A DNA stretch of 41,722 nucleotides from an uncultured Granulosicoccaceae bacterium (GTDB lineage Bacteria > Pseudomonadota > Gammaproteobacteria > CALCKW01): contig CALAMQ010000046.1 of the NCBI GenBank assembly GCA_937925815.1, positions 1 through 41,722 of the forward strand, given 5' to 3'. Under the pieces are notes generated by a model. It did no database searches, was not told the DNA's origin, and worked only from the letters and a program-made list of their open reading frames with translations. The first letter of the stretch is position 1; every line of letters starts with the position of its first letter. Made by a program: the position numbers and the translations under genes. Shown one piece after another: positions 1 to 41,722 of this stretch.

Positions 1-153
1 GACGGACTCTGTGGCGTGTGCCAGTGCGATTTGATCAGCGGTGACGTCGAACACCGAGACTATGTGTTGTCCAAGGCCCAACGAGAGAACACGGTCATAT
101 TGTGTCAGTCACGTGCCCGCGACGAGGGCGGCGTGATCGAAGTGGACTTGTGA
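1..153 (+). CDS. C-terminal end of a 2Fe-2S ferredoxin-domain reductase (partial)
   Basis: The frame is open from the first base to TGA at 151-153 and gives about 50 residues. It starts inside a CGVCQC segment, continues with an HRDYVLS stretch, and has a later CQSRA segment before a short acidic beta strand. This order (CGxC, HRD-VL, C-SR) is the C-terminal plant-type [2Fe-2S] domain of the phthalate dioxygenase reductase / vanillate demethylase reductase family, where the cluster passes electrons from FMN to an oxygenase. The N-terminal flavin and NAD domains lie outside the window, so the partner oxygenase cannot be named. It could also be the ferredoxin tail of a larger hybrid protein. 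The next gene begins about 30 bases downstream on the same strand and may be co-transcribed. Confidence 0.75.
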   Translation, partial: DGLCGVCQCDLISGDVEHRDYVLSKAQRENTVILCQSRARDEGGVIEVDL

Positions 154-184
154 CAACACCAGCCGACATTTGCGGGTCGCACGC

Positions 185-1147
185 ATGACCACCCGCCAAT
201 TCGGGCGGGGCTTCAAGACCACCTATCAGCCCGGGCGTCTGTCACTTGGCGTCGGGGTGCCGGTTGAAGCGTATAACAGCCCCGTCCCCAACATGGTGGA
301 CCCAATCCCCACCATCCAACGCATCGAAGCGGGCGGATTCGCCGCGCTATGGTGTCGCGACGTGCCGTTGCTCGATCCGAATTTCGGCGACGCCGGCCAA
401 CTCTACGACCCCTTCGTCTGGCTCGGCTACCTCGCAGGCCAGACCCACCGCATAGCGCTCGGCACGGGCTCGATCATTCTGCCCTTGCGGCAACCGATTG
501 ATCTCGCCAAAGCCGCGGCCTCGGTGGACCGTTTGACCAGAGGCCGGCTGATCCTCGGTGTTGCCTCGGGCGACCGACCCGTTGAATACGCAGCCTACGA
601 CGTGCCATTCGAGCCACGCGGTGATGCTTTTCAATCGACTCTCGATTTCATTCGTGCGGCGAGCCACCGCCCGGCGGATTGGGATGATCAGCTCGCGGCG
701 CGATCACACACCGTGGCATTGCTGCCCAAGAGCCACGCGGGCGACCTGCCGCTGATCGTGACCGGCCACAGTCGGCAGTCACTAGAGTGGATTGCCGTGC
801 ATGCAGATGGCTGGCTGACGTACCCGCGGCCGATTGCGCAACAAAAGATGGCTTTTGATCGCTGGCAAAACGCCCTGGACGCCACCAACCAAGAGTGGAA
901 GCCCTTTTCCCAATCGCTCTACATCGATCTCGTGGCCGATCCCGATACCCGGCCCACACCGATCCACCTGGGCTATTCGCTCGGTCGTCATGCACTGATC
1001 GAACACCTGAGCGCGTTGCAAGACATCGGTGTCAACCACGTCGCCTTCAACCTGCGGTTTTCGTCGCGGCCGATCGACGCCGTGCTCGACGACTTGATCG
1101 AATACGTGGTGCCGATGTTCGCAGGCGCACCGGTTACTGACCAATAG
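185..1147 (+). CDS. LLM-class (luciferase-like) flavin-dependent oxidoreductase
   Basis: The product is 320 residues, a single TIM-barrel domain of the bacterial luciferase-like superfamily. An early strand (LSLGVGVP), the GFAALWCRDVP segment, the ALGTGSIILPLR strand, and the DRLTRGRLILGVASGDRP segment that lines the flavin phosphate site in this family are all visible. It most resembles the short LLM oxidoreductases typified by Bacillus BA3436, whose substrates are unknown. I chose ATG at 185; an in-frame TTG at 170 would add five residues, and neither has a convincing ribosome binding site. It follows a 2Fe-2S reductase by about 30 bases, so a redox partnership is possible but unproven. The family assignment is secure; the reaction is not. 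Confidence 0.85.
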   Translation: MTTRQFGRGFKTTYQPGRLSLGVGVPVEAYNSPVPNMVDPIPTIQRIEAGGFAALWCRDVPLLDPNFGDAGQLYDPFVWLGYLAGQTHRIALGTGSIILPLRQPIDLAKAAASVDRLTRGRLILGVASGDRPVEYAAYDVPFEPRGDAFQSTLDFIRAASHRPADWDDQLAARSHTVALLPKSHAGDLPLIVTGHSRQSLEWIAVHADGWLTYPRPIAQQKMAFDRWQNALDATNQEWKPFSQSLYIDLVADPDTRPTPIHLGYSLGRHALIEHLSALQDIGVNHVAFNLRFSSRPIDAVLDDLIEYVVPMFAGAPVTDQ

Positions 1148-1221
1148 TGTGCGTTTGGCCGACACGGCACCGCACACAAAAGCCCCTATGATCTGACCGG
1201 CATTCAGTCCGGTGTCACGAC

Positions 1222-1671
1222 GTGAAACACACTCTGCTTGCGACCTTGATCGCCGCGTCAACGACACTGATCTCCCCCAAAGCCGAAGCCAGATGGGCAC
1301 TCGGCATGGGCGCCCAATATGGTGGTTTTCTCGGGGTCGAGTATGCCTGGCGTTTCGAGAGCCACGTTGCAAGCCTGGGTGTCGGCAGCCTGATATTCGG
1401 CGTCGGTACAAGCCTCTCCCTGAAGTGGCTGCTTGGCGAGCGCGACCGTGCGAGCCTGGCCTTGGCACTGCACCCGACTTTCGGCTGGTCGGGCTACGAC
1501 GGTAACCTCGATGCCAACGACGAACCCCTCGCGTCACTCTCGTGGAATTGGCATCCGCATAGCTACCGCTCCCACGGTTCGGAAATCGGATTCGGCGTGC
1601 TGGTTTTTTCTGACGAGGAATTCGACGACAACCCGGTGGTTCCTGTTGTGAGTGTCGGCTTCCACTTCTAG
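1222..1671 (+). CDS. Small secreted beta-rich protein, unknown function
   Basis: 149 residues from a GTG start. The N-terminus has a basic residue, a hydrophobic stretch and an AEA cleavage-like site near residue 27, consistent with a Sec signal peptide. The remainder alternates glycines and aromatics (YGGFLGVEYAW, LHPTFGWSGY) and ends in a terminal phenylalanine (VSVGFHF). This is typical of small outer-membrane beta-barrel or beta-sandwich proteins. I do not recognise a family. It ends 15 bases from the convergent end of the MscS gene. A periplasmic or outer-membrane structural role is inference only. Confidence 0.6.
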   Translation: MKHTLLATLIAASTTLISPKAEARWALGMGAQYGGFLGVEYAWRFESHVASLGVGSLIFGVGTSLSLKWLLGERDRASLALALHPTFGWSGYDGNLDANDEPLASLSWNWHPHSYRSHGSEIGFGVLVFSDEEFDDNPVVPVVSVGFHF

Positions 1672-1686
1672 CAGTCTACGGCACAC

Positions 1687-2787
1687 TCAGATCGGAGCCG
1701 GCACGGCATCCTGGCGGACATGTAGCTCACGTGCGGGTAATGCGAGAGCAGCCCCGTGCCGCTCGACAATGTCGGCAATGGCAAACAACAGGCTTTGTTT
1801 GCAATTCTGGTACTCGGCCCAACTGGTTGTCTGGGTAAAGGCGTAAATCGATACCGTGAGCGCAGATTCACCAATCGCATCGAAGTTGACCATCATCGTC
1901 TGGGCGTGGTCGATGTCATCACTTTTTTCGAGCAGGGTTCGGATGTCATCGACGACCGCTTCCACTCGAGGCAGGTCAGCCAGGCGCAACCGCAACTGCA
2001 ACGACAATCGCCGGTTGGCCATGCGCGACGGGTTCTCGAGCACAATCGTGTTGAAGATGGCGTTGGGCACGTAGATCGGGCGTCGATCAAAGGTCTTGAT
2101 TCGGGTCAGTCGCCAACCGATGTCTTCCACCGTCCCCTCGATCTCGCGATCGGGCGATCGAACCCAGTCGCCAACGACAAAGGGTTTCTCGATGAAAATC
2201 ATCAAACCGCCAAAGAGATTAGAGAGCAGATCCTTGGCGGCAAAACCCACAGCGATGCCGCCGATGCCACCGAAAGCCAGCGCACCCGTGATCGACACAC
2301 CCAGGGCATGCAGCACCACCAAGACGATGGCCGCAAAGACGAGCAACTTGAGCACACGCGCGACGGCGTAGACCGAGCTGTCATCGTAGCCGCTGTCCTG
2401 TTGCCGTTTGGCTGCGACATGTGCGGAACTTCCCTGATCGAAAACACGGTAGAGGAACCACAGAAAGACAACGTTGAGCAGCGTGTTGTGTGCCGTCCAG
2501 AGGTGATCACGCAGTGAACCCAGACCGTCGAGTGGCCAGTGCGGCAGGCTCAGGCCAAGCCCGATGATCCAGACCAACCAGAACAGCGGGCCACGAGCTG
2601 CGGTGAGCACGGCGTCGTCCCAGACCCCGGGCAACCAGTGTGCGCCACGGTGCAGACGCCTGAGCAGGGCGTTGGCGACCAGCGCAATGCACGCGGTGAT
2701 CACCACAATCAGGGCAACGCGAGCGGGCCACCCCGCAAGGCCTGCCGGCAACCCGATTGAGCTCGACAACCAGTCTGTGTTCACCAT
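1687..2787 (-). CDS. MscS-family mechanosensitive ion channel
   Basis: 366 residues. Four hydrophobic segments (about 27-45, 70-85, 108-122, 148-166) precede the pore helix, a Gly/Ala-rich stretch (GGIGGIAVGFAAKDLLSNL) that leads straight into the GGLMIFIEKPFVVGDWV segment at the start of the cytosolic beta domain. That junction is the hallmark of the MscS family. The C-terminal part carries the expected alpha/beta domain with a YVPNAIF segment and ends at a HVRQD-type tail. These channels open on membrane tension and release solutes on hypo-osmotic shock. The length is intermediate between E. coli MscS (286) and YbdG (415), with extra N-terminal membrane helices. A 6-2-6 inverted repeat and a 14-bp tandem array lie just upstream of the start. 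Confidence 0.93.
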   Translation of the reverse strand: MVNTDWLSSSIGLPAGLAGWPARVALIVVITACIALVANALLRRLHRGAHWLPGVWDDAVLTAARGPLFWLVWIIGLGLSLPHWPLDGLGSLRDHLWTAHNTLLNVVFLWFLYRVFDQGSSAHVAAKRQQDSGYDDSSVYAVARVLKLLVFAAIVLVVLHALGVSITGALAFGGIGGIAVGFAAKDLLSNLFGGLMIFIEKPFVVGDWVRSPDREIEGTVEDIGWRLTRIKTFDRRPIYVPNAIFNTIVLENPSRMANRRLSLQLRLRLADLPRVEAVVDDIRTLLEKSDDIDHAQTMMVNFDAIGESALTVSIYAFTQTTSWAEYQNCKQSLLFAIADIVERHGAALALPARELHVRQDAVPAPI

Positions 2788-2796
2788 GAGTCCAGC

Positions 2797-2810
2797 TGTG
2801 AAGGTTCACA
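2797..2810. promoter_or_regulatory. Inverted repeat upstream of the MscS gene
   Basis: TGTGAA and TTCACA arms separated by GG lie 10 bases upstream of the MscS start codon, within its presumed 5' untranslated region. The arms recall a CRP half site (TGTGA) but the spacing is 2 instead of 6, so it is not a CRP box. It could be an operator or a small RNA hairpin; only the symmetry is seen directly. Confidence 0.25.
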
Positions 2811-2851
2811 CAAATTGTAGCCCGGCCCACGGCACAACAAACCAACGCGCC

Positions 2852-2928
2852 GTGTGACGGACCACGTGTGACGGACCACGTGTGACGGACCACGTGTGAC
2901 GGACCACGTGTGACGGACCACGTGTGAA
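2852..2928. repeat. 14-bp tandem repeat array, five full copies plus a partial
   Basis: The unit GTGTGACGGACCAC is repeated head to tail without mismatch from 2852 to 2921, followed by a seven-base partial unit. Each junction creates a CACGTG palindrome, spaced every 14 bases. The array lies between the divergent-side start of the MscS gene and the end of the formate dehydrogenase gene. There are no spacers, so it is not a CRISPR. A 12-base match to the unit occurs again near 39.4 kb. Function is unknown; copy number slippage is expected for perfect short repeats. Confidence 0.95.
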
Positions 2929-2941
2929 GCAACGCCCATGA

Positions 2942-3013
2942 GGCGCGATTGGTCGCGACGCAACGCTACGCAATCGCCCCTCCGAGTGTCGGACCAATGG
3001 AGGGGCTCCCACA
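2942..3013. repeat. Dispersed intergenic repeat, copy 1
   Basis: This segment and the one at 3052-3123 are two diverged copies, exactly 110 bases apart, aligning over about 72 bases. Shared blocks are GGCGCGATTGGTCGC, CAACGCTACGCA, CCTCCGAGTG, and AGGGGCT followed by CCCACA. The end of the element (GGGCTCCCACA, reverse TGTGGGAGCCC) resembles the TGTGGGAGC cores of REP-like elements in gammaproteobacteria. It lies between genes on the same strand and contains no plausible coding frame. Confidence 0.8.
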
Positions 3014-3039
3014 ATTGGCTCCGGGCCAAACCTGTGGGA

Positions 3040-3056
3040 GCGCACCCATGGGGCGC
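3040..3056. repeat. REP-like palindrome
   Basis: GCGCACCCATGGGGCGC is a near-perfect palindrome with one mismatched pair, preceded by TGTGGGA. It joins the two copies of the dispersed intergenic repeat. It can form a hairpin in RNA from either strand and lies about 100 bases past the stop codon of the formate dehydrogenase alpha gene, so it could protect or end that transcript. There is no T tract on either side. Confidence 0.5.
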
Positions 3057-3123
3057 GATTGGTCGCTAAGCAACGCTACGCACTCTCCCTCCGAGTGCCG
3101 AACCAACGCAGGGGCTTCCCACA
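3052..3123. repeat. Dispersed intergenic repeat, copy 2
   Basis: Second copy of the element described at 2942-3013, in the same orientation, differing by scattered substitutions and a few small indels. The palindrome at 3040-3056 overlaps its left edge. The arrangement looks like a doublet of a mobile-but-non-autonomous intergenic element; no transposase is present in the window. Confidence 0.8.
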
Positions 3124-3151
3124 GCCCACTCGGCTATGGGCCCTCAGTGGA

Positions 3152-5908
3152 TCAGGCTACCGCGCGCTCGAGCTTGGCCGCGCAGAACTTGAACTCGGGG
3201 ATCTTGCCCATCGGATCAAGCTGCGGGTTGGTCAGCCGGTTGGCCGCTGCCTCCTCGAAACAGAAAGGGATGAACACCATGCCTTCTGCAACGTCCGCGT
3301 CACGGCGCGCCTTGAGCGTGATTTCCCCTCGTCGCGTCGTCACGGTAACCGCGTCACCGGGCTCGATGCCGAGTCGCTTCATGTCCCAGCGGTTCAACCC
3401 GGCAATGGCTTCGGGTTCGAGCGCATCGAGGGTGCCCGAGCGGCGCGTCATCGAGCCGGTGTGCCAGTGTTCGAGCAGCCGGCCAGTGGTCAACACCATC
3501 GGGTAGTCGTCGTCCGGCAATTCAGCCGGCGGCACGAGATCGGTTGCGACGATCTTCGCGCGACCGCTTGCCGTCGGGAAGCCGTCGGTGAAAATCACTG
3601 CGTCACCCGGCTGGTCCTCGGCCCGGCAGGGGTAGGTCACGGCGTTTTCGCGGTCCACCCGCTCCCAGCTGATGTTCGCAAGCGACGGCATAACTTCACA
3701 CATCTCGTTGAAGACATCGCGCGGGTGGGCGTAGGTCCAGCCGAGACCGACCCGGTTGGCAAGCTCCACTTCGATCGCCCAGTCGGCACGCGCTTCACCC
3801 GGCGGATCGATGACCGGACGGCCCATCTGCACCTGGCGGTTGGTGTTGGTGTAGGTGCCCCACTTTTCGGCGTGTGCGCTCGCCGGCAGGATCACATCCG
3901 CATAGGCCGCCGTCTCGGTCAGGAAGATATCCTGCACCACGAGGTGCTCAAGTTTCGCGAGCGCCGCGCGCGCGTGGTTCTGATCGGGGTCGGACATCGC
4001 CGGGTTCTCACCGAGCACGTACATGCCACGAACCGTGTCGGCATGGACGGCGTCCATGACTTCCACCACGGTCAGACCGCGCTTGGGATCGAGCTTCGTG
4101 CCCCAGAAATCGGTGTAGCGCTCGATCATCTCATCGGCTTCAACCGACTTGTAATCGGGGTAGAACATCGGGATCAGGCCGGCATCGGATGCGCCCTGGA
4201 CGTTGTTCTGTCCACGCAACGGGTGCAGGCCCGTCCCCGGCCGTCCGACGTGTCCGGTGCTCAGCGCGAGCGAGATCAGGCAACGGGCGTTGTCGGTGCC
4301 GTGCACGTGCTGCGATACCCCCATGCCCCAGAAGATGATCGAGGACTTGGCATTCGCGTAGGTGCGCGCCACCTGGCGCAGCGTATCGGCCGGGATGCCA
4401 CAGACCTCGGCCATGTCATCAGGCGAGAAGCGTTGCACCGACGTCTGCAGCGCGTCGAAGCCCTCGGTGTTGGCCTGGATGTACTGTGCGTCGACGAGGT
4501 CTTCGTTGATGATCGTGTGCAACATCGCGTTGAGCATCGCGACATCCTGACCGGGCTTGAACTGCAACACGGTGTCGGCATAGCGCGCAATGCCCTGGTG
4601 CTGTCCGCGCGGATCCATCACGATCAGCTTGGCGCCCTGCTTGGCCGCCGCTTTGAGGTAGGTCGCCGCGACCGGGTGGTTCTCCGCCGGCCGTGCGCCG
4701 ATCACGATGATGCAGTCAGCCTGCAACGCGTCGGTGAACGGCGCCGAGACCGCGCCGGAATTGAGCCCTTCCATGAGCGCCGCCACGGATGACGCGTGAC
4801 ACAACCGCGTGCAGTGGTCGACGTTGTTGGTGCCGAAGCCCTGGCGGATGAATTTTTGAAAGAGGTAGGCTTCCTCGTTCGAACATTTGGCGGAACCGAA
4901 TCCCGCAAGCGACTCGCCGCCGTGCTCGGCATGCAAACGCTTGAGACCGCCAGCGGCCGCGTCGAGCGCCTCGTCCCATGTGGCCTCGCGGAAGAAATCG
5001 AATACGTTGTCCGGTGTGACCGACATCTCCGCGGTCTTGGGCGCGTCGTCGCGGCGGATCAACGGCGTCTTCAGGCGATCCGGGCTCTGCACGTAGTCGA
5101 AACCGAATCGGCCTTTGACGCACAAGCGGTTTTCGTTGGCCGGGCCGTCGCGCCCGTCCACCGACAGAATGTTGTTGCCCTTGACGTTGACCCGCGTCTG
5201 GCAGCCAACACCGCAATAGGGGCAGACCGTGTCGACGCTTTTCTCCGGGAATTCGGTGCGCACGCCTTGCGCATCCAACAGTCGCGACTCCATGAGCGCA
5301 CCGGTCGGGCAGGCTTGCACACACTCGCCGCAGGCCACACAGGTGGATTCGCCCATGCCGTCGTCGAAGTCGAACACGATCTTGGCGCCGGCACCGCGGT
5401 AGGCCATACCGATCACGTCGTTGGACTGCACTTCGCGGCAGGCGCGCACACAGAGGTTGCACTGAATGCAGGCGTCGAGATTGACCGAGATCGCCGCGTG
5501 GGTGTTATCCGCTTCGGGCTGCACACGGGTCGGGTAGCGGCTGGTGTGTGAGACACCCATGCCATCGACCCATGCCCAGAAATTGCTCTGGCTGTCGTGC
5601 GCGAGATCGCGCGCCGGCTGGTCAGCCAGGAGCAACTCGAACACCATCGATCGCGCCTTCTCGGCGCGCGGACTCTCGGTGTGCACCACCATGCCCGGTG
5701 TCGGCTCGCGCAGGCAACTCGCCGCGAGCACGCGCTCGCCTTCGATTTCAACCATACAAGCGCGGCAGTTGCCGTCGGCGCGGTAGCCGGGCTCCGGTGA
5801 ATAACACAAGTGTGGAATCGACGTGCCGTGGCGCTTGGCAACCTGCCACAGGGTTTCCCCGGGGTTGGCCTGTACCGTGTTGCCGTCGAGTGTGAATTCG
5901 ATTGTCAT
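3152..5908 (-). CDS. fdsA: NAD-dependent formate dehydrogenase, molybdenum (alpha) subunit
   Basis: 918 residues. It oxidises formate to CO2 at a bis-pterin molybdenum centre and passes electrons through iron-sulfur clusters to the diaphorase subunit encoded just upstream. The N-terminus has a [2Fe-2S] domain (C35, C48, C51, C65). Two [4Fe-4S] motifs follow (C147/150/153/157 and C190/193/196/200), then the CPYCGVGC cluster (C229, C232, C236, C263). The molybdenum ligand is C370 in CTRLCHASSV, so this is a cysteine, not selenocysteine, enzyme. I chose ATG at 5908 because GGAGGTG lies 7 bases upstream and the start overlaps the stop of the upstream gene as ATGA, indicating coupled translation. 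The length is a little shorter than that of Rhodobacter/Cupriavidus FdsA. No fdsC or fdsD follows; repeats lie downstream. Confidence 0.96.
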   Translation of the reverse strand: MTIEFTLDGNTVQANPGETLWQVAKRHGTSIPHLCYSPEPGYRADGNCRACMVEIEGERVLAASCLREPTPGMVVHTESPRAEKARSMVFELLLADQPARDLAHDSQSNFWAWVDGMGVSHTSRYPTRVQPEADNTHAAISVNLDACIQCNLCVRACREVQSNDVIGMAYRGAGAKIVFDFDDGMGESTCVACGECVQACPTGALMESRLLDAQGVRTEFPEKSVDTVCPYCGVGCQTRVNVKGNNILSVDGRDGPANENRLCVKGRFGFDYVQSPDRLKTPLIRRDDAPKTAEMSVTPDNVFDFFREATWDEALDAAAGGLKRLHAEHGGESLAGFGSAKCSNEEAYLFQKFIRQGFGTNNVDHCTRLCHASSVAALMEGLNSGAVSAPFTDALQADCIIVIGARPAENHPVAATYLKAAAKQGAKLIVMDPRGQHQGIARYADTVLQFKPGQDVAMLNAMLHTIINEDLVDAQYIQANTEGFDALQTSVQRFSPDDMAEVCGIPADTLRQVARTYANAKSSIIFWGMGVSQHVHGTDNARCLISLALSTGHVGRPGTGLHPLRGQNNVQGASDAGLIPMFYPDYKSVEADEMIERYTDFWGTKLDPKRGLTVVEVMDAVHADTVRGMYVLGENPAMSDPDQNHARAALAKLEHLVVQDIFLTETAAYADVILPASAHAEKWGTYTNTNRQVQMGRPVIDPPGEARADWAIEVELANRVGLGWTYAHPRDVFNEMCEVMPSLANISWERVDRENAVTYPCRAEDQPGDAVIFTDGFPTASGRAKIVATDLVPPAELPDDDYPMVLTTGRLLEHWHTGSMTRRSGTLDALEPEAIAGLNRWDMKRLGIEPGDAVTVTTRRGEITLKARRDADVAEGMVFIPFCFEEAAANRLTNPQLDPMGKIPEFKFCAAKLERAVA

Positions 5909-7593
5909 GCCAACACCTCCGGAAAGTGTTTCATCACCGAGACCAAGGGGTTCGGCGCTGCCTGGCCGAGGCCACAGATCGACGCGTCCATCATCACGGT
6001 TGCGAGATCCCGCAGCGCGTCCCCGTCCCACTTGGGCTCAGACATCAGCGCCACCGCCTTTTCGGTGCCGTTGCGGCACGGCGTGCACTGGCCACAACTC
6101 TCTTCCATGAAGAATTTCATCAAGTTGAGTGCCACGGCTTGCATATCGTCTTGATCAGACAAGATCACCACCGCGTGCGAGCCGACAAAACAGCCCTCCT
6201 CCGCGAGCTTGCCACCAAAGTCGAGCGGCACATCCGCTTTCGCGGCGGGCAAGATGCCTCCCGAGGCACCGCCCGGGAGGTAGGCGACAAACTGATGGCC
6301 GTCTGCCATGCCGCCGCAGTGGTCATCGATCAACGCCTGCACCGTGATGCCGGCGGGCGCGAGCTTGACGCCCGGGTCGCGCACGCGGCCAGAGACGGAA
6401 TAGCTCCGAAAACCGGTGCTGCCGTTGGCGCCTTGATCACTAAACCACGCAGCGCCACGGTTGATGATTTCCGGCACCCAGTAGAGCGTTTCAATGTTGT
6501 TCACCAGCGTCGGCCGGCCAAATATGCCCACTTGCGCAACGTAGGGCGGGCGGTGGCGCGGCAGGCCGCGCTTGCCTTCAATGGATTCGATCATCGCGGA
6601 CTCTTCTCCGCAGATGTAGGCGCCGGCACCGCGACGCAAATGTATTTTGGTGTGCGGCGAGAGACCCGCCGCTTCAACGGCCGCGATCTCATCGGCGAGG
6701 ATTTTGAGCACCGCCGGGTACTCGTCGCGCATATAGAGGTAGACCGCTTCGGCCTCAACGACCCAAGCGGCGATCAACATGCCCTCGATAAACTGACACG
6801 GGTTGGACTCGAGGTAGTGGCGGTCCTTGAAGGTGCCGGGCTCGCCCTCGTCGCCGTTCACGGCCATGAGCCGTGGGCCCTCGGTCTCGCGCACCAGCGA
6901 CCACTTGCGGCCGGTTGGAAAGCCCGCGCCGCCAAGGCCGCGAAGGCCTGCATCTGACAAGCCCGACACAATCGCGTCGGCGTCGAGTTCACCGCTCAAG
7001 CACTTGCCTAGGGTGTCAAAGCCACCGCCTGCGCGGTAGGCATCAAGAGACGTGTGCGATGGCATGTCGGGGTGTCGCTCGCCGCTCTCGACCACGTCCA
7101 CCACTGATTCTGGCGTGGCATGATCCACATGACGGTGCCCCACTTCCACCACCGGCGCCGATTGGCAGCGGCCCATGCACGGCGCGTGCAGCACGCGCAC
7201 GGTGTCGTCCGTGCCAGCTTCAAGTGCAGTGTAGAGCTGCTCAGCTCCGGCCAGCATGCAACTGAGTGAGTCGCAGACGCGGATAGTGGTGGCTGGGGGG
7301 CGTGCTTCGTCGTCGCCGACGACATCAAAGTGGGCGTAGAAGGTTGCGACTTCATACACCTCTGCCATCGGGATTCGGTGGCGGTGCGCAAGTGCAACAA
7401 GCCGCGCCATTGGCAGACAGCCCTCGGCGTCTTGAATGGCGTGCAAGTGTTCAATGAGTTCGTCGCGGGCCAGCGCCTCGCCGCCGAGCAGCTGTTCGAG
7501 CCACTCGAGGTCGGTGGGCTCGACACCCCTTCCCTTCGGATTTCCAAGGGCCTTGCGGCCGGATGATCGAAAGCGGTTGTCCTGGGCCGTCAT
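5905..7593 (-). CDS. Fused FdsG-FdsB diaphorase subunit of formate dehydrogenase
   Basis: 562 residues joining two proteins that are separate in the classical fdsGBACD operon. Residues 25-160 are a NuoE/FdsG-type [2Fe-2S] thioredoxin-like domain with ligands C107, C112, C139 and C143. Residues 185-562 are a NuoF/FdsB-type domain. It has a glycine-rich NADH/FMN segment (GGAGFPTGRKW, about 221-231), NGDEGEPGTFKDR (246-258), the CGEESA segment, and a C-terminal [4Fe-4S] site (C500, C503, C506, C540). It accepts electrons from the alpha subunit and reduces NAD+. I chose ATG at 7593, as residues before it in the open frame show no family resemblance; ATG at 7680 is the alternative. The stop overlaps the start of fdsA by four bases. 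The fusion implies fixed 1:1 stoichiometry of the two domains. Confidence 0.93.
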   Translation of the reverse strand: MTAQDNRFRSSGRKALGNPKGRGVEPTDLEWLEQLLGGEALARDELIEHLHAIQDAEGCLPMARLVALAHRHRIPMAEVYEVATFYAHFDVVGDDEARPPATTIRVCDSLSCMLAGAEQLYTALEAGTDDTVRVLHAPCMGRCQSAPVVEVGHRHVDHATPESVVDVVESGERHPDMPSHTSLDAYRAGGGFDTLGKCLSGELDADAIVSGLSDAGLRGLGGAGFPTGRKWSLVRETEGPRLMAVNGDEGEPGTFKDRHYLESNPCQFIEGMLIAAWVVEAEAVYLYMRDEYPAVLKILADEIAAVEAAGLSPHTKIHLRRGAGAYICGEESAMIESIEGKRGLPRHRPPYVAQVGIFGRPTLVNNIETLYWVPEIINRGAAWFSDQGANGSTGFRSYSVSGRVRDPGVKLAPAGITVQALIDDHCGGMADGHQFVAYLPGGASGGILPAAKADVPLDFGGKLAEEGCFVGSHAVVILSDQDDMQAVALNLMKFFMEESCGQCTPCRNGTEKAVALMSEPKWDGDALRDLATVMMDASICGLGQAAPNPLVSVMKHFPEVLA

Positions 7594-7724
7594 GGGATGT
7601 CTACCTGTAAGCCTGTCGATCTCGGGACGCTGATCTGCGGCGCCCGAAAGCATCAATAGTAACTTGGTCCGTGGGCTCACATGCCGCCCCGGCCCAAGCC
7701 GTTTTCACTGCGCTTCTTGACCAA

Positions 7725-7755
7725 AACCCGCCTCGGCCAAACGGTCGGGCGGGTT
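7725..7755 (-). terminator. Possible terminator after fhs
   Basis: An 8-bp perfect stem (AACCCGCC with GGCGGGTT) encloses a 15-base loop. On the minus strand it is followed by a short run of four T, two of which belong to the stem. It lies 24-55 bases past the fhs stop codon, in the 186-base gap before the diaphorase gene. It suggests fhs and the dehydrogenase genes may be separate transcripts or subject to read-through. The weak T tract keeps confidence low. Confidence 0.4.
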
Positions 7756-7779
7756 GTCATTCACCGGCTCACACCGGCC

Positions 7780-9459
7780 TCAGAACAGACCCTGCACCTG
7801 GCCGTCGGCGTCGAGGTGGATCGCCTCTGCCGCCGGAACCCGCGGCAGGCCGGGCATGGTCATGATGTCGCCGGCAATCGCCACAATAAACCCGGCACCG
7901 GCCGACAAGCGCACTTCGCGGATATTGATCGAATGGCCTTCGGGCGCGCCTTTGAGATCGGGGTTGGTCGAGAAGGAATACTGTGTCTTTGCCATGCACA
8001 CGGGCAGATCGCCGTAGCCGTCGGCCTCCCAGTCGGCGAGCTGCTTTTGCACTTTGGCGTCGGCGGTGACCTCTTCCGCACGGTAGATCTCAGTACAAAC
8101 GGTTTTGATCTTCTCAAAGAGCGGCATGTCGTCTGGGTAGATCGGCGAGAAGCTGCTGGTGTCAGCGGCGTCTGCCACCTCAACGACGTGGCGCGCAAGC
8201 TCTTCAGTGCCTGCGCCACCATTGGCCCAGTGCGACGCCACTATCGCTTTGGCGCCAAGTGATTCAGCCACTTTGGAGACCGCAGCCAATTCCGCGTCGG
8301 TGTCGTTGATGAATTGGTTGATCGCAACAACCGGGGTCACACCGAACTTCTTCACGTTCTCCAGGTGGCGCGCGAGGTTTGAGCAACCGGCTTCAACCGC
8401 CGCGACGTTCTCGTCACCGAGGTCACCCTTGGCCACACCGCCGTGCATCTTGAGCGCGCGAACCGTTGCAACCAAGACCACGGCCGCAGGCTTGAGGCCA
8501 GCCTTGCGGCATTTGATATCAAAGAACTTCTCGGCGCCGAGGTCGGCGCCAAAGCCCGCTTCGGTGACCACGTAATCGGCGAGCTTGAGCGCGGTCTTGG
8601 TCGCGGACACCGAGTTGCAGCCGTGCGCGATATTGGCAAAGGGGCCGCCGTGAATGAAGGCTGGGTTGTTCTCGAGCGTCTGCACCAGATTTGGCATCAG
8701 CGCATCTTTAAGGAGTACCGCCATCGCGCTGTGCGCCTTGATGTCACGCGCGCAGACTGCCTTGCGCTCCCGGGTGTAGCCGACCACGATCTTGCCGATC
8801 CGGTCGGTGAGGTCGTCGAGGTCTTTAGCGAGACAGAAAATTGCCATGATTTCGGAGGCGACCGTGATGTCGAAACCGTCTTCGCGTGCGAAGCCATTTG
8901 AGACGCCGCCGAGGCTGGAGGTGATCTGGCGCAGCGAGCGGTCGTTCATGTCAACGACACGGCGGAACGCGATGCGGCGGGTGTCGAGCGCGTTGGCGTT
9001 GCCCCAGTAGACGTGGTTGTCGATCATCGCCGAAAGCAGGTTGTGGGCGATGCCGATGGCGTGGAAGTCACCGGTGAAGTGCAAGTTGATGTCTTCCATC
9101 GGCACCACTTGCGCGTAACCGCCGCCTGCAGCACCACCTTTCATGCCGAAGCACGGACCGAGAGACGGCTCGCGCAGACAGACCGTGGCGCGTTTGCCAA
9201 TGCGGTTCAGGCCGTCGCCGAGACCGACCGTTGTGGTGGTCTTGCCCTCGCCCGCCGGAGTCGGTGAGATCGCGGTCACCAGGATCAGCTTGCCGTCCGG
9301 GCGGTCGGCGAGTGAATTGATGAAGTCGTATGAAATCTTTGCCTTGTGCGGACCGTATTGCAACAACTGGTCGGCGGGAATATCAAGCTTGGCGCCCACC
9401 TCAGTGATTGGGTTCATCGACGCTTCGCGAGCGATCTCTATGTCTGATTTGACAGCCAT
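7780..9459 (-). CDS. fhs: Formate-tetrahydrofolate ligase
   Basis: 559 residues, the usual length. It forms 10-formyl-tetrahydrofolate from formate, tetrahydrofolate and ATP in the cytosol and can run in reverse to make ATP and formate. The ATP loop [16 protein letters not shown] lies at about 67-82. The conserved [18 protein letters not shown] segment, the HFTGDFHAI segment and the [14 protein letters not shown] segment are all present. I chose ATG at 9459 ([10 protein letters not shown]) because upstream residues of the open frame do not match the family. It lies on the same strand as the formate dehydrogenase genes. Together they connect the folate one-carbon pool to formate and NADH, plausibly fed by the sarcosine/dimethylglycine-type dehydrogenase near 32-35 kb. 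Confidence 0.97.
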
Positions 9460-9750
9460 GGGTGTGGGTCCAGCGTAAGCGCGCCAAGCGCGCGGAGAAT
9501 AGTGAACACAGCATCCGGCTCCGCGAGCGGATAGATGCACGTGCAACAAATCTTCGTCTGCATGCTTTTTTAAAAGCAGAAAAAAAACGTGCAGAGCGCG
9601 CGATTGTGGCCGCCGCACCCGTTGGCAACTTTTCCCTTAGCGCCTGTTAATCGCCTGAAATGGACAGCGAGCGACATCAGGATGCCGCTTAGAGTGCAAA
9701 GCGCACCCTGGCGTGGCTGTCACCCGGCGTGCTGTTACATTGAGTGGTGC
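9460..9750. other. Intergenic region upstream of fhs
   Basis: About 290 bases separate fhs from the end of the TerB-like gene on the same strand. It is richer in A/T around 9545-9595 and contains a perfect 7-bp hairpin, TGCTTTT-TT-AAAAGCA, at 9563-9578 flanked by an A run. It should contain the fhs promoter and leader, but I cannot place -35/-10 boxes with confidence. No coding frame is supported. Confidence 0.5.
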
Positions 9751-10482
9751 TTAGCGCGTGCCGCGCTCATACAACTCCTGCAACAACGCATCGGGCAACG
9801 CGAGCGCGCGCGCAAGCTCATCGAGCCAGGCCCGCTCTAGGAAATTGTCGAGATCGATCACGGTCAAGGAGGCGAGGTAAATCTCGGCCGCCTCTTCCAT
9901 GTCGGTCACTCCGTCCGCGACATCGTTCGGTTCGAGGGGTTTCTTGAGCTCTGCCTGCAGTGACGCGATTGCATCGGCCGGCAGGTCGAGGTCCGCAAGG
10001 CGAGCCTCGATCCGCTGCTGCTCCGTTTCATCGACGTGCCCGTCGGCACGGGCTGCCGCGAGCATCGCGCGCAAGAGGCGCATGCTGCGGGCGTTGCTGG
10101 CCTCACCGCTGAGTTTGTCCACCGGCGTTGGCGCGGCGAGCGCACCCTGGGTCGGGTTTTGGGTTGCACTGGACGCACCTTGCTTACTCTGCCAGTTATT
10201 CCAAGCTTTCCACGCCACCCCACCAATGGCCGCCACACTGCCGAGCTTCAGCGCGGCGCCGGTGAGCTTGCGACCACCGCCTGTGCCGAGCAACAGCGCC
10301 AACGCACCGGCCGCGGCCGCACCTTTGCCCAACCCCGACAGCGCAGCGTCGCGCTCCGGTCCAGCGTCAGGCAAATCGAATACACGGTCCGCCACCCCTG
10401 AGCCCTTGGTGGCCACGTCGTTTCCAAGCTCGCGCCCGGCATTGAGTAATTCGTCCAAAAGGGTCTTGGTGTCCACGGCCAT
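9751..10482 (-). CDS. TerB/DUF533-type protein with hydrophobic midsection
   Basis: 243 residues from ATG at 10482 (MAVDTKTLLDEL). Residues 1-45 look helical and soluble. Residues 53-90 hold a small-residue, Gly/Ala-rich hydrophobic stretch (AAAAGALALLLGTGG, AAIGGVAWKAW) that could insert in a membrane. The C-terminal half is a TerB-like helical domain with an acidic loop (RADGHVDETEQQRIEARL). Such DUF533 proteins (E. coli YebE type) have no established biochemical role, though the TerB fold occurs in tellurite and stress proteins. It is divergent from the DUF2235 gene, with 88 bases between the start codons that must hold both promoters. Function unknown; family call fairly sure. Confidence 0.8.
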   Translation of the reverse strand: MAVDTKTLLDELLNAGRELGNDVATKGSGVADRVFDLPDAGPERDAALSGLGKGAAAAGALALLLGTGGGRKLTGAALKLGSVAAIGGVAWKAWNNWQSKQGASSATQNPTQGALAAPTPVDKLSGEASNARSMRLLRAMLAAARADGHVDETEQQRIEARLADLDLPADAIASLQAELKKPLEPNDVADGVTDMEEAAEIYLASLTVIDLDNFLERAWLDELARALALPDALLQELYERGTR

Positions 10483-10570
10483 TTCTCCGATGATGCGAGC
10501 AGTATCATACGGCGCTTGCTCGCGAAACTCACACGCGACCAGCCGATTGCAATGAACGCAGGGAGTGTGC

Positions 10571-12484
10571 ATGGCCAACAAGACTATCTATTTGTTATCA
10601 GATGGCACTGGAAACAGCGCAGCGTCGTCGCACCGCAGCAACGTCTGGCGTTTCTACCAAGCGCTGACGCTGGGTGAAAACAGCGATCAACTGGCGTTCT
10701 ATGACGACGGTGTCGGCACATCGCGCTTCCCGTTCACGCGGGCACTGGGCGGGGCGTTTGGCGTTGGGCTGAGCCAGAATGTGCAGGAATTGTATGCAGC
10801 CTTATGTTTGCACTACTGCCCAGGTGACCGCATCGTGCTAGTGGGCTTCAGTCGCGGCGCCTATACAGTGCGGCTGCTCGCGGCCCTGATTTGCAAGCTC
10901 GGAATTGTGCCGCTGGCCGACAGCGAGCACATGCGTGCCGCTGAACTGGCCGCGCCTGACCGCTGGTCGCACCTGCCAGCTGATCGCATCGGCCGAGCTC
11001 GCGTGATCGCGCGCGAGGCGTGGCGAACTTACCGCTACCGTTCGCACTGGCGAGAAGAGGACCGCCCCGCCGGCGCGTGGCCGAAAGGGCCAATCATGAG
11101 CTTGGTCTTCAGCCACAACACCCAGGCGCGTTTTCGGGCGCGCTACCTCGCCCATGCGCCGGCGAGCTACCAGACGCCTGACGTGAATTTCCTCGGCGTA
11201 TGGGACACCGTGGCCGCCTATGGACTGCCGATCGATGAGCTGGCCTTGGCGGTCAACCGGCTGATCACCCCACTGCGCTTTGGCGACCACGACATCAATC
11301 CGCGCGTGCTGTGCGCACGGCAGGCGCTGGCGCTCGACGAGGCGCGCCAAACCTTCAAACCCCTGCTCTGGAATGAACAATCCGCCACGCCTCACCCCAA
11401 TGTTAAGCAGGTGTGGTTTGCCGGCGTGCACGCGGACCTCGGCGGCGGCTACCCCGACGATGCACTCGCCAATCAGGCATTGCTGTGGATGATTGAGGAA
11501 TGCATTGAATCGACGCGAGAGCAAAGCCACGTTGCGAAGTTCAAAGCTGATGCGCTTGAGACCATTCGCGGGGTCGCGCGTTTTGACGGCCCGCTGCACG
11601 ACAGCCGTCGCGGTTTCGCCGCGCTCTACCGCTACAAGCCGCGCAATATTCACGCGCTCTCGCAACAGAGTGTCGATGACAGCGTTGACCTGGTGACTGT
11701 CAAAACCGAGTCAATCGTAATCCACCCGTCAGCGGTTAAACGCTTGCTCACGTTTCACGACGGCTACGCACCGGCGGCCCTGGTCAAACCGTGGGGCCAC
11801 CCGTTTGCCGATCATCGGCCACTGCACATGGATTCCCCTGGCCTCGCAGTTCGCCAGGGCGATCTCTACGACGCGATCCGCTTGCACACCAAAGCGCGTC
11901 AGCGCATTCAAGAGAACATCGTACTGCGCCGTATCAGCCACAACATCAGTGTGATCGCCTTAAGCGTATTCTGGATTTACGCTCTCTTGGCGCTGACGGT
12001 TCACTGGTGCGAGGTGCCAGCGGGACACTCTGTGACTGAATCCTTTCAATTAATGATTGTGAGCTGCGCTGTTTTTTTTGCCAGCCAACTGTGGGCCGGG
12101 TCGCTGCGAAAGCGCGGGCAGGTACTCGCCGATCTCGTTCTCGCATCGAGCCGGGCCGAGACTGAACGCGTGGTGGAAGTTGCCGAGGCCGGCGTATTCA
12201 AACCCACACCGAGCGAGCGGCTGGCTATGGCACTGATCAGTCTCTCACCGGCGCGCAAACCTTACGTGCGCTTTGTCAATTACTGGCTGCCGTGGGTGTT
12301 GCTTGTACTCATCACATTGTTATTGGCATGGCCGGTGGCAACCTACATGTACCGCGCGAAGCCAACCTCATATGACAGTGGCGCCCGCTCAGTGCAATCA
12401 CCCAAACATTGTGCAGCGGCGCAGTCCTTCAACTCGGCGACACTGGCCACAATCGCTCTAGATCAGACAAACCCGCGTGAATGA
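10571..12484 (+). CDS. DUF2235 alpha/beta-hydrolase with C-terminal membrane helices
   Basis: 637 residues. The N-terminal 440 or so form a DUF2235 domain. It opens with a beta strand and DGTGNS (11-16) and carries the nucleophile motif GFSRG at 92-96 (Ser94), followed by AYTVRLLAAL. Further on are GVWDTVAAYGLP and WFAGVHADLGGGY, with the acid and base region typical of this family. DUF2235 includes the Tle1 phospholipase effectors of type VI secretion but also many cytosolic proteins of unknown role. About three transmembrane helices follow (about 459-478, 494-510, 570-592), so this one is membrane-anchored. I chose ATG at 10571, preceded by GGGAG; GTG at 10565 would add two residues. No VgrG, Hcp or immunity-like gene is adjacent, so an effector role is not supported. 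Its 3' end overlaps the next, opposite-strand gene by 56 bases. Confidence 0.85.
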   Translation: MANKTIYLLSDGTGNSAASSHRSNVWRFYQALTLGENSDQLAFYDDGVGTSRFPFTRALGGAFGVGLSQNVQELYAALCLHYCPGDRIVLVGFSRGAYTVRLLAALICKLGIVPLADSEHMRAAELAAPDRWSHLPADRIGRARVIAREAWRTYRYRSHWREEDRPAGAWPKGPIMSLVFSHNTQARFRARYLAHAPASYQTPDVNFLGVWDTVAAYGLPIDELALAVNRLITPLRFGDHDINPRVLCARQALALDEARQTFKPLLWNEQSATPHPNVKQVWFAGVHADLGGGYPDDALANQALLWMIEECIESTREQSHVAKFKADALETIRGVARFDGPLHDSRRGFAALYRYKPRNIHALSQQSVDDSVDLVTVKTESIVIHPSAVKRLLTFHDGYAPAALVKPWGHPFADHRPLHMDSPGLAVRQGDLYDAIRLHTKARQRIQENIVLRRISHNISVIALSVFWIYALLALTVHWCEVPAGHSVTESFQLMIVSCAVFFASQLWAGSLRKRGQVLADLVLASSRAETERVVEVAEAGVFKPTPSERLAMALISLSPARKPYVRFVNYWLPWVLLVLITLLLAWPVATYMYRAKPTSYDSGARSVQSPKHCAAAQSFNSATLATIALDQTNPRE

Positions 12485-12857
12485 GTGAGGCGAGAACATC
12501 GAGATTGATGTCGTCTAGGGAGTTAATGTTGAGACACGATTTGCCACGCCGGTATTTACCTAGTTTGGACAAGAGCTCGGTGAAATCGGCGTAGCCGGGC
12601 ATGATGTAGATCGACAGACCTCGCTGCCGGGGGCTAAAGCCTGTGGCGAAGTAGTCGCCTTCGCGGCCAGAGTCGTAGACGTAGTGATACCGACCGTAGC
12701 CAACGATACTCGACCCCCACATGGTAGCGTCCCAACCGGTCACGTCACTAAAGAGAGTGTGCAACTGCACACTCTCTTCACGGCGGCGCGGGTGCGCGAC
12801 CGCCGACAGCATCTCCGCTACCGACGACGCATTTGCAACCGTCTTATTCACCGCCAT
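12429..12857 (-). CDS. DUF1801 domain protein
   Basis: 142 residues. It matches the YdhG-like DUF1801 fold: an N-terminal helix (ANASSVAEMLSAV), WGSSIVGYGRYHYVY, a central strand pair (YFATGFSPRQRGLSIYIMPG), and a lysine-rich GKYRRGKSCLNINSL segment before the last helix. The family has no defined biochemical role. The stop codon lies inside the convergent DUF2235 gene, giving a 56-base antisense overlap of the 3' ends. It starts just 5 bases from the end of ushA on the same strand, so it is downstream of nothing else obvious and probably shares a transcript leading into ushA's end region rather than an operon with it. Confidence 0.82.
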   Translation of the reverse strand: MAVNKTVANASSVAEMLSAVAHPRRREESVQLHTLFSDVTGWDATMWGSSIVGYGRYHYVYDSGREGDYFATGFSPRQRGLSIYIMPGYADFTELLSKLGKYRRGKSCLNINSLDDINLDVLASLIHAGLSDLERLWPVSPS

Positions 12858-12862
12858 GCGCC

Positions 12863-14518
12863 CTAGGGCTCGTAGATTATCTCGCCTGAAGGCTCAAATA
12901 CGGCTGGATTGATCGGGCTGTATTTTTCGATAAATTCCTTGAGCACGTCAGCATCCACAAAACCTGTGTCGACGTGACCGGGGTGCTCGGTGAGCACAGG
13001 GTAACCGTCACCGCCGGCTGCGTTAAAGCTCGGCACGGTGAAACGGTAAGTCTCACTCATGTCAATCGGCTTGCCGTCGATCAACACGTTGCGGACACCG
13101 GCGCTGCCGACAGTCATGCTGATACCTGCAAACTGCGCGTAAGCACCGGAATCAACAGGCATGGCCGCCACGACATTTAGGTAATCAACGATCTCACTGC
13201 CGGTCATGTCGGTGAAGGTCAAGCTGTTGCCAAAAGGCTGTACCGTCAAGACGTCTCGATAACTCACGTCACCAGCCTCGATGGACGCCCGCACGCCGCC
13301 CGAATTCATCACACCAAAATCGGCCTGTGCCTTGGCGGCTTGCGCGGCCGCAATCAATCGACCGAGGTTGGTTTGACCAAAGCGCACTTTGTCGCGATCA
13401 CCTTCTAGACGACCGCCAGTGCTGCCAACTTTAAAGCTGATCAGTTCCTCACCGCGAGCTTGGAAGGGTGCCAAAAAGGCTTCGACGTCGGCATCGGCGA
13501 CGATTTCGTCCTGAATGAACACGCGCTTTGACTCACCGTCAACTGTCACTTTCTTTTTCAGGTTCACCGGAATCAGCTCGTATTGCTCAAGGCTGAGTTC
13601 ACCGTTTCGAAACACCAAATCCACGCGGCCAACGTACTTACCCCATTCATGCGCCTGCACGATCCAGGTTCCGTTTTGCTGATCTGGCGCGCAGGCATCG
13701 CCGGGTTTGAAATCGGTGTTGGCTTCGTTCTCGGCGCTCATGCACACCGGTTCTTGCGAGTGCCCACCGACGATAAGATCCAGCATACCGGGCTCGAGGT
13801 AGCGCGCCAGCGCGACGTCACCGGGCGCATTGACGCCACTGAACGCGTTGACGTAATGCCCCATGTGGGTAACCGCCAACACGACATCCGGATATTCGTC
13901 GCGCTTGAGTTGGTCAATGAGTTTTGCCGCCTCCGGTTTGGGGTCGCGAAATTCAAGCTCACTGATGTATTCGGGGTTGCCAATACGCGCGGTGTCCTCG
14001 GTGGTCAGCCCAATGACTGCGATTTTCACCCCTTGACGCTCGAAGATCTCGAAGGCTTGGTAGGGGCGATCGCCAGAGGTGTCATAGATGTTGGCTGACA
14101 ACATCGGAAAGTCGACCCAGCTCTGTTGTTGGTCGAGCACACTCAGCGGGTTGTCGAATTCGTGGTTGCCAATGGCCATGGCGTCGTAGTCAAGCATCGC
14201 CATGGCTTTAAAATCGGGCTCAGCATTTTGCAGGTCCGACTCGGGGACACCGGTATTGATGTCACCGCCAGAGAGCAACAACACACTGCCGCCCTCGGCC
14301 TCAACTTCGGCACGTATGCCGTCAATCAGGGTCTTGCGGGCAGCAAGTCCGTACTCACCGTGGCGGTTTGGCCAAAACCGTCCGTGGTGATCATTGGTGT
14401 GCAAAATTGTCAGCCGGTAGTCGCGGTCTGCATCCCAGCTGGGTGCGGGCGATTGCTGCACCGTTGCACAACTGCCAAGTACCACAGCCGCGCCCAACGT
14501 CAAAACAACCCTTTTCAT
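12863..14518 (-). CDS. ushA: UshA-type 5'-nucleotidase / UDP-sugar hydrolase, lipoprotein
   Basis: 551 residues, essentially the length of E. coli UshA. It hydrolyses nucleoside monophosphates and UDP-sugars in the periplasm to salvage nucleosides and phosphate. The start has a basic residue, a hydrophobic core and a lipobox (LGSC, Cys17), so it is probably a lipoprotein rather than soluble. The dimetal domain shows ILHTNDHHG (D43, H45), SGGDINTG (D86), GNHEFD (N118, H119), a THMGHY and a GGHSQ motif. The C-terminal nucleotide-binding domain has MNSGGVRA and SFNAAGGDGYP. The segment after GGHSQ contains a loop with two cysteines, as in UshA. It is divergent from the DUF1800 gene, with a structured 435-base gap between. 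Confidence 0.93.
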   Translation of the reverse strand: MKRVVLTLGAAVVLGSCATVQQSPAPSWDADRDYRLTILHTNDHHGRFWPNRHGEYGLAARKTLIDGIRAEVEAEGGSVLLLSGGDINTGVPESDLQNAEPDFKAMAMLDYDAMAIGNHEFDNPLSVLDQQQSWVDFPMLSANIYDTSGDRPYQAFEIFERQGVKIAVIGLTTEDTARIGNPEYISELEFRDPKPEAAKLIDQLKRDEYPDVVLAVTHMGHYVNAFSGVNAPGDVALARYLEPGMLDLIVGGHSQEPVCMSAENEANTDFKPGDACAPDQQNGTWIVQAHEWGKYVGRVDLVFRNGELSLEQYELIPVNLKKKVTVDGESKRVFIQDEIVADADVEAFLAPFQARGEELISFKVGSTGGRLEGDRDKVRFGQTNLGRLIAAAQAAKAQADFGVMNSGGVRASIEAGDVSYRDVLTVQPFGNSLTFTDMTGSEIVDYLNVVAAMPVDSGAYAQFAGISMTVGSAGVRNVLIDGKPIDMSETYRFTVPSFNAAGGDGYPVLTEHPGHVDTGFVDADVLKEFIEKYSPINPAVFEPSGEIIYEP

Positions 14519-14569
14519 ACTCTCGTCTCCAATGACAACAACCCCTCGCTGCGCCCTACTCTACGCCCC

Positions 14570-14734
14570 TTAAAACCAGTTCTCAAAGCCCGAGTTGCCC
14601 TGCACCACATGACACTGGCGCACACAGCACGCCGGAGAATTGGGCTCGAGTTGCACTTTATCCGAGGTTACAACACGGCTTAAAACCCCGCACTTGCACT
14701 TCCTCACTGGACAATTTGTCACGGGCACTGTGTT
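14570..14734 (-). CDS. Possible cysteine-rich small protein (doubtful)
   Basis: A short minus-strand frame ends in TAA at 14570. Its last 45 or so residues contain CPVRKCKCG, then a gap, then ACCVRQCH and an aromatic end (GFENWF). The spacing of CxCG and CCx3C-H is compatible with a small zinc ribbon. The frame extends upstream to ATG codons at 14803 and 14818, but that part overlaps the two hairpins and looks non-coding; GTG near 14734 is one possible start. No ribosome binding site is seen. I do not recognise a family. Confidence 0.2.
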   Translation of the reverse strand, partial: NTVPVTNCPVRKCKCGVLSRVVTSDKVQLEPNSPACCVRQCHVVQGNSGFENWF

Positions 14735-14784
14735 GAGAGACCAGTGCCTGCCCCTCGCATGGCGCCGCACTGATGCGGTGCCAT
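14724..14784. other. Pair of tandem hairpins
   Basis: GGCACTG (14724-14730) pairs perfectly with CAGTGCC (14742-14748) around an 11-base loop. Eleven bases further, an 11-bp stem (14759-14769 with 14774-14784, one G-T wobble) closes on a CTGA tetraloop. Neither is followed by a T tract on either strand. They could be part of a structured leader, a small RNA, or binding sites. Confidence 0.45.
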
Positions 14785-14953
14785 GGCCCTCAACCCTTGC
14801 CATTTGATAGGGCCCCACGCCGATGCGCGGCGGCTTGATGTCGCCCTGCCAACACTGCTGTCGCGCAAAAGACTTTTTACCGAAAAAAACAGCTAAAGAT
14901 TTTCCCGACCTCGCCGAATCACGGCACGTCCTACGTATTATTTAGGCGCTACT

Positions 14954-16789
14954 TTGAACGCAACGTCAGTGTTCGATAATCCAACCCCCGCCGCCAACCA
15001 CCGCCCCCTCCCCACCCTAAAACACCCACTCAAGGCCCTGAGCATCGCGTCACTCTGCATCGTGCTCGCCGCCTGCGACCCAGACAGGCCCAACACCTCA
15101 CCACTGACCGCGCGCGTCGACACCACAAACCAATTGCACACCGATGCCGACGTCTCCCGGTTTCTTGCGCGCGCCGGATTCGGCGCCACGACCGACGATC
15201 TCAGAAACTGGCGCAATCGCGACGCCGCCGACTGGCTTCGGGCAGAGTTCGACAAACCCGCCGAGCCACTCCTGCCTCAGACCGAGCTCGACATCGCCGC
15301 CATGGGCAACAACCTGCCCCCGTTCTCGGGGTACACGCGCTACCACTTGCACCGGCAATTGATCGATTCCGACGCCGAGTTGAGGACCAAGGCGACCTAC
15401 GCGCTGTCCCAAATATTTGTCGTTGGCGGCAGCGTCATAGACAACGGCCAGGACACACGGCGCGGCATTGGCTACCACGACACCCTTCACAAGAACGCTT
15501 TTGGCAACTTCCGTGAGTTGCTGCGAGACGTGACTTACTCCCCGGCCATGGCAATCTGGCTGACCTATTTACGCAACGCCCCGGGCGATCCCGCCACCGG
15601 ACGTGAACCGGACGAAAACTACGCCAGAGAGCTATTGCAACTCTTCACCATCGGTTTGAACCGGCTCAACCCCGACGGCACGCTGCAACGCGACGCAAAC
15701 GGCGACCCGATCCCCACCTACGACAACGACGATGTTGCGCAGTTGGCAAGGGTATTCACCGGTTTCAGCTACGACGACGATTCCTACTGGCCCAATGGCG
15801 ACGATACCCGCCGTGCTCAGGCGCGTGATTTGCGTATTTTTGAGGACCGTCACTCCACCCGTAGCAAGGTTTTTCTGGGCACTGTGATTCCAGCAGGTTT
15901 GGACGGTCCAACGGACGTTTCGATGGCGCTCGATCACATTTTTGCGCACCCGAACATCGCGCCCTTTATCTCTCGGCAGTTGATTCAACGTTTCACCGCG
16001 AGCCACCCATCGCCTGCTTACGTGAGGCGAGTTTCTGCCGCCTTCGAGTCAGGCGCGTACACATCGGCGAACAACACGCGTTTTGGTTCCGGCGCGCGCG
16101 GCGACTTGGAAGCGACATTGGCCGCCGTGCTGCTCGATGCATCGCTCTTCGAGCAACACACCGCGGGAGCAGAGCCTGCAAAAGTGCGCGAACCGTTGTT
16201 GAAGTATGTGCATTTCATGCGCACGTTCAAGGTTGAGAACCTCGAGTTCTTGACCCGCGCGTACCGACTGCGAGACCTCAACGCCATCAACGCCTTGGGT
16301 ATGGAAATTTTCCGCGCGCCATCAGTGTTTGGTTACTACCGCCCAGGCTACATCCCACCCATGACGCTCGCGGGCGAGAATAACCAGACGGTGCCGGAGT
16401 TCCAACTGACCAACACCAGCACCGTGACCGGTTACATCAATGTGATGACCGATCTCGCATTGGAACAAGTCAGTGTTTACAGCTGCCCCAACACACCGAC
16501 AAGCGTTTACCTCGGCCTGGACCCGTGCAACTTTGCGGGCCAAGGCGAGCCTTTCGCACCCGACTACTCTGCGGAAATTCGTTTGGCGCGCACTCCAAAC
16601 GCACTGGTAGAGCACCTCAACACCCTGCTGCTCGGCGACCGCATGCCCGCTGACGAGCGCCAATACATTGTTGACACCGTGGCAGGCATCCCGATCGAGA
16701 CCGACAGCACAACAGAGGATCTACGACGACGCGTGCAAATCGCCATTTTGATGGTGGTCACGTCGCCGCACTTCAGCGTATTGCGCTGA
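14954..16789 (+). CDS. DUF1800 family protein, lipoprotein
   Basis: 611 residues. It begins with a long N-terminal region and a hydrophobic segment ending in LAAC, a lipobox at about residue 41, so it is predicted to be exported and lipid-anchored. The DUF1800 body starts at about residue 64 (DADVSRFLARAGFGAT) and includes the family signature YARELLQLFTIGL and the FTGFSY segment. The function of DUF1800 is not established; the gene is almost always followed by a DUF1501 gene, as here, 41 bases downstream on the same strand. Translation appears to start at TTG (14954), with AGGCG seven bases upstream; no ATG is available before the signal sequence. Confidence 0.9.
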   Translation: MNATSVFDNPTPAANHRPLPTLKHPLKALSIASLCIVLAACDPDRPNTSPLTARVDTTNQLHTDADVSRFLARAGFGATTDDLRNWRNRDAADWLRAEFDKPAEPLLPQTELDIAAMGNNLPPFSGYTRYHLHRQLIDSDAELRTKATYALSQIFVVGGSVIDNGQDTRRGIGYHDTLHKNAFGNFRELLRDVTYSPAMAIWLTYLRNAPGDPATGREPDENYARELLQLFTIGLNRLNPDGTLQRDANGDPIPTYDNDDVAQLARVFTGFSYDDDSYWPNGDDTRRAQARDLRIFEDRHSTRSKVFLGTVIPAGLDGPTDVSMALDHIFAHPNIAPFISRQLIQRFTASHPSPAYVRRVSAAFESGAYTSANNTRFGSGARGDLEATLAAVLLDASLFEQHTAGAEPAKVREPLLKYVHFMRTFKVENLEFLTRAYRLRDLNAINALGMEIFRAPSVFGYYRPGYIPPMTLAGENNQTVPEFQLTNTSTVTGYINVMTDLALEQVSVYSCPNTPTSVYLGLDPCNFAGQGEPFAPDYSAEIRLARTPNALVEHLNTLLLGDRMPADERQYIVDTVAGIPIETDSTTEDLRRRVQIAILMVVTSPHFSVLR

Positions 16790-16830
16790 CAGACGCCGCG
16801 CCGCATCGACCCGTCATTCATCAGGAATCT

Positions 16831-18276
16831 ATGTTTATGAACAACCGAACCGCCATGTTCAACCGCCGTCAGTTCCTCCAGGCGATGTCCTCGGTCGCCC
16901 TTGCCGGCTCCTCCTTGAGCGAATGGGGAAGCTCCGCGGCTTTTGCCAACACTGACCCAGACGACTACCGCGCACTGGTATGCGTGTTCATGCTCGGTGG
17001 TATGGACCACAACGACTTTGTCCTGCCCTACGACCAAAGCGAATACGACCAAATGCTGGCGGCGCGCCCAGGCATCATGGCCGCCCACGCCACAGAGTCT
17101 CACGGCCATTCTCGCAACCGTGATGCCCTGCTGCCGTTGACGCCGCTCGACAACCTCGCCACTGAAGGCCGCCAGTACGCCGTGCCACAGGAAATGGTTG
17201 AGATGCGAGACATGTTCGACAACGAGGAATTGCTGTTTGTTGGCAGTGTTGGGCCACTGATCGAACCGACCAACCGGCTGAGCTACGAGGCGCGGTCAGT
17301 CCGGTTGCCACCCTCATTGTTCTCGCACAACGACCAGCAAAACTATTGGCAAGGACTCGGCATTGAGGGCGCGCGCGTTGGCTGGGGCGGTCGTTTTGTC
17401 GACGCCTTGCGCAATCAGGGGCAGTTGGGCCAGGAGGACATGTTCGCGTCGATCAGCACCAGTGGCAACACGCTGTTTTCCTCAGGAGAAGAAACTGCTA
17501 TTTTCCAGCTCGGTTCCAACTCCATCAACGGGCCGGGCGTCGAGCATTTGCGTCACATTCTCGGTTACACCGACGAAATGGACACCGTGCGTGCACGCCT
17601 TGCCAACTACTTTCGCACAGACGCCTTCGGTGAATCACATAGGCTTGCAACCGACGCCCGGGCTTTGCAAACGCGCGCTCTGACTGCAATAGACCGGTTT
17701 GGCGGTGAGTACAACAACCTCATGCCTTTCACCACAAGCTTCCCAAGCGACAACTTTGGCAGGCAGTTCCAACGTGTGGCCAACGCCATTCGAGCGTCTA
17801 GAACACTCGGGGCCGCCCGACAAATCTACTTCATTGGTGTTGGTGGGTTCGACACCCATTCAAACCAAGCCCAGGACTTGCCGTGGCGACAGGCCTCACT
17901 CTCGCAAGGCCTTAACGCATTCCGCAATGCCCTGAATGAAATCTCGCTCTGGGACAATGTCACGGTGTTCAGTGGCGCAGATTTCGGGCGAACCCTGATT
18001 GGAAACGGCTCGGGCAGCGATCACGGTTGGGGCGCGCACCACTTCGTGGCCGGCGGCAGCGTACGCGGCCGACGCCTTGTCGGTCGCATGCCACAGCACA
18101 ACCCCGACGGCATGGAATACACCGAGTCTCGCGGCAGATTGATTCCAAGCGTGTCGATCGAACAGTACAGTGCAAGCTTGGGGAAATGGCTTGGGGTGGA
18201 CGACAACACGGTGAATCGCGTGTTGCCCAACCTTTCAAACTTTGTCGGTCAAGATCTCGACTTGTTTACAGTCTGA
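16831..18276 (+). CDS. DUF1501 family protein with twin-arginine-like signal
   Basis: 481 residues. The N-terminus has NRRQFLQ followed by a hydrophobic Ala/Leu segment and an AFA site near residue 38, a twin-arginine export signal. The mature part starts with a strand (ALVCVFMLGGMDHND) typical of DUF1501, which shares the alkaline phosphatase/sulfatase-like fold. Later segments include FIGVGGFDTHSNQ and VTVFSGADFGRT, then SGSDHGWGAHHFVAGG near the C-terminus, all conserved in the family. Substrate and role are unknown. It forms a two-gene operon with the upstream DUF1800 gene. ATG at 16831 and 16837 are both possible; AGGA at 16823 fits either. Confidence 0.9.
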   Translation: MFMNNRTAMFNRRQFLQAMSSVALAGSSLSEWGSSAAFANTDPDDYRALVCVFMLGGMDHNDFVLPYDQSEYDQMLAARPGIMAAHATESHGHSRNRDALLPLTPLDNLATEGRQYAVPQEMVEMRDMFDNEELLFVGSVGPLIEPTNRLSYEARSVRLPPSLFSHNDQQNYWQGLGIEGARVGWGGRFVDALRNQGQLGQEDMFASISTSGNTLFSSGEETAIFQLGSNSINGPGVEHLRHILGYTDEMDTVRARLANYFRTDAFGESHRLATDARALQTRALTAIDRFGGEYNNLMPFTTSFPSDNFGRQFQRVANAIRASRTLGAARQIYFIGVGGFDTHSNQAQDLPWRQASLSQGLNAFRNALNEISLWDNVTVFSGADFGRTLIGNGSGSDHGWGAHHFVAGGSVRGRRLVGRMPQHNPDGMEYTESRGRLIPSVSIEQYSASLGKWLGVDDNTVNRVLPNLSNFVGQDLDLFTV

Positions 18277-18290
18277 GCCAATGGGCCGTT

Positions 18291-18318
18291 CGCCGCCTCG
18301 GTTCAAATCGGGGCGGCG
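18291..18318. terminator. Bidirectional hairpin between convergent genes
   Basis: CGCCGCCTCG (18291-18300) pairs with CGGGGCGGCG (18309-18318) with one T-G wobble around an 8-base loop. It lies in the 26-base gap between the convergent DUF1501 and glycosylase genes and covers the last codons of the latter. It has no T tract, so intrinsic termination would be weak; it may instead protect transcript ends. Confidence 0.4.
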
Positions 18319-18797
18319 AGCGCTGTGCGAAGCCCCAGCCACTGATCGCACTTTTCCTCAAACGATTGAAGGGCATTCGCGGCACTGCTTGAAGGCAGCT
18401 CAAGCACCGACACCCCAGGTGACAGGCAGATGTGCTTGCGAAAGCTCGACGCGGCCTTCCTGCCGTTGAGGGCGATCAACCGAATACTGGGGTGCTCCTG
18501 CAACAAGCTCTCGATGTCGTTGGGCTGTTCAGCGCGGATAGCGCTGTCGAGGCTACCGTCACGCTCACAGCGCGCAAGCACATCCCACAGCGCAATCCCG
18601 TGCCGGTTAAGCATCGCGAGTCGATCTGTGTATTCACTGGGGGTCGACTCTTGCAGCACTGCCGACATCAAACGCCAGAACTGGTTTTGATGGTGCGCGT
18701 AGTAGGCACTCTGCTTTAACGAGCTCACACCCGGGATCGATCCCAATACCAAAACCCGCGGGTGCGCTGGGACAACGGGCGCGAAGCTCTCAATCAC
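18303..18797 (-). CDS. Hypoxanthine (deoxyinosine) DNA glycosylase, UDG superfamily family 6
   Basis: 164 residues. The N-terminal LGSIPGVSSLKQSAYYAHHQNQFW block is diagnostic of the hypoxanthine-DNA glycosylase branch of the uracil-DNA glycosylase superfamily. The HGIALWDVL strand and LPSSSAAN near the C-terminus match the motif 2 region. These enzymes remove deaminated adenine (hypoxanthine) from DNA and start base excision repair. The start overlaps the stop of the upstream Gfo/Idh/MocA gene by four bases, so they are translationally coupled although functionally unrelated. The length is normal for the family. Confidence 0.9.
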   Translation of the reverse strand: MIESFAPVVPAHPRVLVLGSIPGVSSLKQSAYYAHHQNQFWRLMSAVLQESTPSEYTDRLAMLNRHGIALWDVLARCERDGSLDSAIRAEQPNDIESLLQEHPSIRLIALNGRKAASSFRKHICLSPGVSVLELPSSSAANALQSFEEKCDQWLGLRTALAAPI

Positions 18798-19882
18798 AGT
18801 GCAACAGCCTCGCCGCGGTTTGCACTCTCTTGCGCGGCCATGCCCATGCGAACCGCTTGCAAGCCATCCTGCAACGACACTGCTGGCGCTGCACGTTCAC
18901 CGCGCACAAGCTCCAAAAAGCCTTGATGTTGATAAAAGGTTGAACCGTTGTGGTCTCCGACCGCAAGCAGTGCCGTGTCAACTGGCGTCGCTGTCTCGAT
19001 TGGGCCGGCGGGGTTCCTCGGACTTTCAATCACACGCGGCAAGGGCGCCGCACCCAGATGCGCCGGCCAAAAACGCGTTGGCCCAGGCACATGGCACTCC
19101 AGCTTGCCACGCGGCCCAATCACACTGACTTCTTCTTGGTACTTCGAGCCTTCAGCGAACATACACAACTCAAGCATGGCTCTAACACCGGAATCGAAAT
19201 CGACGATCACATAACCGTGATCCAGAATATCTGGCACCTCGCCATCGTACTGTTCGTCCAAGTGATTCACCGCTTGACCGGCACTCGCCATCACCCGCAC
19301 CGGCTCCGCTTTGGTCACCAGGCGCATAAGATCAAAAAAGTGGCAGCACTTTTCGACAAAGGTGCCGCCGCTGTAGCGGTTGAAACGGTTCCAGTCACCG
19401 ACCTTCTCAAGGAAGGGAAAGCGGTGCTCTCTGATGGTCATTAGCCGCACACCACCCGTGGCAGCATCAGCGCGCTCACACAGCATCGAAATGGGTGGCA
19501 TGTATCGGTATTCCATCGCAACCCAAAGTGGCGCGCCAAAGGATTTCGCCAACTGCTCTGCTTCGACAATGTCCGCCGGGTCTGTCAACAAAGGTTTTTC
19601 CACAAGCGTTGGCAGCGGTCGAATCTTCGCGATTTCCTGCAATTGGCTGATATGGCAAAAATTGGGCGAGGCGATGACCACACAATCCAAATTGGATACA
19701 GCGAGCAGCGCCTGAACAGACCCGACGCGCGCAGCGTCAGGTACGAGAGCGTTGGTACGTGCAGCCATGTCATCGTCCGGCTCGTAGAACGCGGTGACAC
19801 TGGTGTCGCCAAGCAGCAGAATGTTTTTGATGTGCTCGTGGCCCATCATTCCTGAACCTATCAAGCCGTAACGCGTTGTCAT
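18794..19882 (-). CDS. Gfo/Idh/MocA family NAD(P)-dependent protein
   Basis: 362 residues. The N-terminal Rossmann domain has GSGMMG (G9, G11, G14) for the dinucleotide and the VEKPL motif (E95, K96, P97). The C-terminal alpha/beta domain has EYRYMPP and the GGTFVEKCCHFFDL motif, where K178, H181 and D184 sit at the usual catalytic positions. Most relatives oxidise or epimerise sugars and inositols; one branch (GH188) are NAD-dependent sulfoquinovosidases that feed sulfoquinovose pathways. The gene is 79 bases downstream of the GntR regulator on the same strand and back to back with an SsuD-type monooxygenase operon. It therefore probably acts on the same substrate. Which activity it has cannot be read from the sequence alone. 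Confidence 0.88.
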   Translation of the reverse strand: MTTRYGLIGSGMMGHEHIKNILLLGDTSVTAFYEPDDDMAARTNALVPDAARVGSVQALLAVSNLDCVVIASPNFCHISQLQEIAKIRPLPTLVEKPLLTDPADIVEAEQLAKSFGAPLWVAMEYRYMPPISMLCERADAATGGVRLMTIREHRFPFLEKVGDWNRFNRYSGGTFVEKCCHFFDLMRLVTKAEPVRVMASAGQAVNHLDEQYDGEVPDILDHGYVIVDFDSGVRAMLELCMFAEGSKYQEEVSVIGPRGKLECHVPGPTRFWPAHLGAAPLPRVIESPRNPAGPIETATPVDTALLAVGDHNGSTFYQHQGFLELVRGERAAPAVSLQDGLQAVRMGMAAQESANRGEAVAL

Positions 19883-19961
19883 AAAGACCGTCTCTTTTCA
19901 AAGTCACAAAATGTGCGCAACACGCGGCACCCGAAATTGGTTGGCATAGGGTAAAGATGCG

Positions 19962-20696
19962 TCATGCCAAACGCTGCACATAAACAGCCTCATTGGGGTC
20001 AAACCAGGTGCGCGAGAATTCCACCGCATCACCGTCTGACGACCACGCCGTGCGTTCGATATAACCCGCGTGATCTCCATCAAACTCAACTGGCGACCAA
20101 CCCGGCAACGCCGACACGGACACCGAGTCTGTGGCACGGGTGATATGCAAACCGAGCTGCTCTTGGTAATCCCGGTAGAGCGCGTCCGTCAGGCGCACCG
20201 CATCGAGCCGCCCCGCCGCGCCGTCGAGCCAAATTTCTTCGACGGCAATCAAGGTGTCATCAAGCCAGCGCAGCCGCCGGATGCGCGTGCCGTTTTCATT
20301 CGCACCGCCCAACCGCACTGCCGCTGATTTTTTGCGGTACGACACCGAGACGATGGCGGCAGTTGGCAAACCTGGGCGCTGAGCGTGGCGTCGCTCCAAA
20401 CGGAACAAGGAGTACATCGCGTCTCGCTCTGCATCAAAGCGCACGTAGTTCCCAGAGCCCTGCACCCGCTGCAAACGCCCTTCAGACGCGAGCAGACCGA
20501 GCGCCTTGCGCAGTGTTCCAATGGAGGTACCGAGCTGCTGTGCCATTGCCCGTTCGGGCGGCAAGCGCTCTCCATCCACGAATCGGCCCTCCGCAATTTC
20601 ACGTGTCAACATACGTGCAATTTGCTGAAATTTGGGCAATTCACTGCCGTCAGTGTCGATTTTTTCTGATGCCGTCACAATAAATTGATATACCAT
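19962..20696 (-). CDS. GntR-family (HutC/UTRA) transcriptional regulator
   Basis: 244 residues. Residues about 15-85 form a winged helix-turn-helix (QIARMLTREIAEGRF, GERLPPERAMAQQLGTSIGTLRKALGLLASEGRLQRVQGSGNYV). Residues 95-244 form a UTRA ligand-binding domain of the HutC type, which commonly senses sugars or small acids. It lies between the leftward Gfo/Idh/MocA gene and the rightward monooxygenase/TRAP operon, 60 bases from the latter's start. It is therefore the likely local repressor of both arms and of itself. Two TTGATA direct repeats overlap its start codon. ATG at 20696 is used; a GTG six codons later is possible. Confidence 0.92.
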   Translation of the reverse strand: MVYQFIVTASEKIDTDGSELPKFQQIARMLTREIAEGRFVDGERLPPERAMAQQLGTSIGTLRKALGLLASEGRLQRVQGSGNYVRFDAERDAMYSLFRLERRHAQRPGLPTAAIVSVSYRKKSAAVRLGGANENGTRIRRLRWLDDTLIAVEEIWLDGAAGRLDAVRLTDALYRDYQEQLGLHITRATDSVSVSALPGWSPVEFDGDHAGYIERTAWSSDGDAVEFSRTWFDPNEAVYVQRLA

Positions 20697-20709
20697 TGAT
20701 ACCTATAGT
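20685..20709. promoter_or_regulatory. Candidate operator/promoter between GntR gene and monooxygenase operon
   Basis: TTGATA occurs twice, at 20685-20690 and 20696-20701, one helical turn apart and overlapping the GntR gene start. The second copy followed by TACGCT 17 bases later, or the TATAGT at 20704-20709, could serve as rightward promoter elements. The 60-base gap is A/T-rich compared with its surroundings. Direct repeats one turn apart suit a dimeric regulator, but GntR sites are more often inverted, so this is only a candidate. Confidence 0.35.
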
Positions 20710-20756
20710 GCTGAATGATACGCTAACTCGAAATACAACTCTAGGTTTGTGAGAAC

Positions 20757-21914
20757 ATGACTTCTGTCGTTCCTATCACGTCCCCCGATCTTCAGGGTGC
20801 CGAGGTCTCTTGGTTCGCGGCCCTGTGCGCAGATGACTACCGCCAGCTCGGCGTGCCCGATGGCACGCTGCGCTCGAGCTGGTCGCACTGCTCGACCATT
20901 GTTAAGCAAGCCGAACAACACGGTTTTCGCAATGTGCTCTGCCCGTCGTCCTACCAGGTTGGACAAGACACTTTAAGTTTCGTCGCCGGCTGCGCACCGA
21001 TCACAGACCGTATCAACCTGCTCGCGGCAATACGTTGTGGTGAGATGCAGCCAATCATGCTCGCGCGCACAGTGGCCACGCTGGATCACATGCTCGAGGG
21101 CCGCCTGACCCTGAACGTCATCAGTTCTGACTTCCCGGGTGAAAAGGCTGACAGCGAGCACCGCTACCAGCGGTCGCGCGAAGTGGTTGAAATTCTTAAA
21201 CAAGCCTGGACGCAAGACCACATCAACTACCAGGGTGAGGTCTACCAGTTCTCTGACGTCAGCACCGAACCCGCCAAGCCCTACCAAACAGGTGGTCCAC
21301 TGCTGTATTTCGGTGGCTATTCACCATCGGCCCTCGAGCTCTGTGGCCAGCACTGCGACGTCTACCTGATGTGGCCCGAGACCGAGACACAACTGGCCGA
21401 GCGCATGCAGGCGGTCAACAGCGTCGCCGAGCGCTACAACCGCACCTTGGACTACGGCCTGCGCGTTCACATGATTGTCCGCGAGACCGAAGCTGAAGCG
21501 CGAGAGTACGCCGACTATCTGGTCGCCAAACTCGACGACGACCAGGGCGAGGCCATTCGCAAGCGTGCACTCGATGCAACGTCACTCGGGGTGGCACGCC
21601 AATCGGCTGCTCGAGACAGTGCCGACGACGCGGGCTACACCGAGCCCAATCTGTGGACCGGTGTCGGCCGCGCCCGATCCGGTTGCGGCGCGGCGCTGGT
21701 TGGTTCGGCCGACCAGATCCTCGAGAAGCTCGCGCGCTACCGCAAGATGGGCATGCGCTCATTCATCCTCTCGGGTTACCCCCACCTTGAAGAAGCCGAC
21801 TACGTCGGCAAGCTCGTCATACCCGAACTGGAAACCTGCTCGTTGCCGCACGCATACGGGCGAGTTCCCGCAAACACACCTGCTACACCACTTGGCCTTG
21901 GAGAACGACGCTGA
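20757..21914 (+). CDS. SsuD-type FMNH2-dependent monooxygenase (alkanesulfonate/sulfosugar, SmoC-like context)
   Basis: 385 residues, TIM-barrel LLM flavin monooxygenase of the alkanesulfonate monooxygenase group. These enzymes use FMNH2 and O2 to split a C-S bond, giving an aldehyde and sulfite. Motifs shared with E. coli SsuD are YFGGYSPSALEL, RVHMIVRET (R236, H238 for SsuD R226, H228), PNLWTGVG with R307 (R297) and SGYPHLEEADYVG (Y341 for Y331). SsuD's Cys54 aligns here with Gly69. It begins an operon with an aldo/keto reductase and a flavin reductase, the same three enzyme types as SmoC/SmoB/SmoA of the sulfoquinovose monooxygenase pathway. A dialkylsulfone or another sulfonate substrate is the alternative. 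Confidence 0.9.
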   Translation: MTSVVPITSPDLQGAEVSWFAALCADDYRQLGVPDGTLRSSWSHCSTIVKQAEQHGFRNVLCPSSYQVGQDTLSFVAGCAPITDRINLLAAIRCGEMQPIMLARTVATLDHMLEGRLTLNVISSDFPGEKADSEHRYQRSREVVEILKQAWTQDHINYQGEVYQFSDVSTEPAKPYQTGGPLLYFGGYSPSALELCGQHCDVYLMWPETETQLAERMQAVNSVAERYNRTLDYGLRVHMIVRETEAEAREYADYLVAKLDDDQGEAIRKRALDATSLGVARQSAARDSADDAGYTEPNLWTGVGRARSGCGAALVGSADQILEKLARYRKMGMRSFILSGYPHLEEADYVGKLVIPELETCSLPHAYGRVPANTPATPLGLGERR

Positions 21915-22804
21915 TGCAACGGCGCACACTCAACGACACTTTCAATATCAGCCAGATTGTCTACGGACTCTGGCGCTTGACTGACGACAGCAACACATCC
22001 GTTGAGCACGTCACGGCCAAGATCAACACCTGCCTCGACCAAGGCATCACGACCATTGACCAAGCAGATATTTACGGTGACTACGGCTGCGAAGCCGTTT
22101 TTGGCGAGGCATTGAAAGCCAACCCAGGTTTGCGCGACAAGATTGAGATTGTCACCAAGTGCGACATCGTCGCGCCAATTGGCCGCTACAGCGACGCGCG
22201 CGTTAAGTACTACGACACCAGCCGCGATCACATCACGCAGTCGGTTGAGCACTCATTGCGTGCGATGCATACCGACCGAATTGATCTTCTTTTGATACAC
22301 CGCCCCGATCCACTCATGGATCACGGCGAAACCGGTGCCACGCTGGACGCGCTGGTCGCCTCCGGCAAGGTACGGCACGTCGGCGTGTCCAATTTCCGAC
22401 CTTGGGACTGGACGCTGTTGCAATCGGCGATGACATCAAAGCTCTGCACCAACCAAATTGAACTGTCACTGCACGCCCACGACGCCTTCACCAACGGTGA
22501 CATCGCATTTCACCAACAGCACAACACCGCGCTGATGGCGTGGTCGCCGCTTGCTGGTGGCTCACTGATGCAAAGTGGTCACCCGGTCAACGCAACGCTG
22601 AACCGGATCGCCTCAGAACAAGGCGTGGACCCAAGCTCTGTCGCAATCGCATGGTTGCTGGCGCACCCGGTTGGCATCGTACCGGTGCTCGGCACCAACT
22701 CCCTGCAACGCATCGCCAAGCTCGACGAAGCCTTGCGCGTGGAGATGGATCGCGTCACGTGGTATGAACTCTACACCGCAGCGTTGGGCTGGGAGGTTGC
22801 GTAG
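21914..22804 (+). CDS. Aldo/keto reductase (YdhF-like; candidate 6-oxo-sugar reductase)
   Basis: 296 residues. A (beta/alpha)8 NAD(P)H-dependent reductase with the tetrad D49, Y54 (DQADIYGDYG), K82 (VTKC) and H129 (LLIHRPDP). It closely follows the YdhF pattern (YGLWRLTD, GVSNF, MAWSPLAGG, PVLGT). The start overlaps the monooxygenase stop by one base (TGATG) with GGAG about ten bases upstream, so translation is coupled. After oxidative desulfonation the carbon becomes an aldehyde; in the sulfoquinovose monooxygenase pathway a reductase of this superfamily (SmoB/SquF) turns 6-oxo-glucose into glucose. That role fits here but the substrate is not proven. Confidence 0.9.
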   Translation: MQRRTLNDTFNISQIVYGLWRLTDDSNTSVEHVTAKINTCLDQGITTIDQADIYGDYGCEAVFGEALKANPGLRDKIEIVTKCDIVAPIGRYSDARVKYYDTSRDHITQSVEHSLRAMHTDRIDLLLIHRPDPLMDHGETGATLDALVASGKVRHVGVSNFRPWDWTLLQSAMTSKLCTNQIELSLHAHDAFTNGDIAFHQQHNTALMAWSPLAGGSLMQSGHPVNATLNRIASEQGVDPSSVAIAWLLAHPVGIVPVLGTNSLQRIAKLDEALRVEMDRVTWYELYTAALGWEVA

Positions 22805-23304
22805 TGACACAGCCGGCAACCCAAGCGGTAGACACTCGCGACCTGCGCAACGCCCTCGGGCGGTTTGCAACTGGCGTCACAGTCGTCACCGCCGTGACCC
22901 CGACCGGGCCGATCGGAATCACGGTCAACAGCTTTGCCTCGGTCTCATTGGAACCGGCCCTGGTGTCGTTCAGTCTCGCCAACGACGGCGGTCGGACCAA
23001 GGCCTTTCTGGACGCTGAGCACTACGCAATCCACGTGCTTGACGCTGAGCAACTCGACATGTGCTGGGCGTTCGTGAACGCCATCGACGCGTTTGAGAAC
23101 TGCGATCACGCAACCAATGCCCACGGCGTTCCAGTTATCAGCGGCGCGCTTGCCACGTTTGAGTGCCGACGCAGTGCAATCTACCCGGGCGGTGACCACA
23201 GCATCGTGCTCGCTGAAATCGACCGCTATCACTGGCGTGACGGTGACGCGCTGGGCTTTTTCGGCGGCAAGATGACCGCCATTCGGGCAGCCAACCTCCA
23301 ATGA
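22804..23304 (+). CDS. Flavin reductase (HpaC/NtaB/SmoA type)
   Basis: 166 residues, single split-barrel flavin reductase domain. The N-terminal LRNALGRFATGVTVVTA block, the GITVNSFASVSLEPALVSFSL block (FMN binding) and the C-terminal HSIVLAEI and LGFFGGKM segments are all family signatures. It supplies reduced FMN from NAD(P)H to the upstream SsuD-type monooxygenase. Translation starts at GTG 22804, overlapping the last base of the reductase stop, with GGGAGG ten bases upstream. The next gene overlaps its end by four bases, continuing a fully coupled operon. The family call is firm; nucleotide preference is not visible. Confidence 0.93.
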   Translation: MTQPATQAVDTRDLRNALGRFATGVTVVTAVTPTGPIGITVNSFASVSLEPALVSFSLANDGGRTKAFLDAEHYAIHVLDAEQLDMCWAFVNAIDAFENCDHATNAHGVPVISGALATFECRRSAIYPGGDHSIVLAEIDRYHWRDGDALGFFGGKMTAIRAANLQ

Positions 23305-23870
23305 TTGACACGGTCCTGCGGCCACTGTCGGCGACCAACAGCGCCCTGTTGCGAATCGGCCGCGCCATCGGTGCGTTTTTTGTCGCATTGATGGTGGTTG
23401 CCATCCTCGTTCAAGTGTTTTTTCGCTACGGCCTGAACAACGCACTGCCCTGGCCAGACGAAGCTGCGCGCTTTTGCATGCTGTGGATGACGGGTTTGAT
23501 GGCACCGACAGCGCTTAGAAACGGCGGCTTTGTCGCTATTGATAGCATCCAGAACGTGTTGCCAACTGTCGTTGGACGCGGCCTCAATCTGGTGCTGCTC
23601 AGTTTGTCGCTCGCGGTAATTCTGGTGGCACTCTCAATTGGCTGGGAAGAAGTGACAGGCTTCGGCGGCAGGTTCAAAACGGCATCACTGTACTTACCAA
23701 CATCCTGGCAATTTGACAGCTGGTTCCGCCTGCCTCGCTCGACCATGATGGCGTCCTTGCTGGTCGGCTTTGCACTGATGGCACTGGTCAATATTGAGCT
23801 GATCCTGCGCGCACTGAGTGGTCGCCAAGCGCATGTGATCGACGCCCAAACAGTTGGAGGAGCGGAGTAA
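23301..23870 (+). CDS. TRAP transporter small membrane subunit (DctQ)
   Basis: 189 residues with four hydrophobic segments (about 24-45, 57-76, 86-108, 150-172) and the DctQ signature region FFRYGLNNALPWPDEAARFCMLWMTGLMA, where the PWPDEAAR block is the conserved part. The start overlaps the flavin reductase stop as ATGA. Together with the DctM gene that follows and the DctP gene at 27.1 kb it forms a secondary transporter driven by a sodium gradient. Linkage to the monooxygenase operon implies that it imports the monooxygenase substrate. Sulfoquinovose monooxygenase clusters described in Agrobacterium use an ABC importer instead. Confidence 0.92.
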   Translation: MIDTVLRPLSATNSALLRIGRAIGAFFVALMVVAILVQVFFRYGLNNALPWPDEAARFCMLWMTGLMAPTALRNGGFVAIDSIQNVLPTVVGRGLNLVLLSLSLAVILVALSIGWEEVTGFGGRFKTASLYLPTSWQFDSWFRLPRSTMMASLLVGFALMALVNIELILRALSGRQAHVIDAQTVGGAE

Positions 23871-25159
23871 TGCTCATCTGGTTTTTACCGGTTTTTCTGC
23901 TGCTGCTGCTGCTTGGCATACCGGTGTTTTTTGGATTGATCGCCGCACCCGGTTTACTGCTTTTACTCGAGGGGCAAACACGCGACTTCACCCTGCTCTA
24001 CCGCAATGTCTACAACGGCATGGACAGCTTTCCTCTGATGGCGATTCCGTTCTTTATGCTCGCGGGCGAGCTCATGAACCGGGGCGGTATCACCATCCGT
24101 CTTGTGGAGTTTTCACAGGCGCTTATGGGTCACCTGCGCGGCGGCCTCGCGCACGTCAACGTGCTGTCATCGATGTTGTTTGCAGGTTTGTCCGGCAGCG
24201 CCGTGGCCGACACCTCAGCGCTCGGTTCCATGCTGATACCGGCAATGGAAAAGCAGGGATATACCCGGCGTTTCGCCGCCGCAATCACAGCGGCAAGCTC
24301 CGTGATCGGCCCGATCATTCCGCCGTCTGGAATCATGATCATTTACGCCTATGTCATGGGCGAGAGCGTCGCGGCACTCTTTCTCGCGGGCATCGTGCCG
24401 GGCATCTTAGTCGGGCTTGGCTTAATGCTGATGGTGAGCTGGCAAGCAGACCGCTACGACTTCCCCGTGGCCAGCCGCAAACACACGTGGCGCGAACGCG
24501 GCCAGGCAAGTCTGAAAGCCTTCTTCCCGTTGATGACGCCTGTGATCATCATCGGCGGCATTCTCGGCGGCGTGTTCACGCCGACTGAAGCCGCCGCTGT
24601 CGCGGTAGCCTGGGCGCTTGTAGTTAGCCTCTTTGTGATGCGCTCCATGCAGCTCAAGGACCTGCCAGAGGTCCTCACGCGCGCCGGCATCACGTCCGCG
24701 GTGGTGCTGTTGCTCGTGGGCGCAGCCATGGCGTTTAAAACCGTGGTGAGCCTGAGTCATGCGCCAGAGATTCTCGCTGACTTCATTCTCAATTTGACCG
24801 ACAACCCGTTGTTGTTGCTGTTGTTGATCAACTTGTTGCTGTTTGCTGTGGGCATGTTCTTGGATGCAGGGCCGGCCATTATCATCCTCGGCCCCATTCT
24901 CGGCCCGGTGTTCATCGACCTCGGCGTGCACCCGGTGCACTTCGCCATCATCATGAGCGTCAACCTCACAGTGGGACTCGCCACACCGCCGATGGGCTTG
25001 GTGTTGTTTGTGGCCTCCAGCGTGTCAAAGGAGCGCGTAGAGACCATCGCCCGCGCGATTCTGCCTTTCCTCGCCGTGGAAATTGCGGTGATCTTTTTGA
25101 TCACGTTTATTCCGGCGCTCTCGTTGACTATTCCGCGTTGGACAGGCTTCGTACAATGA
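23870..25159 (+). CDS. TRAP transporter large permease (DctM)
   Basis: 429 residues, about 12 membrane segments. DctM landmarks are PLMAIPFFMLAGELMNRGGI near residue 50, GLSGSAVADTSALGSMLIP near 107, SSVIGPIIPPSGIMIIYA, GGVFTPTEAAAVAVAWAL and the late GLATPPMGLVLFVASS block. It carries the elevator domain that translocates substrate with Na+. Its start shares the last base of the DctQ stop and has GGAGGAG eight bases upstream. The rest of the transporter, DctP, lies 2 kb downstream, separated by a Sel1 gene and a dihaem peroxidase gene, an unusual split. Confidence 0.96.
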   Translation: MLIWFLPVFLLLLLLGIPVFFGLIAAPGLLLLLEGQTRDFTLLYRNVYNGMDSFPLMAIPFFMLAGELMNRGGITIRLVEFSQALMGHLRGGLAHVNVLSSMLFAGLSGSAVADTSALGSMLIPAMEKQGYTRRFAAAITAASSVIGPIIPPSGIMIIYAYVMGESVAALFLAGIVPGILVGLGLMLMVSWQADRYDFPVASRKHTWRERGQASLKAFFPLMTPVIIIGGILGGVFTPTEAAAVAVAWALVVSLFVMRSMQLKDLPEVLTRAGITSAVVLLLVGAAMAFKTVVSLSHAPEILADFILNLTDNPLLLLLLINLLLFAVGMFLDAGPAIIILGPILGPVFIDLGVHPVHFAIIMSVNLTVGLATPPMGLVLFVASSVSKERVETIARAILPFLAVEIAVIFLITFIPALSLTIPRWTGFVQ

Positions 25160-25212
25160 CCCGCGTGCGCGCGACAGGCCTACGGCCATCCCGCGCACCG
25201 GCTGAGTTCAGC

Positions 25213-25686
25213 TCAGCGAAAGGGGTACATCCACGTGCGGTAGTCATCCACCAACTCAAGCGCTTCATCGCGCTGGGCGCGGCTGAGTTTGGGACCGAGA
25301 GACTCAAGCGACAACACCGCATCCGGGTCACCGCCAATCGCGCTCAAGGTGTACCAGAGGTAGGCACGGACAGGGTCCGGGGTTGGCAATCCACGGCCGA
25401 TTTCGTAATACCAACCCACACCCGACTGCGAACCCGCATGCCCTTTCATCGCGCTTCTGAGGTACCACTCAAAGGCGCGCCGGTCGTCGCGTTCGACGCC
25501 GAGCCCCATGGCGTAGAGGATACCGATCAGTTCCTCGGCGTCGGCGTTGCCGGCGTTCGCAGCCGGCAAAAGGGCCGCGCGCGCCTCGACAAACTGATTG
25601 TCTTCCATCAGGTCGCGCGCGTGTTCAATGTCGGCAACCGCCGTCATCGAAAGCACACCCAAACACAATCCAAACACTGCCTTCAC
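25213..25686 (-). CDS. Secreted Sel1-repeat protein
   Basis: 157 residues. A Sec signal peptide (MKAVFGLCLGVLSMTAVA) precedes two to three Sel1-type helical repeats: NAGNADAEELIGILYAMGLGVERD, HAGSQSGVGWYYEIGRGL and ARAYLWY-like PVRAYLWYTLSAIGG. Such repeats act as periplasmic protein-binding scaffolds. The start at 25686 is supported by CAGGAG nine bases upstream. The gene interrupts the TRAP operon on the opposite strand, and its 5' end overlaps the apparent 5' end of the peroxidase gene. Role unknown; a link to the transporter is not implied. Confidence 0.8.
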   Translation of the reverse strand: MKAVFGLCLGVLSMTAVADIEHARDLMEDNQFVEARAALLPAANAGNADAEELIGILYAMGLGVERDDRRAFEWYLRSAMKGHAGSQSGVGWYYEIGRGLPTPDPVRAYLWYTLSAIGGDPDAVLSLESLGPKLSRAQRDEALELVDDYRTWMYPFR

Positions 25687-27018
25687 GCTCTTGCACTCCT
25701 GTTTTTCACGTCGACAGCAAGCGCGCTGGAATTACCAAACGCGCCCTCACCGTCAGATTTTCACCCGACAAATCCTGCCGACGTCGAAGTCGGTCGGCTG
25801 CTTTTTTTTGACAAGGTGTTGTCGGGTAATCGAAACACAAGTTGCGCAACCTGTCACCACCCCGCATTCGGCACCAGCGATGGATTGTCACTTGGCATTG
25901 GTGAAGGCGGCATGGGTGTGGGCACACACCGGACCCCCGGCACCGGCTCTGACAAAATTAAAAAACGTGTACCACGAAACTCACAAGCACTCTTTAATCT
26001 CGGTGCGCGCGACATCCACACCCTGTTTCACGATGGCCGCTTAGCGCTCGGTGACGAGTACGGCAACGGCTTTAACAGCCCGGCTGAAGAATGGCTGCCA
26101 CAGGGGCTGGACAATTTGCTCGCGGCCCAAGCGCTCTTTCCGTTGGTCGCGCAATTCGAAATGGCAGGTAACCTCGCCGAGAACGATGTGATCGGTGCAG
26201 TCCACGACCGCATCGACGCCGCCTGGCCCATTCTCGCGGCGCGTGTTGCAGACATCCCGGCCTACGCCGAGCATTTCATCCGCGAAAAATCCCACATTGA
26301 TTCCCCTGGCGACATTCGCATCAGCGATATCGCCAACGCGCTTGGCGCGTTCATGAACGCCACTTGGCAACGCATCGACACCCCCTTTGATCTCTACCTA
26401 AGAGGAGATAAGACTGCACTGAACAACACCGAGCTGCGCGGCATGCGTCTCTTCTACGGCGAGGCGAATTGCGCGAGCTGCCACAGTGGCATGTGGCTCA
26501 GTGACCAGTCCTTTCACGCCTTGGGGTTGCCATCCTTTGGCCCCGGCCGCACGCGCCGACACAATTTGCTCGCGCGTGATCTCGGCCGCCTAGCTGAAAC
26601 CGACGACATCAAAGACGCCTACGCCTTCAGAACACCGATGCTGCGCAACGTCGCACTCACTGCCCCATACGGACACAACGGCGCCTGGGCCACGCTTGAG
26701 GACATCATTCGCCATCACTTGGACCCGCTGACCATGCGCGAAGCATGGACACCCGAGGACGCCAAGCTGCCCTTGGTGCCGTGGTTGCAATCCGTAGACT
26801 TCATTATTCAACAAGACCGCATCGAGATGGCGAGGCAAGCGGCGCGAGTGCCCGCCGCAGGCCCGGCGCTCAGCGACGCAGAGATTCAAAGTCTGGTTGC
26901 CTTCATGCACGCACTGACCGACGAGCGCGACGATCCGCTGAGTCTGGTGCCAGCGTCCGTGCCCTCCGGCTTGCCTGTTGACCGCGTGCCACAACAACTC
27001 AGCGCCGTCTCGCCGTGA
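25621..27018 (+). CDS. MauG/CcpA-like dihaem c-type peroxidase (start uncertain)
   Basis: About 465 residues from GTG 25621. A hydrophobic segment ending TSTASA near residue 32 suggests a periplasmic signal peptide. Two haem c sites are seen: CATCHH (C75, C78, H79) and CASCHS (C284, C287, H288). Other family segments are RVPRNSQALFNLG, FHDGR, FRTPMLRNVALTAPYGHNGAWATLEDIIRHH. Relatives reduce H2O2 with electrons from cytochromes or oxidise protein substrates (MauG). No ATG exists in frame near the signal peptide; the frame is open back to 25138, so GTG 25621 is my best guess. It would overlap the Sel1 gene head-to-head by 66 bases. It lies between TRAP genes M and P. An upstream frameshift cannot be excluded. 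Confidence 0.82.
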   Translation: MFNVGNRRHRKHTQTQSKHCLHALALLFFTSTASALELPNAPSPSDFHPTNPADVEVGRLLFFDKVLSGNRNTSCATCHHPAFGTSDGLSLGIGEGGMGVGTHRTPGTGSDKIKKRVPRNSQALFNLGARDIHTLFHDGRLALGDEYGNGFNSPAEEWLPQGLDNLLAAQALFPLVAQFEMAGNLAENDVIGAVHDRIDAAWPILAARVADIPAYAEHFIREKSHIDSPGDIRISDIANALGAFMNATWQRIDTPFDLYLRGDKTALNNTELRGMRLFYGEANCASCHSGMWLSDQSFHALGLPSFGPGRTRRHNLLARDLGRLAETDDIKDAYAFRTPMLRNVALTAPYGHNGAWATLEDIIRHHLDPLTMREAWTPEDAKLPLVPWLQSVDFIIQQDRIEMARQAARVPAAGPALSDAEIQSLVAFMHALTDERDDPLSLVPASVPSGLPVDRVPQQLSAVSP

Positions 27019-27041
27019 GGTGCAGAGCGCTCCCCCCGTTC

Positions 27042-27064
27042 GCGACACAGCCCAGGCTGTGCGC
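27042..27064 (+). other. Hairpin upstream of dctP
   Basis: CACAGCC (27046-27052) and GGCTGTG (27055-27061) form a perfect 7-bp stem on a CA centre, extended by GCG/CGC with one bulged A. It lies 24 bases after the peroxidase stop and 61 bases before the DctP start. A second small palindrome, CCCGTGACGGG, follows at 27077-27087. No T tract follows, so this is more likely an mRNA processing or stabilising element for the highly expressed binding protein than a terminator. Confidence 0.4.
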
Positions 27065-27124
27065 TAGCCATCGGATCCCGTGACGGGAACCCACACCTTG
27101 AAACTCACACGAGGAGATATTGAT

Positions 27125-28189
27125 ATGTTCAAGGGTTCACTGAAGAAAGCCGCAGTGGCTGCCGCAATCGCGCTCAGCGCAACGGCGGCCCAAGCTGCCG
27201 ACATCACACTGCGGGCAACCGCAAACTCTAACGAGAACGACGAAGACTACGACGGTCTGGTGGTTTTCAAAAACTACGTTGAAGCAGCCTCAAACGGTGC
27301 GATTGAAGTGGAGCTGTTCATCGGCACACAGCTGTGCAGCAACGGCACAGAGTGCTTGCAAGGCGTTGCCGACGGCACAATCGACGTTGTTATCCAAACC
27401 TCGGGTGGCACCTCTGGGCTGTTCCCGTTTGTGCAGGTTCTCGACCTTCCCTACCTCATGGCAGATGACCGCGTTGCCGAAGCGGCACTGGCGAACGGCT
27501 CTGAATTCATCACCACCATGCAGCAGATGGTCAGAGAGGGTTCGGGTGACGCAATCCGCCTGATGACCATCGGCAACACAGGTGGCTGGCGGAACTTTGC
27601 CAACACCAAGCGCCGCATCGCAAACCCATCCGACATGGAAGGTCTGAAAATTCGGACGGTGGTGGCAGACTTGCCCCAGGAACTGGTCAAAGCACTGGGC
27701 GCGAGCCCAACTCCGATTCCGTGGCCAGAGCTGTTCACCAGCTTTCAGACAGGTGTGGTTGAAGGCTCAAAGAACGGCATCACAGACATCATGAACATGA
27801 AGTTCCCAGACGCCGGCTTGCAATACGTGACGCTCGACGGTCACGCGTACATGGGTGCGTTGTGGTTCATGAACAACGAGCGGTTCAGCGGTTTGTCTGA
27901 CGAGCTCAAGCAGGTCGTAGTTGACGGTTTCTACCAACTGCAGCAGGCGACCTTCGCCTCACCTAAGCGCAAATCCATTCAAGCGTACAGCGACTTTGTT
28001 GCAGGCGGTGGTGACCTCTACGTGCCAACCCCAGACCAGAAAGCGGCCTTCCGTGAAGCTGCGTCGCCGGTCTACGACTGGTTCAAGCAGAACGTGGACG
28101 GTGGCGAGGCCGCATTTGATGCCTTGGTCTCGTCTGTCGAGACAGCAGAAGCCGCATTGAGTGCTGTTCGCGCAGCTGACATGCAGTAA
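27125..28189 (+). CDS. TRAP transporter substrate-binding protein (DctP)
   Basis: 354 residues. A Sec signal peptide (cleavage after AQAA near residue 25) leads to a periplasmic DctP fold. The family arginine that anchors the substrate acid group is R177 in MEGLKIRTV, followed by the ELFTSFQTGVVEGSKNG block. That is compatible with a carboxylate or a sulfonate ligand. Two cysteines (C71, C77) near LCSNGTEC may form a disulfide. ATG 27125 is chosen for the GAGGAG seven bases upstream and the signal peptide. A strong hairpin follows the stop. It is separated from DctQ/DctM by 2 kb but is the only binding protein in the window, so I pair them. Confidence 0.94.
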   Translation: MFKGSLKKAAVAAAIALSATAAQAADITLRATANSNENDEDYDGLVVFKNYVEAASNGAIEVELFIGTQLCSNGTECLQGVADGTIDVVIQTSGGTSGLFPFVQVLDLPYLMADDRVAEAALANGSEFITTMQQMVREGSGDAIRLMTIGNTGGWRNFANTKRRIANPSDMEGLKIRTVVADLPQELVKALGASPTPIPWPELFTSFQTGVVEGSKNGITDIMNMKFPDAGLQYVTLDGHAYMGALWFMNNERFSGLSDELKQVVVDGFYQLQQATFASPKRKSIQAYSDFVAGGGDLYVPTPDQKAAFREAASPVYDWFKQNVDGGEAAFDALVSSVETAEAALSAVRAADMQ

Positions 28190-28204
28190 GCGCTGCCAGG
28201 GGGT

Positions 28205-28232
28205 GGGCACCGTCAACTGACGGTGCCCTCTT
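28205..28232 (+). terminator. Terminator-like hairpin after dctP
   Basis: GGGCACCGTCA pairs perfectly over 11 bp with TGACGGTGCCC on a two-base centre, followed by TCTT. It starts 15 bases past the DctP stop and probably ends the transporter transcript. The T tract is short, so it may also serve as a 3' stabiliser. Confidence 0.7.
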
Positions 28233-28400
28233 AACGCCCACAAACCTTCGACCAAGCACCCACCGCAAGCAAATTCAATGACTTGCAAAGACCCAAGGGC
28301 CGCCCATGCCCGCACCACGGCGCTCTCAGGTCGCCGCTAAAAGACATATTCAGTCATCGCGTCCGCGTGCCGCTACATCCATATTGATTGGTGTAAAGCT

Positions 28401-29324
28401 GTGCAGCGGGGCGGGATATCAGTGGTTGGATCTGTGGTTGACGCGCTTGCGGGAGCTAAATTCACGTTAGAGCGCGACGGGTTGTGCATCATTCCCGATG
28501 TACTGAGCCCTGCGCAGGTAACCAGTGCCCGCGAAGCGGCACTGACGCACCTGTCACAATCGGGCAAGCCGTACAACGGCGGCTGCGTGCAACAAGACGT
28601 GCTCAACCACGCCGAGAGTTTGCATTGGCTCCTGACAGACACGCCGCTCAGCGACGCGGTGCACGGGCTGGTTGGGGACGACGCGCGCTACGTGCACCAC
28701 GCCGACCTGCTGCACAACACCTATACCGGGTGGCACAAAGACAGCACTGGCTTTGACGAAGCGGGTCAGCCGATGGATTTTTGGTCTCAACAGGGCGAAA
28801 AATCGTATCGAGTGTACAAGTTTGGGTTCTATCTGCAGGACCACGCCGTCGACAAAACGGCGTTGAAGTACATCCTTGGCAGCCACCTCGACCCCGACTT
28901 CTATGGCGTCAAAAAACGCTTGAGCCACTTTTTGGCACACACACACCTGCACTGCGGCCCACGCGATCTGGTGGTGTTCGATCAACGCATCACGCACAAC
29001 GGCGTCTCGCCGTGGCTGCCGTGCAAGCTTGCTCACCGCGTGATCAAATCTCCTGCGCTCAAACAGCAGCTGTGGACGCAGGAGCGCGCGCTGAGACAGA
29101 TTCAAGACCGTGTGTTTATCCAAATCGCGTTCGGTCAAGATTCTGTTTTTTCCCGCTCACACGCCCGCGCCATGGCACGCCGCCAGGCCGAGATAAACGG
29201 CCAGTCGCACTATGAACTCAGTGGTCCGCTGGCGTCAGCGTTGAACAGCATTGACCTTCCAGCCTGTGAGCTGACCGAAAACACACCCGTGCAACAGGCA
29301 AGCGATTTACCGCGCGCCGCGTGA
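28401..29324 (+). CDS. Phytanoyl-CoA dioxygenase family Fe(II)/2-oxoglutarate oxygenase
   Basis: 307 residues from GTG 28401; a GTG at 28422 is also possible. The jelly-roll core starts with LERDGLCIIPDVLSPAQV. The iron facial triad is visible as H112 and D114 (WHKDS) and H199 (RITHNG). A YILGSH segment and a PRDLVVFDQR strand before the last His are typical of PhyH. R213 after it may bind 2-oxoglutarate. It begins 212 bases after the DctP gene on the same strand, past a terminator-like hairpin. PhyH-type enzymes hydroxylate diverse small molecules. An Fe/2-oxoglutarate dioxygenase is known to desulfonate sulfoquinovose in marine bacteria; whether this protein is of that kind is open. Confidence 0.85.
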   Translation: MQRGGISVVGSVVDALAGAKFTLERDGLCIIPDVLSPAQVTSAREAALTHLSQSGKPYNGGCVQQDVLNHAESLHWLLTDTPLSDAVHGLVGDDARYVHHADLLHNTYTGWHKDSTGFDEAGQPMDFWSQQGEKSYRVYKFGFYLQDHAVDKTALKYILGSHLDPDFYGVKKRLSHFLAHTHLHCGPRDLVVFDQRITHNGVSPWLPCKLAHRVIKSPALKQQLWTQERALRQIQDRVFIQIAFGQDSVFSRSHARAMARRQAEINGQSHYELSGPLASALNSIDLPACELTENTPVQQASDLPRAA

Positions 29325-29365
29325 CACAAACCCGCGCGCTGGCGCACTGACAAGCAGCCGCATGG

Positions 29366-30958
29366 TCAGTACCCGAGGGCGCAACCGTCTTTGCGCGGAT
29401 CTGATGCGCCGCACAGCACGCCCGCCTCCCAATCAATTGCAATGGCTTGCGATCCACCGACCGGAACGGTTGGGGTCATCAACCGGTGGCCGCGTGCGCG
29501 CAGCGCATCACAGGTTTCAGCTGGCACCGTGGACTCCATCTCGACCTCCCCGGTGTCAGGGTCCACCATGAACCGCGGCAGGTCCATAGCCGCTTGCGGG
29601 TCGCAGCCGTAATCGAACATGCGCGTGAGAAATTGCATGTGGCCAAAAGCTTGGTAGTGGCCGCCCATCACGCCATAGGCCATAGTGACCTTGTCACCCT
29701 CGGTCACCATGCCTGGAATAATGGTGTGCAGAGGTCGCTTGTTTGGCGCCAACGCGTTGGGGTGTGACGGGTCCAGTGAAAACCCAAACCCCCGATTTTG
29801 CAACACCACCCCGGTGTTTGGCGACGTGAGCCCGCTACCAAATCCGTAAAACAGCGTGTTAATCAAACTGCACACGTTGCGGTCTTTGTCGACGACCGTA
29901 AGGTAGACCGTGTTCGGGTGAGAACCGATGCCAACATCGAGCCCGGACTCGCGCGCGTGGTCAGGATCAACCTGATCGCGCAGCTTTTTAGCGTAGGACG
30001 CTGAGAGAATCTCATCCACCGGGACCGCGCTGTGGTCGGGGTCGGCAAGAAAGGTGTTGCGGGCAGTGTACGCGAGACGACACGCCTCGATTTCTCGGTG
30101 CATGCGCTCAACCGACAGCGGCCCATCAAATCGTTCAACCTCGCTCATGATGTTAAGCAACAACAACGCAATCAAACCCTGCCCATTCGGTGGGCATTGG
30201 TGCACGCGCCGACCGCGAAATTCGGCCGAAATCGGTGTCACATACTGGCCTTGGTAGTCTGCAAAATCCGCCATGGTGTGAAAGCCGCCCTTTTCGCCCA
30301 GGTACGACACCATGTCCTCGGCCACCGCTCCACGGTAAAACGCGTCGCGCCCATCGCGCGCAATCAACGCCAAGGTGTCGGCCAATTGTCGCTGCTGCAA
30401 CACCTCACCGACCCCTGGGACCTGGCCGTTTTTGAGGAAAACCGAGGCGGTTGAGGGTTCGCTTGCAAGCAGCTCTGCGCACTGCGCAAAATCAAAGGCC
30501 GTTCGCGCGCCGAGCGCAAAGCCGTCGCGCGCGTATCCAATTGCCGGCGCGAGTATGTCGGCCATCGGCATGGTGCCGTGCTTGGCGTGCAGTTGACACC
30601 ATGCGTCCACAGCGCCGGGCACAGTGACGGCGTTCGCCGAGTGTTTGTCCAGTTCAGTGATGCCCAGTGCTGCCAGCGCCTCAATGCTGGCACCACTTGG
30701 CGCGGTGCCTGAGCCGTTAAAGGCTGTGATCGACGCCCGCCCTTCCGGCGCATACAGGCAAAAACAATCTCCACCGATTCCGGTTGACCCCGGCTCCACC
30801 ACGCACTGCACAGCCACCGCCGCGAGGGATGCATCCATGGCATTGCCACCGGCACGCAAGACCTCGAGCGCGGTTTGCGTGGCAAGCGGTTGGGATGTCG
30901 CGGCCATGCCGTGACGACTGTAACTTGGGGAACGACCCGGTTGATGGAAATCGCGCAT
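29366..30958 (-). CDS. Gamma-glutamyltransferase family protein (YwrD-type, no signal peptide)
   Basis: 530 residues. This is a single-chain precursor of the N-terminal nucleophile class. The N-terminal half begins with RHGMAATSQPLATQTALEVLRAGGNAMDA and has GSTGIGGDCF. The autocleavage/nucleophile Thr is T350 in GSHPNTVYLTVVD. The C-terminal half includes NTLFYGFGSGLTSPNTGVVLQNR and GVMGGHYQAFGH. Unlike periplasmic Ggt it has no signal peptide, as in YwrD. It transfers or hydrolyses gamma-glutamyl groups of glutathione or related amides. A ChaC enzyme and a peroxiredoxin nearby make a glutathione connection plausible. The 5' leader holds a CCCCA/TGGGG hairpin at 30987-31002. Confidence 0.92.
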   Translation of the reverse strand: MRDFHQPGRSPSYSRHGMAATSQPLATQTALEVLRAGGNAMDASLAAVAVQCVVEPGSTGIGGDCFCLYAPEGRASITAFNGSGTAPSGASIEALAALGITELDKHSANAVTVPGAVDAWCQLHAKHGTMPMADILAPAIGYARDGFALGARTAFDFAQCAELLASEPSTASVFLKNGQVPGVGEVLQQRQLADTLALIARDGRDAFYRGAVAEDMVSYLGEKGGFHTMADFADYQGQYVTPISAEFRGRRVHQCPPNGQGLIALLLLNIMSEVERFDGPLSVERMHREIEACRLAYTARNTFLADPDHSAVPVDEILSASYAKKLRDQVDPDHARESGLDVGIGSHPNTVYLTVVDKDRNVCSLINTLFYGFGSGLTSPNTGVVLQNRGFGFSLDPSHPNALAPNKRPLHTIIPGMVTEGDKVTMAYGVMGGHYQAFGHMQFLTRMFDYGCDPQAAMDLPRFMVDPDTGEVEMESTVPAETCDALRARGHRLMTPTVPVGGSQAIAIDWEAGVLCGASDPRKDGCALGY

Positions 30959-31116
30959 GCCTCGCCTCTAAGTGGCTGTGGGAATCCCCAGATAGATGGG
31001 GCTTGCGCATTGTACCGTCGCCGCAGTCACACGGACGACATCCGGAGGACCGGCACAGAGATGTCAAAGCGCTTGCGGCAGTAAGCGCCGCGAGCGCGGT
31101 CCGTGGAACGACCGGA

Positions 31117-31764
31117 TCAGTCGGGCAATGACGTCCGGCGCAGGTACGGGAAGACGGTCTCAAATTCACCAAATTTGGCGGTGGCGTCATCGTTGCTGAC
31201 CGCGGGCGGGATAATCACGTCTTCGCCCACAGTCCAGTTCGCAGGCGTCGCAACGCCGTTGGCCGCCGCCGTTTGCAATGCGTCCAGCGCCCGCAAGATC
31301 TCGCCAAAGTTGCGTCCCACTGTCATCGGGTAGGTCATCATGAGTTTGACCTGCTTATCTGGCCCCACAATAAACACGGTGCGCACCGTGGCACTGTCAG
31401 CCGGCGTGCGACCGTCTGGCAGGTAGGCGTCGGCCGGCAACATGTCGAACGCTTTCGACATTGCCAAATCACCGTCAGCCACAATCGGGAAACCGGCTTT
31501 CGCACCCGAGAAGGATTCGATGTCGCCCTTCCACTGTCGGTGCTCATCGACGCCATCAACGGACACACCGAGCACTTTCGCGCCGCGCGCATCCCACTCG
31601 GCTGCAAGTTGCGCAACCGCACCAAACTCGGTCGTGCACACCGGTGTGAAGTCCTTGGGGTGCGAGAAAATGATGCCCCAGCTGTCGCCAAGCCAAGTGT
31701 GCAGCGAGAAAGACCCTTGGTCAGTTGTGACGTCAAGATCGGGGATGGTGTCGTTGATGCGCAT
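31117..31764 (-). CDS. 1-Cys peroxiredoxin (Prx6 type)
   Basis: 215 residues. It reduces H2O2 and organic peroxides through the peroxidatic Cys43 in the PVCTTE motif, preceded by the HPKDFT loop. No second cysteine is present, so this is the 1-Cys Prx6 class, which needs an external thiol, often glutathione, for resolution. Other family marks are GVSVDGVDEHRQWKGDI, FPIVADGD and the C-terminal extension with PPAVSNDDA. I chose ATG 31764, which has GAGGAG ten bases upstream, over the in-frame ATG at 31782. It lies downstream of a long, lower-GC gap and tail-to-head before the gamma-glutamyltransferase gene on the same strand. Confidence 0.94.
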   Translation of the reverse strand: MRINDTIPDLDVTTDQGSFSLHTWLGDSWGIIFSHPKDFTPVCTTEFGAVAQLAAEWDARGAKVLGVSVDGVDEHRQWKGDIESFSGAKAGFPIVADGDLAMSKAFDMLPADAYLPDGRTPADSATVRTVFIVGPDKQVKLMMTYPMTVGRNFGEILRALDALQTAAANGVATPANWTVGEDVIIPPAVSNDDATAKFGEFETVFPYLRRTSLPD

Positions 31765-32328
31765 TGTTTGGGCACTCCTCAATGTAAGTTAGCGCGACGG
31801 GACATCGCGGCCGTAAACCGTCTCAATTAGCGTTGGGGCGCTCTCCAATTTAACAACCCCAGGGCTCTGAGCACAAAGGAGATCAGTATCCAGACTGCAA
31901 GGCAACCTTGCTCACCGTGCTAACTCTGCTGCTGTGGGCTCGGATGATATGAAAAGAATGCTATCGCGGTTAGTTGAGCACTACTCTTCAACAAGCTCAC
32001 ACGTGTGGATCTAACGTTACCTCCTCTCATCTATTTAACAGCGTGCCGACGGCCACAGGGTGAGACTTGCATAAAGCGACATCCTCAATCACCGTTGAAC
32101 CGCCAGAGTAGTCCGGCAGACCGCACGGTGTCCGCAAGCACACCCACAACCCCGGCACTTTGCAATGCCACGGGCTCTCTATCCAGACAGCCCATAACAG
32201 CGGGCCGAGCCACGCCCTCAGACCCCCTATGGCGTTCTCAAGACAGATAAGGTCTACCCCGTCGGCGAACCGTCGTGCGCAAGGAGGTTGAATGGTGGCC
32301 CTACTGCCCGTGACCCGGAATACGCTCG
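31765..32328. other. Long non-coding gap between divergent genes
   Basis: About 560 bases lie between the peroxiredoxin (minus) and the FAD/GcvT dehydrogenase (plus). The stretch 31850-32050 is visibly poorer in G+C than its neighbours. A nested hairpin lies at 31870-31921: outer AGCAC/GTGCT and inner GCAAGG-CAA-CCTTGC (31897-31911). A strong Shine-Dalgarno sequence and a short out-of-frame reading frame lie at 32281-32438. I find no glycine riboswitch core and no convincing protein-coding frame in the remainder. Confidence 0.5.
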
Positions 32329-32438
32329 ATGAAGACTCATGCCCAAGCTGTTGTCATTGGGGGCGGCCTTGTTGGCTGCAGTGTGCTGTATCACCTGACC
32401 AAACTCGGCTGGAAAGACGTGGTGCTGCTCGAGCGTGA
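32281..32438 (+). promoter_or_regulatory. Strong ribosome site and short upstream ORF overlapping the dehydrogenase start
   Basis: AAGGAGG at 32281-32287 precedes ATG at 32292 by four bases. That ATG opens a 48-codon frame (stop 32436-32438) that overlaps the first 110 bases of the dehydrogenase gene in another frame. The dehydrogenase's own ATG (32329) has only a weak GGAA upstream. The short frame may be a leader whose translation controls the downstream start, or the strong site may simply load ribosomes that re-initiate. It contains several Cys and Trp codons. Confidence 0.4.
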
Positions 32439-34749
32439 TGAATTGACATCGGGGTGCACCTGGCACGCCGCGGCAAACATCCACGGACTGCACGACAACA
32501 ACAACATCTCAAAGCTCCAGTACTACACCATGAAGCTCTACAAAGAGCTTGAGGCCGAGACCGGCCAAGGTTGCGGTGTATTTCAGCCGGGCAGCCTCTA
32601 TCTCGCGCAAACCGCCGACCGCGAGCACCAGCTACGCATTCAAGCGGCCAAGGCCAAGACCTTCGGCGTCGACTTCTACGAACTGTCGGTCAAAGAAGCG
32701 CAGGAGATGCACCCGCTGGTCGATTTCGACGGCATCCGCTGCATCATGTTCGAGGCCGACGGCGGCAACGTCGATCCCTCCGGCGTCACCCACGCCTACG
32801 CCAGCGGCGCTCGCGCCAACGGCGCTGAGATCTACCGCTTCACCCCGGCACTTGAAACCAACCCGCGCGCGGACGGCACGTGGGACGTGGTCACACCCAA
32901 AGGCACCATCCACGCAGAGGTGGTGGTCAACTGCGGCGGTTTGTGGGGCCGTGAGGTCGCAAAGCTCGCGGGCTTCGAGCTGCCACTGATGACCATGGAG
33001 CACCAGTACTACGTCACCGAGAGCATGCCCGAGATCGAGGCGCTCGACCGCCGCCTGCCTTCGGTTGCAGACCGCGACGCCGAGTACTATTTGCGCCAGG
33101 AGGGCAACGGCCTGCTGGTCGGCGCCTATGAGAAAGACGGGCGCTTTTGGGCCGAAGAAGGCACGCCGCTAGACTTTGGCCACGAGCTCTTGCCAGACGA
33201 CCTCGAACGCATCGGCGAGAACGTCATGCGCGCCTGCGACCGCATCCCGGCGCTGGCTGAGGCCGGGGTCAAGCGCGTGATCAACGGCCCGATGATCTGG
33301 TCACCGGACTCCTCCGCCCTGCTCGGCCCGGTGCCAGAGCTCAAGAACTACTATTGCTGCGCCGGCATCATCCCGGGTTTTAGCCAATCTGGCGGACTCG
33401 GGCTCTCGCTCGCGCAGTGGATTGTCGAGGGCGAATCCGAACTGGACATGTTCCCCTGGGATCTCGCGCGCTACGGCAAGTGGGCCGACAAAGCCTTCAC
33501 CAAAGCCCGCGCCTTCGACAGCTACACCCACCGCTTCAAGATTCACTTCCCCTATGAGGAGCGTGAGGCCGGCCGGCCAGCGCGGATGCGCCCGGCTTAC
33601 CAAAAACAAAAATCACTGGGCGCGGTGTTCGGGCTCAACTACGGCTGGGAACACCCACTGTGGTTTGCCGGTGAAGGGGTTGACGGCAAAGAGGACTACG
33701 GCTTTGAACGCCAAGCCTGGTTCGACCCGGTCGGCGAAGAGTGCAAAGCGCTGCGCGACAGCGTCGGTTTGCTCGACGTCTCAAACTTTGCCAAGTACGA
33801 GCTCACCGGCCCCGACTGCGGCGCGTGGCTGGACCGCATTGTTGCCAACAAAGTGCCAACAGAAATCGGTCGCACCTGCCTCGCGCCGCTGCTCGGCGTA
33901 CGCGGCGGCATCGCCGGTGATTTCACGGTCACCAAAATGGCTGAAGACCACTACATGCTCTTTGGCTCAGGCATGGCAGAGCGCTACCACAAGCGCTTTT
34001 TTGACGCCGTGCCGCGCCCAGAAGGTGTGCGCTTTGAGAGCCTGACCGACGCGTGGGCGGGTTTTGCCATCGCCGGTCCAAAATCGCGTGAGATATTGCA
34101 GACGCTGACCAACACCGATCTCTCAAACGAGGCGTTCCGCTTTATGCGCTCGCGGCGCATGCCGGTTGCTGGCATCGACACCGTGGCGCTGCGCGTCTCA
34201 TTCACCGGTGAGCTCGGCTGGGAACTCTACTGCGAAGAAAAAGACCAGCTCGCGCTGCTCGAGGCGCTGCTCGAAGCCGGCGCCAAGGACAACATCCGGC
34301 CCTGTGGCGGCCGCGCACTGCTGTCACTGCGCATTGAGAAGGGATACGGCAGCTGGGGCCGCGAGTACTCGCCAGAGTACTGGCCACAGGAGGTCGGGCT
34401 CGAGCGCCTGATCAAAACCGATAAACCCGACTTTCTCGGCCGGGACGCCTACCTCGCGCTCGCCGACAAACCGCCACGCGAAAAACTGGTGATGGTCTCC
34501 ATTCCAGACGTCGACAACGACGCTGTCGGCGGCGAGCCGATTTTCGCAACCGATGGCACTCCCATTGGCCGCGTAAGCTCCGCAAGCTACGGACACACCG
34601 TTGGCAGCTCACTCGCGCTCGGCTTTGTCACCCCTGAACACGCCGCAGGCGGCACCGAAGTGGACGTTGCCATTCTCGGCATCAACACGCGCGGCGTGGT
34701 GCTCGACGAGCCGCCCTTTGATCCAAAGGGCCTGCACTTGCGCAGCTGA
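32329..34749 (+). CDS. FAD-dependent sarcosine/dimethylglycine dehydrogenase-like protein with GcvT domain
   Basis: 806 residues. Residues 1-400 are a DAO-type FAD domain: GGGLVGCS (G11, G13, G16) and SGCTWHAA, where H46 sits at the position of the histidine that covalently binds FAD in mammalian sarcosine and dimethylglycine dehydrogenases. Residues 430-800 are a GcvT-type aminomethyltransferase domain (CKALRDSVGLLDVSNFAKYEL, SFTGELGWELYC, CGGRALLSLRIEKGYGSWGREYSP) that transfers the oxidised methyl group to tetrahydrofolate. The product would be 5,10-methylene-tetrahydrofolate, connecting to fhs and formate dehydrogenase. The exact N-methyl substrate cannot be read from sequence. ATG 32329 is the only start; a stop lies 15 bases upstream in frame. 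Confidence 0.93.
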   Translation: MKTHAQAVVIGGGLVGCSVLYHLTKLGWKDVVLLERDELTSGCTWHAAANIHGLHDNNNISKLQYYTMKLYKELEAETGQGCGVFQPGSLYLAQTADREHQLRIQAAKAKTFGVDFYELSVKEAQEMHPLVDFDGIRCIMFEADGGNVDPSGVTHAYASGARANGAEIYRFTPALETNPRADGTWDVVTPKGTIHAEVVVNCGGLWGREVAKLAGFELPLMTMEHQYYVTESMPEIEALDRRLPSVADRDAEYYLRQEGNGLLVGAYEKDGRFWAEEGTPLDFGHELLPDDLERIGENVMRACDRIPALAEAGVKRVINGPMIWSPDSSALLGPVPELKNYYCCAGIIPGFSQSGGLGLSLAQWIVEGESELDMFPWDLARYGKWADKAFTKARAFDSYTHRFKIHFPYEEREAGRPARMRPAYQKQKSLGAVFGLNYGWEHPLWFAGEGVDGKEDYGFERQAWFDPVGEECKALRDSVGLLDVSNFAKYELTGPDCGAWLDRIVANKVPTEIGRTCLAPLLGVRGGIAGDFTVTKMAEDHYMLFGSGMAERYHKRFFDAVPRPEGVRFESLTDAWAGFAIAGPKSREILQTLTNTDLSNEAFRFMRSRRMPVAGIDTVALRVSFTGELGWELYCEEKDQLALLEALLEAGAKDNIRPCGGRALLSLRIEKGYGSWGREYSPEYWPQEVGLERLIKTDKPDFLGRDAYLALADKPPREKLVMVSIPDVDNDAVGGEPIFATDGTPIGRVSSASYGHTVGSSLALGFVTPEHAAGGTEVDVAILGINTRGVVLDEPPFDPKGLHLRS

Positions 34750-34764
34750 AGCAGTCCAAGATTC

Positions 34765-34819
34765 GACCGCAAGCGGTCGGCTTGCTAGGCTAAGTGGGTC
34801 ACCACCTGGCTTTTTTTTT
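34765..34819 (+). terminator. Terminator with alternative upstream hairpins
   Basis: GTGG-GTCA-CCAC at 34794-34805, with outer GC/GC pairs, is followed by nine T (34811-34819): an intrinsic terminator for the dehydrogenase transcript. Upstream are two mutually exclusive perfect hairpins: GACCGC-AA-GCGGTC (34765-34778) and GCAAGC-GGTCG-GCTTGC (34769-34785). The T tract abuts the GTG start of the next gene. Confidence 0.65.
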
Positions 34820-35698
34820 GTGTCCCCACTGACCATTGAATCCGCACACGCCCGCGTGGATGTGTGCGCTGAACTCGGCGCCGGCCTGCTCAGCTACGCG
34901 TTGCAAGACGGCACCCAGGTGCTGCGCCAAAGCCCGACAACACCGCATGTCCCGTTTGACCTGGCTTGCAATATCATGTTGCCTTGGTGCAACCGCGTCT
35001 CAGACGGCGGCTTCCACATTGACGGCCAATTTCACACGCTTGGCCAAACGCTGCCAGATCAACCCCTGCCACTGCACGGCAACGCGCTGACACTGCCATG
35101 GACCGTCACCAAGCAAGACGACGCCTCTATCGAACTCGCGCTGATATCCCGTGGACCCGGTCCATACCACTACGAAGCCCACGTGCGCTACGCACTCGAC
35201 GGCGCTGCGTTGATTGTCGATCTCGGTGTCTGGCACTGGGGCGAGACGCCACTGCCCTACGGCCTCGGCCTGCACCCGTGGTTTGAGCTCGACGCCGACA
35301 CCAGGGCGCAATTTACCGCCGAGGCGGTTGTGCTAACAGACAGTGACCGCTTGCCAACTGAGAGCGTTGATCTTGTGGACGCACCGGATTGGTCGTTTGA
35401 AGATGGCGCACAGCTACCCACCGACGGCATCGACAACGCGTTCACAGGCTGGTCTGGCACGGCGAGACTCAATTGGCCGTCTCGCGGGCTCATGCTCGAC
35501 ATCACAACCAACCCACAGCAGCCCTGTTGCCACCTCTTTGCACCGGGAGAAGGCGCAGACCACTTCTGTTTTGAACCGGTAAGTCACGCACCAAACGCGC
35601 ACAACTGGTCGGGCGCATCCCCACACAGATTGACCACACTCGCCCAAGGCGATGGCCTCGAATCGCGCACGGTGTTGATGCCGTATCAGAGCGGCTGA
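34820..35698 (+). CDS. Aldose 1-epimerase-like protein
   Basis: 292 residues from GTG 34820. Galactose-mutarotase beta-sandwich: N-terminal ELGAGLLSYALQDG, the NIMLPWCNRVSDGGF segment (the GalM N-R region), PLHGNAL with the first catalytic His, GLGLHPWFELD with the second, and CFEPVSHAPNA with the catalytic Glu. It interconverts sugar anomers; the substrate is not defined by sequence. Sulfoquinovose mutarotases belong to this superfamily, but this gene is 12 kb from the monooxygenase cluster. The start codon directly follows a nine-T terminator tract and lacks a ribosome site, so expression probably depends on read-through or a start slightly downstream. Confidence 0.85.
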   Translation: MSPLTIESAHARVDVCAELGAGLLSYALQDGTQVLRQSPTTPHVPFDLACNIMLPWCNRVSDGGFHIDGQFHTLGQTLPDQPLPLHGNALTLPWTVTKQDDASIELALISRGPGPYHYEAHVRYALDGAALIVDLGVWHWGETPLPYGLGLHPWFELDADTRAQFTAEAVVLTDSDRLPTESVDLVDAPDWSFEDGAQLPTDGIDNAFTGWSGTARLNWPSRGLMLDITTNPQQPCCHLFAPGEGADHFCFEPVSHAPNAHNWSGASPHRLTTLAQGDGLESRTVLMPYQSG

Positions 35699-35722
35699 AT
35701 AAGTCCTGATACCGAGCGGTGC

Positions 35723-36406
35723 TCAGCAATCATCCGGCAAGCCGCGCGTGCGCCGGTAATCGCGCACCGCGCGCTCGAGCGCTGTGAGTTCAGGGTCTTC
35801 AAGGCCAACGCTTGCGAGGCCCTCGACGGTGTTGTAGAGGTATTCGCGGCTGGTGCCGATGGTGCCCTCGGCAACTGCAATGCACTCGACCAACTTTTGC
35901 GGCAGCAACTCACAGCAGTAGCGCACGTGGTTCGGGTTGGCCAAGAACACCACGCAGCGAATGGCGTCACCGTCTGTGGTGACAGCCTCGAGCAATTGCG
36001 CGCGGTAGGCGCCGCTGATCATCTCGCGCCGCCAGATGCAGGTCAGCTCCCAATCCACTCTTTCCGCTGGCACGTGAAAGGCGATGCCGTCGCAGTGCCC
36101 GCCGGGTGCAAGTGCAAGGTAAAAACCGGGCGCGTCTTCGCTGCCGCGCCCCGACTTATCCCACAGGCAATAGCGTCGCGTGAGGCCATCGAGGCGTGCG
36201 GGCGCGCTGCGGTCAAAATCGATACACGGGTTCCAGATCAATGACCCGTAGCCAAAAATCCACACATCCTCGCCGTCGATGCCGCGCAGAATCTGTTGGC
36301 GCGAGGCTTCGAATTCAGCGTCATCGAGCAGCGGGTAGTCGGGCACAGTCTCGCGGATGCGCGCGCGCAAGCGGTCGTTTTCCAGGTCTTCTCGGGTCAG
36401 AGGCAT
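35723..36406 (-). CDS. ChaC-like gamma-glutamylcyclotransferase
   Basis: 227 residues from ATG 36406; a TTG at 36424 would add six. The substrate-binding VWIFGYGSLIWNP loop opens the domain at about residue 47. LTRRYCLWDKSGRGSEDAPG and LALAPGGHCDGIAF follow, and the WRREMISGAYR segment contains the catalytic glutamate. It cleaves the gamma-glutamyl bond of glutathione to 5-oxoproline and Cys-Gly in the cytosol. It is slightly longer than usual bacterial ChaC because of an N-terminal helical extension. It converges on the epimerase gene with 24 bases between stops. With gamma-glutamyltransferase at 29-31 kb it suggests local glutathione turnover. Confidence 0.92.
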   Translation of the reverse strand: MPLTREDLENDRLRARIRETVPDYPLLDDAEFEASRQQILRGIDGEDVWIFGYGSLIWNPCIDFDRSAPARLDGLTRRYCLWDKSGRGSEDAPGFYLALAPGGHCDGIAFHVPAERVDWELTCIWRREMISGAYRAQLLEAVTTDGDAIRCVVFLANPNHVRYCCELLPQKLVECIAVAEGTIGTSREYLYNTVEGLASVGLEDPELTALERAVRDYRRTRGLPDDC

Positions 36407-36424
36407 GCGGCAGGCGTGCGACAA

Positions 36425-36494
36425 TCAAAGCGGTACAAGGATGTTGCACCACTCACCGGTCATATACCAGCGCAGTTCGCAGCGGATCAGCGGG
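36425..36494 (-). other. Possible continuation of the following small gene in another frame
   Basis: Directly after the TGA at 36495, a shifted minus-strand frame runs 23 codons to TGA at 36425 and reads like protein (DPLIRCELRWYMTGEWC, then NILVPL). GAC occurs twice around the stop (GACTGAC), where a four-base duplication would explain the shift. It may be the true C-terminus of the 36495-36851 gene. Confidence 0.3.
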
Positions 36495-36851
36495 TCAGTC
36501 GCGCCAACCCACCACACAGCGGGTGTCGCGGATAATCTGCAGCAGTGGGTAATCTCGGGTGACAACGCGCACGGCAATGTTGAGATCCAGAGGCAAAATG
36601 TCCCCGATGAGCTGATCGACGCGTCGGCGCACGTGTTCCATTTTCGACGGCGGATCAACCACCAGGTAGAACACCAGGCTCGCAGGCATCGCCAAGCCAA
36701 GCTCTTTGACTTCTGGCAGGTAGGCCTCGCGAATCGGTTGAATGTCCGCAACCATGCTCGACAGCCGTGTCACCAACTCACCCGGAATACGCTGGCTCGG
36801 TTTGCCAAAGATCAGGTGGCGGTCAATGCATTCGTCGGTAAACGGCGTCAT
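36495..36851 (-). CDS. Small uncharacterised protein, possibly C-terminally frameshifted
   Basis: 118 residues from ATG 36851. I do not recognise it with certainty. Residues 35-110 alternate helix and strand (IREAYLPEVKELG, SLVFYLVVDP, MEHVRRRVDQLIGDILP, LNIAVRVVTRDYPLLQII) in an order resembling the C-terminal domain of SseB-like proteins, which is only a hint. The frame stops at VVGWRD, but an adjacent frame continues with protein-like sequence to within one base of the TTG that could start ChaC. A four-base insertion (GACT) near 36495 is a candidate cause. It is followed by chaC on the same strand. Confidence 0.55.
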   Translation of the reverse strand: MTPFTDECIDRHLIFGKPSQRIPGELVTRLSSMVADIQPIREAYLPEVKELGLAMPASLVFYLVVDPPSKMEHVRRRVDQLIGDILPLDLNIAVRVVTRDYPLLQIIRDTRCVVGWRD

Positions 36852-36965
36852 GGCGCGCCTCTTTCGTGCTGGTCCGACAAAAACATAGCAGCTCAGCCAC
36901 AACTCGCCCGCTCAAAAACACGCTGAGGGGGGCAATGCTGCGCTGCCCGGCACCGAACAACCGGC

Positions 36966-37679
36966 TCAGCAACCGAGCGCGTCAGCCAACGCGGTGATCG
37001 ATGGAACCTCCAGCGTGCCCATCGGGAGCTCAGCACGCGAAGGCTCCACATCCACTCCAAACTCCAACGGCCGGTCAATGTACGCGCACGGCAGCCCATA
37101 GCCCGCCGCCGCGCTCAGGTCTTCGGGGTGACACGCCACCATCATCACCGACGCCGGTGGCACATCAAACACTTCTGCGACGCCAAGATAGGTGCGGGGA
37201 TCGGGTTTGTAGGCTTTGAACACTTCTGCTGAGAGCACGCAGTCCCAATGCAGGCCCATGGCTTTGGCCATGTTGGTGAGGAGCGAGAGATTGCCGTTGG
37301 ACAGCGGACACAATGTGAACCGCGTGGCCAGCCGGTGGATGCCGTCGACCGAGTCCGGCCAGGGCGGCAGACGGTGCCAGGCGCGAGTGAGGTGCTCGCG
37401 CGTGGCGTTGTCAATGTCATCGCGGCCCCACTCAGAGAGCACGCGGTCGAGGATTTGCCGGTGCAATACATCGAGGGTGACCCACTGGCCACCCTGGCGC
37501 ACCGGCTCCATCGCCGGTTGATAGCCGTCGCGCCAGGCCCGCGCGAACTGCGCGCCGTCGAGCCCGCAATTGAGCTGGTCAACTTCGTGCGCGATACCGC
37601 CGTGCCAATCGACAACCGTGCCGAACACATCGAATGCCAAAACTGTCGGTTGATTCACCCTGCACCCCAAAAGCGACAT
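36966..37679 (-). CDS. Haloacid dehalogenase, type II (L-2-haloacid dehalogenase-like)
   Basis: 237 residues from ATG 37679; GTG 37658 is the alternative. HAD motifs are in order: nucleophile D17 in AFDVFGTVVDW, PLSNGN (motif II), KAYKPDPRTY with the motif III Lys, and VACHPEDLSAAAGYG (motif IV). The DVFGTVVDW and SNGN pattern is that of type II haloacid dehalogenases (HAD subfamily IA), which hydrolyse 2-haloacids to 2-hydroxyacids, though many relatives are phosphatases. It is divergent from the aminotransferase gene with 82 bases between starts. Substrate unproven. Confidence 0.9.
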   Translation of the reverse strand: MSLLGCRVNQPTVLAFDVFGTVVDWHGGIAHEVDQLNCGLDGAQFARAWRDGYQPAMEPVRQGGQWVTLDVLHRQILDRVLSEWGRDDIDNATREHLTRAWHRLPPWPDSVDGIHRLATRFTLCPLSNGNLSLLTNMAKAMGLHWDCVLSAEVFKAYKPDPRTYLGVAEVFDVPPASVMMVACHPEDLSAAAGYGLPCAYIDRPLEFGVDVEPSRAELPMGTLEVPSITALADALGC

Positions 37680-37761
37680 TTTCCCAACTGTGCCACGCGC
37701 CCGCCCTGCACACCACCGGATTGTGCCGTTACACTGACCGCAACACGATGGAGTTGCGCTC

Positions 37762-38967
37762 ATGACACTCAGCCACGGATTCAGCCACCTCGCCATGCCG
37801 GGCCCAACGGTCATCCCAGACCGTGTATTACAAGCCATGCACAGGCCCTCGCCCGACATCTACAGCGGCGAGCTCGTCGACCAGTCTGACGCGCTCTACA
37901 ACGATCTCAAACGCGTCGCCAACACAAACGGTGACGCGATCATTTACATCGGCAACGGCCACGCCGGCTGGGAAGGGGCGCTGATCAACACCTTGCAACC
38001 AGGCGACCGCATTCTCGCGCTTTACACCGGTCGCTTTGGCCGGGGTTGGGCACAGATGGCCGAGGCACTCGGCGTTGAAATCGAGTCGCTGGATTTTGGG
38101 TCGAACTCACCGGTTGATCCAGACCGTGTCGAAGCGGCGCTGCGCGCAGACACCCAACACAGACTTCGCGCCGTGATCACCGTACAGACCGACACCTCAA
38201 CTTCAATCCGCAACGACATCCCCGCCATTCGCGAGGCCATCGACAACGCCAAACACCCCGCGCTGTTCATGGTTGATTGCATCGCGTCGCTCGGTTGCGA
38301 GCCTTACCACATGGACGCTTGGGGGGTGGACGTGACCGTGGCCGCCTGCCAGAAAGGCTTGATGACGCCGCCGGGTCTCGCGTTCAATTTTCTCAATGCC
38401 AAAGCAAAGGCGAGACAAGCCGAACTGACCCACGTGAGCCAGTACTGGGATTGGGCGCAACGCCTCAAAGAAGAGCATTTCTACCAAAAGTTCTCAGGCA
38501 CACCACCTACCCATCACCTCTTTGCGCTGCGCGAAGCGCTGAACATGATTCACGAAGACGGTATCGAGCAAGTGTGGCGACGCCACAGTGTTTTTGCCGA
38601 GACGGTCTGGGCCGCGGTTGACGCGTGGTCAGAAGACGGCCCGCTGCGATTGCATATTCCAAATCCTGAGCACCGTTCGACCGCCGTGACCACTATCGTC
38701 GCAGGCGACGGCAACGGTCCGCGTATCCGCCAGTGGTGCATCGACAAGCTCGGCGTAACACTCGGTTATGGGCTGCCAATTGGTGAACTCGCCTCGGACA
38801 GACCAGACAACTTATTTCGGATTGGCCACATGGGCCACGTCACCCCAACAGGATTACTCGGCAGCCTCGGGTGCGTTGACGCAGCGCTTACAGCACTAGA
38901 CATTGCACACGGTGACAATGCCCTCAATTGTGCCACCAACAAGATTGCAAGCTCGATAACCGATTGA
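37762..38967 (+). CDS. Class V aminotransferase (serine/alanine-glyoxylate type)
   Basis: 401 residues. PLP fold type I, class V. The N-terminal MPGPTVIPDRVLQAM opening, IYIGNGHAGWEGALINTL (cofactor phosphate loop), FMVDCIASLGCEPYHMDAWGVD and the PLP lysine K198 in AACQKGLMTPPG are all visible. The end has YGLPIGELASDRPDNLFRIGHMGH. Relatives transfer amino groups between serine or alanine and glyoxylate, or act on aminoethylphosphonate or pyridoxamine. The GNGHAGWEG and QKGLMTPPG pattern favours serine/alanine-glyoxylate enzymes. ATG 37762 has GGAG nine bases upstream. Glycine formed this way would fit the one-carbon theme of the window, as inference. Confidence 0.9.
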   Translation: MTLSHGFSHLAMPGPTVIPDRVLQAMHRPSPDIYSGELVDQSDALYNDLKRVANTNGDAIIYIGNGHAGWEGALINTLQPGDRILALYTGRFGRGWAQMAEALGVEIESLDFGSNSPVDPDRVEAALRADTQHRLRAVITVQTDTSTSIRNDIPAIREAIDNAKHPALFMVDCIASLGCEPYHMDAWGVDVTVAACQKGLMTPPGLAFNFLNAKAKARQAELTHVSQYWDWAQRLKEEHFYQKFSGTPPTHHLFALREALNMIHEDGIEQVWRRHSVFAETVWAAVDAWSEDGPLRLHIPNPEHRSTAVTTIVAGDGNGPRIRQWCIDKLGVTLGYGLPIGELASDRPDNLFRIGHMGHVTPTGLLGSLGCVDAALTALDIAHGDNALNCATNKIASSITD

Positions 38968-39057
38968 AAGTTCAATAGCGCGCCGGTAGGCTAACCATAC
39001 GATGTCGGCACGCGCGCAAACAGGCACCGACCCAACACCGATTAAGAGGTAAGGATC

Positions 39058-39267
39058 ATGTGGCAAGAATTCATTGCACTTAAGAATGTCGGCACACGCG
39101 AAGGCGGCATGCGCCTCGGCGCGGGCGCAATGGCCATACTTTGGGGCCTGACCGGCGGTGGCCTGATCATCACCCTCATCGGCGCCATCCTGGCTGTGAC
39201 CGGTTATTACAACTCGTGTCAGCTCTATAAAATCATGGGCCGCAATACCAATACTGGTAGCGCCTAG
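39058..39267 (+). CDS. DUF2892 small membrane protein
   Basis: 69 residues with two hydrophobic segments (about 19-35 and 36-52, broken by glycines) and the DUF2892 signature NxCxLYKIMG near residue 52. The same domain forms the membrane part of the YgaP rhodanese. AAGAGG lies about eight bases upstream of the ATG. A second DUF2892 gene lies 210 bases away on the opposite strand. Function unknown; an association with sulfur or thiol metabolism is suggested only by family context. Confidence 0.8.
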   Translation: MWQEFIALKNVGTREGGMRLGAGAMAILWGLTGGGLIITLIGAILAVTGYYNSCQLYKIMGRNTNTGSA

Positions 39268-39334
39268 ATCACCCAGCGCTTGCGACAACGTCGCGGCGGT
39301 TGTCGGTGCTAGACAACGCTGTCACGCCTCAGAG

Positions 39335-39357
39335 TTGTTTGGGGAACCTCCAAACAA
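39335..39357. terminator. Hairpin between the two DUF2892 genes
   Basis: TTGTTTGG and CCAAACAA form a perfect 8-bp stem with a seven-base loop in the convergent gap between the two DUF2892 genes. There is no T tract on the plus strand. It probably marks the end of transcripts from one or both sides. Confidence 0.4.
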
Positions 39358-39415
39358 GCCCCATCAGTCAGGTAGGCCTGCCCCCGGTGCGCCGGCCCGG
39401 TCCGCTTTTTTGGAA

Positions 39416-39427
39416 GGTCCGTCACAC
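39416..39427 (-). repeat. Isolated 12-bp copy of the tandem repeat unit
   Basis: The minus strand reads GTGTGACGGACC here, identical over 12 of 14 bases to the unit of the perfect array at 2852-2928, and continues TT instead of AC. A chance 12-base match in this window is unlikely but possible. It is intergenic, in the gap between the DUF2892 genes. Confidence 0.5.
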
Positions 39428-39477
39428 GGTTGGCTTCGCCTTGTTTCGCACTCAGCTGGGACTTTTTCGGAGCCTCC

Positions 39478-39666
39478 CTAGCAGTCTTGGCAAGTCTTTA
39501 ATCCGAAAACTCGGTAGAGCGGACAGAAGTTCATGGCGGCGGTGGCGACAAAAACAATGCCGACATAACCCCACCACCCGATTGTCGCCGTTGCTGCCAA
39601 AACAATCAGCGCTGCACCACCAACAAAACGCGCCATGCGGTCCCAGTTAGCCAGATTGCGTGTCAT
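39478..39666 (-). CDS. DUF2892 small membrane protein (YgaP-like membrane domain)
   Basis: 62 residues. Two hydrophobic segments (about 13-29 and 31-46) are followed by NFCPLYRVFG and a cysteine-rich tail ending TCQDC. The CPLYxxxG motif defines DUF2892, and the extra C-terminal cysteines are unlike its neighbour at 39.1 kb. GGAGAT lies about seven bases upstream of ATG 39666. It is 69 bases downstream of the Crp/Fnr gene on the same strand, probably in one operon. Such proteins are often next to sulfur-handling genes, which suggests but does not show a redox or thiol role. Confidence 0.82.
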   Translation of the reverse strand: MTRNLANWDRMARFVGGAALIVLAATATIGWWGYVGIVFVATAAMNFCPLYRVFGLKTCQDC

Positions 39667-39735
39667 CGTCGATCTCCACTTCTCTTCAGGTAGGGGACAG
39701 CGTATCCGGACTGAAACGCGCGTTATGTGATTCTG

Positions 39736-40350
39736 TCACACTGGACCAGCTGCACTGTGTTCAACCAGTGCAGCTTTGTCGGCAATCACAATGCTGCCAC
39801 GCGACACGCCAATCCAGCCGCGAGACTCGAACACTTTTAACGCTCGCGAAACCACCTCGCGCGCGGTGCCCAATTCCACCGCTATATCGGCTTGCGTCAT
39901 ATCAATGGACTGGCTTGGTCGGGCTGCTAGCCATCTCGCTAGACGCAAATCTGTCCTGTGTTCGAGCAAATCATCAATAACAGAAGTCAATTCACCCACG
40001 CGTTCTGCAAAGCTCTGAAAGACAATGGATTGAAACGCTGTGTCCGTTTGCATCAAATGGCGAAAAGTCGCGCGCGAGATCAGCGCACCTTGCACCGCCC
40101 CCTCGGCGTAACCAAAACCCGAATAGGGGCGGCCTGAAAGCAAACAGGTTGTGGTGAGAACACAAGACTCACCCACCCCGACACGGTAGAGAACAACAGT
40201 GCGACCTGCGCTATTGGTTTGTTCAACGCGAACAGCGCCGTGGTTGACGATGACAAAGCCACTGCTGACATCGCCCGGTGAAAACACCAGCTCACCATCT
40301 GCAAATTCAACGCGCCGCCCATTACAAACGTAGTCATTTATTTTATTCAC
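39736..40350 (-). CDS. Crp/Fnr-family transcriptional regulator
   Basis: 204 residues. An N-terminal cyclic-nucleotide-binding-like beta roll (about 12-110) is followed by a dimer helix (AERVGELTSVIDDLLEHRTDLRLARWL) and a winged helix-turn-helix (MTQADIAVELGTAREVVSRALKVFESRGWI, about 150-179). It lacks the N-terminal cysteine set of FNR, so it should not hold a [4Fe-4S] cluster. C63 and C69 in ESCVLTTTCLL could form a thiol switch. It is followed by a DUF2892 gene and divergent from a photolyase, with an 18-base palindrome in the shared promoter region. Signal unknown. Confidence 0.92.
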   Translation of the reverse strand: MNKINDYVCNGRRVEFADGELVFSPGDVSSGFVIVNHGAVRVEQTNSAGRTVVLYRVGVGESCVLTTTCLLSGRPYSGFGYAEGAVQGALISRATFRHLMQTDTAFQSIVFQSFAERVGELTSVIDDLLEHRTDLRLARWLAARPSQSIDMTQADIAVELGTAREVVSRALKVFESRGWIGVSRGSIVIADKAALVEHSAAGPV

Positions 40351-40460
40351 CCGATCACTCTAGCGCGCTATAGATCCGCCAGTCATCAAATCCTACCCTC
40401 AGAGAGTTTCAACACCCACCGGCAAACCGCCGTTTCGAAAAATTCAGAGGTTCTATCGAA

Positions 40461-40478
40461 CGCTCAGGTGATTGAGCG
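40461..40478. promoter_or_regulatory. Palindrome in the Crp/Fnr-photolyase promoter region
   Basis: CGCTCA and TGAGCG arms are separated by six bases, the spacing of Crp/Fnr-type operators though not their TGTGA or TTGAT consensus. A further GCTCA lies about 12 bases downstream. It sits 34 bases before the photolyase start and 111 before the regulator start. It is a candidate site for the adjacent regulator. Confidence 0.35.
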
Positions 40479-40511
40479 GTCGCATAACATGCTCATGACA
40501 ATCCGCAAGAC

Positions 40512-41722
40512 ATGACAACACCACTGCAACTCGTTTGGTTCAAGCGCGACCTGCGCGTGCACGACCACGCAGCGCTTGCGCGCGCTGCTGAACGCGGACC
40601 GGTGCTACCGCTCTATATCGTTGAGCCCGGTCTCTGGGCGCTTGGCGACCAAGCCGAAAGGCACTGGGCGTTCATCGCCGAGACGCTGATCGAATTGCGC
40701 GCCGAGCTCGCATCCCTCGGGCAGCCGCTGGTGATCCGGGTGGGCGAGGCGGTGCCGATTTTTGAGCGCGCGCGCAAACAGCTTGGCGTCGCGGCCATTT
40801 GGTCGCACGAAGAGACTGGCAACGGTTGGACCTATCAGCGCGATTTAGCCGTCGCGGCGTGGGCCGCAGACCGTGGAGTGCAGTGGCACGAGTTACAGCA
40901 AACAGGTGTGGTGCGGCCGCTCAAAAAACGGGATGGCTGGGCCGGGCGGTGGAACCGCTTTATGTCGGACCCGGTCGTGTCCGCCCCCGATTCTCTCGCG
41001 CCGCTCTCGGCTGTGGAGCCCGCCGATATACCAACTGCCACACACATTGGCATCACGCTCGCCCCCTGCCCCACACGCCAAAGTGGAGGACGTGCAGTTG
41101 GCCTCGCCACCTTAAAAGACTTCTTAAACGAACGCGGTGAGCCCTACCGCGCCGCGATGTCCAGCCCCGTCACGGGCGCTGCGCACTGCAGCCGCATCAG
41201 CCCCTACCTCGCGTGGGGCGCACTCTCAATGCGCGAAGTGGCGCACGCCACCTGGGCACGCCGCGCGGCGCTCAAAGCGCTCGACGGCCCGACAACCTGG
41301 CGGCAGTCGATGAGCAGTTTTGAAAGCCGCCTCCACTGGCGCGACCACTTTATGCAAAAACTCGAAGACGAGCCGCGCATGGAGTTCGAGAATCTGCACC
41401 GCGCTTACGACGGCTTGCGGCCCGTTGAACCGGATGCTGCGCGCTTACAATCCTGGTGCACAGGTGAAACCGGCCTGCCCTTTGTCGACGCCTGCATGCG
41501 CATGCTGATTCACACCGGTTGGATGAACTTCCGCATGCGCGCGATGCTGATGGCAGTCGCGAGCTACCACCTCTGGCTTGACTGGCGCGCCACCGGCGAA
41601 CACCTGGCACGGCAGTTCACCGACTACGAACCGGGCATCCACTGGTCTCAGGTGCAGATGCAGTCCGGCACCACCGGGATTAACACGGTGCGTATTTACA
41701 ACCCAATCAAACAAGGCATCGA
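40512..41722 (+). CDS. Cryptochrome/photolyase-family flavoprotein (3' end outside window)
   Basis: 403 residues before the window ends without a stop. The N-terminal antenna domain opens with LQLVWFKRDLRVHDHAAL, the standard photolyase beginning. The C-terminal FAD domain includes ISPYLAWGALSMREV, SFESRLHWRDHF, TGLPFVDACMRMLIHTGWMNFRMRAMLMAV and ARQFTDYEPGIHWSQ. The usual class I photolyase block (NNGGWQW and AGTGTD) is replaced by VQMQSGTTGINTVRIYNP. It is therefore a divergent branch, and DNA repair versus light-sensing cannot be decided. It is divergent from the Crp/Fnr gene. GC content and codon use match the neighbours. Confidence 0.9.
   Translation, partial: MTTPLQLVWFKRDLRVHDHAALARAAERGPVLPLYIVEPGLWALGDQAERHWAFIAETLIELRAELASLGQPLVIRVGEAVPIFERARKQLGVAAIWSHEETGNGWTYQRDLAVAAWAADRGVQWHELQQTGVVRPLKKRDGWAGRWNRFMSDPVVSAPDSLAPLSAVEPADIPTATHIGITLAPCPTRQSGGRAVGLATLKDFLNERGEPYRAAMSSPVTGAAHCSRISPYLAWGALSMREVAHATWARRAALKALDGPTTWRQSMSSFESRLHWRDHFMQKLEDEPRMEFENLHRAYDGLRPVEPDAARLQSWCTGETGLPFVDACMRMLIHTGWMNFRMRAMLMAVASYHLWLDWRATGEHLARQFTDYEPGIHWSQVQMQSGTTGINTVRIYNPIKQGI

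Follow-up and report, generated by a model that had tools for sequence, protein, structure and literature searches.

Enzymes of the recently described family GH188 use NAD+ to release the plant sulfo-sugar sulfoquinovose from its carrier. The founding NAD+-dependent sulfoquinovosidases of family GH188 (PDB entries 8QC2–8QC8) come from Flavobacterium (FlSqgA) and Arthrobacter (ArSqgA) (PMC10755693). In ArSqgA, the residues K107, Y136, E189, H193, and H321 contact the sugar, whereas contacts to the sulfonate come from R166 and K172 and from the L170 backbone (PMC10755693). Tyr variants of SqgA differ at the leucine position of the sulfonate site (PMC11465081). GH188 was described in sulfo-SMO clusters of Roseobacters in 2023, (PMC10755693), and a complementary distribution of GH188 and GH31 has been published. 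A 2026 review lists sulfo-ASMO just for alpha- and betaproteobacteria (PMC12890257), and sulfo-SMO has been reported in one Vibrio genome (PMC13372026).

The window, that is, the whole stretch of DNA that was analyzed, comprises 41,722 nucleotides from an uncultured Granulosicoccaceae bacterium. Based on sequence comparisons and a structural model, the gene at 18794–19882 is best explained as an SqgA orthologue, and it very probably encodes a GH188 NAD+-dependent sulfoquinovosidase; for Roseobacters, the main conclusion is already published. The following features were assigned around this gene:

18794–19882, minus strand: sqgA-like gene for a putative GH188 NAD+-dependent sulfoquinovosidase, ATG start, 362 aa, no internal stop
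19962–20696, minus strand: GntR/UTRA regulator, 244 aa, divergent from smoC across a 60-bp intergenic region
20757–21914, plus strand: SmoC-like FMNH2-dependent sulfoquinovose monooxygenase, 385 aa (7OLF, E=1.7e-199; 7OH2, E=6.6e-194)
21914–22804, plus strand: SmoB-like aldo-keto reductase, putative 6-oxo-glucose reductase (7BBY, E=2.2e-123)
22804–23304, plus strand: SmoA-like flavin reductase
23301–23870, plus strand: TRAP transporter small permease DctQ
23870–25159, plus strand: TRAP transporter large permease DctM
25600–27018, plus strand: MauG/CCP-like di-haem protein with two CxxCH motifs, start uncertain (open frame from 25138)
27080–28189, plus strand: TRAP solute-binding protein DctP, presumed binder of sulfoquinovose (SQ) or SQ-glycerol

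The reading frame of sqgA is real and intact, and its product matched the Pfam families GFO_IDH_MocA and GFO_IDH_MocA_C with scores well over the gathering thresholds. One copy is present in the host assembly; four further genome matches were weak and correspond to Gfo/Idh/MocA paralogues of 25–28% identity. A preliminary description of this DNA had placed the gene downstream of the GntR gene, and the two are indeed direct neighbors on one strand, with the GntR gene upstream. The sequence motifs named there were likewise found in place, GxGxxG as G9-S-G-M-M-G14, EKP as E95-K96-P97, and the residues K178, H181, and D184 at the positions claimed. On the far side of sqgA, a DNA-deoxyinosine glycosylase gene (18303–18797, minus strand; TIGR04274, over cut-off) overlaps the sqgA stop by four bases, and this gene order also occurs in two congeneric genomes (L095 and L096). 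The adjacent genes for a DUF1800 and a DUF1501 protein (14954–18276, plus strand) are unrelated to the SQ locus.

In the alignment with ArSqgA, the columns of K107, Y136, E189, H193, and H321 correspond to K96, Y125, E177, H181, and H311 of the window SqgA, and those of R166, L170, and K172 to R154, L158, and K160. E152 aligns with the ArSqgA glutamate that replaces the tyrosine of GH109. The residue L158 is a leucine and not the Tyr variant (PMC11465081). All of these residues (K96, Y125, E152, R154, L158, K160, E177, H181, and H311) were kept in 86 of 86 GH188-like sequences, whereas the GH188 active-site residues were mostly absent from four aligned distant Gfo/Idh/MocA proteins. The set that discriminates against these four consists of Y125, E152, K160, E177, and H311; R154 is a less clean discriminator, with arginine in three of the four at a place where the alignment is unsure. 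The preliminary description had cited K178, H181, and D184. K178 does discriminate, but H181 and D184 do not, because both are present in all four distant proteins; these two are general to the superfamily, and the diagnostic evidence therefore differs from that first cited.

Judged by homology, the neighborhood is a complete sulfo-SMO pathway, comprising SmoC, SmoB, SmoA, the GntR regulator, and a TRAP transporter. The genes smoA, smoB, and smoC are co-localized, and start and stop codons overlap along smoC-smoB-smoA-dctQ-dctM. The operon divergent from gntR-sqgA has the order smoC, smoB, smoA, dctQ, dctM, MauG-like gene, dctP. Structures 7OLF and 7OH2 are of rhizobial SmoC, and 7BBY and 7BBZ of rhizobial SmoB, under generic names in the PDB; SsuD-type PDB chains matched the window SmoC with E values of just ~1e-54. 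A search of 20661–20780 for a GntR operator revealed no palindrome whose arms reach 5 bp. The absence of a GH31-like glycosidase from the window, noted earlier, was confirmed on a larger scale: a PF01055 search, positive in E. coli and five other controls, revealed no GH31 protein in the whole host genome (99.13% complete), and thus none in the window. The window sqgA accordingly lies in an SQ catabolic cluster lacking a GH31 sulfoquinovosidase (SQase), and its sulfo-SMO context together with the GH31 absence agrees with the published complementary distribution (PMC10755693). A PhyH-type dioxygenase-like protein encoded downstream of dctP (28401–29324, plus strand) was weighed as a candidate SQ dioxygenase (sulfo-SDO). 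It was left out because no solved relative was found, tblastn gave no match in the 83 cassette loci covered, and in sister genomes its homologues and sqgA sit on different contigs, with linkage possible in genome G002, where the contigs of the homologues are short.

An SQ glycoside would be the substrate by analogy with ArSqgA, and the sequence does not separate sulfosugars such as SQ and sulfofucose. A GH188 enzyme acting on a glycoside of another sulfosugar (e.g., sulfofucose), or on a modified sulfolipid head group, instead of SQ-glycerol would fit with the existence of sulfofucose catabolism (PMC12421959). However, the whole pocket matches that of ArSqgA, including E177, the glutamate that binds C4, and the partners SmoC and SmoB are closely homologous to solved Smo proteins, which makes this reading very unlikely.

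A phmmer search of the window SqgA against all PDB sequences also favored an SQ-cleaving enzyme. The top match was 8ZN9 (E=2.9e-156, 523 bits), with ArSqgA (8QC3, E=2.2e-105) and FlSqgA (8QC2, E=9.9e-104) as the other two SQases. Sequence identity amounted to 63% with 8ZN9 over the whole length and to 48% with each of ArSqgA and FlSqgA, compared to ~20% with dehydrogenases. The next match after the three SQases was the inositol dehydrogenase 4HKT (E=5.8e-14, 54.9 bits). The PDB entry 8ZN9 is titled 'A vast marine sulfonate-based carbon cycle fueled by novel sulfoquinovosidases' and probably comes from Ma et al. 2025, Nat Commun, a paper cited in PMC12890257. Its 63% identity to the window SqgA exceeds the threshold of the GH188 similarity network (>53% identity), so this link passes (PMC10755693).

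An AlphaFold2 model computed from the window SqgA and 27 locus homologues (28 sequences) reached a mean pLDDT of 91 and a pTM of 0.91. The sulfonate loop (~residues 151–170) was its least confident part, with pLDDT block means of 61–68. A single-sequence model was poor (pLDDT 41) and was discarded. In a Foldseek comparison of the model with the PDB, the best 12 matches were all sulfoquinovosidase chains (TM 0.88–0.97; 8ZN9, 0.96), followed by dehydrogenases with TM 0.72–0.80 at 15–21% identity. The main alternative of the preliminary description was an ordinary sugar dehydrogenase working on the desulfonated product. Such a Gfo/Idh/MocA enzyme, specific for a sugar or inositol and using the glucose or 6-oxo-glucose left by desulfonation, can draw on the general family match (96 bits with the inositol 2-dehydrogenase model TIGR04380) but is hardly credible in view of scores far under the curated cut-offs (355 for this NCBIfam equivalog), 350–523 bits for SQase structures against 55 for the best dehydrogenase, the kept sulfonate triad R154/L158/K160 and H311, and the reductase already supplied by SmoB. 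Neither the clustering with inositol or glucose dehydrogenases nor the missing sulfonate pocket, named at the outset as evidence against a sulfoquinovosidase, was observed, the best such match being 4HKT. The GH188-type sulfoquinovosidase reading is thus supported at the level of sequence and model, with 63% and 48% identity to the closest solved relative and the GH188 founders and with conserved site residues.

For the GH188 sulfoquinovosidase, the following course of catalysis may be proposed by analogy with ArSqgA. R154 and K160, together with the L158 backbone NH, would bind the substrate, sulfoquinovosyl glycerol or a different SQ glycoside, at its sulfonate. Bound NAD+ would oxidize C3, with K96 and H181 holding the C3 hydroxyl, and the C2 proton would be removed, a step in which Y125 is implicated, before elimination of the aglycone. 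Water would then be added with H311 at C1, and re-reduction of C3 would regenerate NAD+, the net reaction being hydrolysis to free SQ. SmoC together with SmoA would desulfonate SQ to sulfite and 6-oxo-glucose, which SmoB would reduce to glucose. The TRAP transporter presumably imports SQ or an SQ glycoside, and GntR may control both divergent operons.

For comparison, 80 loci were fetched from named genomes. The genes sqgA, smoC, and smoB occurred together in 74 of these, mainly in Rhodobacterales and Rhizobiales, and TRAP genes were also present in 44 of the 68 loci with enough flank. The MauG-like di-haem gene is the least expected part of the locus. It was found in 26/44 TRAP-form loci and in 0/24 loci without TRAP, counts that are not independent because the loci are related (L006–L010, L012–L015, L017, L018, L022–L025, L064, L066, L068, L096, and others carry it). 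In the literature searched, and judged by titles, MauG and sulfoquinovose came up together in three papers, all of them incidental. Tentatively, the encoded enzyme, probably periplasmic, might be a functional partner in the TRAP-form sulfo-SMO/GH188 cassette, for instance in peroxide handling or in the maturation of a periplasmic component, but we consider this rather doubtful. If true, it would be a part of SQ catabolism for which no description was found, and the conserved gene offers a small lead open to testing.

The host class was assessed via RpoB because the assembly contains no SSU (16S) gene. Against the PDB, the best group of RpoB chains, including E. coli, scored 2100–2234 bits and the next group at most 1752 bits. 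The best chains are of pseudomonad and xanthomonad origin and those of the next group alphaproteobacterial, which makes the host a gammaproteobacterium. A close smoC was present in 5 of 369 genomes sampled from the host's class, three of the five belonging to the window's own genus, and sulfo-SMO/GH188 clusters are rare in gammaproteobacteria. In a quickly built tree, the window sequence and those of two species of its genus formed a group (SH-aLRT 100) within a set of alphaproteobacterial sequences, and a third congener was found elsewhere on a long branch. The gammaproteobacterial cluster was probably acquired by horizontal transfer; rarity in the class and tree placement together point to alphaproteobacteria as a likely source, with weak support for the deeper forks and hence for the direction and number of transfers. 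Judging from sequence, a gammaproteobacterial lineage would hence possess a complete glycoside-to-glucose SQ route via GH188 and sulfo-SMO. In L096, from one of the congeners, a GNAT acetyltransferase gene (L096:8002–8694) separates gntR from sqgA; the window lacks this gene, and L095 has a similar open frame at about 4911–5490 in the same position. The third congener (G003) has a more divergent sqgA-gntR-smoC-smoB-smoA set (L097:4371–8910; SqgA identity 56%) without TRAP genes directly after smoA.

Compared to the known enzymes, the window SqgA is closest to the marine sulfoquinovosidase 8ZN9, with which it shares the same residues besides full-length similarity and fold. FlSqgA and ArSqgA (8QC2, 8QC3, 8QC5, 8QC6, and 8QC8) are more distant in sequence but alike in fold, in all catalytic and sulfonate-binding residues, and in the leucine at the L170 position. 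The founding enzyme from Arthrobacter AK01 is encoded in a sulfo-EMP cluster, whereas the window sqgA belongs to a sulfo-SMO cluster. In the fetched Rhodobacterales loci, Roseobacter sulfo-SMO/GH188 clusters resemble the window in having smoC-smoB-smoA with divergent gntR and sqgA, often along with TRAP genes and the MauG-like gene. The window differs from these clusters in its gammaproteobacterial host, in the DNA-deoxyinosine glycosylase gene that overlaps the end of sqgA, and in the position of the MauG-like gene, which lies between dctM and dctP in the window and beyond dctP in the Roseobacter clusters.
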